From Cytophaga aurantiaca DSM 3654 (GTDB lineage: Bacteria > Bacteroidota > Bacteroidia > Cytophagales > Cytophagaceae), in contig NZ_KB903666.1 of the NCBI RefSeq assembly GCF_000379725.1, forward strand, positions 1 to 64,000: 64,000 bases of DNA, in the 5' to 3' direction. The stretch's first letter is position 1. The number at the start of each line of letters is the position of its first letter. Of this stretch, positions 1 to 64,000 are shown piece after piece. Position numbers and translations under genes: made by a program. The notes beneath the pieces were generated by a model. That model was not told the DNA's origin. It made no database searches and saw nothing but the letters and a program-made list of their open reading frames with translations.

Positions 1-1073
1 GCAGAGTTTTGAGTTACAGAGAACGGACCGAATGGTTTCGCACATCCTTTGTTATCTGTAATTGTTACGGAATACGAACCAGCAGCAACACCTGAAAGAT
101 TTTGTGTGGTAGCACCATTGTTCCATAAATATGTATAAGGAGCAGTACCACCGGTAGGAGTAAGAGTAACAGCACCTGTAGAAGCTCCATTACAATCTAT
201 ATTAGTAATAGAACTCGTTGTAGTAACTGTAGTTAATGGCTGAGTAATGGTAAAATTGGATGTTTTTTTACAGTTGTTCTGATCTGTAACTACTACCGAA
301 TATGCTCCCGCTGTTAATCCTGAAATATCTTCAGTTGTTGCACCATTGCTCCATACGGTTGATATATATGGAGTACTGCCGCCAGAGATTGTAATATCTA
401 TACTGCCATCCGACCCGCCTAGACAGGATACATTCGTAACAGTTGAAGTTGTAGTAATAGGGGTGGGTTCTGTAACTGTAAATGTTTTAGACAATGTACA
501 GTTATTTCCATCGGTAATGCTAAGGGTATAATTACCTGCAGTTAATCCTGAAATATCTTCAGTTGTAGCACCATTGCTCCATGAATATGTATAGGGCATT
601 GTAGGTCCTCCAGTAACTACTGCATCAATAGCACCATTATTACCGCCATTACAGCTTACATTTGTAATAGAGCCCATTGAAATAGACAGAGGAGGTGGTT
701 GTGTAAGAGCAATAGACTGACTGCAAAATGCAAATGCACCACCACCTATTGGTACTTGAATTACTAAAAAATAATTATTGTCAGCTGGAAGATTACTAAA
801 GGTATAATTATCAATTGGATGATTGTTTACAATAATAGGAAGAAGAACTACACTATATAATGAATAGGTATAACTTGGAGTAGAACCTCCGGTAATTGAA
901 ACACTGATGCTACCTGAATTGTCACCATTACAACGTAAATTTTGAGTAGTTACACTCATGGACACTAAAGCGGGGGAACTACACATTTGTGCCTGAGTAT
1001 TATTCGCTAATAATACAAGGAGAAATACTAAAAGTGTTAAGCTTTTATAGGATATGTATTTAATGGGATTCAA
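1..1073 (-). CDS. SprB-repeat surface adhesin, N-terminal part (3' end outside window)
   Basis: The minus-strand frame is open from a TTG at 1073 to the left edge, so only the N-terminal 357 or so residues are present. It starts with a signal peptide (hydrophobic LTLLVFLLVLLANN, then TQAQ) followed by tandem modules of about 80 residues. Each has VxCNGGxxG near its start, GGxxPYTYxWSNGATTxDISGL in the middle and AGxYxVxVTD at its end; four are recognisable and a fifth begins at the edge. These are SprB repeats, known from T9SS-secreted gliding adhesins and other large Bacteroidota surface proteins. No ATG fits; TTG directly precedes the signal peptide and lies 2 nt after the stop of the gene at 1076-1468, so the two are probably cotranscribed. 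A C-terminal T9SS sorting domain is expected but is not visible here. Confidence 0.85.
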   Translation of the reverse strand, partial: MNPIKYISYKSLTLLVFLLVLLANNTQAQMCSSPALVSMSVTTQNLRCNGDNSGSISVSITGGSTPSYTYSLYSVVLLPIIVNNHPIDNYTFSNLPADNNYFLVIQVPIGGGAFAFCSQSIALTQPPPLSISMGSITNVSCNGGNNGAIDAVVTGGPTMPYTYSWSNGATTEDISGLTAGNYTLSITDGNNCTLSKTFTVTEPTPITTTSTVTNVSCLGGSDGSIDITISGGSTPYISTVWSNGATTEDISGLTAGAYSVVVTDQNNCKKTSNFTITQPLTTVTTTSSITNIDCNGASTGAVTLTPTGGTAPYTYLWNNGATTQNLSGVAAGSYSVTITDNKGCAKPFGPFSVTQNS

Positions 1074-1075
1074 AG

Positions 1076-1468
1076 TTATTCTTGTCTTAATGTGATTGTT
1101 TTACTTCTGTATTGATTATTACCTCCACTCACAACAATCATATACTCGCCGGCTGCTAAATTATTTATCGTTAATTCTTCTTTTACCTGATATTCTTTAA
1201 CGGCTGTCGTTGTTGAATAAATTAAAATCTTAAATGGCGCAACTCCTTCAGAAATTTTTAATTGAATGGATCCATTATTCAAATTTGATATTGGATTTTG
1301 ACCTTTAATTGTAAAGTCCAGCTCATTATAAGCTCTTTTTATGCTGTTGCTCTTAAAAAACTCTGTACGTGCATTTATAGGTACACTTAAAAAGCCACAA
1401 AGAGTAAAAAATGAAAATATTCCCAAAGCTATATAAAGTCGCTTTTTGATTGAGTACATATTCATCAT
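1076..1468 (-). CDS. Small secreted protein with a SprB-like half module
   Basis: A 130-residue protein with an N-terminal hydrophobic segment (about residues 11-31, LYIALGIFSFFTLCGFLSVPI) that serves as signal peptide or anchor. The C-terminal 70 residues (NGSIQLKISEGVAPFKILIY to LAAGEYMIVV and KTITL) follow the same pattern as the SprB modules of the downstream gene, but without the cysteine motif. The ATG codons at 1468 and 1465 are alternative starts. It lies 2 nt upstream of the adhesin and is probably the first gene of that operon. I infer a cell-surface or periplasmic accessory of the adhesin; no named family is recognised. Confidence 0.7.
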   Translation of the reverse strand: MMNMYSIKKRLYIALGIFSFFTLCGFLSVPINARTEFFKSNSIKRAYNELDFTIKGQNPISNLNNGSIQLKISEGVAPFKILIYSTTTAVKEYQVKEELTINNLAAGEYMIVVSGGNNQYRSKTITLRQE

Positions 1469-1695
1469 AGTCGTATTGGTTTAATGTTGTTCGTGTAGTT
1501 TTTAAATTTTTACGGAATTGAATTATTTATGTTCCTCTTTTCATGGTTTTTATCATTAATATTATCATATGTTAACACCTGATACATAATTTGGTAAGTT
1601 CATTCTACAAAAAACTTGGATTAATACAATTTTTTGAATGTATGGCGGGGCAATTATAATATAAAAGTTTGAATTTTTATTATTGTTTCTTTTCG

Positions 1696-1703
1696 TATTT
1701 TTG
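1696..1703 (+). promoter_or_regulatory. Candidate -7 box for aconitase
   Basis: TATTTTTG matches the Bacteroidota -7 consensus TAnnTTTG and lies 44 nt before the aconitase ATG. A TTG at 1669-1671 could be the -33 element, but the 24-nt spacing is longer than the usual 19 or so. No other feature is seen in 1469-1747. Confidence 0.4.
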
Positions 1704-1747
1704 TCTAATTACAAGTGAAAAGTATTAATTAAAACGAAAGAAGGATT

Positions 1748-4015
1748 ATGGCATTTGATTTGGAGATGATAAAAAAGGTCTATTCTCTTATGCCTCAAAG
1801 AATTGAGGCAGCAAAAAAGTTGATAGGTAAACCTTTAACACTTACTGAAAAGATTCTTTATTCTCATTTGGATGAAGGAACAGCGACGAAAGTGTATGAA
1901 AGAGGTGTGTCTTATGTTGATTTTAATCCTGATCGTGTTGCAATGCAGGATGCAACTGCTCAAATGGCATTGTTGCAATTTATGCAGGCTGGTAGACCTA
2001 AAGTAGCTGTACCATCTACAGTACACTGCGATCACTTGATCACAGCGAAAGAGGGTGCAACAAAGGATTTGCCTTTTGCAAACAAAGAAAGTAAAGAAGT
2101 ATTTGATTTCTTAGGTTCTGTATCGAACAAATACGGTATTGGTTTCTGGAAACCAGGTGCAGGGATTATTCACCAGGTAGTTTTAGAAAACTATGCATTT
2201 CCAGGTGGTATGATGATCGGTACCGATTCGCATACAGTAAATGCTGGTGGTTTAGGAATGTTGGCTATTGGTGTTGGTGGTGCAGATGCATGCGACGTTA
2301 TGGCTGGCCTTCCTTGGGAACTTAAATTCCCTAAATTGATTGGTGTTAAGTTGACTGGTAAGTTAAATGGATGGACTGCCCCTAAAGATGTTATTTTAAA
2401 AGTAGCTGGTATCTTAACTGTAAAAGGTGGTACAGGTGCTATTGTTGAATATTTTGGTGAAGGTGCTACATCTATGTCTTGCACAGGTAAAGGAACTATC
2501 TGTAACATGGGTGCTGAAATAGGTGCTACAACTTCAACATTCGGTTATGACGAATCTATGGAGCGTTACTTACGTTCTACAGGCCGTGCGGATGTTGCTG
2601 ATTTAGCGAATGGCATCAAACAACATTTAAATGCAGATCCGGAAGTTTACGCTTCTCCTGAAAAATATTTTGATGAAGTAATTGAAATAAATTTAACAAC
2701 GTTAGAACCACACTTAAACGGTCCATTTACTCCTGATTTGGCAACTCCTGTTTCTAAAATGAAAGAAGAAGCTGCTAAAAATGGCTGGCCGTTGAAAGTT
2801 GAGTGGGGCTTGATCGGTTCATGTACAAACTCTTCTTATGAAGATTTATCAAGAGCTGCTTCTATCGCAAAACAAGCAATTGCAAAAGGCTTAGTAACAA
2901 AAGCTGAATTTGGTATCAACCCGGGTTCAGAGCAAGTTCGTTACACTGCAGATAGAGATGGTTTGTTAGGTACATTCACCGACTTAAATGCAAAAATCTT
3001 TACGAATGCATGTGGTCCATGTATCGGAATGTGGGATCGTGTAGGTGCGGAGAAAAAAGAGAAAAATACAATCGTTCACTCTTTCAACCGTAACTTTGCG
3101 AAACGTGCAGACGGTAATCCAAATACATTTGCCTTTGTAGCATCTCCTGAAATGGTTGCTGCTATTGCAATTGCAGGTGATTTATCATTCAATCCAATTA
3201 CGGATACATTGATCAATAATAAAGGAGAGAAAGTAAAATTAGATCCTCCATTCGGTGACGAACTTCCTATAAAAGGTTTTGCTGTTGAAGATGCAGGTTA
3301 TCAGGCTCCGGCTGCTGATGGCTCTGGCGTACAGGTTGCTGTTGCTCCAACTTCAGATCGTTTGCAATTATTAGATCCATTTAGTGCTTGGGAAGGTACA
3401 GATCTTAAAGGTCTTAAATTATTGATCAAGGCAAAAGGTAAATGTACGACAGATCATATTTCTATGGCTGGTCCTTGGTTGAAATACAGAGGTCACTTAG
3501 ATAATATCTCGAACAACATGTTGATCGGTGCTGTTAACTACTTCAATGAAAAAACAGACGATGTTAAAAATCAATTGACAGGTGCATACGGTCCGGTACC
3601 GGCTACACAACGTGCATACAAAGCAGCTGGTATTGGTTCTATTGTTGTAGGTGATGAAAACTATGGTGAAGGTTCTTCAAGAGAACACGCAGCTATGGAG
3701 CCTCGTCACTTAGGTGTACGTGCAGTATTGGTTAAATCATTCGCTCGTATCCACGAAACAAACTTGAAAAAACAGGGTATGCTTGGTTTGACGTTTGCAA
3801 ACAAAGATGATTACAACAAGATATTGGAAGATGATTCTATCGATATCCTTGGCTTGACTTCTTTTGCACCAAACGTTCCATTGACTCTTGTATTGAATCA
3901 TAAAGACGGAAACAAAGAAGAGATTAAAGTAAACCATAGCTACAACGAACAACAGATTGAGTGGTTCAAAGCAGGTGGGGCTTTAAACATCATCAGAGCA
4001 AACGTTGGAGCGTAA
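1748..4015 (+). CDS. acn: Aconitate hydratase, mitochondrial-type
   Basis: Aconitase converts citrate to isocitrate via cis-aconitate in the TCA cycle and uses a [4Fe-4S] cluster. At 755 residues it has the length and N-terminus of the mitochondrial-type aconitases common in Bacteroidota, not the larger AcnA or AcnB of E. coli. The cluster ligands are visible: Cys359 in [10 protein letters not shown], and Cys422 and Cys425 in NACGPCIG. The C-terminal swivel domain includes [15 protein letters not shown], the substrate-binding loop. It is monocistronic: the upstream genes are divergent, and a strong two-way terminator follows before the convergent DUF58 gene. Confidence 0.97.
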
Positions 4016-4020
4016 TGAGC

Positions 4021-4153
4021 TTCCAGTAACTAGGTACTAGTTACTAGACAATAGAATAAAAGAGAGAGGGCTTGGTTCATATGAACCAAGCCCTCTCTCT
4101 TTTATTTTCAAACTACTTTTGTCTGGAAGCTAGCAACCAGTACCTAGCAACTA
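4021..4153. repeat. CTAG-rich repeats flanking a terminator
   Basis: Two related CTAG-rich segments (about 4022-4047 and, in opposite orientation, 4118-4152) flank the palindrome at 4057-4104. Both read roughly CTAG-GTACT-AG/GG with TTnCTAG flanks and a CCAG end. The same motif recurs at 38153-38262, 45540-45562 and 58918-58947, always beside stop codons. Confidence 0.6.
4057..4104. terminator. Bidirectional terminator, perfect 48-bp palindrome
   Basis: Two perfectly complementary 24-nt arms meet between 4080 and 4081. The stem is GC-bearing (GAGAGAGGGCTTGGTTC) and has an A tract on the left and a T tract on the right. It therefore ends transcription of both the aconitase gene and the convergent DUF58 gene. 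Confidence 0.9.
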
Positions 4154-5047
4154 GATCGCGTTTCGCTTCAGCAAGAACGGAACAAACACCTGATCAAAAC
4201 TTTTCCGGATATCTGCTTCTATAAATTCAATTCCATAATCACCGCACTTAAGTTTTAGATCATAAAAATAGGCTTGAACTTTTTTAGCATATTCATTCTT
4301 AATTTCCTGAGGATATATTTTTATCTGATCTCCACTCTCTGCATCTGTTAAGAGATACGGACGATCTTCCAATTCAAATAACTCTTCCTGCTCTGAATCC
4401 CATACATGAAACAGAATAATATCATGCTTCATGTGTTTTAAATGTTGAAGCGATGTAAATAATTCTTCCAAACGTTTGTCTTCACCTAAGAAGTCTGTGA
4501 ATAGAACAACCATTGATCTACGGTGGATCTGGTCTGCTAAGCTGTGAATGACCTTTGGAAGATCTGTTGTTTTTTGAGTAGGAGTTTTATCTAAGGCTTG
4601 TTGGAGCTGTATGAGCGTGTTGTGCAAATGAATGGATGTAGATTTTGTCTGACTGATGTATTCAATTGTATCGCTAAACAAACTTAGCCCGAAAGCATCA
4701 CGTTGGCGTTGCAGCAAGTTCGCAAGTGCGCCGCATGCAATTGTACAGAAACGTAATTTATCATTTGTAGCAGTAGGGAAGTACATGCTTGAACTGACAT
4801 CTACTGCTAGCATACAGCGTAAATTTGTTTCTTCATCAAACTGCTTGGTATACAAACGATCTGTTTTTGCAAATACTTTCCAATCAATAAAACGGGTATT
4901 ATCTCCGGGATTATAATTTCTATGTTCAGCAAACTCTACTGAAAATCCATGATACGGAGATTTATGTTTTCCCGTAATAAAACCGTCTACTAACTTTTTA
5001 GTCAGCAGCTCCAGATTTCCATATTCACGAACATCTTCTAATTTCAT
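4151..5047 (-). CDS. DUF58 domain protein (vWA-like)
   Basis: A soluble 298-residue DUF58 protein. The characteristic segment YNPGDNTRFIDWKVFAKTD (about residues 45-63) is followed by a von Willebrand A-type metal site, DxSxS at Asp83, Ser85 and Ser87. DUF58 genes usually sit beside a MoxR AAA+ ATPase and Bat proteins, in systems thought to assist folding or complex assembly at the envelope. None of these partners is adjacent here; the gene lies 1 nt downstream of the RlpA-like gene, so the two are probably cotranscribed. The function is inferred from the family only. Confidence 0.88.
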   Translation of the reverse strand: MKLEDVREYGNLELLTKKLVDGFITGKHKSPYHGFSVEFAEHRNYNPGDNTRFIDWKVFAKTDRLYTKQFDEETNLRCMLAVDVSSSMYFPTATNDKLRFCTIACGALANLLQRQRDAFGLSLFSDTIEYISQTKSTSIHLHNTLIQLQQALDKTPTQKTTDLPKVIHSLADQIHRRSMVVLFTDFLGEDKRLEELFTSLQHLKHMKHDIILFHVWDSEQEELFELEDRPYLLTDAESGDQIKIYPQEIKNEYAKKVQAYFYDLKLKCGDYGIEFIEADIRKSFDQVFVPFLLKRNAI

Positions 5048-5048
5048 T

Positions 5049-5792
5049 TTATTCGTTGTCTATAATAATGCTATCGATACCTTTTTTCTTTAATTCAGCC
5101 TTTTTCTGAGTAATGGCTTCTTTTGAATGAAACCCTGAATATAACACACGGAATACTTTTTTTCTTCGTACTGTGACAACTTGAATGCAAGCCTGACCAA
5201 TATTCATAGACTTTAGTTCTTCAATTCTTTTGAGTGCATTCTCCTGCAACGAAAAAGAGCCAACTTGTAATAAGTGCCCTTTGGGTGGATCGATTGGAAT
5301 CAAAGACTTCGAATAGTATCCTTCAGCCAGGCCGGAGTTGTGTTGTTTTTTAGTTGGACTTGAAGGGATCTCGTAGTTATTCGAAACAACTTCAATGTGT
5401 ACTTCTGCAACACCTTGCTTGATCATATCAATATGTTTGGCTGCTGCATAGGAAAGATCAATAAGGCGTTGTTTTGCATATGGCCCGCGGTCATTTACAG
5501 TTACAACGACACTTTTGCCATTTGCAATATTCGTTACTTTCAATTTTGTGCCAAATGCATAGGTGCGGTGAGCAGCAGTTAACTTGTTTTTATCATATTT
5601 TTCTCCGGATGCAGTTTTTCGCCCCTGGAATTTATTGGCATAATAACTGGCACTCCCGGATGCAGCTTCAGTTTGTGCTAAACCCTCAAAATGCAGACTG
5701 AAAATAAGAAGGATCGTAAAAAGTAGAATGAAGGGTATGTTTTTGATAATTAGAATGTTTGTTTTAAATCTGAAGTTTCTCAATACCTTCAT
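5049..5792 (-). CDS. rlpA: RlpA-like protein with DPBB and SPOR domains
   Basis: A 247-residue exported protein. A hydrophobic segment at residues 15-39 ends in GLAQ, consistent with a signal peptide. A double-psi beta-barrel of the RlpA type follows (GSASYYANKFQGRKTASGE, VTVNDRGPY, IDLSYAAA; about residues 46-135). A C-terminal SPOR domain (LLQVGSFSLQENALKRIEEL to the end, about 170-247) binds glycan denuded of peptide side chains. RlpA proteins act on peptidoglycan, in some species as lytic transglycosylases at the septum; enzymatic activity here is inferred. No lipobox is clear. It is the first gene of a pair with the DUF58 gene. Confidence 0.9.
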   Translation of the reverse strand: MKVLRNFRFKTNILIIKNIPFILLFTILLIFSLHFEGLAQTEAASGSASYYANKFQGRKTASGEKYDKNKLTAAHRTYAFGTKLKVTNIANGKSVVVTVNDRGPYAKQRLIDLSYAAAKHIDMIKQGVAEVHIEVVSNNYEIPSSPTKKQHNSGLAEGYYSKSLIPIDPPKGHLLQVGSFSLQENALKRIEELKSMNIGQACIQVVTVRRKKVFRVLYSGFHSKEAITQKKAELKKKGIDSIIIDNE

Positions 5793-5869
5793 TGTTAATG
5801 CTTTATTTTATTTGTAATTTAAAGAAAATAAATTAGTTTTACTTACATAGTAAATTTAACTTTTGAGTT

Positions 5870-6214
5870 GTGGAAGAGAAAAAAGACAATGATAATGTTG
5901 AGATTTATTCTCAACGTATTAAGGCAGGGAAAAGGACATATTTTTTTGATGTGAAGTCAACCCGTTCAAATGATTACTATTTGACCATCACAGAAAGCAA
6001 GAAACGTTTTAAGGATGAGGGCTTTTATTACGAAAAGCATAAAATTTTTCTGTATAAAGAAGATTTTAATAAATTTTTAGAAGCATTAACTCAATCGGTT
6101 GATTACATAAAGACTGAATTGATGCCCGAAGTAGATTTTGATCAATTCGATAAAAATGAGGATGAGGATGGAGAAGCCTCAAACTCGTTGGATACAGATT
6201 TGAAATGGGATTGA
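5870..6214 (+). CDS. PUR-family nucleic-acid-binding protein (DUF3276)
   Basis: A 114-residue acidic-tailed protein. Its core (EIYSQRIKAGKRTYFFDVK, YYLTITESKKRF, KIFLYKEDFNKFLEAL) is that of the bacterial PUR-alpha-like family (DUF3276), which includes the Borrelia nucleic-acid binder BpuR and is nearly universal in Bacteroidota. The start is a GTG at 5870 (M-EEKKDNDN); there is no ATG in frame. The C-terminus is a run of D and E residues. It is a single gene, divergent from rlpA; its DNA or RNA targets cannot be read from the sequence. Confidence 0.85.
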   Translation: MEEKKDNDNVEIYSQRIKAGKRTYFFDVKSTRSNDYYLTITESKKRFKDEGFYYEKHKIFLYKEDFNKFLEALTQSVDYIKTELMPEVDFDQFDKNEDEDGEASNSLDTDLKWD

Positions 6215-6295
6215 TTTCTTACATTTCATGTGTTGTTTAAACACGCAATTATTCTATTTTTTGTACATGCAAAATTTTTTTTAGTGAATATTGAT

Positions 6296-6303
6296 TACTT
6301 TTG
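6296..6303 (+). promoter_or_regulatory. Candidate -7 box for ychF
   Basis: TACTTTTG fits TAnnTTTG and lies 27 nt before the ychF ATG. No TTG is found at the expected -33 distance, so only the -7 element is supported. Confidence 0.4.
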
Positions 6304-6330
6304 TATTCATTAAATTAAATTTTTTATAAA

Positions 6331-7428
6331 ATGAGTTTACAATGTGGTATCGTTGGTCTTCCTAATGTTGGTAAATCAACTCTTTTCAATGCTCTTTCTA
6401 ATGCGAAAGCAGAAGCAGCAAACTATCCTTTCTGTACAATCGAGCCAAATGTTGGAGTAGTTACCGTTCCAGATCACCGTTTAGGGATTTTAGAGGCTAT
6501 TGTTAAGCCAGAAAAAGTACTTCCTGCAATTATTGAATTTGTTGACATCGCTGGTTTAGTAAAAGGAGCGAGTAAGGGTGAAGGCTTGGGAAACCAGTTC
6601 TTAGCTAACATTCGTGAAGTTGATGCCATTGTGCATGTTGTTCGTTGTTTTCAGGATGATAATATAATCCACGTAAATGGAAAAGTAGATCCTATTTCTG
6701 ATAAGGAAATTATTGAAACAGAATTACAGTTAAAGGATTTAGATTCAGTAGAGAAAAAGCTTTCTAAAGTTGAACGTGCTGCAAAAGCAGGGGATGCTAA
6801 AGCTAAAAAAGATGTAATTACACTAAGTCTGTATAGAGCGCATTTGCTGGAAGGTAAAAATGCCCGTTCTTTAGATTTGCCACAGGAAGATAAATTAGTT
6901 TTAGAAGATTTGCACTTATTGACAATAAAACCTGTTATATACGCAGCGAATGTTGATGAGAAATCTCTTCCGGACGGGAATGAGTATGTAGAACTTCTGA
7001 AAAAAGAAGCTATAAAGGAAGGTGCTCAGATCGTTATTGTATGTGCAGCTATTGAAGCGCAAATACAGGAGTTGACAGATCCAGAGGAGAAGGCAATGTT
7101 CTTGCAGGAATATGGTTTAACAGATTCAGGTTTGAATCGTTTGATCCGTGCTTCGTATGCATTGCTGGATTTGATAACCTATTTCACAGCGGGTGTAAAA
7201 GAAGTTAGAGCCTGGACAATTACAAAAGGTTGGAAAGCTCCAAAATCAGCAAGTGTAATCCACAATGACTTTGAAAAAGGATTCATTAAAGCTGAAGTAA
7301 TCAAATTAAAAGATTACGAAACATATAAATCAGAAGCAGGCTGTAAAGAAGCAGGCAAGATTGCTATAGAAGGAAAAGAATACGTTGTTCAAGATGGAGA
7401 TATTATGCATTTCCGCTTCAACGTTTAA
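6331..7428 (+). CDS. ychF: Ribosome-binding ATPase YchF
   Basis: A 365-residue P-loop protein of the Obg-related YchF/OLA1 family, which prefers ATP to GTP and binds ribosomes. The G1 motif GLPNVGKST is at residues 9-17 and the [20 protein letters not shown] switch segment follows. In place of the NKxD motif there is NVDE, the family hallmark explaining the ATP preference. A coiled-coil region spans about residues 130-165, and a C-terminal TGS domain (about 280-365) ends in the typical MHFRFNV. Full length and single-gene. Confidence 0.97.
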
Positions 7429-7486
7429 AGATAATTATTTAGAAGTAATTAGTAAATTGATGTTAAACCATTTTTAATTTAATTGT

Positions 7487-8287
7487 ATGAGAGTCCGTTT
7501 GATATTTGGTCTAGTGAATAAAGGCTCCTATGTGCCTTTTCATCACCAGTATTTAATTACAGAGTTTTTGACACCGTATGTCGAAAAATATTTGAAGTCT
7601 ATTAATGAACCTTCCAGAGTGTTCTATAACTTCTCTGCCCTTAAAGGACAGACTCGTGTAGGCAAAGAAGGACTCCATTTCTATTCGAGCAAGGTTACGT
7701 TGATCTTTTCTTCGAATGATCCGGGTTTGGTTGAATCATTGGTAAATCAATTATTTAATGAAACAGAAGTTCATCTTGGAAAATTGATCCTGAACCCGAT
7801 TAATGTAGATCAGGAGAAGTTAGCGGATTTTACAAACGAAATGAAATACATTTGTTTGTCTCCGTTAGCGATCATCACACCTCAGGATAATCCTGTGGAT
7901 GCGAAACGTTTCATCAATCCTTCGTTTGATGTATTCTCTGATGCTTTGTATGAAAATACATTGAATCGTATGGAGCGTGCAGGAGCGACACCTGATGAGA
8001 TTGCTCAGTACTTCCAGTTCCAATTGGTTCCGGATAAAGACTATCTAACGAAGATTAAAGGTGAAGAAAAGAAGTTCGCCCGTATTTTCCCTGTCTTTAT
8101 TGGTGATGAAAAACACGAAGTAAGAGGATATACATTCCCATTCACATTCTATGCGCACCCTAAAGTACAGGAGTTCGTGTTTACATGTGGCTTCGGTGTA
8201 TTCGGTGAAAAAGGATTTGGTATGTTAGATATTGCTAACACAGATCCTAACCTTAGAATTATTCCTTATCCGATTAAAAAAGATTAA
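7487..8287 (+). CDS. cas6: Cas6-like CRISPR endoribonuclease, stand-alone
   Basis: A 266-residue protein with the two-ferredoxin-fold layout of Cas6, the enzyme that cuts CRISPR precursor RNA in the repeat. The N-terminus MRVRLIFGL followed by VPFHHQYLITEFL fits the first RAMP strand and the helix that carries the Cas6 histidine. The C-terminal glycine-rich loop, FVFTCGFGVFGEKGFGMLD at residues 230-248, matches the family pattern GxGxxxxxGFG. No other cas gene and no repeat array is in the window; neighbours are housekeeping genes. It follows ychF by 58 nt on the same strand and its stop abuts that of the convergent T9SS plug gene. The family is well supported; the biological role is open. 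Confidence 0.85.
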   Translation: MRVRLIFGLVNKGSYVPFHHQYLITEFLTPYVEKYLKSINEPSRVFYNFSALKGQTRVGKEGLHFYSSKVTLIFSSNDPGLVESLVNQLFNETEVHLGKLILNPINVDQEKLADFTNEMKYICLSPLAIITPQDNPVDAKRFINPSFDVFSDALYENTLNRMERAGATPDEIAQYFQFQLVPDKDYLTKIKGEEKKFARIFPVFIGDEKHEVRGYTFPFTFYAHPKVQEFVFTCGFGVFGEKGFGMLDIANTDPNLRIIPYPIKKD

Positions 8288-9550
8288 TCAACGACCTCGG
8301 TATCGTTGACTGTAATAGCCTATGGCACGATCGTACATGTCTCCCTGTAAGCGGGCATATACGATGATGTCGTAGGCATTTTCAGTTAAAGAGGAGTTGC
8401 CTTCAAAATAAATATCATCCCTTACACCTGCAGCATCTACAACACTATAAGAATAGTTGTAATATCCCTGCTTCAACCAAAACGCACCACTATAATATTT
8501 TTCATCTGCATTATAGGTAAGCTTATATTCCGGCAATGTTTTCCAGTTGGTGAATCTACCGGTAATGTATACATCTCCCGGAGCGGGTGTCGTGCTTGTT
8601 AATTGAAAGTGCACCATCACATAATCCGGATCGGTTGTGGTGTTTAAATTCTCATAGAGCTGAGGGAAGAATGCTCCATTGATATCGTCATAAAATGCAT
8701 ACGCTAGTTTTTTTCGCGACATTTCAGGAAGAATCCATGCATCACATCGTTCATTTGTCCGCTCAACTCTTCCAATATAAATGCCATTAAAGAGTACGCT
8801 TCGCAAATCAAAATAGCGAAACTCATTTCCGCCGTTGAAGGTATTTTCACCATTATAAAACTGATAGTCTAAGGACTTTTCGTAATCCTTTATAAATACA
8901 GGACGCAGATTTGTAATGGCATTATAGTTCTTATAATTCTGTCTCAGTCGTACTTTAACATCGTTGTATGGATTTGTAATATCAAGATTTCCGTAATTGA
9001 TCTGAAAGTTAACCTGCTGTTTTGTAAAGGCATCTGCGGGGTTTATAGATCTCGTTACAAGAGCTGTTACCGGGGCTACATTTTCATAGATCACAAATTG
9101 TCTTGTTATGATAACATCATCTTCATCGTAGTTGCGGTAGATTTTTATTAAGAAGTTGCCGCTTACTTTTACTTTTGGAATAACGACAGTATAATGATTG
9201 TAAGCTATACGTGTTTTGAATGACATATCTGCTTCAGGCACTCTGAATTCATTGAAGTCATACAGATATTGAGATTGCGACAAATAGGACTGAGTCCAAT
9301 CTGCATTGTAATGATATATTTTGTAATAAAAATATTGCTGTTCCGCATTCAATTCATCAAACTCTAATATCAAGCGGGTATTTTGATTGAATGGAACAAT
9401 AGGTACACCTTTTGACCCATCCGGTTCTGCATAAAATAAGACAGATTTGATCTTGTCAGAAAATACATTGTCTTCAGGCTTTACATCTGCTGCAAATACT
9501 CGAAATGATGCAGCAAGTAATAAAAAGAATACGAAAAAAAGATTTCTCAT
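8288..9550 (-). CDS. Type IX secretion system plug protein (DUF5103)
   Basis: A 420-residue secreted protein with a signal peptide (residues 1-20, LLLAASFRVFA) followed by the DUF5103 region, including DWTQSYLSQSQYLYDFNEF, FLIKIYRNYDEDDVIITRQF and, near the end, DVYITGRFTNWK. In Flavobacterium johnsoniae a protein of this family plugs the SprA translocon pore of the type IX secretion system in its resting state. It lies 7 nt downstream of the ABC-F gene on the same strand, so the two are likely one operon. Other T9SS genes are not in the window. Confidence 0.85.
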   Translation of the reverse strand: MRNLFFVFFLLLAASFRVFAADVKPEDNVFSDKIKSVLFYAEPDGSKGVPIVPFNQNTRLILEFDELNAEQQYFYYKIYHYNADWTQSYLSQSQYLYDFNEFRVPEADMSFKTRIAYNHYTVVIPKVKVSGNFLIKIYRNYDEDDVIITRQFVIYENVAPVTALVTRSINPADAFTKQQVNFQINYGNLDITNPYNDVKVRLRQNYKNYNAITNLRPVFIKDYEKSLDYQFYNGENTFNGGNEFRYFDLRSVLFNGIYIGRVERTNERCDAWILPEMSRKKLAYAFYDDINGAFFPQLYENLNTTTDPDYVMVHFQLTSTTPAPGDVYITGRFTNWKTLPEYKLTYNADEKYYSGAFWLKQGYYNYSYSVVDAAGVRDDIYFEGNSSLTENAYDIIVYARLQGDMYDRAIGYYSQRYRGR

Positions 9551-9557
9551 AGTTAGC

Positions 9558-11456
9558 TTATTGTTCTAATTTTTCAACGCACAATTCCCATTCATATTGG
9601 AACTGTTCGAGTTCTTTAGATATCTTATCAAAAGTCGTGCTCACTTTTGCAAGTTTATCAGGATTGCTAAAAACTTCAGGTTTTGACAGCTCAGATTCGG
9701 TTTCAGCTTTTTGTTTTTCAAGCAAGGTAATCTTTTCTTCTAAAGTGCTTATCTGCTGTTTGATTTTTTTAATCTCCGGACTTACTACCGTAGCTACCGG
9801 TTTTTTCTTTTCAGCTACCGGTTCTTTTTTTTCTTTAACAGGTGCAGCTGCATTTGTTGTTTTGATGTTATCAATCCAGTATTTGTATTCATCGTACGTG
9901 CCCGGATATACCTTTATTTGTTGATCTTCGATATACCAGATCTTATTCGCAATCTTTGATACAAAGTGTCTATCGTGGCTTATAGCTATTAACGTTCCTT
10001 CATACTGTTGGAGTGCCTGAATGAGGATGTTTACTGAAACCATATCCAGGTGATTGGTAGGTTCATCCAGCAACAAATAATTTGCGTCTGAGATCAATGT
10101 TTTAGCTAACGCAACTCTTGATTTTTCACCACCAGACAATACTTTAATTTTTTTGAACGCATCATCATTTGTAAATAAGAAACAGCCTAATACATTCCGC
10201 AATTCTGTTTCTGTTTTGTTCGAACCGTGTTGTTTTAATTCCTCTAAGATCTCATTGTTGATGTTCAATGATTCCAGTTGATGTTGTGCATAGAAAGAAG
10301 AAATGACGTTGTGCCCAAGAGCTACTTCACCTTCAGCGCTTTCACCGCCTGTAAGTATTCGCAGGACGGTAGATTTTCCTTTTCCGTTTGCGCCGATCAA
10401 TGCGATTTTATCACCACGTTCGATCTTTGCATCTGTATTTTTCAGAATGTGTAAATCGCCATAGCTTTTTGAAATATTGGTAAGCTCATTGATTACCTTT
10501 CCCGGCTGTGTCTTGAATGTAAATCTAAAATTCACCGCCTGGTTGTCTTCAACTACATCTTCAATCATATCCATTCTGTCAAGTGCTTTCACACGTGATT
10601 GTACTTGACTTGACTTACTGGCCTTGGCTTTGAAGCGCTCTATGAATTTTTCTGTTTGTTTAATTTTTGCTTGCTGATTTTCAAAAGAAGATTTTTGAAT
10701 TTCAGAACGTAATTCTTTTTCTTCTAAATAGAAGGAATAATTTCCTGCATAAATATTTAATGTTTGTTGTGATACTTCAACAATTGTTTTTACACAGTTG
10801 TCAATAAATTCTCTATCGTGAGAAACAACAATCACAGCACCTTCGTAATCTCTCAAATAATTTTCCAACCATTGAATAGAGGGTAAGTCCAAGTGGTTGG
10901 TTGGCTCATCGAGCATAAGAAGGGCAGGTTTTGCAAGCAGCATTTTTGCAAGCATCACGCGCATTCTCCATCCCCCGGAAAAGTTCTTTAAAGGTTTTTG
11001 TAAGTCGTTTGTTGAGAATCCTAAGCCTTCTAATATTTTTTCAGCCTTTGATTGTATGGTATATCCTTCAAGCGCTTGAAAACGCTCTTGTAAATTGCTT
11101 AATTTATCAATCAGATCTTCAGTATAATCGGTTTCCATTTTATGGATAATGTGATCCATCTGGATTTGTATCTTGGTAGCTTCTTCAAAGGCTTCCATCG
11201 CAACTGCTAAAATACTTTCCTCACTTTGAAAGGAGAGGAGATCCTGATTTAAAAAACCAATGGTACAATCTTTACTCTTTTGAATATTTCCTTCATCAGC
11301 AGAATATTCTCCTGTTATCACTTTTAACAAGGTAGATTTACCCGTGCCGTTTGCACCGATCAAACCGATTTTGTCTTTTGGTTTAATCTGCAGGGTGATG
11401 TTTCTGTATAAGGCACGGCCGCCTATGAAATAGGAAATATTATTTAATGTTAACAT
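9558..11456 (-). CDS. ABC-F family ATPase (Uup/EttA type)
   Basis: A soluble 632-residue protein with two ABC domains and no membrane segment. Walker A motifs are GANGTGKS (about residue 34) and GANGKGKS (about 355). Signature motifs are NFSGGWRMR and LSGGEKSRV, and both Walker B motifs read LLMLDEPTNHLD or LLLDEPTNHLD. A charged interdomain linker and a C-terminal coiled coil rich in K and E (about 560-632) point to the Uup-like branch. ABC-F proteins act on the ribosome or in antibiotic protection; the exact subfamily is not certain. Upstream gene of the T9SS plug gene. Confidence 0.92.
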   Translation of the reverse strand: MLTLNNISYFIGGRALYRNITLQIKPKDKIGLIGANGTGKSTLLKVITGEYSADEGNIQKSKDCTIGFLNQDLLSFQSEESILAVAMEAFEEATKIQIQMDHIIHKMETDYTEDLIDKLSNLQERFQALEGYTIQSKAEKILEGLGFSTNDLQKPLKNFSGGWRMRVMLAKMLLAKPALLMLDEPTNHLDLPSIQWLENYLRDYEGAVIVVSHDREFIDNCVKTIVEVSQQTLNIYAGNYSFYLEEKELRSEIQKSSFENQQAKIKQTEKFIERFKAKASKSSQVQSRVKALDRMDMIEDVVEDNQAVNFRFTFKTQPGKVINELTNISKSYGDLHILKNTDAKIERGDKIALIGANGKGKSTVLRILTGGESAEGEVALGHNVISSFYAQHQLESLNINNEILEELKQHGSNKTETELRNVLGCFLFTNDDAFKKIKVLSGGEKSRVALAKTLISDANYLLLDEPTNHLDMVSVNILIQALQQYEGTLIAISHDRHFVSKIANKIWYIEDQQIKVYPGTYDEYKYWIDNIKTTNAAAPVKEKKEPVAEKKKPVATVVSPEIKKIKQQISTLEEKITLLEKQKAETESELSKPEVFSNPDKLAKVSTTFDKISKELEQFQYEWELCVEKLEQ

Positions 11457-11460
11457 GGTG

Positions 11461-11468
11461 CAAAAATA
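11461..11468 (-). promoter_or_regulatory. Candidate -7 box for the ABC-F operon
   Basis: On the minus strand TATTTTTG lies 4 nt before the ATG. If used, the transcript would start at or next to the ATG and be essentially leaderless. No -33 TTG is visible at the right spacing. Confidence 0.35.
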
Positions 11469-11648
11469 CCGAAAATTCAGCAGTAAAAATATTTGTTTCT
11501 GTTAATTCCATGAAGAATTATTGATTCAGAGATATACTTGCTTTTGAATATAATTATAGTATTTTATTATATCTGCAAAAGCCCAGGTGTAGATGCGTAA
11601 CGAGAATTCTGACATGGATTGTAGGCGGATCATACCCGGAACATCTAT

Positions 11649-11696
11649 GGGATAAAGGTGGGACATAGGTGGGCTAAGGGTGGGATAACTATGGGG
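11649..11696 (+). other. G-tract array in the 412-nt spacer before the dCMP deaminase
   Basis: Six runs of three or more G (at about 11649, 11660, 11671, 11678, 11682 and 11693) fall in 48 nt of an otherwise AT-rich non-coding spacer (11457-11868). The phrase AGGTGGG or AGGGTGGG repeats. Such spacing could form a G-quadruplex in DNA or RNA. Apart from a promoter box at each end, nothing else is recognised in the spacer. Confidence 0.4.
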
Positions 11697-11829
11697 TAAC
11701 CATACTTTAAATGCTACTATGTCTTGTCCTATGAATAGATGAACGATACTGTGTTTTATTAATTTGATCCGGAAGATTAATTAAGAGGCTTACACATTTG
11801 AATGATTATTAATTGAGGTTACGAAATTG

Positions 11830-11837
11830 TATCTTTG
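11830..11837 (+). promoter_or_regulatory. Candidate -7 box for the dCMP deaminase gene
   Basis: TATCTTTG matches TAnnTTTG and lies 31 nt before the ATG. The nearest TTG sequences (11798, 11813) are not at standard -33 spacing. Confidence 0.4.
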
Positions 11838-11868
11838 ATCTTTATACTATTTCAAGAGTTACCAGAGA

Positions 11869-12345
11869 ATGACGAAGAGACCGGATTTTGATGATATATA
11901 CATGGAGCTTGCCGTGAATCTTGCCAAGAGATCTCATTGTATTAAGAGACATGTAGGAGCTGTTCTGACAAAGCATACACGTATTATTTCAATAGGGTAT
12001 AATGGTCCGCCGGAAAAGACACATAACTGTGACGAAGAGTGGCCGGAGCAAGGGTGCCCACTTGATTCCAAAGGCAGCTGTTCGCTTGCGTTGCATGCAG
12101 AAGAAAATGCCATTTTGTTTGCTGTTAAAAACGGAACAGAAGTAAAGGGAGCAACCATTTATGTAACGCTTTCTCCATGTATTTCCTGTGCGCGATTGCT
12201 GTATGCATCGGGTGTTAAAAAAGTTATTTACCTCAATTCCTATGCGGAGTACAAAGGCTTAGCTATTGATGAAGGAAATGCATTTTTAACTAAGTTCGGA
12301 GTAGAAGTTGAAAAATATGCAGGTGATCTGACCTTACTTCATTGA
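11869..12345 (+). CDS. Deoxycytidylate (dCMP) deaminase family
   Basis: A 158-residue zinc deaminase. The catalytic HAE motif is His76 and Glu78 in LHAEENAI, and the second zinc-binding motif is Cys104 and Cys107 in SPCISC. The insertion NCDEEWPEQGCPL with extra cysteines is typical of ComEB-type dCMP deaminases, which turn dCMP into dUMP for thymidylate synthesis. Full length; single gene with its own promoter box and terminator. A related nucleoside or RNA-base deaminase is less likely given the YNGPP substrate motif. Confidence 0.9.
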   Translation: MTKRPDFDDIYMELAVNLAKRSHCIKRHVGAVLTKHTRIISIGYNGPPEKTHNCDEEWPEQGCPLDSKGSCSLALHAEENAILFAVKNGTEVKGATIYVTLSPCISCARLLYASGVKKVIYLNSYAEYKGLAIDEGNAFLTKFGVEVEKYAGDLTLLH

Positions 12346-12367
12346 TTAAGTGCTTTACCAATTTATT

Positions 12368-12413
12368 AACTAAAAAGGCCCGAATGTTTTTGTACATCCG
12401 GGCCTTTTTAGTT
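12368..12413 (+). terminator. Terminator after the dCMP deaminase gene
   Basis: A 20-bp stem with one G-U pair (AACTAAAAAGGCCCGAATGT and its complement) has a 6-nt loop. The A and T tracts on both flanks would let it work in both directions. Confidence 0.85.
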
Positions 12414-12473
12414 AAAACGGGAGTAAGGAGGTTTACTATATCTTCTGACAAATATTATTATTCCAATCTTTTC

Positions 12474-12690
12474 ATAAATAAATATAACATGATGTTTCTA
12501 TCTACGCACTGACCCCGGTAGGGGTCACATGTTTATAGCAAGAAAGAAAAGATAATATATACGCGCGCTCCCGAAAGGAGCAATACTGAGTTACATAAAT
12601 TAGTACGTATGATCCCTTCGGGCTCGTACGTATGAATTTTATGGTGTGTGGTTTTCTATAAACATATGACCCCTACCGGGGTCATGACTC
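12474..12690. repeat. Structured intergenic element with 28-bp inverted ends
   Basis: The spacer 12346-12866 has no credible gene. Arms at 12511-12538 and 12656-12683 are inverted repeats (27 of 28 matching), and each contains the hairpin GACCCC-GGTA-GGGGTC or its complement. Between them are two further hairpins: GCTCC-CGAAA-GGAGC (12567-12581) and a 12-bp stem capped by CTTCGG (12604-12632). The left flank 12474-12520 is repeated imperfectly at 12793-12841. It could be a miniature mobile element or a structured RNA. Confidence 0.6.
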
Positions 12691-12719
12691 AAGAATAAAT
12701 ATAGTTGTGATATAATAAA

Positions 12720-12752
12720 AAACGGTCTGTATATTTTCATTACAGGCCGTTT
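12720..12752. terminator. Hairpin resembling a terminator
   Basis: A 12-bp stem with one G-U pair (AAACGGTCTGTA and TACAGGCCGTTT) lies between the structured element and the partial repeat copy at 12793. It has an A run before it and could end transcripts coming leftward from murB or rightward through the element. Confidence 0.5.
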
Positions 12753-12792
12753 CATTGTTGTTGGTGCTTTATTCTATGGCGAAGTATTATTT

Positions 12793-12841
12793 ATAAATAA
12801 ATTCATAACATGATCTTTCTATCTTCGCACTGACCTCGGTA
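12793..12841. repeat. Second, diverged copy of the element's left flank
   Basis: This segment matches 12474-12520 with few changes (the block TAACATGATSTTTCTATCT and the following CGCACTGACC are shared). Here the GACCCC hairpin is degenerate. It ends about 25 nt before the murB stop codon. Confidence 0.55.
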
Positions 12842-12866
12842 TGTGTCAGAATAGACTGAAAAATTC

Positions 12867-13892
12867 TTATATAATATTTACTTCAGGCGTAAGATCAATA
12901 CCAAATAATTCCTGAACGGATTTTCGAACTTCTATAGATAGATCTAAAACTTCCTGTCCGCTTGCACCACCGTAGTTTACAATTACGAGTGCCTGCAAGC
13001 GATGTATTCCTACGTTGCCTACAACTTTACCTTTCCATCCACTGCGTTCAATTAGCCATCCCGCAGGTACTTTAATCAAGCCTTCTGCAGAGCCCGGGAA
13101 AGAAACGATATCCGGATATTTATTTTTCAGAACAGTAAATTCTTTTTCCCGTATTTCCGGATTTTTGAAAAAGCTTCCTGCATTTCCTAGCTGTGCGGGG
13201 TTTGGTAATTTACTTCTGCGTATTTCAACAACTGCACGGCTTACATCACGGATAGTAGGATTGGTTATGCCTTTTTCGTCCAGTACTTGTTGTATTGCAC
13301 CATACGATGTATTCACCAATGCTTGCTTTTTTAGACGGAAGGTAACATAGGTAACCACGTATTTTCCTTTGTATATTTTTTTAAATACACTGTCTCTATA
13401 TCCGAATTCACATTCTGTATTTTTGAAGCGTTTTTTTAAGCCCGTTTCAATTTCAACACAGTCAACAGATTCAATAGTGTCTTTTACTTCAACTCCATAA
13501 GCACCAATGTTCTGAATGGGAGAGGCGCCAACCGTTCCGGGAATCAGAGAAAGGTTTTCAATCCCTGCCCAGCCCTTGTTTACACAATGAATTACGAACT
13601 CGTGCCATACTTCTCCAGCTCCGCATTTTACAAGAACAGAATCTGTATTTTCTTCTAATACCTGTATCCCTAAGATCTCATTTTTCAAAACAATCCCTTT
13701 CACATTTTGCGTGAAAAGCATGTTGCTTCCACCACCTAAAATTAAAAGAGGAAGCTGATGTTGTTTTGATTCACTCAGTAGTTCCGTTAATTCTTTTTCG
13801 GATTTAAAAATTGAAAACTTTTCAGCCGTAGCCTGGATAGAAAAAGTGTTGTATTTTTTTAAGTTTTTGTTCGATTCAATACTCGTGCTCAT
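12867..13892 (-). CDS. murB: UDP-N-acetylenolpyruvoylglucosamine reductase
   Basis: MurB reduces UDP-GlcNAc-enolpyruvate to UDP-MurNAc with NADPH and FAD in cytoplasmic peptidoglycan precursor synthesis. The 341-residue protein is of the long, E. coli-like type. The FAD-binding LLILGGGSNMLF is at residues 49-60, SLIPGTVGASPIQNIGAYG at 115-133, the substrate-binding YRDSVF at 165-170 and the proton-donor Ser240 in GNAGSFFKNP. The start codon precedes a short polar leader before KKYNTFSIQATA. Monocistronic and convergent with the repeat-rich spacer; nothing recognised in 13893-14139 upstream. Confidence 0.96.
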   Translation of the reverse strand: MSTSIESNKNLKKYNTFSIQATAEKFSIFKSEKELTELLSESKQHQLPLLILGGGSNMLFTQNVKGIVLKNEILGIQVLEENTDSVLVKCGAGEVWHEFVIHCVNKGWAGIENLSLIPGTVGASPIQNIGAYGVEVKDTIESVDCVEIETGLKKRFKNTECEFGYRDSVFKKIYKGKYVVTYVTFRLKKQALVNTSYGAIQQVLDEKGITNPTIRDVSRAVVEIRRSKLPNPAQLGNAGSFFKNPEIREKEFTVLKNKYPDIVSFPGSAEGLIKVPAGWLIERSGWKGKVVGNVGIHRLQALVIVNYGGASGQEVLDLSIEVRKSVQELFGIDLTPEVNII

Positions 13893-14139
13893 CTATCTAT
13901 AAAATTCTTGAAATGCAAACTTCAACAATTCCATCCGAACCGTCAAATTCTTTAGATTCTTATTGTTTTTGAATAAATAATGAGATTTTTTGACCTAAAT
14001 GGAACTTTTTTTATTTGTAATAATTCTAAATTATATTGTTTATATGTTTTAATTATTTGTAAAATTAAGGGTATCAAGTTTTTGCATTATTACGAAATCA
14101 AAAATCCTTCTTTAGTGCGATTAGAGGCAGAAAAAATGT

Positions 14140-14169
14140 TTGAATAATCGAATTGGCATGATAGATTTG
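14140..14169 (+). promoter_or_regulatory. Promoter of the ACIII-cytochrome oxidase operon
   Basis: TTG at 14140-14142, then 19 nt, then TAGATTTG at 14162-14169. This is the best full match in the window to the Bacteroidota promoter consensus TTG-N19-TAnnTTTG. It lies 19 nt before the first ATG of actA. Confidence 0.7.
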
Positions 14170-14188
14170 TAAGTCTTTTAGGCAAAGT

Positions 14189-15490
14189 ATGGCCAAAATT
14201 TCGGAAAAAACAGTGTTAAACATGTCCAGATTACCTATTCTGATGAGTAGAATTTCGAGATCAATCCTTACGTTGGTAGCATTCTCTTTTGTAACTGTAT
14301 CTGCCTCATTTGCAGCAGAAACTGATACTACTAAAGCAGCAGCACCAGCGGCAACTCCAGCATTAAACGGCAAAGGAGAACAATTATTCAAGGAAAATTG
14401 TAAATCGTGCCACAAAATCCACGAAGAGTCAGTAGGGCCGGCTTTGACAGGCGTTAAACAACGTCACGATGCAGCCTGGTTACATGCTTGGGTAAAAAAT
14501 TCAACAGTTGTTATTGCTTCAGGTGATAAAGCAGCAGTTGCATTGTTTGCAAAGTACAACAAAGCCGTAATGACAAGTTTCCCTACGTTTACAAACGAAG
14601 AGATCGATGCCATTATTGATTATGTTGAATCTGTTCCAAAACCACCAGTAGATGTTCCTAAAGGGCCTACAGATGGTACCGGAACTCAAGGCGGTGGCGA
14701 GTACGACACAGTCATCTTAGGGTTAATTGTAGTTGTTCTTGTTTTGGTATTGGTAGCAATGTTTATTTTCCTTTCAGTAATCAAACGTTACCTGAAAGAT
14801 AAAGAAGCAAACCTTGATGCTGAAGACAAAGAATTACTAAATCAGAAATTTGATGTTAAAGCATTTGTTCGCAGCAAAGGATTTATCACAATCGTAGTAT
14901 TATTATTTGTTGGTGTAACTGTAAAAACGTGTTGGGTTGGTGCTCAGGAAGTAGGGGTAGAACAAAATTACGCTCCGGTACAGCCAATCGCTTTCTCACA
15001 TAAATTACACGCAGGTGATAACCAAATCAACTGTAACTATTGCCACACTGGTGCATACAAAGGCAAGCAATCAAATATTCCTTCTTTAAATATCTGTATG
15101 AATTGCCATACATATATCAAGAAAGGTCCTAACACCGGAGAAGCAGAAATTAAGAAATTAACAGATGCGTATGCAGCTGGTACACCGATCAAATGGGTAC
15201 GTGTTCACAACTTACCTGATCTTGCTTATTTCAATCACTCTCAACATACACAGGTTGCCGGTATCGAATGTCAGAAATGCCATGGTCCGATTGAAGAAAT
15301 GGAAGTTGTTAAACAACAGTCTAACTTAACAATGGGCTGGTGTATCAATTGCCACAGAGAGACTGCTGTGAACAGCAAAGACAATGCATACTACGATCGC
15401 TTGTTGAAAGTACACGCTGAGTCTAAGAAAAAGAACGACATGACTGCTGAAGAAATGGGCGGTTTGGATTGTTCAAAATGTCACTATTAA
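14189..15490 (+). CDS. actA: ACIII subunit ActA, six-heme cytochrome c
   Basis: Multiheme cytochrome of alternative complex III, passing electrons from quinol oxidation towards cytochrome c or oxidase. Six CxxCH sites are visible: one in an N-terminal cytochrome c domain (C71-KSCH) and five in the C-terminal part (CNYCH, CMNCH, CQKCH, CINCH, CSKCH). Two membrane segments (about 173-198 and 231-248) separate the two parts. The first ATG gives a long leader; the ATGs at 14222 or 14243 give a more normal signal peptide (MSRISRSILTLVAFSFVTVSASFA) and leave room for a leader RNA. First gene of the operon. The one-plus-five heme arrangement suggests fusion of a mono-heme domain to a pentaheme ActA. 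Confidence 0.92.
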   Translation: MAKISEKTVLNMSRLPILMSRISRSILTLVAFSFVTVSASFAAETDTTKAAAPAATPALNGKGEQLFKENCKSCHKIHEESVGPALTGVKQRHDAAWLHAWVKNSTVVIASGDKAAVALFAKYNKAVMTSFPTFTNEEIDAIIDYVESVPKPPVDVPKGPTDGTGTQGGGEYDTVILGLIVVVLVLVLVAMFIFLSVIKRYLKDKEANLDAEDKELLNQKFDVKAFVRSKGFITIVVLLFVGVTVKTCWVGAQEVGVEQNYAPVQPIAFSHKLHAGDNQINCNYCHTGAYKGKQSNIPSLNICMNCHTYIKKGPNTGEAEIKKLTDAYAAGTPIKWVRVHNLPDLAYFNHSQHTQVAGIECQKCHGPIEEMEVVKQQSNLTMGWCINCHRETAVNSKDNAYYDRLLKVHAESKKKNDMTAEEMGGLDCSKCHY

Positions 15491-15524
15491 TTAAGAAAGT
15501 TCGAAAGCCTAGTTATTCATAAAT

Positions 15525-18500
15525 ATGAAAGATAATAACAAAGTATTTTGGAAAGGTGTTGAAGAGTTGGGCAATAGCCCTGAGTTCTTAAAGAATGCTC
15601 AAAATGAATTTCCAGAATTCCTTCCACTAAAGAATTCTTCTGAAGAATCAAACGGAACGGATAGAAGAGATTTCTTAAAGCTTTTGGGCTTTAGTGTTGC
15701 AGCTGTTTCTCTTGCTGCTTGTGAAGCTCCGGTTAAAAAAGCGATTCCATATTTAAACAAGCCTGAAGAAATTGAACCAGGTATTGCAAACTACTATGCA
15801 TCTACATTTGTAGATGGTGGTGAGTATTGCAGTGTATTGGTTAAAACACGTGAAGGTCGTCCGATTAAAATTGATGGAAATAAACTTTCCGGCGTTACGA
15901 AAGGCGGTACCAATGCACGCGTTCAGGCTTCTGTACTAAGTTTATATGATGAAGCTCGTATTCAGGGGCCGCTTGTAAAAGGCAAACCTGCTACATGGGC
16001 TCAATTAGATAAAGAAGTAGGGGCTAAATTATCTTCTGTTGCAGCATCTGGTGGTAACATCCGAATTGTTTCTCCAACAGTTTTAAGTCCAACTACGAAA
16101 AAGGCAATTGCTGAATTTAAAGCAAAATATCCTACTACAGAACACGTACAATACGATGCGAATTCTTCTTATGGTATTTTGAAAGCAAACCAGACTTCAT
16201 TTGGTCAGGCTGTGATTCCTTCTTATGATTTCAGTAAAGCTGATGTAATTGTTGGTTTTGGTGCTGATTTCTTGGGTACATGGATTTCACCGATTGAATT
16301 TTTTTCTCAGTATGCTGATACACGTAGACTTAGTAAGACTAAGAAAACGATGAGTCAGCATTTTCAGTTTGAAACTGCTTTATCCTTAACAGGAAGTAAT
16401 GCTGATTACAGACAACCGATCAAACCTTCGCAGGAAGGCTTGTTTGTAGCTGAATTGTATAACAGAATTGTTGCTGCCAAAGTAGCCACAACACCTATTA
16501 AAAATGACACTTTAGATAGAGCTACTAAAGCTTTATTAGAAAATAAAGATAAAGGTCTTAAGTCTTTGGTTGTTTCCGGTTCAAATGATGTAAATGTTCA
16601 GATCTTGGTAAATGAGATCAACCTTGCATTAGGTAACTACGGTACTACGATTTCATTGGCAACTCCTTCTTACCAAAAACAAGGTAATGATGAAGCCATG
16701 AACACTTTCATTGATGATGCAGCAGCTGGTAAAATCAGCGCAGTATTCTTTTACGGTTCAAACCCGGTGTTTGATCATGCAAGAGGTGCTGAATTAGCGA
16801 AAGCATTAAAAGCAATTTCATTGACTGTTTCATTTGCAGACAGAGCAGATGAAACGGCTTCGCTTTTAGAATTTGTTGCTCCGGATCATCATTATTTAGA
16901 GGCTTGGAGTGATGCAGAACCAAAAGCTGGTTTCTACTCATTAGGTCAGCCTTCAATTTCTCCGATATTTAAAACAAGAGCTGCACAGGAATCACTTCTT
17001 TCCTGGTCTGGAAATTCAGTTGATTACTATACATACTTAAAATCTAACTGGTCTTCTATTTTAGGTGGTGCTTCATGGGATCAGGCATTACAAGACGGTG
17101 TTTTTGAACCTAAAAATAAATCAGGTGTAGAAGTAACAACGTCTACATTCGATCGCTCATCTGTTGAAGCAGGTATTGTTAAAAACTATCCTGCGAATAC
17201 ATCGGGTATCGAATTAAAATTATACGAAAAAATTGGTCTAGGTACAGGTTCTCAAGCGAACAACCCTTGGTTACAAGAGTTACCGGATCCGATCTCAAAA
17301 GCAACGTGGGATAACTACGTAGCGGTATCTGCTGGCTATGCGAAAACAAATTCGTTAGAGCAAGGAGATCTGGTTACAGTTAAAGCTGCAAACTATTCTG
17401 TTGTTCTTCCTATTTTGATTCAACCGGGTCAGGCTGCGAATACAGCATCGATCGCAATCGGGTATGGTAGAACAAACGTAGGTAAGTGCGGTAATGACAT
17501 CGGTAAGAATGTTTATCCATTTGCACGTTTTGTTGACGGTACTGTATTGGATTTCGTAACAGGTATTTCAATCACTCCAGTAGGCGAGAAATATAAACTT
17601 GCTCAGACACAAACACAGCATACCTTAATGGCTCGTCCGATTATTCAGGACGCGTTGTTATCAGAATATATTAACGATCCATCAGCAGGTAGATTCATAC
17701 CGAAAATTTCTACACCAGATGGTAAAGTAGCTCCAGCATTAGTAGATATCTGGAAAGATCAGCATCATCAGCCAAACCATCTTTGGAGCATGTCTATTGA
17801 CTTGAACACGTGTTTGGGTTGTGGTGCATGTGTGATTGCTTGTCAGGCTGAAAACAACGTTGCAGTTGTAGGTAAGCAGGAAGTATTGAATGCCCGTGAG
17901 ATGCACTGGATCCGTATCGATAGATACTATAGTTCAGATGCTGAGCCTAAAGAAACAGGCAAGTATTTCACGAATGATGCAGAAGGTATCGGATATGGTA
18001 CATTGGAAATTGCTTCTGAAAATCCTCAGGTTACATTCCAGCCTATGATGTGTCAGCACTGTAACCACGCTCCGTGTGAAACGGTTTGTCCGGTTGCTGC
18101 TACAACACACAGTTCAGAAGGCTTGAACCAAATGACATACAACCGTTGTATCGGTACTCGTTACTGTGCAAACAACTGTCCATATAAAGTTCGTCGTTTC
18201 AACTGGTTCAAATACTTCGATAACGAAGAGAAATTTGACAAGAACGTTTCAATGAACACTTCATTGGGTCGTATGGTGTTGAACCCGGATGTTACAGTAC
18301 GTTCTCGTGGTGTAATGGAAAAATGTTCATTCTGCGTTCAGAAAATACAAGAAGGTAAGTTGAAAGCTAAAAAAGAGAAACGTCACATCGTAGATGGTGA
18401 AGTTACTACGGCTTGTGCTGCAGCTTGTGCATCGGGTGCAATTTTATTTGGTGACTTAAGAGACACGGAAGGTAAAGTTTACCAGGAGCGTAATGTAAAC

Positions 18501-18593
18501 AATATAGAGCGTACATATACAGTTCTTGAAGAATTGAATGTTCAGCCGAATGTTACGTATTTGACAAAAATCAGAAATATTTCTAAAGCCTAA
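15525..18593 (+). CDS. actB: ACIII subunit ActB, molybdopterin-like plus iron-sulfur protein
   Basis: A 1022-residue periplasmic subunit. It opens with a twin-arginine motif (DRRDFLKLLG, residues 46-55) and a lipobox-like SLAAC ending at Cys66. A long molybdopterin-oxidoreductase-like domain follows (about 70-720), which in this family lacks the cofactor. The C-terminal ferredoxin-like domain carries four cysteine clusters: CLGCGACVIACQ, CQHCNHAPCETVCP, CIGTRYCANNCPY and CSFC with CAAAC. It matches the fused ActB type. It lies 34 nt after actA and 20 nt before actC and wires electrons from the ActC quinol site to the ActA hemes. Confidence 0.95.
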   Translation: MKDNNKVFWKGVEELGNSPEFLKNAQNEFPEFLPLKNSSEESNGTDRRDFLKLLGFSVAAVSLAACEAPVKKAIPYLNKPEEIEPGIANYYASTFVDGGEYCSVLVKTREGRPIKIDGNKLSGVTKGGTNARVQASVLSLYDEARIQGPLVKGKPATWAQLDKEVGAKLSSVAASGGNIRIVSPTVLSPTTKKAIAEFKAKYPTTEHVQYDANSSYGILKANQTSFGQAVIPSYDFSKADVIVGFGADFLGTWISPIEFFSQYADTRRLSKTKKTMSQHFQFETALSLTGSNADYRQPIKPSQEGLFVAELYNRIVAAKVATTPIKNDTLDRATKALLENKDKGLKSLVVSGSNDVNVQILVNEINLALGNYGTTISLATPSYQKQGNDEAMNTFIDDAAAGKISAVFFYGSNPVFDHARGAELAKALKAISLTVSFADRADETASLLEFVAPDHHYLEAWSDAEPKAGFYSLGQPSISPIFKTRAAQESLLSWSGNSVDYYTYLKSNWSSILGGASWDQALQDGVFEPKNKSGVEVTTSTFDRSSVEAGIVKNYPANTSGIELKLYEKIGLGTGSQANNPWLQELPDPISKATWDNYVAVSAGYAKTNSLEQGDLVTVKAANYSVVLPILIQPGQAANTASIAIGYGRTNVGKCGNDIGKNVYPFARFVDGTVLDFVTGISITPVGEKYKLAQTQTQHTLMARPIIQDALLSEYINDPSAGRFIPKISTPDGKVAPALVDIWKDQHHQPNHLWSMSIDLNTCLGCGACVIACQAENNVAVVGKQEVLNAREMHWIRIDRYYSSDAEPKETGKYFTNDAEGIGYGTLEIASENPQVTFQPMMCQHCNHAPCETVCPVAATTHSSEGLNQMTYNRCIGTRYCANNCPYKVRRFNWFKYFDNEEKFDKNVSMNTSLGRMVLNPDVTVRSRGVMEKCSFCVQKIQEGKLKAKKEKRHIVDGEVTTACAAACASGAILFGDLRDTEGKVYQERNVNNIERTYTVLEELNVQPNVTYLTKIRNISKA

Positions 18594-18613
18594 TTTAATC
18601 GAGATTTAAGATT

Positions 18614-19969
18614 ATGCAAGTTACTTCTTCGGTAAGGCCGCCGTTGGTTACAAACGGAAAATCAAAACATGACGTTACCAACGATATTTGTAAACAAGTA
18701 GAAGGTGCGCCATCTACAGCATGGAAAATATCCTTTGCAATGGCATTGATCACTTTATTCTACGGTGGATACTGCCTTTGGACAACATGGTATGAAGGTA
18801 TTGGTATGTGGGGTTTGAACAAGACAATCGGTTGGTCTTGGGATATCACAAACTTTGTGTGGTGGGTTGGTATCGGTCACGCGGGTACATTGATCTCTGC
18901 TGTATTGTTATTGTTCCGTCAGAAATGGAGAACATCTATTAACAGAGCTGCAGAAGCGATGACCATCTTCGCCGTTATTTGTGCTGCTACATTCATTATT
19001 GCTCACATGGGTCGTCCGTGGGTTGGTCACTGGGTATTACCTTTCCCGAACAACAACGGTTCATTATGGCAGAACTTTAACTCAGCCTTGATGTGGGACG
19101 TATTCGCGATCTCAACATACTTCACTGTATCATTGGTATTCTGGTATGTAGGTTTGATTCCTGATTTTGCTACAATCCGTGAAAGAGCTACTGGTGTTCG
19201 CCGTAAAATATACGGAGCATTAAGTATGAATTGGGATGGTTCAGCTAAAACATGGTCTCGTTACGAAGCGGTATCTTTAGTATTGGCAGGTGTTTCTACA
19301 CCACTTGTACTTTCTGTACACACAATCGTATCCATGGACTTTGCAACCTCTCTTATTCCGGGATGGCATACAACAATTTTCCCTCCATACTTCGTTGCAG
19401 GTGCCATCTTCTCAGGTTTTGCAATGGTATTAACCCTGATGTTGGTAATACGTGTTGTATTCGGTCTTGAAGATTACATTACAATTAACCATATTGAATC
19501 GATGAACAAGATCATCGTATTAACGGGTTCGGTTGTGGGTATCGCATACATTACTGAGTTCTTTATTGCATGGTACTCTGGTGTACCTTATGAAAAATAT
19601 GCATTCATTAACCGTGCATTTGGTCCGTATTGGTGGGCATATGCATCTATGATGACATGTAATGTGATTTCTCCTCAAATGTTCTGGTTCAAAAAAGTAC
19701 GTACAAGTATTGCCTGGACGTTCGGTTTATCAATCATTGTAAACATCGGTATGTGGTTTGAGCGTTTTGTAATTATCTGTACATCGCTTCACAGAGATTA
19801 CATTCCATCTTCATGGGCAATGTTCTCTCCAACCTTATATGATGTGGGGGATTACTTATTCACGTTTGGATTGTTCTTTACATGTTTCTTATTATTTGCG
19901 AAGTATTTCCCTGTAGTAAACATGGCTGAAGTTAAAACGATTATTGATTCATCTTCTGAAAAGAAATAA
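18614..19969 (+). CDS. actC: ACIII subunit ActC, NrfD-like membrane protein
   Basis: A 451-residue integral membrane protein of the NrfD/PsrC family with about ten transmembrane helices, starting around residue 37. Segments such as FVWWVGIGHAGTLISAVLLL and AEAMTIFAVICA are typical. It provides the quinol-oxidising site of ACIII, docking beneath ActB. The gene follows actB by 20 nt and actD begins 25 nt after its stop. Confidence 0.95.
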   Translation: MQVTSSVRPPLVTNGKSKHDVTNDICKQVEGAPSTAWKISFAMALITLFYGGYCLWTTWYEGIGMWGLNKTIGWSWDITNFVWWVGIGHAGTLISAVLLLFRQKWRTSINRAAEAMTIFAVICAATFIIAHMGRPWVGHWVLPFPNNNGSLWQNFNSALMWDVFAISTYFTVSLVFWYVGLIPDFATIRERATGVRRKIYGALSMNWDGSAKTWSRYEAVSLVLAGVSTPLVLSVHTIVSMDFATSLIPGWHTTIFPPYFVAGAIFSGFAMVLTLMLVIRVVFGLEDYITINHIESMNKIIVLTGSVVGIAYITEFFIAWYSGVPYEKYAFINRAFGPYWWAYASMMTCNVISPQMFWFKKVRTSIAWTFGLSIIVNIGMWFERFVIICTSLHRDYIPSSWAMFSPTLYDVGDYLFTFGLFFTCFLLFAKYFPVVNMAEVKTIIDSSSEKK

Positions 19970-19994
19970 GCTAGTCCTGAATACTTTAAATAAT

Positions 19995-20525
19995 ATGGAA
20001 AAAGGAAAGAATTTTGTAATTGGCGTATATGATGAAGAAACAGTACTGATGAGTGCTGTTGAAGAGATACGTTCAAAAGGAGTAAAGATACATGAAGTAT
20101 ATACTCCATATCCTGTTCACGGATTAGATAACGCATTAGGCTATAGCTATTCTAACTTACCGATAGCTGCTTTCTTATTCGGTATATGCGGTACAATCAC
20201 TGCATTGACAATGATGATCTGGATGTTAGGTTTTGATTGGCCTATGGATATTGGTGGTAAGCCACACATTCCGCTTCCGGCATTTATTCCGATTACGTTT
20301 GAGTTGACTGTACTGTTTTGTGCATTAGGTATGACAGGTACATTCTTCGTAGCTAGTAATTTGAATCCCTGGTCAACACCAAATATGTTTGATCCTAGAA
20401 CAACAGACGATAAATTTGTTATTGCTTTTGATCTGGCATCAACCAAACAAGATTCAGCACAGCTGAAATCAATACTTTCAGAAACAGGCGCTTCTGAAGT
20501 TACCACAAAATCATTGGAAAACTAA
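19995..20525 (+). CDS. actD: ACIII subunit ActD (DUF3341)
   Basis: A 176-residue membrane protein of the DUF3341 family. A soluble N-terminal part (GVYDEETVLMSAVEEIRSKG) is followed by two membrane segments (about residues 55-80 and 95-120). I chose the ATG at 19995 because it gives the family N-terminus MEKGKNFVIGVYDEE; a longer frame from 19944 would overlap actC and adds 17 unrelated residues. ActD is a structural subunit of ACIII with no cofactor. Confidence 0.92.
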   Translation: MEKGKNFVIGVYDEETVLMSAVEEIRSKGVKIHEVYTPYPVHGLDNALGYSYSNLPIAAFLFGICGTITALTMMIWMLGFDWPMDIGGKPHIPLPAFIPITFELTVLFCALGMTGTFFVASNLNPWSTPNMFDPRTTDDKFVIAFDLASTKQDSAQLKSILSETGASEVTTKSLEN

Positions 20526-20542
20526 GAAAGGCTTCATATACT

Positions 20543-21145
20543 ATGACAATGAAAACCTTCAATATAGCAGCAGCAATCGTTTTTGCAGCAACCGTTTCAT
20601 CGTGTAACCACAACTTTGATCAGATACCTGTTCACGAAACTCCCCGCGTGGAGTATGCTCCGAACATGTATGTTTCTGAAGCTTACGAGCCAGTAACATT
20701 GGTTGAAGATTCTGTAAATTTCCCAGAAGCGTATAACGTGATGCCATACAACAATGGCTCTAACTTACGTTTGCCGGTAGCAGGTACAATTAAACGTGGT
20801 GCCATTCCGTATCATATTTCTAAAGATTCTTTGGCGTATGCGAATGCAACTCTTGTTGCTCCAATTCAACCAACAGAACAAGTTTTAGCTGAAGGACAAG
20901 TATTGTTCGAAAGATTCTGTTCTCACTGCCATGGTAAGGGTGGAGAAGGAGATGGTCCGGTTAACGATAAACTTCAAGGTGTAGCGAATTTAAAATCAGG
21001 AACACTTAAAGCTGTAAATGCTGGACACATATTCCATGTTATTACATATGGAAAAGGAAGAATGCTTCAACATTCTTCTCAATTGGAACCTTTAGAGAGA
21101 TGGAAAATTTCACTTTACGTGAAAGAAGTTCTACAAAAAAAATAA
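20543..21145 (+). CDS. actE: ACIII subunit ActE, mono-heme cytochrome c lipoprotein
   Basis: A 200-residue exported lipoprotein. The signal peptide ends at a lipobox (TVSSC, Cys at about residue 21). One heme-binding motif, CSHCH, is followed by GKGGEGDGPVNDKLQGVANL, and Met in GRMLQ is a likely axial ligand. A second ATG at 20549 is an equal start candidate. Within the actA-F operon it is the electron-exit cytochrome of ACIII. Confidence 0.93.
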   Translation: MTMKTFNIAAAIVFAATVSSCNHNFDQIPVHETPRVEYAPNMYVSEAYEPVTLVEDSVNFPEAYNVMPYNNGSNLRLPVAGTIKRGAIPYHISKDSLAYANATLVAPIQPTEQVLAEGQVLFERFCSHCHGKGGEGDGPVNDKLQGVANLKSGTLKAVNAGHIFHVITYGKGRMLQHSSQLEPLERWKISLYVKEVLQKK

Positions 21146-21168
21146 CTATTTAGAACGAAGGTAGATTT

Positions 21169-22617
21169 ATGGCACATCATCACAATACTTCAGTTAATCT
21201 TGACGAAAAGTTTGTATTCTCTTCGGAGATAAAGAAGAAACTATTTATTTTAATAGGAGTAGGGGTAATACTTACAATCATAGGTGTTTTCCTTGCAAAA
21301 TATCAAGAAGATCATGCTCATGCTGAACATCATGCACAAGCGGTGGCTACTTCGTTGGTAGCAGATGCGCATGCGGATGCTCACGCGACTGAAGCACCCG
21401 TACACGGTGAAGTAGATGCGCATGGTTCAGAAGCACACGGTGCCGAAGCTCATGGAACGGAAGCACACGGTGCAGAGGCTCATGCAGAAGGTGGTCATCA
21501 TGAAAAGCCAGTTTGGGCAAAACGCTTAATTAAAGATTTATGGCAGAATAACATCTTCTTTGCAGGTATTGCTGCAATGGGTATTTTCTTTGTAGCATTT
21601 AACTATGTTGCATGGGCTGGCTGGTCTGCAGGTATACAAAGAATTCCTTCTGCATTCGGTAACTATCTTTGGGTAGCAGCACCGCTTACATTGGTTTTGT
21701 TTATAGTATTCGGTCACGATCTATTTCACTGGACACATGATTATTTGTATAATCCTAAAGACCCACGTTACGATGAATTATTAGACGGTAAATCTGCTTT
21801 CTTAAATAACGGATTCTTTATCGGACGTACTGTAGTTTACTTTGGCTTGTGGTTATTCAGCTGGACTACACTTCGTAAATATCAAAAGAACGAAGATATT
21901 GCTGCAGATGCAAAATGGTGGCATAAGAGTGTTGTAACGTCCGCGTTCTTCCTTATCTTCTTTGGTGTTACTTCTTCTATGTCTGCATGGGATTGGGCGA
22001 TGTCAATGGATCCGCACTTCTTCAGTACTATGTTCGGTTGGTATGTGTTTGCAAGCTGGTTTGTAACTGCTTTAGCATTTATCACATTGATCGTAGTTGT
22101 TCTTAAAGACAACGGATACTTGTCTATCATCAATGAAAATCACTTACACGATTTAGGTAAATTCATCTTTGCATTCTCTATCTTCTGGACATATGTTTGG
22201 TTTGAGCAATTCTTATTGATCTATTATGCAAACATTCCTGAAGAAGTTGGATACTTTGTTCAACGTTTGAAAACAGATGCATACACACCAATGTTCTTCT
22301 TAACATTGTTCTTAAACTTCTTCTTCCCATTCTTAGTCTTGATGACAAGAGGTTCAAAAAGATTAGGTATCATGTTGAAAATTGTTTGTGTAGTTGTAAT
22401 ATTAGGTCACTGGTTTGATTTCTATATGATCACTACACCGCCAGTATTAGGTCAAAATGGTGGTTTGGATGGTATCTTCTTATTCCTTGAATTGGGATTA
22501 GGTATGATCTTCGTAGGTGTGTTCTTATTCATGGTTCTTACAGCATTAGCTAAATTGAATCTGATTGCTAAGAATCACCCAATGATTCAAGAAAGTGTTC
22601 ATCATGATGTATTTTAA
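21169..22617 (+). CDS. actF: ACIII subunit ActF, NrfD-like quinol:cytochrome c oxidoreductase subunit
   Basis: A 482-residue NrfD-like membrane protein related to ActC, with about ten helices. Between the first helix (about residues 24-43) and the second lies an unusual hydrophilic segment (about 47-118) dominated by His, Ala and Glu, with repeats of EAHG followed by A, S or T. Position and length identify it as ActF, the second membrane scaffold of ACIII. The His-rich loop could bind metal, but that is only inferred. Confidence 0.93.
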   Translation: MAHHHNTSVNLDEKFVFSSEIKKKLFILIGVGVILTIIGVFLAKYQEDHAHAEHHAQAVATSLVADAHADAHATEAPVHGEVDAHGSEAHGAEAHGTEAHGAEAHAEGGHHEKPVWAKRLIKDLWQNNIFFAGIAAMGIFFVAFNYVAWAGWSAGIQRIPSAFGNYLWVAAPLTLVLFIVFGHDLFHWTHDYLYNPKDPRYDELLDGKSAFLNNGFFIGRTVVYFGLWLFSWTTLRKYQKNEDIAADAKWWHKSVVTSAFFLIFFGVTSSMSAWDWAMSMDPHFFSTMFGWYVFASWFVTALAFITLIVVVLKDNGYLSIINENHLHDLGKFIFAFSIFWTYVWFEQFLLIYYANIPEEVGYFVQRLKTDAYTPMFFLTLFLNFFFPFLVLMTRGSKRLGIMLKIVCVVVILGHWFDFYMITTPPVLGQNGGLDGIFLFLELGLGMIFVGVFLFMVLTALAKLNLIAKNHPMIQESVHHDVF

Positions 22618-22646
22618 TTAAGCCATTACAAAACTCTGTATATAAA

Positions 22647-23765
22647 ATGACTTCTGTAATTATAATTGTAGCAATTGCCCTGATTCTATCAATACTTTAT
22701 TTGATATTCAGAATCGGTGTGTTATCCAATGTGATGAAAGGCCGTTACCAAAAAATAGTTGGTACCAGCAACACGGTAAACTCGTTTCTGTTTATCGTAG
22801 TGTTTGTAACTGGTATTTTAGCCTTTTACTTATCCTTCATGTCTGCGCGTGAACACTTTCTGCCTGAAGCAGCATCTGCACATGGTGTAAGAACAGACTT
22901 GTTGTTCTGGGTAATCATGGCGGTATTGACGTTGGCATTTCTTATTACACATGCTGTGTTGTACTTCTTCCCATTCATGTATCGTTTTAAAGAAGGTAAC
23001 AAAGCATACTTCTATCCGGACAATCATACCATCGAGCGTATCTGGACAATTGTTCCTGCAATCATCATGGCCGGTTTTGTTGTATACGGATATAAAGAAT
23101 GGAGCGCAATTACATCACCTGCACCTCAGGGTTCTGAAGTGATCGAAGTAATGGGAAAACAATTTGCATGGCAGGTGAGATACCCAGGTGCAGATGGAAA
23201 ACTAGGTAAATATCATTATAGAAAAATCGATGCGATCAATGAGTTCGGTATAGACTTTAATGATTCAGCAAGTTTTGATGATTTTGTTCCAATGGAACTT
23301 CACTTACCAAAAGGTAAAAATGTTCACTTGCAGATTCGTTCCCGTGATGTAATTCACTCGGTGTTCTTACCACACTTCCGTGTTAAAATGGATGCTGTAC
23401 CAGGTATGCCTACAACGTTTTGGTTTACTCCGACAATTTCAACTGCTGAGATGCGTGAGATAACTAAAAATCCTGAATTTAATTATGAATTAGCTTGTAC
23501 TGAGGTTTGCGGTCGCGGTCACTATGCGATGCGTTTCTTAGTTATTGTAGATGAACCTGCTGATTACGAAAAGTGGAAAGCATCTCAAAAAACATGGGCT
23601 TCTTTAAATGCTGAATATGTTGCTACTAAAGCTCCTAAAGCATTACAGGATTTGTATTTAAAAGAGTTCTTGCCTAGCGCTGGCGTTGTAGATACAACTA
23701 TCGCTGCACCAATTGCTGATACTGCTAAAGTTGCTGCTGTAAGCACGCACGATGCACATCGATAA
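22647..23765 (+). CDS. coxB: Cytochrome c oxidase subunit II
   Basis: A 372-residue subunit with membrane helices at about residues 3-25, 43-67 and 84-110, then a periplasmic cupredoxin domain. The binuclear CuA site is complete: His in SRDVIHSVFLPH, and CTEVCGRGHYAM with two Cys, His and Met. There is no C-terminal cytochrome c domain, so electrons probably come from ACIII cytochromes or a free carrier. It follows actF by 29 nt in the same operon, supporting an ACIII-oxidase supercomplex like the one described in Flavobacterium johnsoniae. Confidence 0.95.
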   Translation: MTSVIIIVAIALILSILYLIFRIGVLSNVMKGRYQKIVGTSNTVNSFLFIVVFVTGILAFYLSFMSAREHFLPEAASAHGVRTDLLFWVIMAVLTLAFLITHAVLYFFPFMYRFKEGNKAYFYPDNHTIERIWTIVPAIIMAGFVVYGYKEWSAITSPAPQGSEVIEVMGKQFAWQVRYPGADGKLGKYHYRKIDAINEFGIDFNDSASFDDFVPMELHLPKGKNVHLQIRSRDVIHSVFLPHFRVKMDAVPGMPTTFWFTPTISTAEMREITKNPEFNYELACTEVCGRGHYAMRFLVIVDEPADYEKWKASQKTWASLNAEYVATKAPKALQDLYLKEFLPSAGVVDTTIAAPIADTAKVAAVSTHDAHR

Positions 23766-23819
23766 TTCGTTGAATAGACTTATTAAATTTAGAATTAATA
23801 ACAATTTATCATAAATACT

Positions 23820-25643
23820 ATGTCGGCTGTTAATACGTCACATTCTAGTGCTGATGCACATGCACACGATGAACATGATCACCACGATCTACCTTGGATT
23901 CGTCAGTATGTATTCAGTGAAGATCATAAGTACATTGCTAAACAATATTTAGTTTCAGGTATTATCTGGGCTATTATCGGAGGCTTACTTTCTGTTTTGT
24001 TCCGTATACAATTAGGTTTTCCTGATGCTGATTTAACATGGTTGAAACCATTGTTAGGTGAGTGGATACAAAACGGTAAACTGGATCCTGAATTCTATCT
24101 TGCTTTGGTTACGATGCACGGTACCATCATGGTATTCTTTGTATTGACAGCAGGTTTGAGTGGTACATTCAGTAACTTCCTTATTCCGCTTCAAATCGGA
24201 GCACGCGATATGGCATCAGGTTTCCTGAATATGATTTCATATTGGTTGTTCTTCTTATCAAGTGTTGTAATGATGATCTCTTTGTTCATCAAAACAGGTC
24301 CGGCTTCTGGTGGTTGGGTAATATATCCGCCATTAAGTGCATTGCCACAGGCTGTAAACGGTTCCGGTTTAGGTATGACATTGTGGTTGGTTGCAATGGT
24401 ATTCTTCGTTGCTTCTACCTTGATGGGTGGTTTGAATTATGTTACTACCGTTATCAATCTTAGAACAAAAGGTATGACGTTTACGCGTCTTCCATTAACG
24501 ATCTGGGCATTCTTCATTACAGCGATCATTGGTATCTTATCATTCCCTGTATTGGTTTCAGCAGTATTGCTTTTAATATTCGACAGAGGTTTCGGTACAA
24601 GTTTCTTCTTGTCTGAAATTTACATCGGCGGTGAAGCATTGCACCATGAAGGTGGTAGCCCTGTATTGTTCCAGCACTTATTCTGGTTCTTAGGTCACCC
24701 GGAAGTATACATCGTTGTTATTCCTGCATTGGGTATCACATCTGAAATTGTAGCAACCAATTCACGTAAACCAATCTTCGGTTACAAAGCGATGATTTTC
24801 TCTATTGTAGCGATTGCATTCTTATCGTTCATTGTATGGGCCCATCACATGTTCGTGACAGGGATGAATCCATTCCTGGGATCGATCTTCATGTTCCTTA
24901 CATTGATCATTGCAGTACCATCTGCGGTTAAAGGATTTAACTACATCGCAACCTTATGGAAAGGTAATATCATCTTCACTCCGGCAATGTTGTTCTCTAT
25001 CGGCTTGGTTTCATTCTTCCTTTCAGGTGGTTTAACAGGTATTGTATTGGGTAACTCCGCTGCAGATATTCAATTGCATGATACATACTTTGTAGTAGCT
25101 CACTTTCACATTGTAATGGGTTCTGCTTCGTTCTTCGGTATGTTGGCTGGTGTATATCACTGGTTCCCTAAAATGTTCGGTAGAATGATGGATGAAAAAC
25201 TAGGTTATATTCACTTCTGGTTAACATTCATTGGAGTTTATCTGATCTTCTTCCCAATGCACTACATCGGTATTGCAGGTTTCCCAAGACGTTATTATTC
25301 ATGGACTGGTTTTGATGCATTCAATACCTTTACAGATTTAAATGAGTTTATCAGTATTGCAGCTATTATTGTATTTGCAGCACAATTCATTTTCATATTC
25401 AACTTCTTCTACAGCATGTTCAGAGGTAGAGTTTCAACATTGAATCCTTGGAAATCAAATACATTAGAGTGGACTACACCAATCAATCCAGGACATGGTA
25501 ACTGGCCAGGAGCAATTCCACATGTATACCGTTGGCCATATGATTACAGCAAGCCAGGTGCTGCGGATGATTTCATCCCTCAAACAGTACCTTTCTCAGC
25601 AACTCCTGAGTCTAACTTCCCTCACGAGAAAGACGAACATTAA
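23820..25643 (+). CDS. ctaD: Cytochrome c oxidase subunit I
   Basis: A 607-residue heme-copper oxidase core with about 12 helices. Heme and copper ligands are visible: TMHGTIMVFF (low-spin heme His), GHPEVYIVVIP (CuB His and cross-linked Tyr), AHHMF (CuB His pair) and VAHFHIVMG (heme His residues). A short His/Asp-rich N-terminus precedes the first helix. It is an A-type aa3 oxidase. Last gene before a terminator in the act-cox operon. Confidence 0.97.
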   Translation: MSAVNTSHSSADAHAHDEHDHHDLPWIRQYVFSEDHKYIAKQYLVSGIIWAIIGGLLSVLFRIQLGFPDADLTWLKPLLGEWIQNGKLDPEFYLALVTMHGTIMVFFVLTAGLSGTFSNFLIPLQIGARDMASGFLNMISYWLFFLSSVVMMISLFIKTGPASGGWVIYPPLSALPQAVNGSGLGMTLWLVAMVFFVASTLMGGLNYVTTVINLRTKGMTFTRLPLTIWAFFITAIIGILSFPVLVSAVLLLIFDRGFGTSFFLSEIYIGGEALHHEGGSPVLFQHLFWFLGHPEVYIVVIPALGITSEIVATNSRKPIFGYKAMIFSIVAIAFLSFIVWAHHMFVTGMNPFLGSIFMFLTLIIAVPSAVKGFNYIATLWKGNIIFTPAMLFSIGLVSFFLSGGLTGIVLGNSAADIQLHDTYFVVAHFHIVMGSASFFGMLAGVYHWFPKMFGRMMDEKLGYIHFWLTFIGVYLIFFPMHYIGIAGFPRRYYSWTGFDAFNTFTDLNEFISIAAIIVFAAQFIFIFNFFYSMFRGRVSTLNPWKSNTLEWTTPINPGHGNWPGAIPHVYRWPYDYSKPGAADDFIPQTVPFSATPESNFPHEKDEH

Positions 25644-25651
25644 AAATAATA

Positions 25652-25677
25652 AAAGGCTGACCTTCGGGTCGGTCTTT
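25652..25677 (+). terminator. Terminator after ctaD
   Basis: An 11-bp stem (two G-U pairs) capped by a TTCG tetraloop and followed by TTTTTG. It ends the act-cox transcript before the ctaA-led gene group, which begins about 100 nt further on. Confidence 0.85.
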
Positions 25678-25773
25678 TTGTTAATATTCTTATCCAAAAG
25701 CTTAGTCTAGATTTTTTATAGTCTCACTAAAACTTTTGGATTTTTTTATTGTTCTATCAATAACATATTAAAA

Positions 25774-26757
25774 ATGTATACGAATCAAGTAAGCCGTTTC
25801 CACAACATTGTTCTTGTAAGCCTTATCACAATATACCTGGTGATTCTTGCGGGAGGTATTGTACGTAGTACAGGATCGGGAATGGGATGTCCTGATTGGC
25901 CAAAATGTTTCGGTACATATATTCCTCCAGTTGAAGAATCTCAATTGCCTGTAGATTACAAAGAAAAATATACTGTAAAAGGGCATCCTGCAGAATTCAA
26001 TGTATATAAAACATGGACAGAATATGGCAATAGATTGATCGGAGCTATTGCAGGACTTATCATTGTTTATCAGTGTGTTTATGCCATTAAATTCCGTAAA
26101 ACCAATCCGAAATATTTCTGGTATTCCTTTCTGTTGGCAGTATTAATGGGCTCTCAGGGATTGTTAGGCGCAAAGCTGGTATCCTCTTATCTGGCACCGA
26201 TTCTAATCACGTTGCACATGGCAGTAGCATTATTGATCATGGGTATCTTGGTTTGGCTTCTTATACAAGTAGGGAAAGAAAAAAAATATTTGCAGCAAAC
26301 GGATTACGTTGAAGAGCGCATAGGTCAGAAGTATCGTTGGACAATGTGGTTGTTTATTGCATTGACTGTGATACAGATCTTTTTAGGAACTGAAGTACGC
26401 GAAGCCATAGATATTATTTCGTATGAATTGAATTATGCGTACAAAGAAACATGGATAGCTGCGATTGGTATGGATTTTATTGTACACCGCAGTTACTCGA
26501 TTTTACTGACGTTGGCAACCATATACTTTGTATTTATTTTGTATAAACAACGTTCGGTTTATCCGAATGCCTATAAGCATGCATCCTGGATCTTAGCAAT
26601 TGTGGGAGTTGAAATTGTAGCAGGAATTATACTGGCTTATTTTGCATTGCCCCCCTGGGCGCAACCGATACATTTGTTGTTGGCTACGATTCTGGTAGGA
26701 GCACAGGTTGCATTTGTTTTTAAGTTTATGATAGGACAAAACAGAAGGAGTGTGTAA
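25774..26757 (+). CDS. ctaA: Heme A synthase (COX15/CtaA)
   Basis: A 327-residue membrane protein with about eight helices that oxidises the C8 methyl of heme O to make heme A. The N-terminal helix runs into RSTGSGMGCPDWPKCFG, the family signature with a conserved cysteine pair. Conserved histidines lie in ITLHMAVALLI, VHRSYS and PIHLLLA. It leads the oxidase assembly group and its stop overlaps a possible GTG start of ctaB. Confidence 0.95.
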   Translation: MYTNQVSRFHNIVLVSLITIYLVILAGGIVRSTGSGMGCPDWPKCFGTYIPPVEESQLPVDYKEKYTVKGHPAEFNVYKTWTEYGNRLIGAIAGLIIVYQCVYAIKFRKTNPKYFWYSFLLAVLMGSQGLLGAKLVSSYLAPILITLHMAVALLIMGILVWLLIQVGKEKKYLQQTDYVEERIGQKYRWTMWLFIALTVIQIFLGTEVREAIDIISYELNYAYKETWIAAIGMDFIVHRSYSILLTLATIYFVFILYKQRSVYPNAYKHASWILAIVGVEIVAGIILAYFALPPWAQPIHLLLATILVGAQVAFVFKFMIGQNRRSV

Positions 26758-26758
26758 C

Positions 26759-27652
26759 TTGCGTACCCAAAATATACATATCAATCAATCCTTGGCTTCA
26801 CTTATTCAAGCATATTTTAAACTAACGAAGTTTCGATTAACTTCTACCGTTGCCTTTTCCTCTGGTATGGGGTATATATTGGCTGAGCGCGGACAGGTTG
26901 ATTGGATCAATTTGATTTTATTTTTAGCTGGTGGTTTTTGTATCACGGTATCTGCTAATATTATTAATCAAATCATTGAACGGGATTCTGATAAATTGAT
27001 GAAGCGTACAGAAGCAAGACCTTTACCGCTTGGTACGATAGGCTTAAAACAAGCAATTGCAGCGTCTGTTATCTTTCTCATTGCAGGAACAATCATATTG
27101 GCTTTATACAGTACCTTAAATGCCTTGATCCTATCTTTGGTATCCTTGGTGATTTATTCATTCATTTATACGCCATTAAAAACCGTATCTCCAATAGCTG
27201 CCTTTATCGGCGCATTTCCCGGAGCCTTTCCACCAATGATCGGCTGGTTGGCTGTTACAGGACAATATGGTTGGGAACCAGGGGTATTATTTGCGATACA
27301 ATTTCTTTGGCAATTCCCGCATTTCTGGGCTATTGCCTGGGTGCTGGACGAAGAATATAAGAAAGCAAATATTAAATTATTACCCACGAAAGATGGGAGA
27401 GGAAAGCACACTGCAACGATTATAATGAGCTATACGATCTGCCTGTTGCCGATCGGATTTCTTCCGTACATCTTTGGAATGGCGGGTATTACATCCGCAT
27501 ATATTGCACTGGTGTGCGGTGCGTTATTCTTTTTGCAAACCTTATATTTGTGGAAAGAGTGCAGCGTGAAAGCTGCATTGTTATTGATGTTTGGTTCATT
27601 CTTATATTTACCGATCGTTCAGATAGCATTTGTTTTGGATAAAATTTATTGA
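26759..27652 (+). CDS. ctaB: Protoheme IX farnesyltransferase (heme O synthase)
   Basis: A UbiA-family prenyltransferase of about 297 residues with about nine helices; it adds a farnesyl group to heme B to give heme O, the substrate of CtaA. The motif NIINQIIERDSDKLMKRT contains the two aspartates of the first metal-binding site, and YTPLKTVSPIAAFIGAFPGA is the usual second conserved segment. I chose TTG at 26759 because AAGGAG at 26745-26750 is at good ribosome-binding distance; GTG at 26750, overlapping ctaA, is the alternative. Confidence 0.94.
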   Translation: MRTQNIHINQSLASLIQAYFKLTKFRLTSTVAFSSGMGYILAERGQVDWINLILFLAGGFCITVSANIINQIIERDSDKLMKRTEARPLPLGTIGLKQAIAASVIFLIAGTIILALYSTLNALILSLVSLVIYSFIYTPLKTVSPIAAFIGAFPGAFPPMIGWLAVTGQYGWEPGVLFAIQFLWQFPHFWAIAWVLDEEYKKANIKLLPTKDGRGKHTATIIMSYTICLLPIGFLPYIFGMAGITSAYIALVCGALFFLQTLYLWKECSVKAALLLMFGSFLYLPIVQIAFVLDKIY

Positions 27653-27657
27653 TAATT

Positions 27658-28263
27658 ATGCTTGTAATGGAAAATAAAGAACTACAACACGAGGAAGAAC
27701 TGAAACCAACATTTGCCGTACATCCAAAGAAATTCTTACTTTGGTTATTCATTGTTACAATCGTAATGATGTTTGCTGCAATGACAAGTGCTTACCTTGT
27801 AAGAAGTACCGATGGTGACTGGTTGAAATTCGATTTACCGAATACCTTCTTGGTAAGTACGGCTGTTATTATCCTGAGTAGTATTACGCTGCAAGGCGCC
27901 TATTGGGCTGCTCAGAACAACAACAGACAAATGCTTATAGCCGGAATGGGCATAACGGTCGTTTTAGGTGTAGTATTTTTAGTTCTTCAATACGAAGGGC
28001 TGTTTATTGATTTGTTTAAACAAGGAGTATTTCTGGGTGGTGAATATAGCAATCCGGCCGGATCGTTTGTGTATGTATTGGCGCTCTTGCATGGTTTTCA
28101 CCTCGTTACAGGTTTGATTTATCTTTTGATTGTTTTTTATTCAAGTGTTAAAGGAAAGGTAGGTTCTTCAGACTTATTACAAATTGAGATGTGTACAACT
28201 TATTGGCACTTCTTAGATTTGCTTTGGATTTATTTGTTTGTATTTTTACAATTGAATAATTAA
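27658..28263 (+). CDS. ctaE: Cytochrome c oxidase subunit III, first copy
   Basis: A heme-copper oxidase subunit III of about 201 residues with five helices. The GFHLVTGLIYLL segment and the C-terminal TTYWHFLDLLWIYLFVFLQL are hallmarks. An ATG at 27658 or 27667 follows the ctaB stop closely; the upstream TTG at 27649 overlaps ctaB and is less likely. A second, longer subunit III gene follows directly. Confidence 0.92.
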   Translation: MLVMENKELQHEEELKPTFAVHPKKFLLWLFIVTIVMMFAAMTSAYLVRSTDGDWLKFDLPNTFLVSTAVIILSSITLQGAYWAAQNNNRQMLIAGMGITVVLGVVFLVLQYEGLFIDLFKQGVFLGGEYSNPAGSFVYVLALLHGFHLVTGLIYLLIVFYSSVKGKVGSSDLLQIEMCTTYWHFLDLLWIYLFVFLQLNN

Positions 28264-28309
28264 GCAATAAAAGCAATAAAAGAACTTTATTATTATTTAA
28301 ATATACTTT

Positions 28310-29065
28310 ATGGCAACGGCAGTTATCGACGAAAAAGAAAACAAAGCTCTATGGGCTGGAGGTGTAGAACCACTAAAAGCTAGTTATGGTAAACTAATGA
28401 TGTGGTTCTTTTTATTATCAGATGCATTAACATTCTCTGGTTTATTAGTGACCTATGGTTTTTCCCGTTTTTCTCACAATGCATATCATGGCGCAGTAGA
28501 AGCATTTCATACGTCTGTAGCTTACTGGCCGATTCCGGAAAAAGTATTCACCCACATTCCGTTTGTTCATACTTACGCACCACTTGTATTTGTGGGCTTG
28601 ATGACGTTCATTTTGATTCTTTCTTCCGTTACCATGGTATTGGCTGTAGAAGCTGGTCACCGCAATGATAAAAAAGATGTTCAGAAATGGATGTTATGGA
28701 CAATCCTTGGTGGTATTGCCTTCTTGTCTTGCCAGGCTTGGGAATGGACAATCTTTATTACCGGAAGTGAAAACGGTTTGATCATTAATGATCCGGACGG
28801 CACTGTTCGTCACGTTTTTGGAGCGAACTTAATTGAAAACGAATACGGTCCACGTATTTTTGCTGATCTATTCTTCTTTATCACTGGTTTTCACGGTACA
28901 CACGTTTTATCAGGTGTGATCATTAACATTATTGTATTTTATAACGTAGCATTTGGTACATATGAGCGTATAGGTTCATACGAAATGGTTGAAAAAGTAG
29001 GTCTTTACTGGCACTTTGTCGATTTAGTGTGGGTATTCGTATTTACGTTCTACTACTTAGTTTGA
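28310..29065 (+). CDS. Cytochrome c oxidase subunit III, second copy
   Basis: A 251-residue subunit III-type protein with six or seven helices. GFHGTHVLSGVIINIIVFY and LYWHFVDLVWVFVFTFYYLV match the family. It differs from the gene just upstream by a longer region between helices 1 and 2 (about residues 50-85) and an extra loop at about 155-180. Two adjacent subunit III genes could give two polypeptides in one oxidase or serve alternative complexes; context favours one complex. Confidence 0.92.
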   Translation: MATAVIDEKENKALWAGGVEPLKASYGKLMMWFFLLSDALTFSGLLVTYGFSRFSHNAYHGAVEAFHTSVAYWPIPEKVFTHIPFVHTYAPLVFVGLMTFILILSSVTMVLAVEAGHRNDKKDVQKWMLWTILGGIAFLSCQAWEWTIFITGSENGLIINDPDGTVRHVFGANLIENEYGPRIFADLFFFITGFHGTHVLSGVIINIIVFYNVAFGTYERIGSYEMVEKVGLYWHFVDLVWVFVFTFYYLV

Positions 29066-29093
29066 TTTAATTCTTTATAAAATATTTATTACA

Positions 29094-29441
29094 ATGGGAC
29101 ACGGACACGCACACCACGGACACTCAGCAGAGGTACAACCAAGAGATCCTGCTAAAGTAAAACAAATATTAAAAGTAACACTTTACCTTGCGATATTAAC
29201 TGCAATTGAATTCGTTCTAGCATTTACAGTAGGTAGAGGACCTCTTTTGACTTCTATTTTCGTATTGCTGACATTTGTAAAAACATTCTACATTGTTGGT
29301 GAGTTCATGCACTTAAAGCATGAAGTTAAAATATTGATATGGGCAATCGTATTGCCTACGCTTTTCATTATGTGGCTTATTCTGGCAATGCTTCTTGAAG
29401 CAAACCACCTACATGAAGCAAGACAATATATATTTGGTTAA
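29094..29441 (+). CDS. Cytochrome c oxidase subunit IV family
   Basis: A 115-residue protein with three helices (about 30-48, 54-74 and 80-102) and a His-rich N-terminus (HGHAHHGHS). Length, helix pattern and place after subunit III fit the prokaryotic oxidase subunit IV family, which stabilises the CuB site. It follows the second subunit III gene by 28 nt. Confidence 0.85.
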   Translation: MGHGHAHHGHSAEVQPRDPAKVKQILKVTLYLAILTAIEFVLAFTVGRGPLLTSIFVLLTFVKTFYIVGEFMHLKHEVKILIWAIVLPTLFIMWLILAMLLEANHLHEARQYIFG

Positions 29442-29482
29442 TACAAGAACCATCTGTTTCGGATGGTAATTTGAAATACATT

Positions 29483-30154
29483 ATGAAAAATACTAAAAAG
29501 ACCGTGTACCTATGCTTAGCGCTATTGGGACCGGTCTTTTTAATTTTTATGTTTACTTTTTTTGCGCGTACTCAGCACAAACTCCCTGTTTTCTTTGCGT
29601 ATGATTCCATTAAAACAGAAAGAGAGTATGTTGTTACAGATGCACACAAGATACCAGACTATAAACTAATTGATCAGAACGGTGCTGTTTTCGATAGCAA
29701 AACCGTTGATGCCGATTTTAAAGTATACGACTTTGTATTCACACGTTGCGGAAGTATTTGTCCGCAGATGAGTACGCAGCTGATACGTGTTCAGGAAGCC
29801 TTTAAAGATGATAAAGACGTGGTGTTGCTGTCTCTGACTGTAGACCCGGAATATGATAGCCCTGAAGTCCTTAAAGCATATGCTAAAACCTATAATGCTA
29901 TTCCGGGTAAGTGGTATTTCCTGACAGGTGAAAAGGATACGATTTATACCTTAGGTCAAAAACAATTCTTTTTGACTGCAAAGCAAAATGAAGATGATCT
30001 GACAGACTTTCTGCATAGCGAACGTATGGTATTGGTTGACAAGAACGGATGGATCAGAGGTTATTATAATGGTACGGACGAGTTTGAAGTGGATCGTCTT
30101 ATTATTGAATTAAAAGTATTGCAAAAAATAGAGAAGGATGCAAAGTCAAAGTAA
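29483..30154 (+). CDS. SCO1/SenC copper chaperone
   Basis: A thioredoxin-fold membrane-anchored protein of about 223 residues that delivers copper to the CuA site of subunit II. An N-terminal anchor (about residues 7-28) is followed by the copper motif CGSICPQ (CxxxC) and a distal conserved His in FLHSERMVLVD. The ATG at 29483 is preferred over TTG at 29471 because it gives a clean MKNTKK start. Its end overlaps the next gene by 17 nt, showing translational coupling. Confidence 0.93.
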   Translation: MKNTKKTVYLCLALLGPVFLIFMFTFFARTQHKLPVFFAYDSIKTEREYVVTDAHKIPDYKLIDQNGAVFDSKTVDADFKVYDFVFTRCGSICPQMSTQLIRVQEAFKDDKDVVLLSLTVDPEYDSPEVLKAYAKTYNAIPGKWYFLTGEKDTIYTLGQKQFFLTAKQNEDDLTDFLHSERMVLVDKNGWIRGYYNGTDEFEVDRLIIELKVLQKIEKDAKSK

Positions 30155-30683
30155 TAACCCTTTTATAAAATTATTGAATGATAAAAACATCAACGTTGTA
30201 GCGATTGCTATTCCGGTTGCTGTGGCGCTTTTACTAGGTTTGCCGTTCAAACTTGATCTGGGTAACTGGACAGATACTTTGCCGCACATCAATGCTTTTA
30301 TTAACAGCTTTACTTCACTATTTCTGCTAATCGGTCTGGCTGCTATCAGAAGGAAGAATGTTGCCATTCACCGTGCCTCTATGCTTATTTGTGTGGTTTT
30401 GGGATTGTTCTTTTTAGTAACTTATATATTATACCACTTAACGCATGAATCTACTCATTTCGGGGGAACTTCCGGCATTAAATATGTGTATTACTTTTTG
30501 TTGATCACACACATTATATTGGCAGCGGTAGTTGTGTATTTTGTATTGAAAGCCCTTTATTATGCTTTTAATAACGATTTTGACAGACACAAAAAAGTAG
30601 TTAAATGGGCTTATCCGATCTGGCTGTATGTATCTGTATCAGGCGTATTGGTGTATTTGATGATCAGTCCGTATTATAAATAA
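30138..30683 (+). CDS. DUF420 membrane protein
   Basis: A 181-residue integral membrane protein of the DUF420 family with five helices. Histidines in the membrane regions (LPHINAFINS, IHRASML, YHLTHESTHFGG, LITHIILA) are conserved in the family, which is encoded with Sco and oxidase genes in many bacteria and is related to CtaM-type oxidase assembly factors. It overlaps the Sco gene by 17 nt. Role in oxidase maturation is inferred from context. Confidence 0.85.
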   Translation: MQSQSNNPFIKLLNDKNINVVAIAIPVAVALLLGLPFKLDLGNWTDTLPHINAFINSFTSLFLLIGLAAIRRKNVAIHRASMLICVVLGLFFLVTYILYHLTHESTHFGGTSGIKYVYYFLLITHIILAAVVVYFVLKALYYAFNNDFDRHKKVVKWAYPIWLYVSVSGVLVYLMISPYYK

Positions 30684-30699
30684 TTAACAAGCAGGGAAT

Positions 30700-30951
30700 A
30701 TGAAAAAGGCGTATATCGTATTTACTATCTTAATTCTATTTGTTGTAGGCTTGGGAATGGATGCAGAAGCTCAGTGTGCAATGTGCAGAGCTCAGCTTGA
30801 AACAGGCGCTACGGCGGGTGCTGATGCTAAAAATACAGGTATAAATTCAGGGATATTATATCTGATGTTGTTCCCGTATATCATCATCGGAACCATTGCC
30901 TTTATGTGGTACCGTTCTTCTCAAAAGAATAAACAACCCGCGAACGCATAA
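30700..30951 (+). CDS. Small membrane protein with exported CxxC motif
   Basis: An 83-residue protein not recognised as a named family. A signal peptide (about residues 4-24, ending AEAQ) is followed at once by CAMCRAQLETG, a CxxC that would lie in the periplasm, and then a second membrane helix (about 50-70) with a basic, cytoplasm-side tail. Last gene of the oxidase assembly group, 16 nt after the DUF420 gene. The CxxC could bind copper or heme or take part in thiol chemistry; this is inference. Confidence 0.75.
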   Translation: MKKAYIVFTILILFVVGLGMDAEAQCAMCRAQLETGATAGADAKNTGINSGILYLMLFPYIIIGTIAFMWYRSSQKNKQPANA

Positions 30952-30992
30952 TTACTATAAAGTAATAGCATATTTCCGTATTTTTATGGTAT

Positions 30993-33900
30993 ATGATATT
31001 GCCGGTAAAGCCTATTTCGTCATTTTTAAAAGTACTCCGTTGGGTAATACTAGCTTTAGCAGTTAGTTTAAGTTTCCTGTTATTTTTTAAGGAACGTGTT
31101 CTTCCAATAGATCAATCCATTTATTATTCTGTTGTTTCAAATCGAATTCAGGAATCGATTGAGGATGCTGAAATACAAAGTAAACTGGTAATTAAAAAGA
31201 TTCACGAAGGTGAAGTTACTTTCTCTCAACTAAACAAAGTATTTAGTCCTTCACCTTTTTATATTTTTGAAGGGGGCAAGCCTATTTATTGGTCCAATGC
31301 AGAATATATACCTAGCTATAAATCTATCCGAAGCACGGAAGCATGGAGTTATGTAAGCAATAGCTCCGGGAAGTATTTAGTGTATAGAGATACGCTTATA
31401 TCAAATCAAAAAGTACTTGAAGTGTTTTTTCTGCTTGAACTGGAACGTATTTATTCAGTAGATAATGCATTTATCAATAGCCATACCAACCAGACCTATT
31501 TTAAAAACATTCCGGTCCGGCTTTTTACAACTCCCAAATTTAAGAATCACCATTCCATCAGCGTAAACAATAAATATTTATGCAGCTTTGAATGTGCTTC
31601 ATCCAGTAATGATTATTTATATGGCACAATCACTACTGGTGTATTTGTTTTAGTGGTATTTTTAATCTGGCTGTATTTTATGTGCGATGTATGGATGCAT
31701 CAAAGGAGCAGCTATCAGCGCATTTTAATACGCATATTATCCTTTGTTTTATTTCGTACTGCTTTATTGGAATTAAATCTTCCGGAGTATTTTTCTTCGC
31801 ATCAAATATTCTCTTCTGAATATTATGCTTCATCTTTTATAAGCCAGTCCATATTTGATCTGGTATTGAATGTCTTTTGTTCTGCTTATCTGTTATTCGA
31901 ACTGATTATTATTATTCAGCGAAAATTCATTTACAGATATATATACTTAACTACAACGAACAGGCTTGTAGAAATAAAGGTACTGTTGAGCAGTCTGCTG
32001 ACCTGGTCGTTGATCATAAGTTATTATTATATCTTAAAAAGTATTGTTAAAAACTCTACGGTATCTTTGAACCTGATCGATGATCTGGATCTGTCCATTG
32101 TGCGGGTAATCCTGGTGTTTGCAATTATTGCGATATCCTTTATCTTTTTTTATATCATACATCTCAATCTTCAGGTTGTTTGGCGCCTGCATAAAAGATA
32201 TCGCATACGAAATCCCAAGCGCATTATTCTGGTGTATCTGATATTGATCGCTATCAGTTGGTTTATTGAACCGCAAATGATATTGGTAAGTGTATGTCTG
32301 TTTATTTTTGCTCAGTTGAGTTTGCTGCAAGGGTATCCGTCTGTTTTAGGTAAAATGAAATACCAATCTTTTATTTACATATTTCTGTTTTGTCTTTCGT
32401 CCTCATTAATTATTGGAGCAGTAATATTTTTTAACGGCAGAAATAAAGTCACGCAGCAGATGACGCGTTACGGAGAGCGTTTACTATATGATCGGGATGA
32501 GATAACAGAATTTTTGCTGCAGGAAGCTTCGTTTAATATACAAAAGGACGAATTCATCCGTGAGAAAATACTTTCTCCATTTTCAGATCTGTCTGTTGTA
32601 AAAGATAAGATCCAGAAAAAATATTTGTCAAACTATTTCAACGATTATTCTGTGCGCATTGAATTGCTGGATGCAACCGGAGAAGCTTTTAATAGTCAGA
32701 CAGATCAGGTGACGTATAATGAATATTACAATACGGTATTGGTGAAGTCGACGTATTTAAACAAACTTGATCTGTATAGTTATGTGGATCACATCACTAA
32801 TACAAGAAGGTATATATCCGTTAATAAAATAAAAGCATCAGACATTATTATTGCTTATATCATTATTGAACTGGAGTCCGGCAAGTACAGTAAAAATAGT
32901 GTCTTCCCTGAATTGGTGCTGGATCAGAAACAGGTTCAGGAGAATTATAAGGATTTTGATTATTGTATTTTTGACCGTTCGAAAATAGAAACGAGTTATG
33001 GGTATTTTAACTACGATCAAAAATTCCTGAACTACTTAAAGTTGAAAGAAAAAAAACAGGAGAAGGAATTCAGGTATGAAGGGTATTATCATGTTTTGTT
33101 AAAGGGAGAAGGCGATGCCTGGATTGTAGTAAGTAAGCCGTATGGAGTACTGGATATTATGATATCCAATGCATCCATTTATTTTTTATTTCACATTGTT
33201 GGGATTTTCATTATTGTTTTGATCCATGTATATCGTATTAATTCACAGAAACGGCAAGTGAGTTATGCAACCAAGGTTCAGATCTATTTAAATCTTGCTT
33301 TTTTTATTCCCTTGTTGCTGGTAAGTTTAATTACGCTGGGGTTTGTAAATAGAAATTATGAACAGACCTTATTAAATCGATTTATAAGCGATTCTGATAA
33401 ACTGTCTGCATTGATCTCTTCAAGAAGCATTGTTCAGGATCGGATCAATAAAGCAGCGGTTACCGAATTGTTGCTGGAGTCAGATCTGACACGGGTTGAA
33501 CAGCTGGATATAAATATTTATTCCAATAACGGAAGTTTGCTTGCAACCAATCAATCGGAAGTTTTCAGGAAAGGAATTCTATCTTCATACATACAGCCGG
33601 ATGCCATTGCAGCATTATTGGAAAGCCGCAATCAATACATTGTCACGAATGGACAAGCCGGTTCGTTGTCGTATAAATCCATCTACCGATTGATACGTGT
33701 GCCCGGTACAGGCGCTATCGCCGGCATTATACACCTGCCGTTTTTTGAATCGAAAGAAGATGTTGTAAAACAGATCTCGACCTATTTAAAAATCATTTTG
33801 AATATTTTTTCTATTGGATTTATAGTACTCTTATTGTTATCGTATCTGGTGGCGTATTATTTAACTTATCCGTTGAAATTGATCACCCAAGGTATTAAGA

Positions 33901-34703
33901 AGACCGGCCTGTATGATAACGAACCTATTCAATGGCAATCATCGGATGAGATCGGACGTTTGGTTCAGGAATACAATTCTATGCTTATTAAGATTGATGA
34001 GAGTAAATCTATTCTGGCTAATTCTGAAAAGGAGAGTGCATGGCGTGAAATGGCGCGACAGGTAGCGCATGAAATTAAAAATCCGCTTACTCCAATGAAG
34101 TTGAAGTTGCAGTATTTATTGCAACGTCTGAACCATGCAGATACGAAGCCAAGTGATGAGGAATTAAAACAATCCTTCCGGACAATCTTAACGCAGGTAG
34201 ATTCGTTAAGTGAGATAGCGAGTTCTTTTTCATCCTTTTATAAATTACCGGAATTACAGCTTGAAAAAGTTGAATTGAATCACCTTGTAAAAGAACTTGC
34301 TGTATTGCATCAGGAAACAGACGCTTCCGGCATATACACACATATTCCGAATCAACCGACGGTGATTGTTGCAGATAAGAAGATGGTAGTTAATATTCTT
34401 AATAATTTATTGTTGAATGCGATCCAAAGTATACCCGAAGGACGATTGCGTAACATTGATATTTTTATAAATCAGAAAGTCGACAGTGTATTGATCGAAA
34501 TAAAAGATAATGGATCGGGTATTCCTGTTGAGCTTCAGCATAAAATATTTGTACCCTATTTTAGTACAAAATATTCGGGTTCTGGAATTGGCCTGGCTTT
34601 GGCGAAGCGGTTGGTGGAAGATATGAAAGGTGCTATTTGGTTTGAAACATCCTTAGATAAAGGAACTTCATTTTATATTGAAATGCCATATTATACCGAA
34701 TGA
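30993..34703 (+). CDS. Large membrane sensor histidine kinase, NtrY-like
   Basis: A 1236-residue kinase. N-terminal membrane helices flank a first periplasmic domain (about 35-205), and a block of seven or so helices follows (about 210-490). A second extracytoplasmic domain (about 500-725), another helix, a dCache-like region and a helix at about 930-952 lead into a HAMP domain (YLTYPLKLITQGI to DEIGRLVQEYNSML). The HisKA motif VAHEIKNPLTPMKLKL has the phospho-acceptor at His1026; the ATPase domain shows NNLLLNAIQSIPEG, DNGSGIP and GSGIGLALAKRLVEDM. The kinase domain is closest to NtrY types. No response regulator is adjacent; the stop overlaps the start of the next gene (ATGA). Confidence 0.9.
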   Translation: MILPVKPISSFLKVLRWVILALAVSLSFLLFFKERVLPIDQSIYYSVVSNRIQESIEDAEIQSKLVIKKIHEGEVTFSQLNKVFSPSPFYIFEGGKPIYWSNAEYIPSYKSIRSTEAWSYVSNSSGKYLVYRDTLISNQKVLEVFFLLELERIYSVDNAFINSHTNQTYFKNIPVRLFTTPKFKNHHSISVNNKYLCSFECASSSNDYLYGTITTGVFVLVVFLIWLYFMCDVWMHQRSSYQRILIRILSFVLFRTALLELNLPEYFSSHQIFSSEYYASSFISQSIFDLVLNVFCSAYLLFELIIIIQRKFIYRYIYLTTTNRLVEIKVLLSSLLTWSLIISYYYILKSIVKNSTVSLNLIDDLDLSIVRVILVFAIIAISFIFFYIIHLNLQVVWRLHKRYRIRNPKRIILVYLILIAISWFIEPQMILVSVCLFIFAQLSLLQGYPSVLGKMKYQSFIYIFLFCLSSSLIIGAVIFFNGRNKVTQQMTRYGERLLYDRDEITEFLLQEASFNIQKDEFIREKILSPFSDLSVVKDKIQKKYLSNYFNDYSVRIELLDATGEAFNSQTDQVTYNEYYNTVLVKSTYLNKLDLYSYVDHITNTRRYISVNKIKASDIIIAYIIIELESGKYSKNSVFPELVLDQKQVQENYKDFDYCIFDRSKIETSYGYFNYDQKFLNYLKLKEKKQEKEFRYEGYYHVLLKGEGDAWIVVSKPYGVLDIMISNASIYFLFHIVGIFIIVLIHVYRINSQKRQVSYATKVQIYLNLAFFIPLLLVSLITLGFVNRNYEQTLLNRFISDSDKLSALISSRSIVQDRINKAAVTELLLESDLTRVEQLDINIYSNNGSLLATNQSEVFRKGILSSYIQPDAIAALLESRNQYIVTNGQAGSLSYKSIYRLIRVPGTGAIAGIIHLPFFESKEDVVKQISTYLKIILNIFSIGFIVLLLLSYLVAYYLTYPLKLITQGIKKTGLYDNEPIQWQSSDEIGRLVQEYNSMLIKIDESKSILANSEKESAWREMARQVAHEIKNPLTPMKLKLQYLLQRLNHADTKPSDEELKQSFRTILTQVDSLSEIASSFSSFYKLPELQLEKVELNHLVKELAVLHQETDASGIYTHIPNQPTVIVADKKMVVNILNNLLLNAIQSIPEGRLRNIDIFINQKVDSVLIEIKDNGSGIPVELQHKIFVPYFSTKYSGSGIGLALAKRLVEDMKGAIWFETSLDKGTSFYIEMPYYTE

Positions 34704-37700
34704 CCAAAGCGTATTTAGTTTTGCTATTACTTTTTTTTGCTGTTGTGCGAAATGGTCACGCACAATACACCAACCTGCGTTGTAAATGGATTAAGCCTAC
34801 GGAAGAAGGGACGAAAATAGATACCTTAACCGTTGTTCCAGGAAGTATTGAAATCAAGTATCCACAGGGTTATACAAGCCTTTATACCATCGCAACTAAT
34901 ACAGTAACCTTTTCTCCCAGTCCATTACCTGATTCTATTTTGGTTTGTTATCGTGTGTATCCATTCAATCTGGGGAAGCCTGTCTACAACCGTGATCTGT
35001 CTGTGTATGATTCAGTGGGTGGATACCGCGAAGTGATGCGTTTAAGAGGTTTGGGTGTTACACCGCAACAGCGTGAAGAATTGTTTGCAACACCCGGCAT
35101 AAATAAAACGGGTGTTATTTCGCGTGGTATTTCAGCAGGGAATAATCAAAGTGTGTTTGTGAATTCAACATTGAACTTGCAATTGGATGGCAAGCTCACA
35201 GACAACATTACCTTAACAGCTGTAATTTCAGATCAGAATATTCCGTTTCAACCCGAAGGTAATACGCAGCAGATACAGCAGTTCGATCGGGTATATGTGC
35301 AATTAAGAACTCCTAAAACTGCATTGACGGTAGGAGACATTGTATTGAAACAACGTGATCCGTATTTTCTAAAATACTATAGAAACGTACAAGGCGGACA
35401 AGTCAGTCATATTGTAAAAAGAGATTCAACATTTGAAAGCGTCAGTCAGGTTGGTATTGGTGTATCGAAAGGTAAATTCAATACCATGCAATTTGCACCG
35501 GATACCAAAGATTTTTTACAGGAAGGCGTGCAAGGTCCTTACCGGTTAAGAGGCTCAAACAATGAAGCGTTCATAACTGTGATTGCAAACTCTGAACGCG
35601 TGTATTTTGATGGGCGCTTGCTTACGCGAGGCTTTGACTACGATTACGTGATCGATTATAATACTGCAGAGATCACGTTTACGCCGTACATACTGGTTAC
35701 AAAATACAACCGTATGCGCGTTGATTTTGAATATACCGATCGCAATTATGCGCGGACAAATATTGAAGCGTCGCAAACGATCAAAAATACGACAAGCCAG
35801 TTTGGTGTTTATTATTATTCTGAAAGAGACAATCCTAATAATCCATTGTTGCTGGATTTAACAGCAGCGGATCAGGCTTATTTATCAACCATAGGAGATG
35901 ATCTGACCAAAGCATTTATTTCCGGTGCGGATTCCATGGATTATAAAGCAGGTACTACTTTATATAAAAAAATAGATGTAGGTGGTGTGGCTGTTTACCA
36001 ATATTCGGTGAACCCAGATAGCGCTTTATTCCAGGTAAAGTTTTCGCAGGTGGATGCAGGTTTAGGAAGTTATGTGCTTGATAATTCAACAGCGAATGCC
36101 CGTATATTCAGGTATGTAGGGGCAGGGAACGGGATCTATGAACCTGTGCAATACATTGCGACTCCTAAAAAGAAACAGATGCTGCAAGGTTCATTCAGTC
36201 AAAAACTAAACAGGCACGAAGAAGTCTTTGGCGATGTGGCATATTCAACAAATGATGTAAATCTATATTCAACAGAAGATAAGCAAAACGACAACGGTGT
36301 TTCGGCGCGAGGCGGAATAAAGAGTTCAAAGCGTAACATTGGTTTACTGAAAAAATATTTATTGTCGTCGGGAGTGTCGTATGAATTCAATCAAAAGAAT
36401 TTCGTTGCGATTGATCGTTTCCGGACGGCAGATTTTGAACGTTACTGGAACGAAGATGTATTGCGGCTTGGGAACAATCAGATGGTTGTAGGTAATCTGA
36501 ATTACTCAAAAAATGCGAACGAATTGATCAGTTATACATTAAACTATCGGAACAAAGAGAATGATCTGTCGGGTTTGCAGCATCAGGCGCAGTTGTATCA
36601 GAAAACAGGTAACTTGTATTTCAAAGGAGATTTGTTTTTAACATCAACAAACAATTTTGCAGGTAAAGCAGCCTGGGATAAATACAGTGTAAATGTATAT
36701 TATAAAACCAAAAAGGTTACGCCCGGTTTTCAATACAGTTCAGAAAAAAATAAAGTAACAGATTCGGCAGGCGCACTGATCCGTTCGTTGATGTATTTTG
36801 ACGAATATAAATACTATATTCAATCCAGTGATACATCAAAAGTTAAGTTCAGGATTGATTACAGTAACCGTGCAGACAAGCAAGTATATTTAGGAGAATT
36901 GATACCTGCTACGCGTGCGCAAACTACCAATTTTACAAGCGGAATTAGGTTCAGTGCAGATCATCAATTGAATCTGATTACAACGTATAGATATTTGACG
37001 TATGTTGGTCCGGTTACAACACCGAATGATGAAACAATCATGTCACGTGTGGATTGGGGAATCAGTGCATTAAAGCGACATGTACGTTCTGAATTGACGA
37101 TTACTACAGGAGTAGGGCGGCAGGCCAAGCAGCAATTTGTTTTTCAGCCGGTTGCAACCGGACTGGGTACCTATATCTGGCGTGATTACAACGATGATGG
37201 CGTACAGCAGATCAATGAATTTGTTACGAAGATCTATAACGATACGGCAGAGTTTATCAAAGTATATTTACCCTCAAACGATTATTATAAAGCATACACC
37301 AATCTGATCAACTATAGATTAGATATTTCGATGCCGCGTAAATGGAAATCCTCTTCAAACTCTATGTTGAAAATACTGGGCAAATTATCCAACACCGCAT
37401 CGATCACATTAAATAATAAAACGACAGACGATAATCTGTGGAGCCGTTTCAATCCGGGATCTCCAAGTGCTTCGGATACAAATTTACTTGCGTATCAGCG
37501 GATCTTGCGGTCGGTGTTGTTTTATAACCGATCGAGTTCCCTGTTTGGGATGGATCTGGCATTGACCATGAATGAATCACGGCAATTCCTGACACAAGGT
37601 TTCGAGAATCAATATGTGAATGATCTGATCTATGGTTTGCGTGCCACCTTTAAGCGGATGTATGCATGGAAGATAAAACTTACAACAGGATACAACAGTG

Positions 37701-38152
37701 TGAATTCAGATTTTAATGTAAACCGGAATTATTTTATTGATTATAAGAAATTCGATACAGAATTATCTATACAGCCGCGAACCAATACCCGTCTCAGCTT
37801 GCTTGCAGGCGTGGCATATAAGATCAATACGTTTACACCGGGCAATGGGGAAAATGCACTCCTGTATAATATCGGTACCGAGATAAAAATCAATAAACTT
37901 TCCAAGCGTACATTTACTACAACACTTAAGTACATTCGTATTAACTCGAAGTTGAACGGTACACAGCAGAATAGTCCGATTGCGTACGAAATTCAGGAAG
38001 CCTTATTGCAGGGGAATAACATGACGTGGAATGTTATCTGGCAGGAACGTTTGACAAACGGTTTGCAGATCTCATTCAGTTACGAAGGACGTAAGTCGGA
38101 ATCTGTACGGATGATTCACACGGGTAGGATGCAGCTGAGTGCTTTGTTTTAG
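34700..38152 (+). CDS. Large outer-membrane beta-barrel-type protein
   Basis: A 1150-residue exported protein with a signal peptide (LVLLLLFFAVVRNGHAQ). The region around 125-215 (ISRGISAGNNQSVFVNSTLN, NIPFQPEGNTQQIQQFDRVY) is a signature I have seen in long uncharacterised Bacteroidota outer-membrane proteins. The rest alternates aromatic and polar residues in many short strands, ending in LQLSALF-like barrel closure. An EF-hand-like loop DYNDDGVQQINEF lies at 829-841. It overlaps the kinase gene by 4 nt. Function unknown; a surface sensor or transport partner of the kinase is possible. Confidence 0.75.
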   Translation: MTKAYLVLLLLFFAVVRNGHAQYTNLRCKWIKPTEEGTKIDTLTVVPGSIEIKYPQGYTSLYTIATNTVTFSPSPLPDSILVCYRVYPFNLGKPVYNRDLSVYDSVGGYREVMRLRGLGVTPQQREELFATPGINKTGVISRGISAGNNQSVFVNSTLNLQLDGKLTDNITLTAVISDQNIPFQPEGNTQQIQQFDRVYVQLRTPKTALTVGDIVLKQRDPYFLKYYRNVQGGQVSHIVKRDSTFESVSQVGIGVSKGKFNTMQFAPDTKDFLQEGVQGPYRLRGSNNEAFITVIANSERVYFDGRLLTRGFDYDYVIDYNTAEITFTPYILVTKYNRMRVDFEYTDRNYARTNIEASQTIKNTTSQFGVYYYSERDNPNNPLLLDLTAADQAYLSTIGDDLTKAFISGADSMDYKAGTTLYKKIDVGGVAVYQYSVNPDSALFQVKFSQVDAGLGSYVLDNSTANARIFRYVGAGNGIYEPVQYIATPKKKQMLQGSFSQKLNRHEEVFGDVAYSTNDVNLYSTEDKQNDNGVSARGGIKSSKRNIGLLKKYLLSSGVSYEFNQKNFVAIDRFRTADFERYWNEDVLRLGNNQMVVGNLNYSKNANELISYTLNYRNKENDLSGLQHQAQLYQKTGNLYFKGDLFLTSTNNFAGKAAWDKYSVNVYYKTKKVTPGFQYSSEKNKVTDSAGALIRSLMYFDEYKYYIQSSDTSKVKFRIDYSNRADKQVYLGELIPATRAQTTNFTSGIRFSADHQLNLITTYRYLTYVGPVTTPNDETIMSRVDWGISALKRHVRSELTITTGVGRQAKQQFVFQPVATGLGTYIWRDYNDDGVQQINEFVTKIYNDTAEFIKVYLPSNDYYKAYTNLINYRLDISMPRKWKSSSNSMLKILGKLSNTASITLNNKTTDDNLWSRFNPGSPSASDTNLLAYQRILRSVLFYNRSSSLFGMDLALTMNESRQFLTQGFENQYVNDLIYGLRATFKRMYAWKIKLTTGYNSVNSDFNVNRNYFIDYKKFDTELSIQPRTNTRLSLLAGVAYKINTFTPGNGENALLYNIGTEIKINKLSKRTFTTTLKYIRINSKLNGTQQNSPIAYEIQEALLQGNNMTWNVIWQERLTNGLQISFSYEGRKSESVRMIHTGRMQLSALF

Positions 38153-38262
38153 TCGCCAGTTTCTAGTTGCTAGGTACTAGACTAAAAAGTACTTAGTGCA
38201 GAGTACTGTGATGAGGTAATTTTCTCGTCTGGAAACTGGAACCTAGAAACTAGAAACTAGTT
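38153..38262. repeat. CTAG-rich intergenic repeats between convergent genes
   Basis: Directly after the barrel-protein stop lies CCAGTTTCTAGTTGCTAGGTACTAG, and 38226-38262 holds an inverted relative (TCTGGAAACTGG, CCTAGAAACTAG). In between is AGTACTTAGTGCAGAGTACT. This is the same family as at 4021-4153 and 58918-58975. No classical GC-stem terminator is seen here. Confidence 0.55.
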
Positions 38263-39003
38263 CTTCATATCCCGTATCAGCTTACTTGCGAAGATGAAGT
38301 TTTGAAGATCCTTCACATCTGTTCCAAGAATATTGTCTTTTGTGCCTTCCCAGATCTTTTGACCTTTAAACATGAAAATGATGTTTTCACCAATCTCCAG
38401 CATGGAGTTCATGTCGTGGGTAACTACAACGGTAGTGATGTTGTATTCGTGTGTGATCTCCTGAATCAGGTTATCAATACGTATAGAAGTTTGAGGATCC
38501 AATCCGGAATTGGGTTCGTCGCAATACAAATACTTTGAGTTCATTACAATGGCACGGGCAATACCTACGCGTTTGGCCATACCGCCGCTTATTTCTGAAG
38601 GCATTAATTTCGCTGCATGGTCCAGACCGACACGTTGAAGGCAAAATTGAACACGATCTTCTTTTTCTGATTTAGACATCTCACTCAGCATGTCCAACGG
38701 AAAGAGCACATTTTCTTCGACCGTTTTAGAATCAAACAAGGCACCGCCCTGAAAAAGCATGCCAATTTCTCTGCGTATAACCTGCTTTTCTTCTTTATCT
38801 GCTAAGGTGAAATCACGTCCATCGTATAATACAGAGCCAGAGTCGGGGTGTACCAGACCAACCAGTGTTTTCAATAAAACACTCTTTCCGGTACCGCTGG
38901 CACCAATGATCAGATTTGTTTTACCCTGTTCAAACGATGCTGAAACATCCATCAGGATTTGCTTACCATTAAATGTTTTGTTGATGTTTTTACACTCAAT
39001 CAT
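38257..39003 (-). CDS. mlaF: ABC transporter ATPase, MlaF-type
   Basis: A 248-residue ATPase. Walker A GASGTGKS is at about 35-42, signature ISGGMAKRVGIARAI, Walker B YLYCDEPNSGLDP and the switch His in VVTHDM. The NSGLDPQTS segment is typical of MlaF, which powers phospholipid transport between inner and outer membrane with MlaE and an MCE-domain protein. Downstream gene of a pair with mlaE (26-nt gap). The MCE protein must be elsewhere. Confidence 0.9.
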   Translation of the reverse strand: MIECKNINKTFNGKQILMDVSASFEQGKTNLIIGASGTGKSVLLKTLVGLVHPDSGSVLYDGRDFTLADKEEKQVIRREIGMLFQGGALFDSKTVEENVLFPLDMLSEMSKSEKEDRVQFCLQRVGLDHAAKLMPSEISGGMAKRVGIARAIVMNSKYLYCDEPNSGLDPQTSIRIDNLIQEITHEYNITTVVVTHDMNSMLEIGENIIFMFKGQKIWEGTKDNILGTDVKDLQNFIFASKLIRDMKN

Positions 39004-39029
39004 ACTACTCGGTCAATAAATCCTGGTAA

Positions 39030-39761
39030 TTAGTTTAATAATAATTGGGCAAGAGACAGATCTGCAACCAATACAGCAATGCAACTTTTAACTACTGCAG
39101 AGGTAGAAGATTGTCCTACTTCGAGTGCACCGCCTTTGGTAAAATACCCTTCAAATGCAGAGATAGAGGAAATCAGAAATGCGAAAACAAAGGCTTTTAT
39201 GAGCGCAAACGTAACGTTGAATTCATTAAAATCGATTTGAACTCCATATATAAAGTCTTGTGTTGAGATAATATTACCCAGAATACCGGCGGTATATCCA
39301 CCTAAAATGGCTAATAATCCGGCGAAGGTAACAAGCATGGGGATGGTGATGAGACTGGCTAAGATTTTAGGCAAGATGAGGTAAGAAGCGGAGTTTATTC
39401 CCATAACCTCTAGTGCGTCAACCTGTTCGGTAATACGCATGGTGCCTAACTGACCTGCAATGCTTGAACCTACTTTACCGGCAAGTACTACACAGGTAAA
39501 TGTGGGAGCAAGCTCTAAAATGGACATTTCCCGTACCACAGAGGCAACAACATAGATTGGAACCAGAGGGCTAACCAGATTGGCTGCCGTTTGGATACAG
39601 GTAACTGCTCCGATAAAGGAAGAAACAATGGCAACAATCAGAATGGAATCAGTTCCGATCAGGATACATTCATCAATTGTGAGCTTCCAATAAACACTAA
39701 ATTTCTCTCTTCTAACAAACAGCGTGCTCATCAAAATCATGTACTTCCCGAAACTTTTCAT
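39030..39761 (-). CDS. mlaE: ABC transporter permease, MlaE-type
   Basis: A 243-residue integral membrane protein of the MlaE (YrbE, TIGR00056) family with five or six helices. LAPTFTCVVLAGKVGSSIAGQLGTMRITEQVDALEVMG is the family signature region (about residues 82-118), and VQIDFNEFNVTFALIKAFVF follows. It forms the membrane part of a lipid-transport ABC system with MlaF, its downstream neighbour. Confidence 0.92.
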   Translation of the reverse strand: MKSFGKYMILMSTLFVRREKFSVYWKLTIDECILIGTDSILIVAIVSSFIGAVTCIQTAANLVSPLVPIYVVASVVREMSILELAPTFTCVVLAGKVGSSIAGQLGTMRITEQVDALEVMGINSASYLILPKILASLITIPMLVTFAGLLAILGGYTAGILGNIISTQDFIYGVQIDFNEFNVTFALIKAFVFAFLISSISAFEGYFTKGGALEVGQSSTSAVVKSCIAVLVADLSLAQLLLN

Positions 39762-39847
39762 TCGTATTCTTTATCAACGATGGAACAATTCTCTTTAAAA
39801 TCCTTACTAAAATAAGGTATATTTAAGTGGCAAACAATTATAATAAA

Positions 39848-40555
39848 ATGAATAAACTGGCAGTAATAACCGGAGGAACGAAAGGAATAGGGAAGGCACT
39901 TGTCGAAAAATTTGCTTCAGAGGGTTTTGATATTCTTACCTGTTCACGAAAGGAAGCAGATTTAGAGTCTTTAAAAAGTACTATTTATAAGCTGAACAAA
40001 AATGTTGCTGTCAGCACCTGTGTTGCAGATCTATCTGCTAAAAGTGGAAGGGATGCACTCTTAAAAAACTATGCTTCCTTAAACAGAACTGCTGATGTAT
40101 TGATCAACAATGCAGGAGTATTTGTATTGGGACAAATCCATAATGAACCCGAAGGTGTTTTGGAAAATCAGATCCAGACAAACCTGATGAGTGCCTATGA
40201 TATTAGTCGTGGAGTTGTACCCGGGATGATCGCAAAAAAGAAGGGGACTATTTTTAATATCTGTTCAACTGCGAGCATCATTCCGTATGTAACCGGTGGC
40301 TCTTATTGCATCTCTAAGTTTGCTTTACTGGGCATGACAAAAGTTCTGAGGGAGGAAATGAAGGAGCACAATATTCGGGTCACTGCTGTCTTACCCGGAG
40401 CAACCTTGACTGCTTCCTGGGAAGGGGTAGACTTACCCCAAGAGCGGTTTATGAAACCTGAAGATATAGCAAATTCAATTTATGGAATCTATAGTTTGTC
40501 TGACCAAACGGTCGTAGAAGAACTCCTTTTACGTCCGCAACTGGGAGATATCTAG
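39848..40555 (+). CDS. Short-chain dehydrogenase/reductase
   Basis: A classical SDR of 235 residues. The NAD(P)-binding TGGTKGIG is at residues 8-15, NNAG in VLINNAGVFV, and the catalytic Ser with YCISK (YxxxK) near residue 150. The ATG at 39848 gives the usual MNKLAVITGG start; the GTG at 39827 would add seven residues. Substrate unknown. Divergent from mlaE, and unlinked in strand order to ispG across a 286-nt spacer. Confidence 0.9.
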   Translation: MNKLAVITGGTKGIGKALVEKFASEGFDILTCSRKEADLESLKSTIYKLNKNVAVSTCVADLSAKSGRDALLKNYASLNRTADVLINNAGVFVLGQIHNEPEGVLENQIQTNLMSAYDISRGVVPGMIAKKKGTIFNICSTASIIPYVTGGSYCISKFALLGMTKVLREEMKEHNIRVTAVLPGATLTASWEGVDLPQERFMKPEDIANSIYGIYSLSDQTVVEELLLRPQLGDI

Positions 40556-40732
40556 AAATTAGGTTCTGGTAAATTTTATATATCGTCTATACAGATTAAA
40601 AGCACCTAATGATCATTTTTAAGTCTATTTTGGATAAAAATCTACTTGAAAAATGAATTTAAATAGTATCATCTAATAGTTTACATGTTTTGATTTAATA
40701 TATCTGATTTATAAAAATATAAACGTTTAAAT

Positions 40733-40748
40733 TTAGATTAGTCTAAAA
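40733..40748. promoter_or_regulatory. Short palindrome upstream of ispG
   Basis: TTTAGA-TTAG-TCTAAA is a perfect dyad with a 4-nt centre in the AT-rich spacer 40556-40841, about 95 nt before ispG. It could be an operator, but no regulator is identified. Nothing else is seen in this spacer. Confidence 0.3.
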
Positions 40749-40841
40749 AAATAAATTCAACGATTTTCAATTTAAATTCTTCAAAATCGGGACGAATTCA
40801 ACAAAAAAGTTATCTTTCCTAATATATAATAATATCAAGAG

Positions 40842-42839
40842 ATGTCTTCAAACGAACTTTCTTCAATAAACACAAAATACTGTTCCAGCCTTACCCAATA
40901 TGTGCGTAGAAAAACCACTGTGGTAACGATTGGAAATGTGCCTATGGGTGGTGATAATCCGATCCGACTTCAGTCGATGACGACGGTCGATACGATGGAC
41001 ACATTAGGCAGTGTGGAGCAAATTATCCGCATGGTAGATGCCGGTTGTGAGTATGTCAGAGTGACAGCACCAAGTGTTAAGGAAGCTCAGAATTTAGCCG
41101 AGATCAAAAAGGAATTATTGAAACGCGGCTACAATGTTCCCCTTGTAGCCGACATACATTTTACTCCAAATGCGGCAGAACTTGCTGCCAAAATTGTCGA
41201 AAAAGTCCGGATCAATCCGGGGAATTATGCCGACAAAAAGAAGTTTGAACAGATCGATTATACAGACGAATCTTATCAGGAAGAACTTGAACGCATCCGT
41301 GAAAAGTTTGTTCCGCTGGTAAAAATCTGTAAAGAATATGGCACAGCCATGCGGATCGGAACCAATCACGGTTCTCTATCGGACCGGATTTTATCCCGTT
41401 ACGGAGATACGCCACTGGGTATGGTTGAGTCGGCTCTGGAGTTTTTGAGAATCTGCGAAGACTTGGAATATTACAATATTGTAATTTCCATGAAAGCGAG
41501 TAATACGCAGGTAATGGTGCAGGCATATCGTCTGTTGGTTCAGAAATTAGAGGAAGAAGGACTGCGACCTTACCCCTTACATTTAGGAGTAACCGAAGCT
41601 GGTGAAGCCGAAGATGGAAGAATAAAATCTGCCGTTGGGATTGGTACTTTATTGGAAGATGGCTTGGGAGATACCGTTCGGGTGTCGTTGACCGAAGCCC
41701 CGGAATTTGAAATTCCTGTAGCTGCAAAACTGGTTGACCGATATCAAAACCGGAACAATCATAAAGCGATTCCTTTCGTTGAAAAAAATCCGATCAACCC
41801 ATACGCATATAAAAGAAGACAGACAACCGACGTTCATACGATCGGAGGAACAAATGTTCCACGGGTGATCGCCGACTTCAGTCAGGTTGAAAATCTGGAT
41901 GTACAGGATCTGAAATCCATTGGTCATTTCTATTTACCCGCTTTGGATAAATGGAGTATGAATGATCTTGGAGCAGACTTTATTTATACCGGTCATCAGA
42001 AAGCGCCATTCATGTTACCGAATGGATTGAAAGAAATTGTGGATGCTGATACCTGGAAAATATTGCCGGATCAGACCCATGTGTATCCGCTTTTTGCGGC
42101 ACGCTGGTATAAGACCGATGTGGTAAAACATCCGAAACTGAACTTTGTGCTGGCAGATATTGAAGACATAGATGAAAAGCTGCTGTTGTGTCTGGCCTCA
42201 GACCCGACCGTTGTATTAATATTGGAGTCGTTTAATGAACATGCAATGGCTGAACTGCGCAGAAGTTTCATTACGCTTTTAAATAGAGAAATAAAAACGC
42301 CCGTACTTATTAAGCGTGCGTACAAACATAAAAATGAAGAGGCATTGTTTCTGGCTGCATCAACCGATGTAGGTGGTTTGCTGGTGGATGGTTTGGGCGA
42401 CGGGGTATTTCTGTCTACTTCCAAAACGACACCGACAGATAAGACAACCTTATTAACGAATCTGAAAGCACTGAATAATTTAGCTTTTGGTATTCTGCAG
42501 GCTGCCCGTACACGGATGACTAAAACAGAATACATTTCCTGTCCGTCGTGCGGAAGAACCTTATTCGATCTTCAGGAGACAACTGCGATGATCCGTAAAC
42601 GTACCGATCATTTAAAGGGAGTGAAGATCGGGATCATGGGTTGTATCGTAAATGGTCCGGGTGAAATGGCCGATGCCGATTATGGCTATGTTGGCGTTGG
42701 GAAAGATAAGATTGCTTTGTACCGAGGGCAAACGGTTGTAAATAAGGCAGTACCGTCGGATAGAGCGGTGGATGAGCTGATCAATATTATTAAAGAAGAT
42801 GGCAAGTGGCTGGAGCCGGTTGTTTCGGAGTTTGTATAA
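40842..42839 (+). CDS. ispG: 4-hydroxy-3-methylbut-2-enyl-diphosphate synthase, long form
   Basis: IspG (GcpE) converts MEcPP to HMBPP in the MEP isoprenoid pathway with a [4Fe-4S] cluster. This 665-residue protein has the TIM-barrel domain (about 15-290, starting RKTTVVTIGNVPMGG), then an inserted domain of about 250 residues as in plants, Chlamydia and Bacteroidota, and the C-terminal iron-sulfur domain. The cluster ligands are Cys567 and Cys570 in CPSCGRTL and Cys601 in MGCIVNGPGE, with the fourth ligand Glu just after. It supplies isoprenoid precursors for, among others, the carotenoids encoded at the right end of the window. Confidence 0.97.
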   Translation: MSSNELSSINTKYCSSLTQYVRRKTTVVTIGNVPMGGDNPIRLQSMTTVDTMDTLGSVEQIIRMVDAGCEYVRVTAPSVKEAQNLAEIKKELLKRGYNVPLVADIHFTPNAAELAAKIVEKVRINPGNYADKKKFEQIDYTDESYQEELERIREKFVPLVKICKEYGTAMRIGTNHGSLSDRILSRYGDTPLGMVESALEFLRICEDLEYYNIVISMKASNTQVMVQAYRLLVQKLEEEGLRPYPLHLGVTEAGEAEDGRIKSAVGIGTLLEDGLGDTVRVSLTEAPEFEIPVAAKLVDRYQNRNNHKAIPFVEKNPINPYAYKRRQTTDVHTIGGTNVPRVIADFSQVENLDVQDLKSIGHFYLPALDKWSMNDLGADFIYTGHQKAPFMLPNGLKEIVDADTWKILPDQTHVYPLFAARWYKTDVVKHPKLNFVLADIEDIDEKLLLCLASDPTVVLILESFNEHAMAELRRSFITLLNREIKTPVLIKRAYKHKNEEALFLAASTDVGGLLVDGLGDGVFLSTSKTTPTDKTTLLTNLKALNNLAFGILQAARTRMTKTEYISCPSCGRTLFDLQETTAMIRKRTDHLKGVKIGIMGCIVNGPGEMADADYGYVGVGKDKIALYRGQTVVNKAVPSDRAVDELINIIKEDGKWLEPVVSEFV

Positions 42840-42845
42840 TTCAAT

Positions 42846-43328
42846 ATGAAAAGAGTTGCCATATATATAATCATATGTTTGGAGGTGGTACTCTCTGTTA
42901 ATGCTTATGCAGAAGATAAGTTTATTGAAAGGGACACCCTTACTAACCTGCAGATATTAACAGATTCTTCTGTTAAATATGCTTTTGGTTATTCTTGTTC
43001 TGTGTCCGGAATGCCTCCGAAGGGAAGAATGGCCATAAATAAACTTGTTGAATCAAACAATTTCGATGCGATTAAGGCTGTATTGGATGGACAAAATAAT
43101 GTAGGGAAAATATATGCGATTGAAGCATTGCTGTCATTAGCTTCCAAGAATATATATAGTTTGACCGAAAGTGATAAAGAAAAAATTAAAAGAATAATAA
43201 ATCAGGACTATTCGATCGCACGATGTGAGGGATGTCTTTTTTCTACTATTCATATTATTGATCTGTTCAATGAAAAAGCTTACATGAAGCTTTTAACAAA
43301 AAATGAAATTCAAATTAAGAATCGATAA
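42846..43328 (+). CDS. Hypothetical secreted protein
   Basis: A 160-residue protein not recognised. A signal peptide (about residues 4-22, ending NAYA) precedes a soluble, mostly helical region. Cys in YSCSVSGMPPKG and the CEGC pair in IARCEGCLFS could form disulfides or bind metal. It starts 6 nt after the ispG stop, so it is probably read through from ispG, but no functional link is known. Confidence 0.65.
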   Translation: MKRVAIYIIICLEVVLSVNAYAEDKFIERDTLTNLQILTDSSVKYAFGYSCSVSGMPPKGRMAINKLVESNNFDAIKAVLDGQNNVGKIYAIEALLSLASKNIYSLTESDKEKIKRIINQDYSIARCEGCLFSTIHIIDLFNEKAYMKLLTKNEIQIKNR

Positions 43329-43351
43329 TAACCGTAATACAAAATATACCT

Positions 43352-43516
43352 ATGAAAGAATATTTTAAAATAGGAGAACTCTTCACATACTTCTTCCGCA
43401 AAAAAGATCCCAATGTATCTACTTCATTGAAGGCAATGCATTTTGTAAATAAACTGTCGATCGTGATCTTCCTGATCTGTCTGGTTGTTATTTTGTATAG
43501 ATTATTTATCCGATAG
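43352..43516 (+). CDS. Small membrane protein (DUF6728-like)
   Basis: A 54-residue protein starting with ATG at 43352. MKEYFKIGELFTYFFRKKDP at the N-terminus, then a polar stretch and a single C-terminal helix (about 34-51, LSIVIFLICLVVILYRLF). The pattern resembles a tiny conserved Bacteroidota family that I believe is DUF6728; the assignment is from memory. It lies in a run of short genes after ispG. Confidence 0.65.
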   Translation: MKEYFKIGELFTYFFRKKDPNVSTSLKAMHFVNKLSIVIFLICLVVILYRLFIR

Positions 43517-43533
43517 ATAACTGCTTTGTATAT

Positions 43534-43806
43534 ATGAGATTTCTTAGAACGTGTTTTTTGATTCTGTTAACATATATCGTGTTGGGTTCTGCAGCCGAGG
43601 CAAGTAGTATTATAAAGGAAGATGCCAATGATGCGATTATCGCATCTCATATGCACGATAAAAAACCTAAAGAGAAAGAACGAAAAAGGGTGGTGATCCA
43701 GATAAGCAAAGATGTTGGGTATGTTATCATTACTATATTAGAGGTTGTAATTGATGTATGTGCCAATAATTCTGGCTGTTCATCCTATTATAGGTATAAT
43801 CATTAA
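43534..43806 (+). CDS. Hypothetical small secreted protein
   Basis: A 90-residue protein with a signal peptide (LILLTYIVLGSAAEAS) and a basic mid-region (KKPKEKERKRVV). The hydrophobic DVGYVIITILEVVIDVC and a Cys-containing C-terminus follow. No family recognised. Only 17 nt after the preceding small gene and just before the WG-repeat gene. Confidence 0.5.
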   Translation: MRFLRTCFLILLTYIVLGSAAEASSIIKEDANDAIIASHMHDKKPKEKERKRVVIQISKDVGYVIITILEVVIDVCANNSGCSSYYRYNH

Positions 43807-43837
43807 TCTCTCATTGAATCATATTATTAGTATACAA

Positions 43838-45010
43838 ATGAAATTTATCAGATTTATATCTTTTACATTCCTGTTGCAGACAGCTATACTTTCTTCTGCG
43901 CAGAGTATTCCTACACCCTATGTATGGGGCGGTAAGTACGGCTTTATTGATGCTGAGACCGGAAAAGTTTTGATCAATCCCATTTATGAAAAGGTATATC
44001 CGTTTTCTGAAAACAGGGCATTGGTATTTAAAGCGGGCAAAGGATATTTTATTGATCAGTCGGGTACAATCAAAATTATTTTAAAGTACGATTCTGTTTA
44101 TTCTTTTACCGAGGGATTGGCAGCCGTACAAACTGTAGGATTGTGGGGATATATTGATAAGTTGGGAACTTTGAAGATCCCGGTTAAATTTCAACAAGCA
44201 TATCCGTTTGCAGAAGGATTTGCGGTGATCAAGAAAGATGGTAAGTACGGCTATATTGATAAGACTGGAAAAATAATCATTTCGCCACAGTTTGATTTTG
44301 CGTTGGAGTTTTCAGACGGACATGCGGTTGTAAGAAAAGACGGAAAGTATGGTTTTATAAATACCACCGGTAAGATCATTATTCCTGCCGTTTATGATCA
44401 GGCTGCAAATTTCAGCAATGGTGCTGCTGTGGTTTCAAAAGACGGGAAGTATGGTATTATTGATAAGAACGGAAAAGCTATTTTGCCGATCGATAACGAT
44501 TGGGTTTCTGTTTTTAGTGATGGTTTGGTACGTGTGCACAAAGGTTCTACCTGGGGATATGCAAACACTTCGGGTGTAATGCTGATTCCTGCAACATTTG
44601 ATTGGGTTTCGGATTTTTCAAATGGGTATGCGAAAGTGAAAAAAAACAACATGTATGGCTATATTGATAAGATGGGAACCATTGTTGTTCCGATTCAATA
44701 TCAGTGGCTTGAAGATCGGGATATTTCTGGCACTATAATGGCAGTTAAAGCAGGGTATTGGGGGTGCATCAATACGCAGAACGAAGTTTTAAGTACATTT
44801 ACGTATAAAGTAACCAGACCTTATTCCGAAGGATATGCAGTGGTAACGAAAGCAGGTAAATACGGATATATTAATAATAAAGGAGAATTGATTATACCTT
44901 TTACATATGAATATGCGTATGATGTTGTAAACGGGATGGCTGAAGTTGTAATAAATGAAAGAACCCGTTTTATTGATAAATCAGGTGTTTGTATTAAATA
45001 TTGTGAATAA
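43838..45010 (+). CDS. WG-repeat protein, secreted
   Basis: A 390-residue exported protein. A signal peptide (MKFIRFISFTFLLQTAILSSAQ) is followed by about nine or ten tandem WG repeats of roughly 38 residues, each with the pattern KxGKYGYIDKTGKIIIPxxYDxAxxFSxGxAxV. The repeats fill the whole mature protein. I take ATG 43838 because it starts the signal peptide; a longer frame from 43751 overlaps the preceding gene. WG repeats are common in Bacteroidota; their function is not established. Confidence 0.88.
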   Translation: MKFIRFISFTFLLQTAILSSAQSIPTPYVWGGKYGFIDAETGKVLINPIYEKVYPFSENRALVFKAGKGYFIDQSGTIKIILKYDSVYSFTEGLAAVQTVGLWGYIDKLGTLKIPVKFQQAYPFAEGFAVIKKDGKYGYIDKTGKIIISPQFDFALEFSDGHAVVRKDGKYGFINTTGKIIIPAVYDQAANFSNGAAVVSKDGKYGIIDKNGKAILPIDNDWVSVFSDGLVRVHKGSTWGYANTSGVMLIPATFDWVSDFSNGYAKVKKNNMYGYIDKMGTIVVPIQYQWLEDRDISGTIMAVKAGYWGCINTQNEVLSTFTYKVTRPYSEGYAVVTKAGKYGYINNKGELIIPFTYEYAYDVVNGMAEVVINERTRFIDKSGVCIKYCE

Positions 45011-45026
45011 TAGAATCAAAGTAGAC

Positions 45027-45533
45027 ATGAGTACATTTAGTAAAAGAAGTATTGTTTTCGGTGTTGTGTTGTTTTTATTTCAAGCGATGCCGTCTTTGGC
45101 TCAGATAAAGCCTCACAGCAGCATTAAGGCTGAAGATCTGAAAGTTGTTTTGGTAAAGGATATTGAAAACATAAGCGATTCGGCACATCATCATCATGCG
45201 CATGATCCGCATAAATCAAGTTATAAAATTCTGCATGTGCATTTTACGATGGTATCGACGGACTCTACAAATGCAGGCTATAAATCTGTTATGATGCGAG
45301 TGATAGATCCAAGTGGAGTAGATATTTATGATCCGGCTTCAGGCGGCGGTTTATTTATGTTGAATGGAAAAGAAACTCCTTATACCATCAAAGAAACTAA
45401 AAAATATGATGGCAAATTTCTGGAGATTGATTTCCTGTATAAGCACTCCAAGCATTTCAAACACGGCTTGCATATTATTGAGCTGTATGTAGATGGATAT
45501 AAAATTGGTGAGGAACATTTTGTTATTAAATAA
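45027..45533 (+). CDS. Hypothetical secreted protein with His-rich segment
   Basis: A 168-residue exported protein. A signal peptide ends at PSLAQ (about residue 26), followed by a His-rich stretch DSAHHHHAHDPHKSS and a compact beta-rich domain (YKILHVHFTMVSTDS, MRVIDPSGVDIYDPASGGG, LHIIELYVDGYKIGEEHF). ATG 45027 is chosen because it gives the signal peptide and does not overlap the WG gene. No family recognised; it may bind metal. Last gene of the run that starts at ispG. Confidence 0.65.
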   Translation: MSTFSKRSIVFGVVLFLFQAMPSLAQIKPHSSIKAEDLKVVLVKDIENISDSAHHHHAHDPHKSSYKILHVHFTMVSTDSTNAGYKSVMMRVIDPSGVDIYDPASGGGLFMLNGKETPYTIKETKKYDGKFLEIDFLYKHSKHFKHGLHIIELYVDGYKIGEEHFVIK

Positions 45534-45539
45534 GTAATA

Positions 45540-45562
45540 AGTGTTAGGTACTAAGTACTAAG
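45540..45562. repeat. Short copy of the intergenic CTAG/CTAA repeat
   Basis: AGTGTTAGGTACTAAGTACTAAG just after the stop codon is a diverged form of the CTAGGTACTAG repeat seen at 4021, 38153 and 58918, with CTAA replacing CTAG. Confidence 0.4.
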
Positions 45563-45600
45563 ACGGTTTGAAAACGAATTTCCTTTTCAAGAAAAATGAT

Positions 45601-45642
45601 AAATAAAAAATGTCCCACTAATTAGTGGGACATTTTTTATTT
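45601..45642. terminator. Perfect 42-bp palindromic terminator
   Basis: Two perfectly complementary 21-nt arms (core TGTCCCACTAA) with A6 on the left and T6 on the right. It ends the ispG-side transcripts and would also work on the minus strand. Confidence 0.88.
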
Positions 45643-45699
45643 AAGAAGATTTTTACAACTAATTTGCCTTATATTCGATTGATAATTTAAATCATCTGT

Positions 45700-46791
45700 A
45701 TGATTGAAGAGAGGAAGTATTTTAACACCTTTGATGCACTGCGATTTTTAGCTTTTTTTAAAGTGTTTATATTTCATATACCTATTTGGGGTTTTCCTGT
45801 TTTTGATTTTCTGAAAAATGGTGGTGGAACTGCTGTATCCTTTTTCTTTTCCTTGAGTGGTTTTTTAATTACGTATCTGATTTTAAAAGAAAAAGAATCA
45901 ACAGGCACATTTAATCTGAAGGCTTTTTATTTCAGAAGAATCTTAAGGATATGGCCGTTGTATTATAGCATGCTGCTCTTTGCTTTTTTAACACCTTATA
46001 TTTTATCTATCGTTTCTATAGATGCTAGTGGAGCAGGTTATGATCCTGATTGGTTTATGTCCATTGCGTTTCTTGAAAATTATAAAATGATCTTTACCAA
46101 TGATTTTCCAAATGTTTCACCCTTAGGAGTAGTGTGGTCTTTGTGTGTGGAAGAACATTTTTATATTATATGGGGCTTACTGCTTTATGTTGTTTCAGTG
46201 CGGAATGTTCATTGGTTGATTATAGCTTCAATTTTTATAGCGAATGTCAGCAGGTATGTTTTCTATTTGAACGGATGGTCTTTTTTAGATGTGTTTACCA
46301 ACATAGATTATTTCGCCTACGGGGCGATTTCTGCTATCTTATTCATTAAAAAGAAGGCAATTGTAGATACCGTGCTGGAAGGTATTTCATCCTCGAGTAA
46401 AGTATTCATACTACTTGCATGCATAGGTATTTTTATAACCCTACCTAATCTGGATTTTCAATACAACGCGCTCATAGAGCCAACAATTTCAGGAATCATT
46501 TTTTTAATTGTATTGACTCTAGTTGTGTTCGATGGAAAATTATTTTCAATTTCTAAAACGAATATTCTGAGTCGTCTTGGGATCTATACCTATAGCCTGT
46601 ATCTGACACACACAATAATTATTAATCTGTTTGTTAAGATATTTGAAAAAATGAATATCTCATTGATCAACCCCTTTCAAGCTTTGGGGTTTGTAACCGT
46701 ATGTTTGCTTGGTACAATTGCAGCAAGTATGGTTACTTATTATCTGATTGAAAAACCTTTTTTGAAGTTGAAAACACGAATAACATTGTAA
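45700..46791 (+). CDS. Acyltransferase 3 family membrane protein
   Basis: A 363-residue membrane O-acyltransferase (acyltransferase 3 / OafA type) with about ten helices. The N-terminal FDALRFLAFFKVFIFHIPIW contains the family Arg and catalytic His, FYFRRILRIWPLYY is the second signature, and VVWSLCVEEHFYIIWG the third. It likely acylates a sugar of a surface polysaccharide or lipid. It stands alone between a terminator and the convergent ruvC (14-nt gap). Confidence 0.9.
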   Translation: MIEERKYFNTFDALRFLAFFKVFIFHIPIWGFPVFDFLKNGGGTAVSFFFSLSGFLITYLILKEKESTGTFNLKAFYFRRILRIWPLYYSMLLFAFLTPYILSIVSIDASGAGYDPDWFMSIAFLENYKMIFTNDFPNVSPLGVVWSLCVEEHFYIIWGLLLYVVSVRNVHWLIIASIFIANVSRYVFYLNGWSFLDVFTNIDYFAYGAISAILFIKKKAIVDTVLEGISSSSKVFILLACIGIFITLPNLDFQYNALIEPTISGIIFLIVLTLVVFDGKLFSISKTNILSRLGIYTYSLYLTHTIIINLFVKIFEKMNISLINPFQALGFVTVCLLGTIAASMVTYYLIEKPFLKLKTRITL

Positions 46792-46805
46792 AAATAGGAG
46801 CTATA

Positions 46806-47420
46806 TTATTCGCTCTTTTTCTTCGCGACTTTCTTTGTTACTGTCTTTGCCGGTGTTTTTACTTTATCCGGGTTGTCTTTGATGAAGGCATTCCAGCCGC
46901 CTTTGCTTTTGGTTACAGCACCTTTCTGAAAGTAATGACAAACGGCCACACCCAGAGCATCTGTCGCATCTAATAGCTTTGGTATTTCCTGGAACATCAG
47001 CAATTTTGAAAGCATTGCAGCAACCTGTTCTTTGGATGCATTTCCGTTACCAGTAACCGATTGTTTTATTTTTTTAGGAGCGTATTCAAAGATAGGAACC
47101 TGTTTCGAAATGGCAGCTGCAATGGCAACGCCTTGTGCTCTGCCCAGCTTCAGCATGGATTGAACATTCTCTCCGAAAAACGGAGCTTCAATAGCCATTT
47201 CATCGGGGTGGTATTCATCGATAATGTGGCTTATCCTCTCAAAGATTTTACTTAACTTTATTGCATGGTCGGCATACTTGCTCAAATGAACAACACCAAA
47301 TTGAATCAAGGTTAGTTGGTTTCCTTTAATAGCAATCAGTCCATATCCCATTACATTTGTACCTGGGTCAATGCCAAGAATAATTCGGTCTACTAATGGG
47401 GGATTATTTTTATTAACCAT
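46806..47420 (-). CDS. ruvC: Crossover junction endodeoxyribonuclease RuvC
   Basis: RuvC resolves Holliday junctions. The RNase H-like core shows ILGIDPGTNVMGYGLI (first catalytic Asp), MAIEAPFFGENVQSMLKLGRAQGVAIAAA (second acidic residue) and LLDATDALGVAVCH (C-terminal aspartates). I start at the ATG at 47420 (MVNKNNPPL), which places the first motif near residue 15; a longer frame reaching 47585 adds 55 residues unlike any RuvC. The 204-residue protein ends in a Lys-rich tail (KTVTKKVAKKKSE) beyond the usual fold. Confidence 0.95.
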   Translation of the reverse strand: MVNKNNPPLVDRIILGIDPGTNVMGYGLIAIKGNQLTLIQFGVVHLSKYADHAIKLSKIFERISHIIDEYHPDEMAIEAPFFGENVQSMLKLGRAQGVAIAAAISKQVPIFEYAPKKIKQSVTGNGNASKEQVAAMLSKLLMFQEIPKLLDATDALGVAVCHYFQKGAVTKSKGGWNAFIKDNPDKVKTPAKTVTKKVAKKKSE

Positions 47421-47448
47421 ACGATACGTGCAAGTTAGCGAACCTTTT

Positions 47449-48399
47449 GTGAAAAAAATCACCCCTTCTGGATTCTTTTCACTTCTGTTAAAAACGGGAG
47501 TGTTTCTGGTTTCCATGGGAGTTATTGTTTTTTTGTTGTTTGATAAAATGCTCTGGTGGAATTTTTTTAAGGAATCGTATTGCACTCAAAAAGGATTACT
47601 GGTACTTAGCCTTATGCTTGTGGGAATGTTTTTTAATATATCCGTAGAAGCTCTTAAGTGGCAGTATCTGGTCCGCACTACATCGCCTGTATCTTTTCGT
47701 TTGGCCTTAACGGCAGTATTTAGCGGCATTACAGCAGGCTTGATCACGCCGCATGGAATAGGAGATTATGTTGGCCGGATCCTTTTTCTAAATCCTGAAA
47801 ACAGATTGGAAAATATTGCATCGGTTTTGTTCAGCAGAATTGCACAATTGTGCATCACTTGTATTGCCGGCGTTGTTGCTACCTTATACTTCTGTTTTGT
47901 GATTCAAATGAATCAACATATGTTGACGGCTTTACTACTTGCCATTGCAACATTGCTTATTATATTTTTGGTGTGGAAATTCAGAGTATTTCTGCTTGAT
48001 AAAATGAAGCATGTTCCGCTTCTTAAAAATATTGAAAAATGGTTTGATCAATTACGTGGCTATTCCAATCAATTATTTATTAAAACCCTTGCTCTATCTG
48101 CATTGCGCTACGGAATATTTTTAACACAGTTTGTAATTTTACTTATCTTTTTTGGCGTAGAATTGCCACTTGAAATAATCATTCTCGGAGCAGTATTTAC
48201 TTTTTTCGTAAAGTCTATCGTTCCAACCTTCTTTGATCTTGGTGTACGTGAGTTGGCTGCAGTGTTTTTCTTTTCAGCCTATCACATTGAAGATGCAAAC
48301 GTATTGGCTGCGAGCATCAGTTTATGGCTTATAAATTTACTGATCCCGGCAGTTGTTGGATTGTTTTGTATGTTTGGTATTGACTATACTAAAAAATAA
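47449..48399 (+). CDS. Flippase-like membrane protein (LPG synthase TM / UPF0104)
   Basis: An integral membrane protein of about 316 residues with eight or so helices of the lysylphosphatidylglycerol-synthase transmembrane family. The motif AVFSGITAGLITPHGIGDYVGRILFL is diagnostic, and FFVKSIVPTFFDLGVRELAAVFFF is its second half. It lacks the aminoacyl-transferase domain, so it may move or bind lipids. GTG codons at 47428 and 47449 are the plausible starts; an ATG at 47371 would overlap the divergent ruvC. It precedes a GT2 gene by 1 nt. Confidence 0.85.
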   Translation: MKKITPSGFFSLLLKTGVFLVSMGVIVFLLFDKMLWWNFFKESYCTQKGLLVLSLMLVGMFFNISVEALKWQYLVRTTSPVSFRLALTAVFSGITAGLITPHGIGDYVGRILFLNPENRLENIASVLFSRIAQLCITCIAGVVATLYFCFVIQMNQHMLTALLLAIATLLIIFLVWKFRVFLLDKMKHVPLLKNIEKWFDQLRGYSNQLFIKTLALSALRYGIFLTQFVILLIFFGVELPLEIIILGAVFTFFVKSIVPTFFDLGVRELAAVFFFSAYHIEDANVLAASISLWLINLLIPAVVGLFCMFGIDYTKK

Positions 48400-48400
48400 C

Positions 48401-49540
48401 ATGGAGGTCTATCTGTATCTGTGCGGAATAGGTTATGTTATTTTTAGTTTGTATTTACTAAAGGGATGGAGAGCTATTGCACCACGGTATACCGATACTG
48501 CAGCTGTGCCAATCACGTCCGTTGCGGTGATCATTCCTATTCGCAATGAAGAAGCGGTGCTCGAATCGATCTTGACAGATCTGTTGCAGCAGGATTATCC
48601 GAAAGAACTGTTAACTGTCTATCTCGCGGATGATGGATCTACGGATCAGACGCCGTCCATTATTTCACGCTGGATGGAACAGCATCCCAATCGATTTAAA
48701 AAAGTAAGGTTGCTGGCTGAATACGAAACATGGAAGGGGAAAAAAAGATGGATCGCTTCAGCCATTGCGGATACAGATGCCACATTCATTTTAACAACCG
48801 ATGCGGATTGCCAGCTTCCCAAACATTGGGTAAAAAGTATGGTGCAAGCCTATGAATCAACGCAGGCAAAATTCATTTCCGGTCCGGTTACCATAACAGG
48901 AGAATCTACAATCTGGAATAGATTTCAACAAATTGAATTTTCGAGTCTGATCGGATCAGGAGCGAGTGCGATTGGATTGAAAAAACCCTTAATGTGCAAT
49001 GGTGCGAATGTTGGATATACACGCGAGGCGTATATCGAGGTGCGAGGGTTTGAAGGAAATGAAGCGATTGCCAGCGGTGACGATGAGTTTTTAATGCATA
49101 AGATGTATGCGGTATGGGGAGCAGAAGCCATTGCATTTTGCAAAAACAAGATGGCGATTGTGTCTACCAAAGGAGTAGATCGCTGGCCGGCATTTTTTAA
49201 TCAACGGAAACGCTGGGCAAGTAAGTGGGAAAACTATTCGCTGAGATACGTACAGGCGGTTGCATTCTGGATTTTTATCTTTCATTTAACTGTATTGGTA
49301 AGCAGTTTGTTAGCAATTTTCAGAGAAATCGATTGGTATTTGCCTCTCGTATTGTGGGGAATTAAATTCATTTTTGATTATTTCTACTTAAAGTCTATTG
49401 CTAGATTTTTGTCAATAGATTTTAAAAAGAGTACCTTTATTTATGCTGTTCTGATTTATCCGATCTATGTTGTTGGGTTTGGTATTTTAGCACGTTTTGG
49501 TACCTATACATGGAAAGAACGAATTGAAAAACTTTCATGA
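48401..49540 (+). CDS. Glycosyltransferase family 2, membrane-bound
   Basis: A 379-residue GT2 enzyme. An N-terminal helix is followed by the GT-A domain: VAVIIPIRNEEAVLESIL, LADDGSTDQT, TTDADCQLP (DxD) and the processive-type NQRKRWASKW. C-terminal helices (about 285-370) anchor it. ATG 48401 is chosen over an upstream in-frame start that overlaps the previous gene. It is a clear paralogue of the GT2 at 56917-58038. Partner genes suggest glycolipid or exopolysaccharide synthesis; donor and acceptor unknown. Confidence 0.92.
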   Translation: MEVYLYLCGIGYVIFSLYLLKGWRAIAPRYTDTAAVPITSVAVIIPIRNEEAVLESILTDLLQQDYPKELLTVYLADDGSTDQTPSIISRWMEQHPNRFKKVRLLAEYETWKGKKRWIASAIADTDATFILTTDADCQLPKHWVKSMVQAYESTQAKFISGPVTITGESTIWNRFQQIEFSSLIGSGASAIGLKKPLMCNGANVGYTREAYIEVRGFEGNEAIASGDDEFLMHKMYAVWGAEAIAFCKNKMAIVSTKGVDRWPAFFNQRKRWASKWENYSLRYVQAVAFWIFIFHLTVLVSSLLAIFREIDWYLPLVLWGIKFIFDYFYLKSIARFLSIDFKKSTFIYAVLIYPIYVVGFGILARFGTYTWKERIEKLS

Positions 49541-49791
49541 CCGATTTAGAATTTGACTTAATTGACAATTTGTATTTTGTACAGCGTTTTGATGCGCTTT
49601 GCAAAGCAATGGAAATGAAAGAAGAAGAATTGAAAAAAATGCTTTTGCAGATGTTTCAAAAGGAGTGGGTAAAAGTAATGGACATGCAAACGGATGAAGA
49701 AATTTTGAATGCAGAAGTTTGGACAAAAAACTATTCCGATTATTTTTACCTTGCAACAAAAAAAGGATTATTTGCGCATAACACTTTATAA
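49537..49791 (+). CDS. Hypothetical small helical protein
   Basis: An 84-residue soluble protein, not recognised. It is acidic at the N-terminus (MTDLEFDLIDNLYFVQRFDAL) and forms an amphipathic helix in KEEELKKMLLQMFQKEWVKVM. The ATG overlaps the GT2 stop (ATGA), so translation is coupled. It lies 18 nt before the ABC permease gene. The C-terminal YLATKKGLFAHN may be a short beta element. Confidence 0.7.
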   Translation: MTDLEFDLIDNLYFVQRFDALCKAMEMKEEELKKMLLQMFQKEWVKVMDMQTDEEILNAEVWTKNYSDYFYLATKKGLFAHNTL

Positions 49792-49809
49792 ATTTTCTAA
49801 AAATTAATC

Positions 49810-51048
49810 GTGGAACACCAAGAAGTACATTCACCCACATACTATATAAAAAGGCGTTTATATAAAAATAAACCTGCAATGTTTGGCTTGGTGTTGATTG
49901 TTTTGGCACATGTTATTGCTGTGCTGGGTTATTCGATCATGCCTGATAATACCCCGAATGCAGATGATGGTGCCAACCTGATCAAAAAACAAGCTCCGGG
50001 TTTTGAAACAACCGTTATTAAAAAACATAAGAATAGAGTTGTTGAAGAGACGGGTTTCTTTACCATGTCGTTTGAAGGAAGAGAAAGTCCGTATACAATT
50101 GAGCCGGTAGATACATTTTATTTTAAAGGAGACTCTGTTTATTACAGACCTTTTCAGGAGCGTGTCTGGGAAAGTGCATTAACACTGGATTACATTGATT
50201 TTTGGTATCCCGGTACGACACATAAATTGTTCGCAGATTCTTCTGCCAATTATCTGTTAACAAAAGATTCTTCTATTTACATCAACGCTAAAGAAGAGCG
50301 TATTGCTTTTTCTAAAGCAGATCTGAATGCGTATTTTATTGAACACAATGTTGAACACAGATCTTATATTCTTGGTACAGACAAGCGTGGCAGAGATATG
50401 TTGAGCAGGTTGTTATTTGGTACACGCATCTCCTTATCAATTGGTTTTATATCGGTTATCATTTCGTTGGTTGTAGGTATTACGTTTGGTGCTATTGGTG
50501 GCTTCTTCGGAGGTTTGGTGGATCGTACACTCATGTGGTTTTTAACCGTTACGTGGTCCATACCCGGCATTATGCTGGTTATTGCGATCAGTCTTGCGTT
50601 GCAAAGCAAAGGCATTTGGGTGGCTTTCGTTGCAGTTGGTTTAACGATGTGGGTAGAGGTTGCGCGTGTAGTGCGCGGACAAATCTTATCCATTAAAGAA
50701 AAGCAATTTGTTGAAGCTGCGAATGCTCTTGGTATCGGCAGTTGGAGAATTATCTTCTATCACATTCTTCCGAATATTGTCGGTCCTATGATCGTTATTG
50801 CAACATCGAATTTTGCTTCAGCCATTCTTATTGAATCCGGATTAAGTTTCCTTGGTCTTGGAGTACAACCACCGATGCCTTCATGGGGTATGATGGTAAG
50901 TGAAGGGTATCAGTCTAACTGGAGCGACGGCGGCTGGTATCTGGTGTTCCTGCCAAGTATCTGCATCAGTACATTGGTGCTTGCCTTTAACTTATTAGGA
51001 AATGGATTGAGGGATGCATACGATCCTCAGACTGCAATAAAATGGTAG
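49810..51048 (+). CDS. ABC permease, DppC/OppC-type with enlarged periplasmic loop
   Basis: A 412-residue permease, about 100 longer than usual for DppC. After helix 1 (about 24-42) an extracytoplasmic insert (about 43-188) precedes GTDKRGRDMLSRLLFGTRIS, the normal start of the OppC core. The EAA loop is VEAANALGIGSWRIIFYHILPN, and LIESGLSFLGLGVQPPMPSWG ends the conserved part. The start is GTG at 49810. No DppB, ATPase or binding-protein gene is adjacent; partners must be elsewhere. Its stop overlaps the start of the phosphatase gene. Confidence 0.9.
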   Translation: MEHQEVHSPTYYIKRRLYKNKPAMFGLVLIVLAHVIAVLGYSIMPDNTPNADDGANLIKKQAPGFETTVIKKHKNRVVEETGFFTMSFEGRESPYTIEPVDTFYFKGDSVYYRPFQERVWESALTLDYIDFWYPGTTHKLFADSSANYLLTKDSSIYINAKEERIAFSKADLNAYFIEHNVEHRSYILGTDKRGRDMLSRLLFGTRISLSIGFISVIISLVVGITFGAIGGFFGGLVDRTLMWFLTVTWSIPGIMLVIAISLALQSKGIWVAFVAVGLTMWVEVARVVRGQILSIKEKQFVEAANALGIGSWRIIFYHILPNIVGPMIVIATSNFASAILIESGLSFLGLGVQPPMPSWGMMVSEGYQSNWSDGGWYLVFLPSICISTLVLAFNLLGNGLRDAYDPQTAIKW

Positions 51049-52256
51049 AGAAGATGCATTCTGTTCAGACACAAGACAGCCTTGTCAAAGATTTAAAACT
51101 AAGCTCACTGCTTGAGATCACACAAGCCATCAACGCAAATTTACCGGAGACTTCTCTATATAAAATTTTTCAGTTTACCTTATTAGCGAATTTAAGTGTA
51201 GGTAAACTCGCCTTGTTTGTAAAAGATGAAGCATGGGTGTGTAAAGCTCAAATGGGCACACAGACCGATTACACTAAGGTTGAGCTGACAGAAGAGCTAT
51301 TGGGTATAAAAGTTATTACACCAATCTCGCTGGATAAATCCAAAGCGTTTTCAGAATTTGATCTGCTGATCCCGATTATTCATAAGAATGATGTATTGGC
51401 TTTTGTTTTTATTCAAAAGAAGTCTGATAAAGTAGAGGTTGATCAAGCCTTTATTCAAACGTTTACCAATATTATTTTAGTAGCCATAGAGAATAAGAAA
51501 TTTGCGCGTAGAGAATTACAGCAAGAGGCGTTGAAAAAGGAAATGCAGATTGCGCGTGAAGTTCAAAACCATTTATTCCCTAAAGACCTTCCGGCTACAG
51601 ATAAAATTTCGATTAAGTCTTTTTATCTACCGCATCAAACCATTGGTGGTGACTATTACGATTACATTGATATTGATGAAGACCGTTCGTTGGTATGCAT
51701 CGCAGATGTGAGTGGGAAAGGAGTACCTGCAGCCATTTTAATGTCGAATGTACAGGCGGCATTGCGTACGATGGTGCGCTATACAACTGATCTGAGTAAG
51801 ATCGTATTTCAACTGAATGATCTGATTTTACAGCATACAAAAGGGAATCGCTTTGTTACCATGTTTATCGGGATCATTGATTTTACCCGTCAGGAATTAA
51901 CGTATATCAATGCAGGACACAATACCATACCGTTGATACAGCAGGATGGAAATGTATTGCTGGATAAGGGTAGTACCATTTTAGGGATGTTTGAAAAACT
52001 TCCGTTTATAGAAGTAACTGCTGTACCTCTGCAAAAAAAGAACCACCTGTTTTTGTATACAGATGGTCTTTCAGAATGTATGAATGAGGCAGATGAAGAA
52101 TTTGAACTGGAACGAATCATTCCATTCGTACAGCTTGATCAACTTGCCGATCAAGCCGCAATGATCGATCGCATTATAGCTGCAACCGTTGAGTTTAAAG
52201 GTTCACGCTCATACAATGACGACATCACCTTGCTGAGCTGCAACATTCAGTTTTAA
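51042..52256 (+). CDS. PP2C-type serine phosphatase (RsbU/SpoIIE domain)
   Basis: A 404-residue cytoplasmic protein. An N-terminal GAF-like region (about 20-160) and a short helical linker (RRELQQEALKKEMQIAREVQNHLFP) precede the SpoIIE/RsbU phosphatase domain. There, TIGGDYYDYIDID and VCIADVSGKGVPAAILMS hold the metal-binding aspartates, and SYNDDITLL is the last one. Such enzymes dephosphorylate anti-sigma antagonists or other regulators. It overlaps the permease gene by 7 nt (ATGGTAG); ATG 51054 is an alternative start. Its target is not in the window. Confidence 0.92.
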   Translation: MVEKMHSVQTQDSLVKDLKLSSLLEITQAINANLPETSLYKIFQFTLLANLSVGKLALFVKDEAWVCKAQMGTQTDYTKVELTEELLGIKVITPISLDKSKAFSEFDLLIPIIHKNDVLAFVFIQKKSDKVEVDQAFIQTFTNIILVAIENKKFARRELQQEALKKEMQIAREVQNHLFPKDLPATDKISIKSFYLPHQTIGGDYYDYIDIDEDRSLVCIADVSGKGVPAAILMSNVQAALRTMVRYTTDLSKIVFQLNDLILQHTKGNRFVTMFIGIIDFTRQELTYINAGHNTIPLIQQDGNVLLDKGSTILGMFEKLPFIEVTAVPLQKKNHLFLYTDGLSECMNEADEEFELERIIPFVQLDQLADQAAMIDRIIAATVEFKGSRSYNDDITLLSCNIQF

Positions 52257-52293
52257 TATTTATTTACATCAAACCCGTAAAGAGTTTGACGTA

Positions 52294-53148
52294 TTAATTT
52301 TTAGATTCGTTTTCAACAGAAAGCGTATATAGCTCTTTTGTAATCAATACCAGAAAAGTTAAGAACAGAGAAATCACAACGCTCGCTGCAACAATGTACA
52401 AACGTTTCGGAAAGGCTTTTTTCGCAATAGACTCAGCAGGCTGAATGATGTTAAGTGTGCTGAAATCACCTTTAACCAACTCTAAACTTTTTCTTGCTTT
52501 ATTCAGATCTGAAATGGTATTCAGTAATTCCAGGGATATTACATCTGAATGTAAGTCTTGCTCTTTTGCATGAAGTAATGTTTGAATGGAATCAATGCCA
52601 TGATATTTTGCAAGGATAATTTTTTCATAGGATTCAAATATTTTCGTACTGAGCGTAACCAACGGTTTTTTGTTCATATCATCAATTCGTGCAACCATAT
52701 CATTTACAATGATTGCTGCAGTATCGGCATTTTTATCCATCAAACTGATCTCAATAGCGCTGAATTCATTCTCAACAACTCTTAAATTTCCTATAAACTC
52801 TTCCCGTACTTTATAATCTGCTAATACATCTGAACGATCGATGTCATAGCGGTCTAGTAAATTGTACTTTTCGATTATGTAATGCTGAATTTCTCTTGAT
52901 TCTGCAAGTGCCATAATACGGTCGCCGTCAAAGGAGCTCCCATAGGGTGTAGCTGCTACATCAACGTTTCGTGGATCGTATGCTTGCGGGTTAAAAGGAT
53001 ATAAGATACAGGTAGATTTATAATATACCGGCAATAAAAAAGAAACGATAATACTGAGAACAAGTACTGAGCTACCTGTAACAATAAAAAGTTTTTTGTT
53101 TTTAACGATCAGACGAATGGTGTCAAGAATTGTGAAATCTTTTTTCAT
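52294..53148 (-). CDS. Wzz-type polysaccharide chain-length protein
   Basis: A 284-residue inner-membrane protein. One helix at about 19-39 and another at about 250-270 frame a periplasmic, coiled-coil-rich domain, the layout of Wzz/PCP co-polymerases. PESR-like N-terminal contact region is visible as VYYKSTCILYPFNPQAYD. There is no kinase domain. It is the downstream gene of a pair with the Wzy-like gene (8-nt gap), which supports a Wzx/Wzy-type polysaccharide pathway. Confidence 0.82.
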   Translation of the reverse strand: MKKDFTILDTIRLIVKNKKLFIVTGSSVLVLSIIVSFLLPVYYKSTCILYPFNPQAYDPRNVDVAATPYGSSFDGDRIMALAESREIQHYIIEKYNLLDRYDIDRSDVLADYKVREEFIGNLRVVENEFSAIEISLMDKNADTAAIIVNDMVARIDDMNKKPLVTLSTKIFESYEKIILAKYHGIDSIQTLLHAKEQDLHSDVISLELLNTISDLNKARKSLELVKGDFSTLNIIQPAESIAKKAFPKRLYIVAASVVISLFLTFLVLITKELYTLSVENESKN

Positions 53149-53156
53149 AGAAGTAA

Positions 53157-54653
53157 TTATATAGATACGATATCTTTCGATCCGTGATTTTTTTGTTTAA
53201 TACTAATGGATGTGATCGATGCTAAGAACGCAAAGAATACGAAACTTATTTTAGATGTATCAAGAAAGTTATTAAAGAACCCGTGTACAACATACGTTGT
53301 AATACTCATAGCAATTCCCATCGATAAATACCAGGCAAAACTATCGGTGGATAGATTGGATATATTCTTAATAGAAATGATGATTGCTGCGATTAATAGA
53401 ACAACATAGGTTATACCCATGAATAAACCATTTTCAGAACTGAGCAGTAAATATTCAGAATGTGCAGTGCCTCCTGTACCGGCATGGTATTTTGACTGCG
53501 GATTGCGGATACTGATCTGCGTTGTTTCACTTGCTTTTTGATAAGGGAAGTATTCATGTTGATACATTCCGTATCCAAACCCTAAAAACGGGTGTTTGTC
53601 GATCATACGTATAGCCGACTTCCATCGGTTGAGACGTTCAAGATTGGATACATCGTTACTTACATTGGTGATCGATTTTACCTGATTGCTGAGATTGGTT
53701 TTTAGTGTTTTTGATTCCGTCTGATTTCTTTTTACAGACATGAATAAGGTTTCCTGATTTGCTGCAGCCACAATCAGTACAACAACAACAAGAGCAGCGA
53801 AGATCCACCAGCTAATTTTTAAACGGATATAAAAATACAATGCGAATGCAATAAGTACACTGATCATTGCAGCGCGGCTGTAGGATAAGATCAGGCCTGA
53901 ACTGCATACGATCATTAGGAATGCAAAGAAAAGTGTACGCGTGCCGCTTTTTTTGAAATACCAGATTGTGCAAACAAATGCGATCGGGATCATAAATGCT
54001 GCCATGGTAGCGTATATGGTGTGATCAGAATAAAATGGATTTGCTATGTACCAGCAAGCCGAACGATTAAAATTAAATGCAGCATGTCTGAAAAAATTTA
54101 TAAAGCAGACCATTGAAAAAGAAAATAAGAAGAGCAGAAACAATTTGCGTATAAAGGTATTGTCGTCTTTGCTTAGATATAGTACACCCCAATAGGCAGG
54201 TATGATATAAGCTATGGTTTGAATAGCCATGCGTAACGATACAGGAAGATTTACCGAAAAAAAACTGCTTACGATAATTAAACCTGTGAATAAGAAAAAT
54301 AAGATAGATAGCGGATGCGTTATATAAGAAACAGGCAATCCATCAGCCGTAAGGCGATATATTGTTGCAACAGTCAGGATAAGCAGCAGCGGTTCTAAAG
54401 GAGTATTCAATGTAATACCAATAAAGTGGTATTGAATGTTTGCGGAAAATGGTAAGAGGAAAGCAGTTATATAATAACCCATCCTAATATTTAACAGAAC
54501 TATTAAACTGATTATTAATCCTATTGGCAAGATCGCTAGAGGGATCATTTCCAAAGACACACCAATAAGGCTGCAAATGCTTAAGATAAGAATGAAAATA
54601 TACTCTTTTGAAAAAGCTGAAGAATAATCGTCTATGTATTTTTTAACATTCAA
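53157..54653 (-). CDS. O-antigen ligase/polymerase family (Wzy_C) membrane protein
   Basis: A 498-residue protein with about twelve helices. The long periplasmic loop (about 295-400) holds RWKSAIRMIDKHPFLGFGYG and GTAHSEYLLLSSENGLF, the features of the Wzy_C / WaaL family of polymerases and ligases (Arg and His on the loop). It is the upstream gene of the pair with the Wzz-like gene and is divergent from the Wzx-like flippase. Confidence 0.85.
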   Translation of the reverse strand: MNVKKYIDDYSSAFSKEYIFILILSICSLIGVSLEMIPLAILPIGLIISLIVLLNIRMGYYITAFLLPFSANIQYHFIGITLNTPLEPLLLILTVATIYRLTADGLPVSYITHPLSILFFLFTGLIIVSSFFSVNLPVSLRMAIQTIAYIIPAYWGVLYLSKDDNTFIRKLFLLFLFSFSMVCFINFFRHAAFNFNRSACWYIANPFYSDHTIYATMAAFMIPIAFVCTIWYFKKSGTRTLFFAFLMIVCSSGLILSYSRAAMISVLIAFALYFYIRLKISWWIFAALVVVVLIVAAANQETLFMSVKRNQTESKTLKTNLSNQVKSITNVSNDVSNLERLNRWKSAIRMIDKHPFLGFGYGMYQHEYFPYQKASETTQISIRNPQSKYHAGTGGTAHSEYLLLSSENGLFMGITYVVLLIAAIIISIKNISNLSTDSFAWYLSMGIAMSITTYVVHGFFNNFLDTSKISFVFFAFLASITSISIKQKNHGSKDIVSI

Positions 54654-54709
54654 TGTTTTAGCGTGTCTATTGTTATTTTGCGTATTATTGCAACTAAAAT
54701 TTACGAAAG

Positions 54710-56119
54710 ATAGGAAAATTATATAAAAATATTGCGCTTGCTATACTTTTAAACCTAACGATTAAACCAATCAATTTATTGTTGGAAAATCTAGTTCAGG
54801 ATAAGATTGGTCATGAACAATACGGTTTATTTGCAGCACTGAATGCACTGGCATTTTTATTTATTGTTATTCTAGATCTGGGCATCAATCAGTTTGTAAC
54901 TAAGAAATTTGCCACTGAAAGTCAGGCTCAATCAGATCTATATTCAACGTATTTCTCTTTTAAGTTCGCACTGGCTGGTTTTTATCCATTTTTCATGATA
55001 CTTGTCGGCTATTTGCTGGGGTATGAGAATAATGAAATAGTATTGCTTTTTTTAATCAGTTTGGGTTATTGCGGACTGCAGCTGATCATGTATTTGCGTG
55101 CAAAATTTCAGGCGTCTCAATTATTTACCATTGATTCGATCGCATCGATCTCGGATAAAAGTATCTTGATTGTTGTCACCGGTATTCTGCTTTGGATTGG
55201 AATAACACTTGATAATTATATTGAAGCCCGTTTGTTTGCAACATTCCTTGCATTAGCTCTTGTTGCTATTCCGGCAATTAAGATCTATTCTCCTAAAGCC
55301 TTTTCGTTCAATTGGAATTATCTAGACTGGAAATCGATCGTAAAGCAAACGTATCCTTTTGCATTTATTACGGTCTTATTTTCTGTACATGATAAGATTG
55401 ATCAGGTAATGATCGAGCGTATGCTGGGTGATCATGCTTCCGGATTGTATGCCGGCGCGTATCGTTGGCTGGATGCGTTTATGATGTTCTTGTGGACGAT
55501 ACTTCCGATGTTCTTTGCACGATTTGCTTTTTATAAGAATACGAAACAAGACTTAACGAAAGTACTGACGATGGCTCAGATAGTGAGTGCTGTGCCGATG
55601 ATCTTTGTAAGTTGTTTTGTGTGGTTTCATGGCGAACAGCTGTTTTTTTTATTGGGAAACAGTACCGGTCCGGAAATTATAGAAATGACTTTCTGTCTTA
55701 AAATTCTTTTTATTGCAGTATTTATTCATGCATATTTTGCTTGCCTGGGTACCTTGCTTTCGGCAACCGGCGGAGAGTTTTACATCAACCGGATGTTAAT
55801 CTTCAGCATTCTTATCAATATTATTTTGAATCTGTTATTATTGCCGTTTATGGGTATTGCCGGAGCAGCAATTGCAACTGTCATCAGTACATTATTTATT
55901 TCACTGTCTTACCTCATTTATATTATCCGCAAAGGAGAAGCATATATTGATTTTTATATTTATTTTAGGCTCAGTATTGCTGCACTTATAACGGTAGGTG
56001 CATTTTATATCTGTACTATCTTTGAAGTGAAATGGTTTATTGCAACTGCTATTTCAGGCGCAGCTTTAGTAGGAACAGCATTCATATTGGGTCTTCAGAA
56101 AGCCATACATAAAATGTAA
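54710..56119 (+). CDS. Wzx-type polysaccharide flippase; start codon unclear
   Basis: A MATE-like oligosaccharide flippase of about 450 to 470 residues with 12 or more helices (GLFAALNALAFLFIVILDLGINQFVTKKFA, MLGDHASGLYAGAYRWLD, ACLGTLLSATGGEFYINRMLIFS). The first ordinary start is TTG at 54779. However, the same frame is open back to a stop at 54695 and encodes a typical flippase N-terminus (KLYKNIALAILLNLTIKP). No ATG, GTG or TTG lies there; ATA at 54710 or an ATT could be used. I place the start at 54710 tentatively. Confidence 0.8.
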   Translation: MGKLYKNIALAILLNLTIKPINLLLENLVQDKIGHEQYGLFAALNALAFLFIVILDLGINQFVTKKFATESQAQSDLYSTYFSFKFALAGFYPFFMILVGYLLGYENNEIVLLFLISLGYCGLQLIMYLRAKFQASQLFTIDSIASISDKSILIVVTGILLWIGITLDNYIEARLFATFLALALVAIPAIKIYSPKAFSFNWNYLDWKSIVKQTYPFAFITVLFSVHDKIDQVMIERMLGDHASGLYAGAYRWLDAFMMFLWTILPMFFARFAFYKNTKQDLTKVLTMAQIVSAVPMIFVSCFVWFHGEQLFFLLGNSTGPEIIEMTFCLKILFIAVFIHAYFACLGTLLSATGGEFYINRMLIFSILINIILNLLLLPFMGIAGAAIATVISTLFISLSYLIYIIRKGEAYIDFYIYFRLSIAALITVGAFYICTIFEVKWFIATAISGAALVGTAFILGLQKAIHKM

Positions 56120-56198
56120 TGTATGTTTTTAAGTGAATTTTGTGTGAATTCTAAGTAGTTACATTTGAAAAAATCAGGTATCTACGTACATTGTTCTG

Positions 56199-56206
56199 TA
56201 TATTTG
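56199..56206 (+). promoter_or_regulatory. Candidate -7 box for the NodB gene
   Basis: TATATTTG fits TAnnTTTG, 51 nt before the ATG at 56258. No TTG at the right -33 distance. Confidence 0.35.
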
Positions 56207-56257
56207 CATTTAGATAGGTGGTCATAGAGAATATACACGTTTGTATAAGCAGTATTC

Positions 56258-56920
56258 ATGGGTCTTTATTTTAATCATTCGGGTTGGCTGTTTTCTCGTT
56301 TTTTTTCAGGAGCTGAATGGCGGTTGAAAGGAACTGATGGATCAAAGAGTATTTATCTAACGTTTGATGACGGTCCGGTGCCGGAAGCAACGCCTTTTGT
56401 ACTGGATGTGTTAAAACAGTTTGGAGTTAAAGCAACTTTTTTTTGTGTCGGTGCCAATATTCAGAAATATCCTGAACTATATAAACGTATTTTACATGAA
56501 GGCCATCGTACGGCCAATCATACATACAATCATTTAAACGGCTGGACACATGCCGACGATTATTACTTCGCGAATATCATGGCGTGCGAAGCAATGATGG
56601 AAAAATTAGAAGAAGATATCATTATGCCTGCAGAATGGCGCATAGAACGTTTGATTCGTCCGCCATACGGTAAAATGAAAACGGCTCAATGCGACTATTT
56701 AAAAACCATTTACCGGGTGATCATGTGGGATGTTATCACCGGAGATTTTGATAAAGATCGTGGTGCTGTAAAATGTTATCATACAGCTGTAGATGATACG
56801 CGCGACGGTTCCATTGTTATTTTTCATGATAGCATAAAGTCTTTGGAAAATGTTAAATACGCATTGCCTTTGTACCTCGAAGAATGTTTGAAAAAAGGAT
56901 TTCAGTTTAAAACACTATGA
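56258..56920 (+). CDS. Polysaccharide deacetylase, NodB family
   Basis: A 220-residue carbohydrate esterase family 4 enzyme. The catalytic TFDDGP has Asp37 and Asp38, metal ligands are His88 and His92 in NHTYNH, RPPYGK is motif 3 and IVIFHDS motif 5. It removes N-acetyl groups from a polysaccharide or peptidoglycan. No clear signal peptide, though a short hydrophobic start (YFNHSGWLFSRFF) is present. Its stop overlaps the GT2 start (ATGA), suggesting work on the same glycan. Confidence 0.92.
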   Translation: MGLYFNHSGWLFSRFFSGAEWRLKGTDGSKSIYLTFDDGPVPEATPFVLDVLKQFGVKATFFCVGANIQKYPELYKRILHEGHRTANHTYNHLNGWTHADDYYFANIMACEAMMEKLEEDIIMPAEWRIERLIRPPYGKMKTAQCDYLKTIYRVIMWDVITGDFDKDRGAVKCYHTAVDDTRDGSIVIFHDSIKSLENVKYALPLYLEECLKKGFQFKTL

Positions 56921-58038
56921 GTTTCGTACCATACCTATTTTTAGGTTACGCTACTGTTTACATATTCTATCAAATCATTTTATTGTATCGGATATTTTTT
57001 TGTTATAAACCCGTAGCATTCGCATCTCAAAAGCCACAGGTTTCAATACTGATTGCAGCCCGCAACGAAGAAGCGCATATTCTGAATTGTCTTCAAGCTA
57101 TAGAATGTCTTAACTATCCTGCAGAAAATATTACAGTATGGATCGGGGACGATCAATCTACAGATGCTACACATGCGTTGGTAAAAACATTTATACAAGA
57201 CAAACCAAACCATCACCTTATTGCTATTGAGCCTTCTGTTACGCATGTAAAGGGTAAAGCCAATGTACTTGCGCAGTTGGCGCGAAAAGCACAAGGAGAA
57301 TTTTTATTTATTACCGATGCCGACATACAGGTTCCGAAATATTGGATTGAATCTATACTCGGTGGCTTTAAAGAAAAGACAGGAATTGTTTCAGGTTCTA
57401 CGATTGTAACAGGTAAGAGTTGGTTTGCTCGTATACAGCGTATTGATTGGGCGTATGCCTCTGGCATGATACATGTTGTTTCTGAAATGAATATACCTGT
57501 CACTGCTATAGGTAATAATATGGCGATCCGCAGAACTTGTTACGACGATACAGGAGGCTATGAAAATCTTTCGTTTTCTGTAACTGAAGATCTGGAATTA
57601 TTTCTTGCAGCACTTAAAAAGGGCTGGGGATACCGAAATTTATTAGATGCAGGTTCAACAGCATTTTCTGCTCCAATGGAAAAACTTGGTGAAACGTTGC
57701 AGCAGCGGAAGCGATGGATCACCGGAGCATTCCGCTTGCCTAAGTCACTGGTAATTTTCCTTGCTTTACAATCCATCTTTTTTCCAGTACTGGTACTTGC
57801 ATTTATATTCTTACCATGGATTTGGGTGCTGATGTTTTGGTTGACAATAATTAATTTGCACCATTCATTTATTGATGTTGTTGCTTATAAAATGCAGGTA
57901 GGGCGTTTACGAAGAAACGTACTATTATTTGAACTGAACAGATATTTCTTTCCGTTGCTATTGTTTCTGTATAGCCTGCTGCCATTGGGCGTAGAATGGA
58001 AAGGAAGAACATATAAAGGAAAAGAAATACAACCGTAA
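56917..58038 (+). CDS. Glycosyltransferase family 2, membrane-bound
   Basis: A 373-residue GT2 enzyme, paralogous to the one at 48401-49540. After an N-terminal helix, VSILIAARNEEAHILNCL, IGDDQSTDAT, TDADIQVP (DxD) and QQRKRWITGAF give the full GT-A and QxxRW motif set. Three helices close the C-terminus. It is translationally coupled to the deacetylase, an arrangement like that of poly-N-acetylglucosamine synthesis genes, although the product is not known. Confidence 0.92.
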   Translation: MSFVPYLFLGYATVYIFYQIILLYRIFFCYKPVAFASQKPQVSILIAARNEEAHILNCLQAIECLNYPAENITVWIGDDQSTDATHALVKTFIQDKPNHHLIAIEPSVTHVKGKANVLAQLARKAQGEFLFITDADIQVPKYWIESILGGFKEKTGIVSGSTIVTGKSWFARIQRIDWAYASGMIHVVSEMNIPVTAIGNNMAIRRTCYDDTGGYENLSFSVTEDLELFLAALKKGWGYRNLLDAGSTAFSAPMEKLGETLQQRKRWITGAFRLPKSLVIFLALQSIFFPVLVLAFIFLPWIWVLMFWLTIINLHHSFIDVVAYKMQVGRLRRNVLLFELNRYFFPLLLFLYSLLPLGVEWKGRTYKGKEIQP

Positions 58039-58147
58039 TAATTATGAATTATAAATTATGAATGTATAACTTCTCTATACTATGACTTGTGGCACAGGCC
58101 ACGAAGACGAATTAATTCATAATTTATAACTCATAATTCATAATTAT
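58039..58147. repeat. AT-rich inverted repeat with central hairpin
   Basis: Left arm ATAATTATGAATTATAAATT at 58039-58058 (extended to 58064) and right arm 58115-58147 (ATTCATAATTTATAACTCATAATTCATAATTAT reversed) are inverted, the right with a 7-nt insertion. Between them lies a GC hairpin, GTGGC-ACAG-GCCAC, at 58089-58102. The whole spacer between the GT2 and tatD genes is made of it. Confidence 0.55.
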
Positions 58148-58151
58148 CAAC

Positions 58152-58919
58152 ATGGGCATTATAGAGACACATATTCATTTATATTCGGAAGAATACAAAG
58201 CAGATCGAAATGCATTGATCCAGCAGGCGATTGATATTGGTGTTGAAGCGTTTTACATGCCGAATGTAGACATTCATTCCATTGAACCGATGTATGCGGT
58301 TGAGAAAGAATTTCCTGCACATTGTTTTGCCATGATGGGCTTGCATCCCTGTTATGTAAAAGAAGATTATAAAGAACAGCTGGCGGTTATTGAGCAGCAT
58401 CTGGCAAGCCGTAAATTTATTGCTTTGGGTGAAGTTGGTATTGATCTGTATTGGGACAAAAGTTTTTTAACGCAGCAGCAGGATGCCTTGAACATACAGG
58501 CAGAGTGGGCACTAAAATATAATTTACCTATTGTGATACACAGTCGTGAAGCAAATGCAGAATCGCTGGAAGTACTGAAGCCATATATGCATCGAGGTTT
58601 GCGTGGTGTGTTCCATTGCTTTTCGGGTTCACTGGCTGAAGTTACGGTGTTGAAGACTTATGGCTGGATGATTGGTATTGGTGGAGTAGTAACGTATAAA
58701 AAAGCAGGACTGGATACTTTGATCGAAGAGATCGGGTTGGGACAGGTGGTACTTGAAACAGATGGTCCGTATCTGGCGCCGGTGCCGCACAGAGGCAAGC
58801 GCAACGAGCCTGCATACATTGATCTGGTTGCACAAAAAATAGGTGACGTGCTGCAGATGTCGAAAGAGAAGGTGGTGGAACAGACCACGGCTAACAGTCG
58901 ACTGTTATTTGGTAGATAG
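58152..58919 (+). CDS. tatD: TatD family metal-dependent hydrolase
   Basis: A 255-residue TIM-barrel hydrolase of the TatD DNase family. The metal site is visible: His7 and His9 in ETHIHLY, Glu in LGEVGIDLYW, His in PIVIHSREAN and FHCFSG, and Asp in LETDGPYLAP. TatD enzymes have 3'-5' exonuclease activity; the role in the cell is likely DNA repair or turnover. Single gene. Confidence 0.93.
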   Translation: MGIIETHIHLYSEEYKADRNALIQQAIDIGVEAFYMPNVDIHSIEPMYAVEKEFPAHCFAMMGLHPCYVKEDYKEQLAVIEQHLASRKFIALGEVGIDLYWDKSFLTQQQDALNIQAEWALKYNLPIVIHSREANAESLEVLKPYMHRGLRGVFHCFSGSLAEVTVLKTYGWMIGIGGVVTYKKAGLDTLIEEIGLGQVVLETDGPYLAPVPHRGKRNEPAYIDLVAQKIGDVLQMSKEKVVEQTTANSRLLFGR

Positions 58920-58975
58920 TTTCCAGTTGCTAGGTACTAGTTTCTAGATAAAAGTACAGAGTACTTAGTACAAAG
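58918..58975. repeat. CTAG-rich intergenic repeat
   Basis: Starting on the tatD stop codon, TTTCCAGTTGCTAGGTACTAG with TTTCTAG following, then AGTACAGAGTACTTAGTAC. It closely resembles 38153-38192, including the second part. The remaining spacer up to the tRNA (58976-59175) shows nothing else. Confidence 0.55.
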
Positions 58976-59175
58976 ACAACGGAATTTAGTAGTTAGTAAG
59001 CATTTAGTAATCAGAAATGTATCTGTTTAGTTGAATAGAAATCCTGTTATCCGTTTTAATCCTTTAATCCTGTTTTGTTTTTGCCCTAATAAAAGCGTTT
59101 ATTTGTAACCCGATTCAGAATATAGTAGCATTTCTTTTTTGTTATTTGTCTTTTGAGATTTGGAATTTGAATCAT

Positions 59176-59262
59176 AGAGAGGTGTCCGAGTGGTTGAAGG
59201 AGCACGCCTGGAAAGCGTGTGTACGGGTAACCGTACCGAGGGTTCGAATCCCTTCCTCTCTA
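59176..59262 (+). tRNA. tRNA-Ser(GGA)
   Basis: An 87-nt cloverleaf. Acceptor stem AGAGAGG pairs with CCTCTCT, the D arm is TCC-GAGTGGTTGAA-GGA, the anticodon stem CACGC/GCGTG has loop CTGGAAA and hence anticodon GGA (Ser codons UCC and UCU). The long variable arm (GTACGG-GTAA-CCGTAC) is typical of tRNA-Ser, and the T arm has TTCGAAT. CCA is not encoded. Confidence 0.95.
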
Positions 59263-59270
59263 CGTCTTAA

Positions 59271-59300
59271 AAAGCTCTTCCAAATCGGAAGGGCTTTTTT
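59271..59300 (+). terminator. Terminator after tRNA-Ser
   Basis: Stem AAAGCTCTTCC and GGAAGGGCTTT (11 bp, one G-U), 5-nt loop, followed by T6. The rest of the 303-nt spacer to the desaturase gene (to 59565) shows no gene and no clear promoter. Confidence 0.85.
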
Positions 59301-59565
59301 GTTTTATAGAGAATCAATAGTCAGTGTCCGCGGCGGCGGGCTAAATACCAGACAAGGCGGAGACCTAATTGAATATTTTTTTGATTTTATTTTTCACAAA
59401 AAAATATTATTTATATAATTTCGCAAAATCACAAACAACAGGTTTTACATAAATCAACAGATGACTAAAAAGATGTTTAAGTCATGGCTATAACCTATTG
59501 ATTTATTAAATCTGAAATTAAAAACACAAAGAACCTACATTAGTTTACGTTAATTTAAATGAGTT

Positions 59566-60621
59566 ATGGCATTTATTGATGAAGTACTGCAAAGACCCTC
59601 CTACGGTTGGGCGGATGAAAATGGTAATCTTGTAAAGCCGACAGGCAAGCAATTGTTTACTGAACTTTGTTCCAGAATTAATATTTTTAAATCACGAAAG
59701 AACTGGATTGCATTAGCAGGATGGTTTTGGGTACTATGTTTATTACCCTTTGTGTATTTATTTCTGACAAAATATTTTCAATGGAAGCTATTATTGCTCT
59801 GCATCTTCTACAGCATGGTAGTAATGGGCACTCATGGTACAATTTGGTATCACCGATATGGTACACATCGTGCTTTTGTTTTTCGTAATTCGTTCTGGCG
59901 TTTCATTACACAAAACTTAGTAGTTAAATTAATACCTGAAGAGATATACATTGTTTCACATCATGTACATCATTCTAAATCTGATGCGCCTGGAGATCCT
60001 TATAATGCATCCGCAGGCTTCTTATATTGTTTTTTAGCCGACACGAACCACCAGCTCATTTCAAAAGATCTCGATGAAAAGAATTATGCACGTGCAGCGG
60101 TTCTTGTAAAACATACAGGAATAAAAATCAATTCTTATGATCAATATCAAATATGGGGTTCAATTGCTGATCCATTCCGTACAGCTGCGCTTTGGATAGC
60201 AAACTGGACATTCTGGTACGGAGCATTTTATCTGATAGGAGGACATGCCCTAGCCTGTACACTTTTTACTGGAGCATTGATATGGGTGATAGGTGTGCGC
60301 ACGTTTAACTATAATGGACATGGCAAAGGAGAAGAGAGACATAGAGAAGGCTTGGATTTTAATCGCAAAGACATGTCAGTAAACCAGTATCGACCGGGAT
60401 TACTTGCAGGAGAGTGGCATAATAATCACCATATGTATCCTGGTAGCGCACGCTCCGGATTTCTGCCTTATCAACTCGACTTTGCATGGTATTATATTTA
60501 TTTGTTATATAAGGTTGGCGCTGTAACTTCTTATCATGATTCTAAAAAACAGTTTTATGAGTACCATTATACTCCTTATATAAAGGCCAAGAAGGATTCA
60601 ATTAGAGAACTTGTTGATTAA
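59566..60621 (+). CDS. Acyl-lipid/acyl-CoA fatty-acid desaturase
   Basis: A 351-residue membrane-bound di-iron desaturase. Three histidine boxes are present: HRYGTH (His96, His101), HHVHH (about 132-136) and EWHNNHH (about 286-292). Helices at about 47-68, 73-90 and 215-250 frame them. It belongs to the delta-9 stearoyl-type family and would introduce double bonds into membrane fatty acids. Single gene between the tRNA and a tRNA-end-like sequence. Confidence 0.9.
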   Translation: MAFIDEVLQRPSYGWADENGNLVKPTGKQLFTELCSRINIFKSRKNWIALAGWFWVLCLLPFVYLFLTKYFQWKLLLLCIFYSMVVMGTHGTIWYHRYGTHRAFVFRNSFWRFITQNLVVKLIPEEIYIVSHHVHHSKSDAPGDPYNASAGFLYCFLADTNHQLISKDLDEKNYARAAVLVKHTGIKINSYDQYQIWGSIADPFRTAALWIANWTFWYGAFYLIGGHALACTLFTGALIWVIGVRTFNYNGHGKGEERHREGLDFNRKDMSVNQYRPGLLAGEWHNNHHMYPGSARSGFLPYQLDFAWYYIYLLYKVGAVTSYHDSKKQFYEYHYTPYIKAKKDSIRELVD

Positions 60622-60680
60622 TTGATCATGAAATGTCAATTCACAATTGATTGAAATTTTAACAGGTTTATTAATAAAAA

Positions 60681-60707
60681 GTTCGAAATTCGGCTCCTCC
60701 TCTCTAC
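60681..60707 (+). other. tRNA 3'-end-like remnant
   Basis: GTTCGAA at 60681-60687 and TCCTCTCTAC at 60698-60707 repeat, in the same order and orientation, two blocks of the 3' end of tRNA-Ser (59242-59248 and 59254-59263). Spacing is longer by 4 nt and the tRNA 5' part is missing. A terminator follows, as after the real tRNA. Confidence 0.4.
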
Positions 60708-60733
60708 AAAGCCCTTGAGCAATCAAGGGCTTT
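60708..60733. terminator. Terminator between the desaturase and FISUMP genes
   Basis: Perfect 11-bp stem AAAGCCCTTGA and TCAAGGGCTTT with loop GCAA, followed by TATTTTTT. It lies between convergent genes. Confidence 0.88.
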
Positions 60734-60775
60734 TATTTTTTATTCCATGTTTGCGCCAGAAAATTTCAATCCCAT

Positions 60776-61405
60776 TTATTCCCGAATACAACGTACAGAA
60801 TATCCCTTATGATTATAAGGCCCATAAAAACTTACAAATACTGAAAGCTCATCAGAATCGCGAAGAAGTGCATATTCATGTTGTTTATAATTATCGTCAG
60901 GATAACTCCACCAGACAGTCCATGATCCCAGATTTGAAAAGTGACTATTTAGCATCCCTGCCGGAGAAGCACTAAAGCCACTTTCATTCGTATTGTCCTT
61001 TTCCTTTTCCTTTCCCCAGAGTTCTGGTATTTTCATTTTTTTTCCGGATTCTCTTCTTCCAAGATATTCGTATAATGTTTGCCATTCTTCATTGGAAGGA
61101 ATTTTCCAACCTTCCGGTGCTAAGTGTCTTGGATCTGTTACCGCATATAAGTTATAGAGTTTGCCAAAAAGTCTTTCATTTTCAGGGTTGTTGTTGTAAT
61201 AACACCAGGCAGGCTGTTTGTTTTTGATTGCTTTATTCCATTCATCTAGTGTCTTTGCTTCTGGTATGGAATCTCCATTTCTAAATACAGCTACATCAAG
61301 ATTCGATTTTGTCCAGACTTGTGTTCCTATCGTCACTTCATCTTTGTTGGAACAGGAAAAAAAGATAACTAAAGTAAGTGCGGTTAATTTAAAAATCGCT
61401 TTCAT
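60776..61405 (-). CDS. FISUMP-domain lipoprotein
   Basis: A 209-residue exported lipoprotein. The signal peptide ends in VIFFSC (Cys about residue 18). The mature part is a single Fibrobacter succinogenes major paralogous domain (TIGR02145): IGTQVWTKSNLDVAVFRNGD, CYYNNNPENERLFGKLYNLYAV, APEGWKIPSNEEWQTLYEYLG and the final GYSVRCIRE. I start at the ATG at 61405 (MKAIFKLTAL); a longer frame to 61477 adds a non-signal leader. Such proteins are common on Bacteroidota surfaces; function unknown. Confidence 0.88.
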   Translation of the reverse strand: MKAIFKLTALTLVIFFSCSNKDEVTIGTQVWTKSNLDVAVFRNGDSIPEAKTLDEWNKAIKNKQPAWCYYNNNPENERLFGKLYNLYAVTDPRHLAPEGWKIPSNEEWQTLYEYLGRRESGKKMKIPELWGKEKEKDNTNESGFSASPAGMLNSHFSNLGSWTVWWSYPDDNYKQHEYALLRDSDELSVFVSFYGPYNHKGYSVRCIRE

Positions 61406-61577
61406 TTTTTTATTTCTGTAAATGTTAATATGAAATTGTTTTAGCAATATAATTAAATGTTGATTAATTACCCTCACTAGTATAAGTACCAGACTTTGGC
61501 AACGAAGGGGATTGCTTAATTCTATCCTTGATGAATTTTTATTCGCTTCGTAATAGTCTGATATTTTTTAGATACTG

Positions 61578-62282
61578 TTATCTAATCTGTCCTGAAGTAA
61601 TTTTACGATCAAAAAACTCAAACAAGGCTGTGTTTAAAACCAGCATCAGCATTCCGTAAAAGATATCCTCTACAGGTATTGTTCCAAGACGGATTCCAAG
61701 ATTCTGTGTATTGTCGTACCATACGATCGGTGCGTCAAGGCCTGTACCTGTAAGGATTCCGTTGACAATGAAAAATGGCAATAATATAATCAGGTATGAG
61801 AAATAAAAATTCGGTATCCACCGGAAATTAAATACAAATGTAAGCAGTACAAGAGTTATGGCCAGTAAAATACATGTAAGGCTGGTGTATATGTTCGTAA
61901 GATGCAGTGCACCTACAAATAAAAGCACTATGGCCATGATAATTGTTATTTCTTCATAGGGAATCTTATTCCTGTCAGGATAAAATAACTTGAGGCAATG
62001 ATAGGTATATATACTGGAGAAAGGGATGCAGATAAAGAATAAAATTTCTTCGATAGGCAAATTGCCAATATAGATTCCTGTTAAATACGTAGGATTAAAC
62101 CCCCATACACCAAGGTGTGTATAGTACATATCCCATATGATAAACAAGGTACATACAATCAGATTAGATAATCCAAAGGCAGCCCATTTTGTGTAGAATC
62201 CAAATTTAGAATGAAAGCTAAAGATCAACGGGATGATCAACGAACCCAGGTCAATTGCCAGATACGTATAATTAGTGTCCAT
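61578..62282 (-). CDS. crtY: Lycopene cyclase, CrtYcd-type
   Basis: A 234-residue membrane protein with about seven helices. It holds two copies of the lycopene-cyclase half domain, marked by LPIEEILFF (about residues 75-83) and IPVEDIFYG (about 205-213). It matches the fused form of the heterodimeric CrtYc/CrtYd cyclase that turns lycopene into beta-carotene. Its start overlaps the end of crtZ by 11 nt. Last gene of the carotenoid operon. Confidence 0.88.
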   Translation of the reverse strand: MDTNYTYLAIDLGSLIIPLIFSFHSKFGFYTKWAAFGLSNLIVCTLFIIWDMYYTHLGVWGFNPTYLTGIYIGNLPIEEILFFICIPFSSIYTYHCLKLFYPDRNKIPYEEITIIMAIVLLFVGALHLTNIYTSLTCILLAITLVLLTFVFNFRWIPNFYFSYLIILLPFFIVNGILTGTGLDAPIVWYDNTQNLGIRLGTIPVEDIFYGMLMLVLNTALFEFFDRKITSGQIR

Positions 62283-62739
62283 TTTTCCTTGCTTCTTTGA
62301 AATATTTAAAAGGAACCAATAGCATACCGAAGCATTCTCCGTCTTCTTTACCTAAATGTTTGTGATGTATTTTATGTGCTTTTCTGATTGCTCTGAAATA
62401 AACAGAATCTGCATTTCGTAAAACTTTAATACGCTGGTGTATGAACAGATCATGAATAAAGAAATAGGCAGCACCATAAGTGGTAATGCCTACTGCAATC
62501 CAGAAGGGCAGCGAAAAATCTTTAATACCAATAATGAATAAAATGATTGCAGGTGTAGCAAAAATAAGAAAGAAGAAATCATTGTGTTCAACCGGTGTTT
62601 CCGGGTTAGGCTGGTGATGGTCCTTATGCAGTTTCCAGAGCAGTCCGTGCATAATGTATTTGTGTGCAAGCCAGGCAACAAATTCCATTGTTAAAAATGT
62701 TACGATGATTACTGCCGTACTAGCGATCCAATTATCCAT
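62272..62739 (-). CDS. crtZ: Beta-carotene hydroxylase
   Basis: A 155-residue membrane di-iron hydroxylase of the fatty-acid hydroxylase superfamily. Histidine clusters are HKYIMH, HKDHH, HDLFIH and KIHHKH. It adds hydroxyl groups to the beta-ionone rings of beta-carotene to make zeaxanthin. Overlaps crtY by 11 nt and lies 14 nt after the unknown gene at 62754. Confidence 0.92.
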   Translation of the reverse strand: MDNWIASTAVIIVTFLTMEFVAWLAHKYIMHGLLWKLHKDHHQPNPETPVEHNDFFFLIFATPAIILFIIGIKDFSLPFWIAVGITTYGAAYFFIHDLFIHQRIKVLRNADSVYFRAIRKAHKIHHKHLGKEDGECFGMLLVPFKYFKEARKNGH

Positions 62740-62753
62740 ATGTAGTTGAAGAT

Positions 62754-63251
62754 CTAATTAAATAAATTTTTTTCCTGTTCCGTACACAAGCCGGATTGTA
62801 GCATAAAATCCTTAATTCGTTTTTTTAAATCTGCATCATTCACCAAGGAGTATTTTTGTAGAATAAATGTTTTATCTGTAGTAATCTGATTGCTGTAGCC
62901 TAAGAATGAAGGTGCACTTGTTTGTACACAAATTCTTAGATATCGAAGTTCAATGTTGTTTGGTTCAATGTTGATTGAATTTTCAAGTAATACTTTTCCT
63001 TTATTGAAATAGCTGAGCTTAGTATATGGATTATATACGTATTTTGCTTCAATCATGTGGGAAACTGCAATATATCCTTTAATACTTTCAGTTGGATTTT
63101 GAATCGATGTTACTGTAGTTTTAAACGTTTCGGAATCTTCTTTTGATAATGAAGCTTTGTAATACAAATTCCGGATGGTAATCATATTCCATTCTTCACC
63201 CTGTGTACATACAGGTAATAGAAAGAGTAGAACATAAGGAATAATGCGCAT
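62754..63251 (-). CDS. Unknown exported protein in the carotenoid operon
   Basis: A 165-residue exported protein. A signal peptide (MRIIPYVLLFLLPVCTQGEE) is followed by a helical, TPR-like region (YFNKGKVLLENSINIEPNNIELRYLRICVQ). I choose the ATG at 63251, which overlaps the crtB stop (TAATG) and gives the signal peptide directly; a longer frame to 63284 adds 11 residues inside crtB. No family recognised. Placement between crtB and crtZ suggests a role in carotenoid synthesis or placement; this is inference. Confidence 0.75.
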   Translation of the reverse strand: MRIIPYVLLFLLPVCTQGEEWNMITIRNLYYKASLSKEDSETFKTTVTSIQNPTESIKGYIAVSHMIEAKYVYNPYTKLSYFNKGKVLLENSINIEPNNIELRYLRICVQTSAPSFLGYSNQITTDKTFILQKYSLVNDADLKKRIKDFMLQSGLCTEQEKNLFN

Positions 63252-64000
63252 TATAATATGTTCAATTGATTTCGCAAATAACATTGAAAGAGTAATCCAA
63301 ATTTATTGAGATTGGGTATACGAATGCGTTCTTTTAAAATACGCTCAGCCGGAACAGATTTTATTTTATTGAATAAATGCTGGTAATAAATATATGCAAG
63401 ATATACGCCAAGTCTTGCTTCTGACGGAAGCTCCTTAATGCCGATAAGTGCATGCTGGAAATCTTTTTCAATATCCGATTCAATACTTTTTTTAATTTTC
63501 TGATCAAAATTTTTCATGCTTACATCAGGAAAATACGTTCTGCCTAAAGAATCAAAATCTTCTTTTGCATCCCTGAGGAAATTTACTTTCTGAAAAGCTG
63601 AACCTAGACTCATTGCATACGGTTTTTGTTTCTCATACATAGTTGCATCTCCTTTAACAAAAACATGTAGACACATTAGTCCTACTACTTCTGCAGAACC
63701 TACAATGTATTCTTTATACGATTCCTGATCATGAGCAGATTGTTCAAGATCCATTTCCATACTTTTTAAAAACGTATCGATCAGTTCCCATTCAATATTA
63801 TAATCGTGTACGACCTTTTGAAAAGAATTTAGGATGGGGTTGAGGCTTATTTTATCTTCCAGTGCAGTAACCGTATCGTTTCTAAACTGTTGCATGAGAC
63901 GTTTTTTATCATATCCATGAAAAGAATCAACAATTTCATCAGCAAACCTCACAAAACCATAGATTGCATAAATAGGGTCGTGAATTTTTTTATGCAGAAA
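63251..64000 (-). CDS. crtB: Phytoene synthase, 5' end outside window
   Basis: Phytoene synthase joins two geranylgeranyl diphosphates into phytoene. The frame runs on to the right edge with HDPIYAIYGFVRFADEIVD, so the start lies beyond 64000 and about 249 C-terminal residues are here. The two aspartate-rich motifs are visible: DEIVD and RDAKEDFDSLGR. The GTG at 63952 is internal. First visible gene of the operon crtB-unknown-crtZ-crtY; crtI is expected beyond the window. Confidence 0.93.
   Translation of the reverse strand, partial: FLHKKIHDPIYAIYGFVRFADEIVDSFHGYDKKRLMQQFRNDTVTALEDKISLNPILNSFQKVVHDYNIEWELIDTFLKSMEMDLEQSAHDQESYKEYIVGSAEVVGLMCLHVFVKGDATMYEKQKPYAMSLGSAFQKVNFLRDAKEDFDSLGRTYFPDVSMKNFDQKIKKSIESDIEKDFQHALIGIKELPSEARLGVYLAYIYYQHLFNKIKSVPAERILKERIRIPNLNKFGLLFQCYLRNQLNIL

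Follow-up and report, generated by a model that had tools for sequence, protein, structure and literature searches.

The cas6-like gene designated here cas6L occupies positions 7487–8287 on the forward strand of the window, i.e. the whole 64-kb stretch of Cytophaga DNA that was analyzed. It begins with an ATG codon and forms an intact open reading frame for a protein of 266 amino acids with two ferredoxin/RAMP domains. On the same strand, ychF (6331–7428) lies immediately upstream, with a DUF3276 gene (5870–6214, forward strand) further away, and downstream a convergent gene on the reverse strand (8288–9550) encodes the plug of the type IX secretion system (T9SS). The core-gene neighbors named in the original prediction are therefore both in place. 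Comparison of 81 loci, comprising the window and 80 fetched loci, shows how widely this order is kept: ychF precedes cas6L in the same orientation in 77 of them, the DUF3276 gene stands further up in 70 and the plug gene follows in 63. The gap between ychF and cas6L has a median of about 108 bp.

A self-targeting RNA structure upstream of cas6L was considered and rejected, as the spacer separating the gene from ychF gave no folding signal. The test set the spacers of 69 of the 77 loci with ychF each against 25 mononucleotide shuffles and revealed no conserved RNA structure (mean z 0.12, three loci below −2). Empty sites were sought at the ychF loci of 16 genomes devoid of cas6L (a 17th, G025, had no full-length ychF). 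The sole case occurs in G046, where ychF is followed by the plug gene at 55 bp. In G020 the plug gene lies ∼1.1 kb past ychF, and no plug gene was recognized within 1.5 kb downstream of ychF in the other 14 loci. Among these loci without cas6L, ychF of L157 was masked in the ORF filter by a longer ORF on the opposite strand.

By homology, cas6L is a genuine member of the Cas6 superfamily, as attested by profile matches, its two RAMP domains and its Gly-rich loop. The protein is matched by Pfam PF01881 (Cas_Cas6_C) with an E-value of 5.8e-18 and 66.4 bits (cut-off 23), by NCBIfam TIGR01877 with 61.4 bits (cut-off 58.65) and by PADLOC models named Cas6b with an E-value of 1.8e-26. PF21350 stays under its cut-off of 27 with 23 bits, PF15089 is also under its cut-off, and the Cas6b_N/Cas6b_C models (PF17955/PF17262) gave no match in the Pfam search. 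An AlphaFold2 model, computed from a 63-row alignment drawn from the 81 orthologues with near-copies left out, adopts the two-RAMP fold (pLDDT 91.5, pTM 0.90). Its five top PDB matches are all Cas6 structures, tied at Z 23.6–24.5, the next match standing at Z 14.2; VIA-align matches with Z under 14 were excluded from inference. Significant Cas6 profile matches in three collections and a predicted Cas6 fold thus bear out the claim of a stand-alone Cas6-like gene, along with the two features cited in its favor. The N-terminal RAMP strand is real, and the C-terminal Gly-rich loop (residues G235–G245, positions 8189–8221, forward strand) keeps the Cas6 signature, its pattern fitting 79/81 orthologues.

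In a group of soil and marine bacteria, cas6L has become a permanent and conserved part of the chromosome. Full-length orthologues are present in 42 of 59 relatives. Across the order Cytophagales, 168 of 392 genomes give a match, of which 165 are strong (E below 1e-60) after removal of three weak ones (G477, G659 and G685); the gene is missing from several families of this order. A sample of 392 genomes from the phylum contains nine strong matches (E below 1e-110), all inside the order; the 46 remaining matches are weak (E above 1e-22) and come from classes other than the window's own. A collection scan returned 393 relatives, and the best 80 of these 393 are nearly all titled Cytophagales or families and genera of that order, a few being titled merely Bacteroidetes or Bacteroidia and two MAGs labelled Chitinophagaceae apparently belonging to the window's own family. 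Viral copies of cas6L were also considered and rejected, since the viral contigs searched contained no relative of the gene.

Evolutionary distances between cas6L sequences track those of the neighboring genes, with a Mantel r of 0.79 for YchF (0/999 permutations as high, 75 loci) and an r of 0.87 for the plug (60 loci), these comparisons being limited to loci with full-length partners. In a mixed tree of Cas6 proteins, the cas6L orthologues form one clade with support of 100/99, apart from both other sampled Cas6 groups; this tree and its alignment include 22 of the 63 orthologues, and its deeper joins are unsafe owing to long branches.

Purifying selection on cas6L is clear. Within the genus, dN is 0.016–0.033 and dS is saturated (1.5–4.4), giving dN/dS ratios of about 0.01 that the saturation makes rough. 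In the same pairs, the dN of YchF is 0.035–0.052. Over the whole order, YchF is the better conserved of the two, with a median identity of 0.74 versus 0.61 for cas6L (60 loci) and a median identity to the window of 0.72 versus 0.49 (75 loci), so the slower change of cas6L within the genus is not general. These data bear on the idea that cas6L is the eroding vestige of a former CRISPR-Cas locus. The lack of any detected cas operon in the window's genome would fit such decay, but an intact ORF, a dN/dS of about 0.01 and order-wide orthologues in fixed synteny led to its rejection, and we give it a negligible probability.

The active site is where cas6L departs from the classical enzymes. The catalytic triad of PfuCas6 consists of Tyr31, His46 and Lys52, of which His46 is reported as essential (PMC3652601). 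In a profile alignment, T29 of cas6L stands at the place of Tyr31 and V45 at that of Lys52, the segment corresponding to His46 being missing, and direct alignment places Tyr or Lys at the triad positions in 0/22 aligned orthologues. The LHxxGY motif carrying the catalytic histidine is found in 0/81 orthologues, versus 24 of 28 comparison Cas6 proteins. The comparison set combines nine proteins from eight genomes of relatives in the order (a second copy in G056 was left out) with 19 weak phylum matches, taken as putative CRISPR Cas6 proteins from the 21 loci L130–L150 after leaving out L137 and L146. The four comparison proteins without the motif are that of G044, which lies in no visible CRISPR locus, and three short proteins encoded within 10 kb of cas1. 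Judged from these alignments, the classical Cas6 catalytic residues are lost in the cas6L family. SsoCas6, however, cleaves without a catalytic His (PMC3652601), so the absent triad is no proof that cas6L is inactive.

Variation at this site is also seen among other Cas6-like proteins of the order. In a second Cas6-like gene of G044 (L202, 7306–8343, reverse strand; 345 amino acids as called), the catalytic His is replaced by Arg (FLRQQGY); Cas1 has no match in this genome, and the 15 kb inspected there gave no array. The short CRISPR Cas6 proteins (∼220 amino acids) of G009, G057 and G047 (L206, L207 and L208) lack LHxxGY, form their own clade and share an H[RK]W motif near helix α1, which possibly marks a different active site.

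Loss of the classical residues is accompanied in the cas6L family by a conserved set of its own. Among 22 orthologues, 65 alignment columns are invariant; 18 of these, Gly-rich loop included, are common to at least 70% of the comparison Cas6 proteins, and 27 hold a residue found in at most 2/28 of them. The family-specific invariant residues include R4, K53, G54, Q55, R161, K195, K209 and E211. The KGQ triplet (residues 53–55, positions 7643–7651, forward strand) is present in 81/81 orthologues, each of its letters occurring in 1/28 comparison proteins. Just before helix α1, a PFHHQ motif (residues 17–21, positions 7535–7549, forward strand) is found in 80/81 orthologues, the remaining one having PFYHQ.

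It is around this second motif that a domesticated but still active endoribonuclease might be envisaged, using a displaced site, e.g. H19/H20 before α1 with K53 or other basic residues, to cut a specific cellular RNA. H20 and Q21 are invariant in 63/63 aligned sequences, F[HY]HQ recurs in 81/81, and H20 sits near where some Cas6 proteins hold their catalytic His, a point against a non-cleaving protein. According to PMC3652601 and PMC3727216, the catalytic residues differ from one active Cas6 subfamily to another, and a His in or before α1 can be among them. The same HQ, however, is found in PfuCas6 and M. mazei Cas6, and the essential His of PfuCas6 is nonetheless His46. We regard such an enzyme as unlikely, although it deserves to be kept in mind. 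The suggestion in the original prediction of a domesticated RNase acting on cellular hairpin RNAs is affected accordingly: domestication is well supported, the gene and its synteny being conserved in relatives with and without Cas1, and the RNase and hairpin parts are conjectural and in some measure weakened by the absence of the catalytic residues and by the reported binding of unstructured RNA by PfuCas6 and PhCas6nc (PMC3727216).

Comparison with known structures places cas6L equally close to catalytic and non-catalytic proteins. PfuCas6 (3I4H/3PKM) and M. mazei Cas6 (5YI6), both of which serve CRISPR, share with cas6L the two RAMP domains, the Gly-rich loop and HQ before α1, and superpose on its model with Z 23.6–24.4 over 218–224 aligned residues. 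PfuCas6 has the Tyr/His/Lys triad and M. mazei Cas6 the same letters in the alignment, whereas cas6L is devoid of both the triad and the His-bearing segment. Tied with these catalytic proteins are PhCas6nc (3QJJ, Z 24.4) and a Cas6-related protein of P. furiosus (3UFC, Z 24.5), the latter being also the best sequence-profile match to cas6L (3.3e-14). The archaea with these two proteins have CRISPR. Neither shows the His motif when aligned, in which they resemble cas6L, and their identity to cas6L is about 19%. PhCas6nc is described as inactive (PMC3727216) and the 3UFC protein as non-catalytic (PMC3652601). By its predicted Cas6 fold without a catalytic His, cas6L fits the PhCas6nc-like class in structure and sequence. 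Unlike its archaeal relatives, cas6L is fixed in a bacterial order and its host has no detected CRISPR-Cas locus. The Cas6b proteins of its bacterial relatives (PF17955/PF17262) also belong to the Cas6 class but lie inside CRISPR loci, and cas6L matches neither of these Pfam models.

The original prediction had noted a window free of CRISPR arrays and of other cas genes, and both statements are borne out, the second for the cas families searched over the whole genome. No array was found over the 64 kb (20-mers in at least three copies, 45–100 bases apart), and Rfam at gathering thresholds returned from the window just one tRNA and no CRISPR element. Whole-genome profile searches of the window's genome (G000) detected no Cas1, Cas2, Cas5 or type III RAMP, and no second PF01881 Cas6. 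The same four families are missing from all three Cytophaga genomes, each of which has one PF01881 protein and a Cas3 model below cut-off; the best cas3_core score in G000 is 48.4 bits, versus a cut-off of 102.45. The searches in the genus covered Cas1, Cas2, Cas5, type III RAMP, Cas3 and PF01881. Positive controls exceeded the cut-offs among 14 genomes for Cas1 (nine), Cas2 (seven), Cas5 (six), RAMPs (four) and Cas3 (six). Nine other genomes bearing cas6L without Cas1 likewise gave no RAMP or Cas5 match.

One member of the genus does carry an array. In G001, a metagenome-assembled genome (MAG), 32 matched repeats extend over L209 12262–14316 (G001:C166); the array is degenerate at both ends and stops less than 0.1 kb short of the contig end. 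In the preceding 12 kb no cas gene was recognized, and genome-wide none of the families looked for turned up; it is either an orphan array or one whose cas locus is missing from the MAG. When the G001-type repeat was scanned genome-wide, G000 gave eight scattered matches with two to three mismatches versus four in a control, and the third member, G002, gave seven versus three. The G000 stretches around two of the eight matches (the best included), 28 kb in all, contain no array; the genome-wide array scan of G000 covered this one repeat type.

These observations bear on the proposal, made in the original prediction, that cas6L processes a distant array in trans, i.e. that it is a resident Cas6 for type I or III systems that are gained and lost over time. 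Use of Cas6 in trans is apparently common to most type III systems (PMC12669027), and the G001 array of 32 repeats with no cas genes found would suit such a role. Relatives supply a further candidate in G053 (L212, 6267–9956), where cas1, a cas2-looking ORF and a 21-repeat array lie ∼9 kb from cas6L, with no effector recognized in the 20 kb around cas1 and the array. In G053, as in G040, G048 and G055, cas1 is present and the stand-alone cas6L is the sole PF01881 match (in G048 the contig ends at the locus). The association of cas6L with Cas1 is mildly positive across the order (odds ratio 2.1, p 0.0005, 392 genomes), although family structure confounds it: Cas1 is present in 152/392 genomes, 81 of them with cas6L and 71 without, compared with 84 that carry cas6L without Cas1 and 156 that have neither. 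Within the family coded f19, 37/37 Cas1-positive genomes carry cas6L, but so do others, as 56 of the 93 listed carriers are without Cas1; in f11 and f13, a strong cas6L orthologue is found in 0/66 Cas1-positive genomes. These family tallies use hand-copied codes and a partial list of the genomes without a match. Because of this pattern, the presence of cas6L is seen to follow lineage rather than CRISPR.

A further argument comes from 12 relatives that have their own Cas6 in a CRISPR locus. In eight of them (G007, G009, G033, G041, G042, G047, G056 and G057), a distinct PF01881 protein is encoded within 10 kb of cas1, and arrays are present in 7/7 inspected loci of this type (all but that of G056). 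In the other four (G021, G028, G032 and G046), the CRISPR locus contains a Cas6b-type gene (PF17955/PF17262; in G028 by PADLOC models alone). Nine of the 12 genomes also carry cas6L, the exceptions being G028, G046 and G047. A role for cas6L as trans Cas6 in G021, taken to be devoid of its own, was rejected, as the III-B locus of this genome carries a Cas6b gene. The type I-like CRISPR locus of G028 has, flanked by a cas3-looking ORF and the Cas6b gene, a further ORF (L220, 6121–6735) that presumably resembles a REP/Y1-type transposase.

Processing in trans is therefore called into question by these 12 genomes with a Cas6 of their own, by the 84/165 cas6L carriers without Cas1 and by the missing classical catalytic residues. 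It also fits poorly with G000 and G002, in which no Cas1, Cas2, Cas5, RAMP or G001-type array was found and yet dN/dS is about 0.01. Most cas6L carriers have no need of such processing, the G001 array being what keeps the idea alive; as a general account of the gene we hold it to be distinctly improbable.

Given that the fold is kept, that the catalytic residues are lost, that a family-specific set of residues is conserved and that inheritance is chromosomal, we favor, with some reserve, the view that cas6L is a captured Cas6 that has become an RNA-binding protein, inherited vertically and independent of CRISPR, probably with no cleavage of the canonical kind. The capture, presumably a single event, would have taken place in a common ancestor of a large part of the Cytophagales; the gene would then have settled permanently between ychF and the plug gene of the T9SS, been passed on vertically and been put to a cellular use independent of CRISPR. 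The fold suggests that RNA would be bound in the cleft between the two RAMP domains, as is reported for PfuCas6 and PhCas6nc. The protein may thus recognize a cellular RNA in a sequence-specific manner, as a binding protein or a chaperone, cleaving it little or not at all in the canonical Cas6 way. That one early capture gave rise to a housekeeping RNA factor with a particular conserved RNA of the cell as its target, and with a possible tie to translation by way of ychF, is a narrower proposal that we advance tentatively and with more doubt than conviction.

The proximity of ychF also raises the question of whether the RAMP fold could serve simply as a protein-binding scaffold, for instance ribosome- or YchF-linked, with no specific RNA target. 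Fixation beside ychF on the same strand and the many family-specific invariant residues are compatible with this role, but the neighborhood also holds unrelated core genes, so that the synteny with ychF may be just inherited order. Moreover, cas6L retains the Gly-rich loop, an element adjoining the active site in Cas6 proteins (PMC3727216). A pure scaffold is accordingly very improbable in our estimation.

The proposed conversion of cas6L into a cellular RNA-binding protein has partial counterparts in reported exaptations of CRISPR components, namely transposon-borne systems, CreTA RNAs and scaRNA, which are likewise put to non-defense use. In the passages of PMC8730458 and PMC12669027 consulted, such exaptation concerns mostly mobile elements and guide RNAs, and a lone Cas6 established as a core gene of the chromosome is not among the cases described there. 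The open-license PMC literature likewise gave no recognizable description of a solitary conserved Cas6 of Cytophagales. The cas6L family is apparently a new, non-CRISPR variant of a known protein family. If the proposed reading is true, it would be, as far as the literature was searched, the first instance in which a lone Cas protein has become, order-wide, a core and non-immune gene of the cell. A solitary Cas6 established in the chromosome throughout a bacterial order, with its classical active site removed and a within-genus dN/dS near 0.01, would cleanly exemplify the passage from an immune protein to a cellular RNA factor.

There is finally a practical consequence for genome annotation. 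TIGR01877 matches 63/63 scanned orthologues at an E-value of 1e-5 or better, the curated cut-off being known to be exceeded for the window protein. As this equivalog model names the window protein, a genome free of CRISPR may be annotated as having Cas6, and in Cytophagales, surveys that take a Cas6 gene as a sign of CRISPR could go astray.
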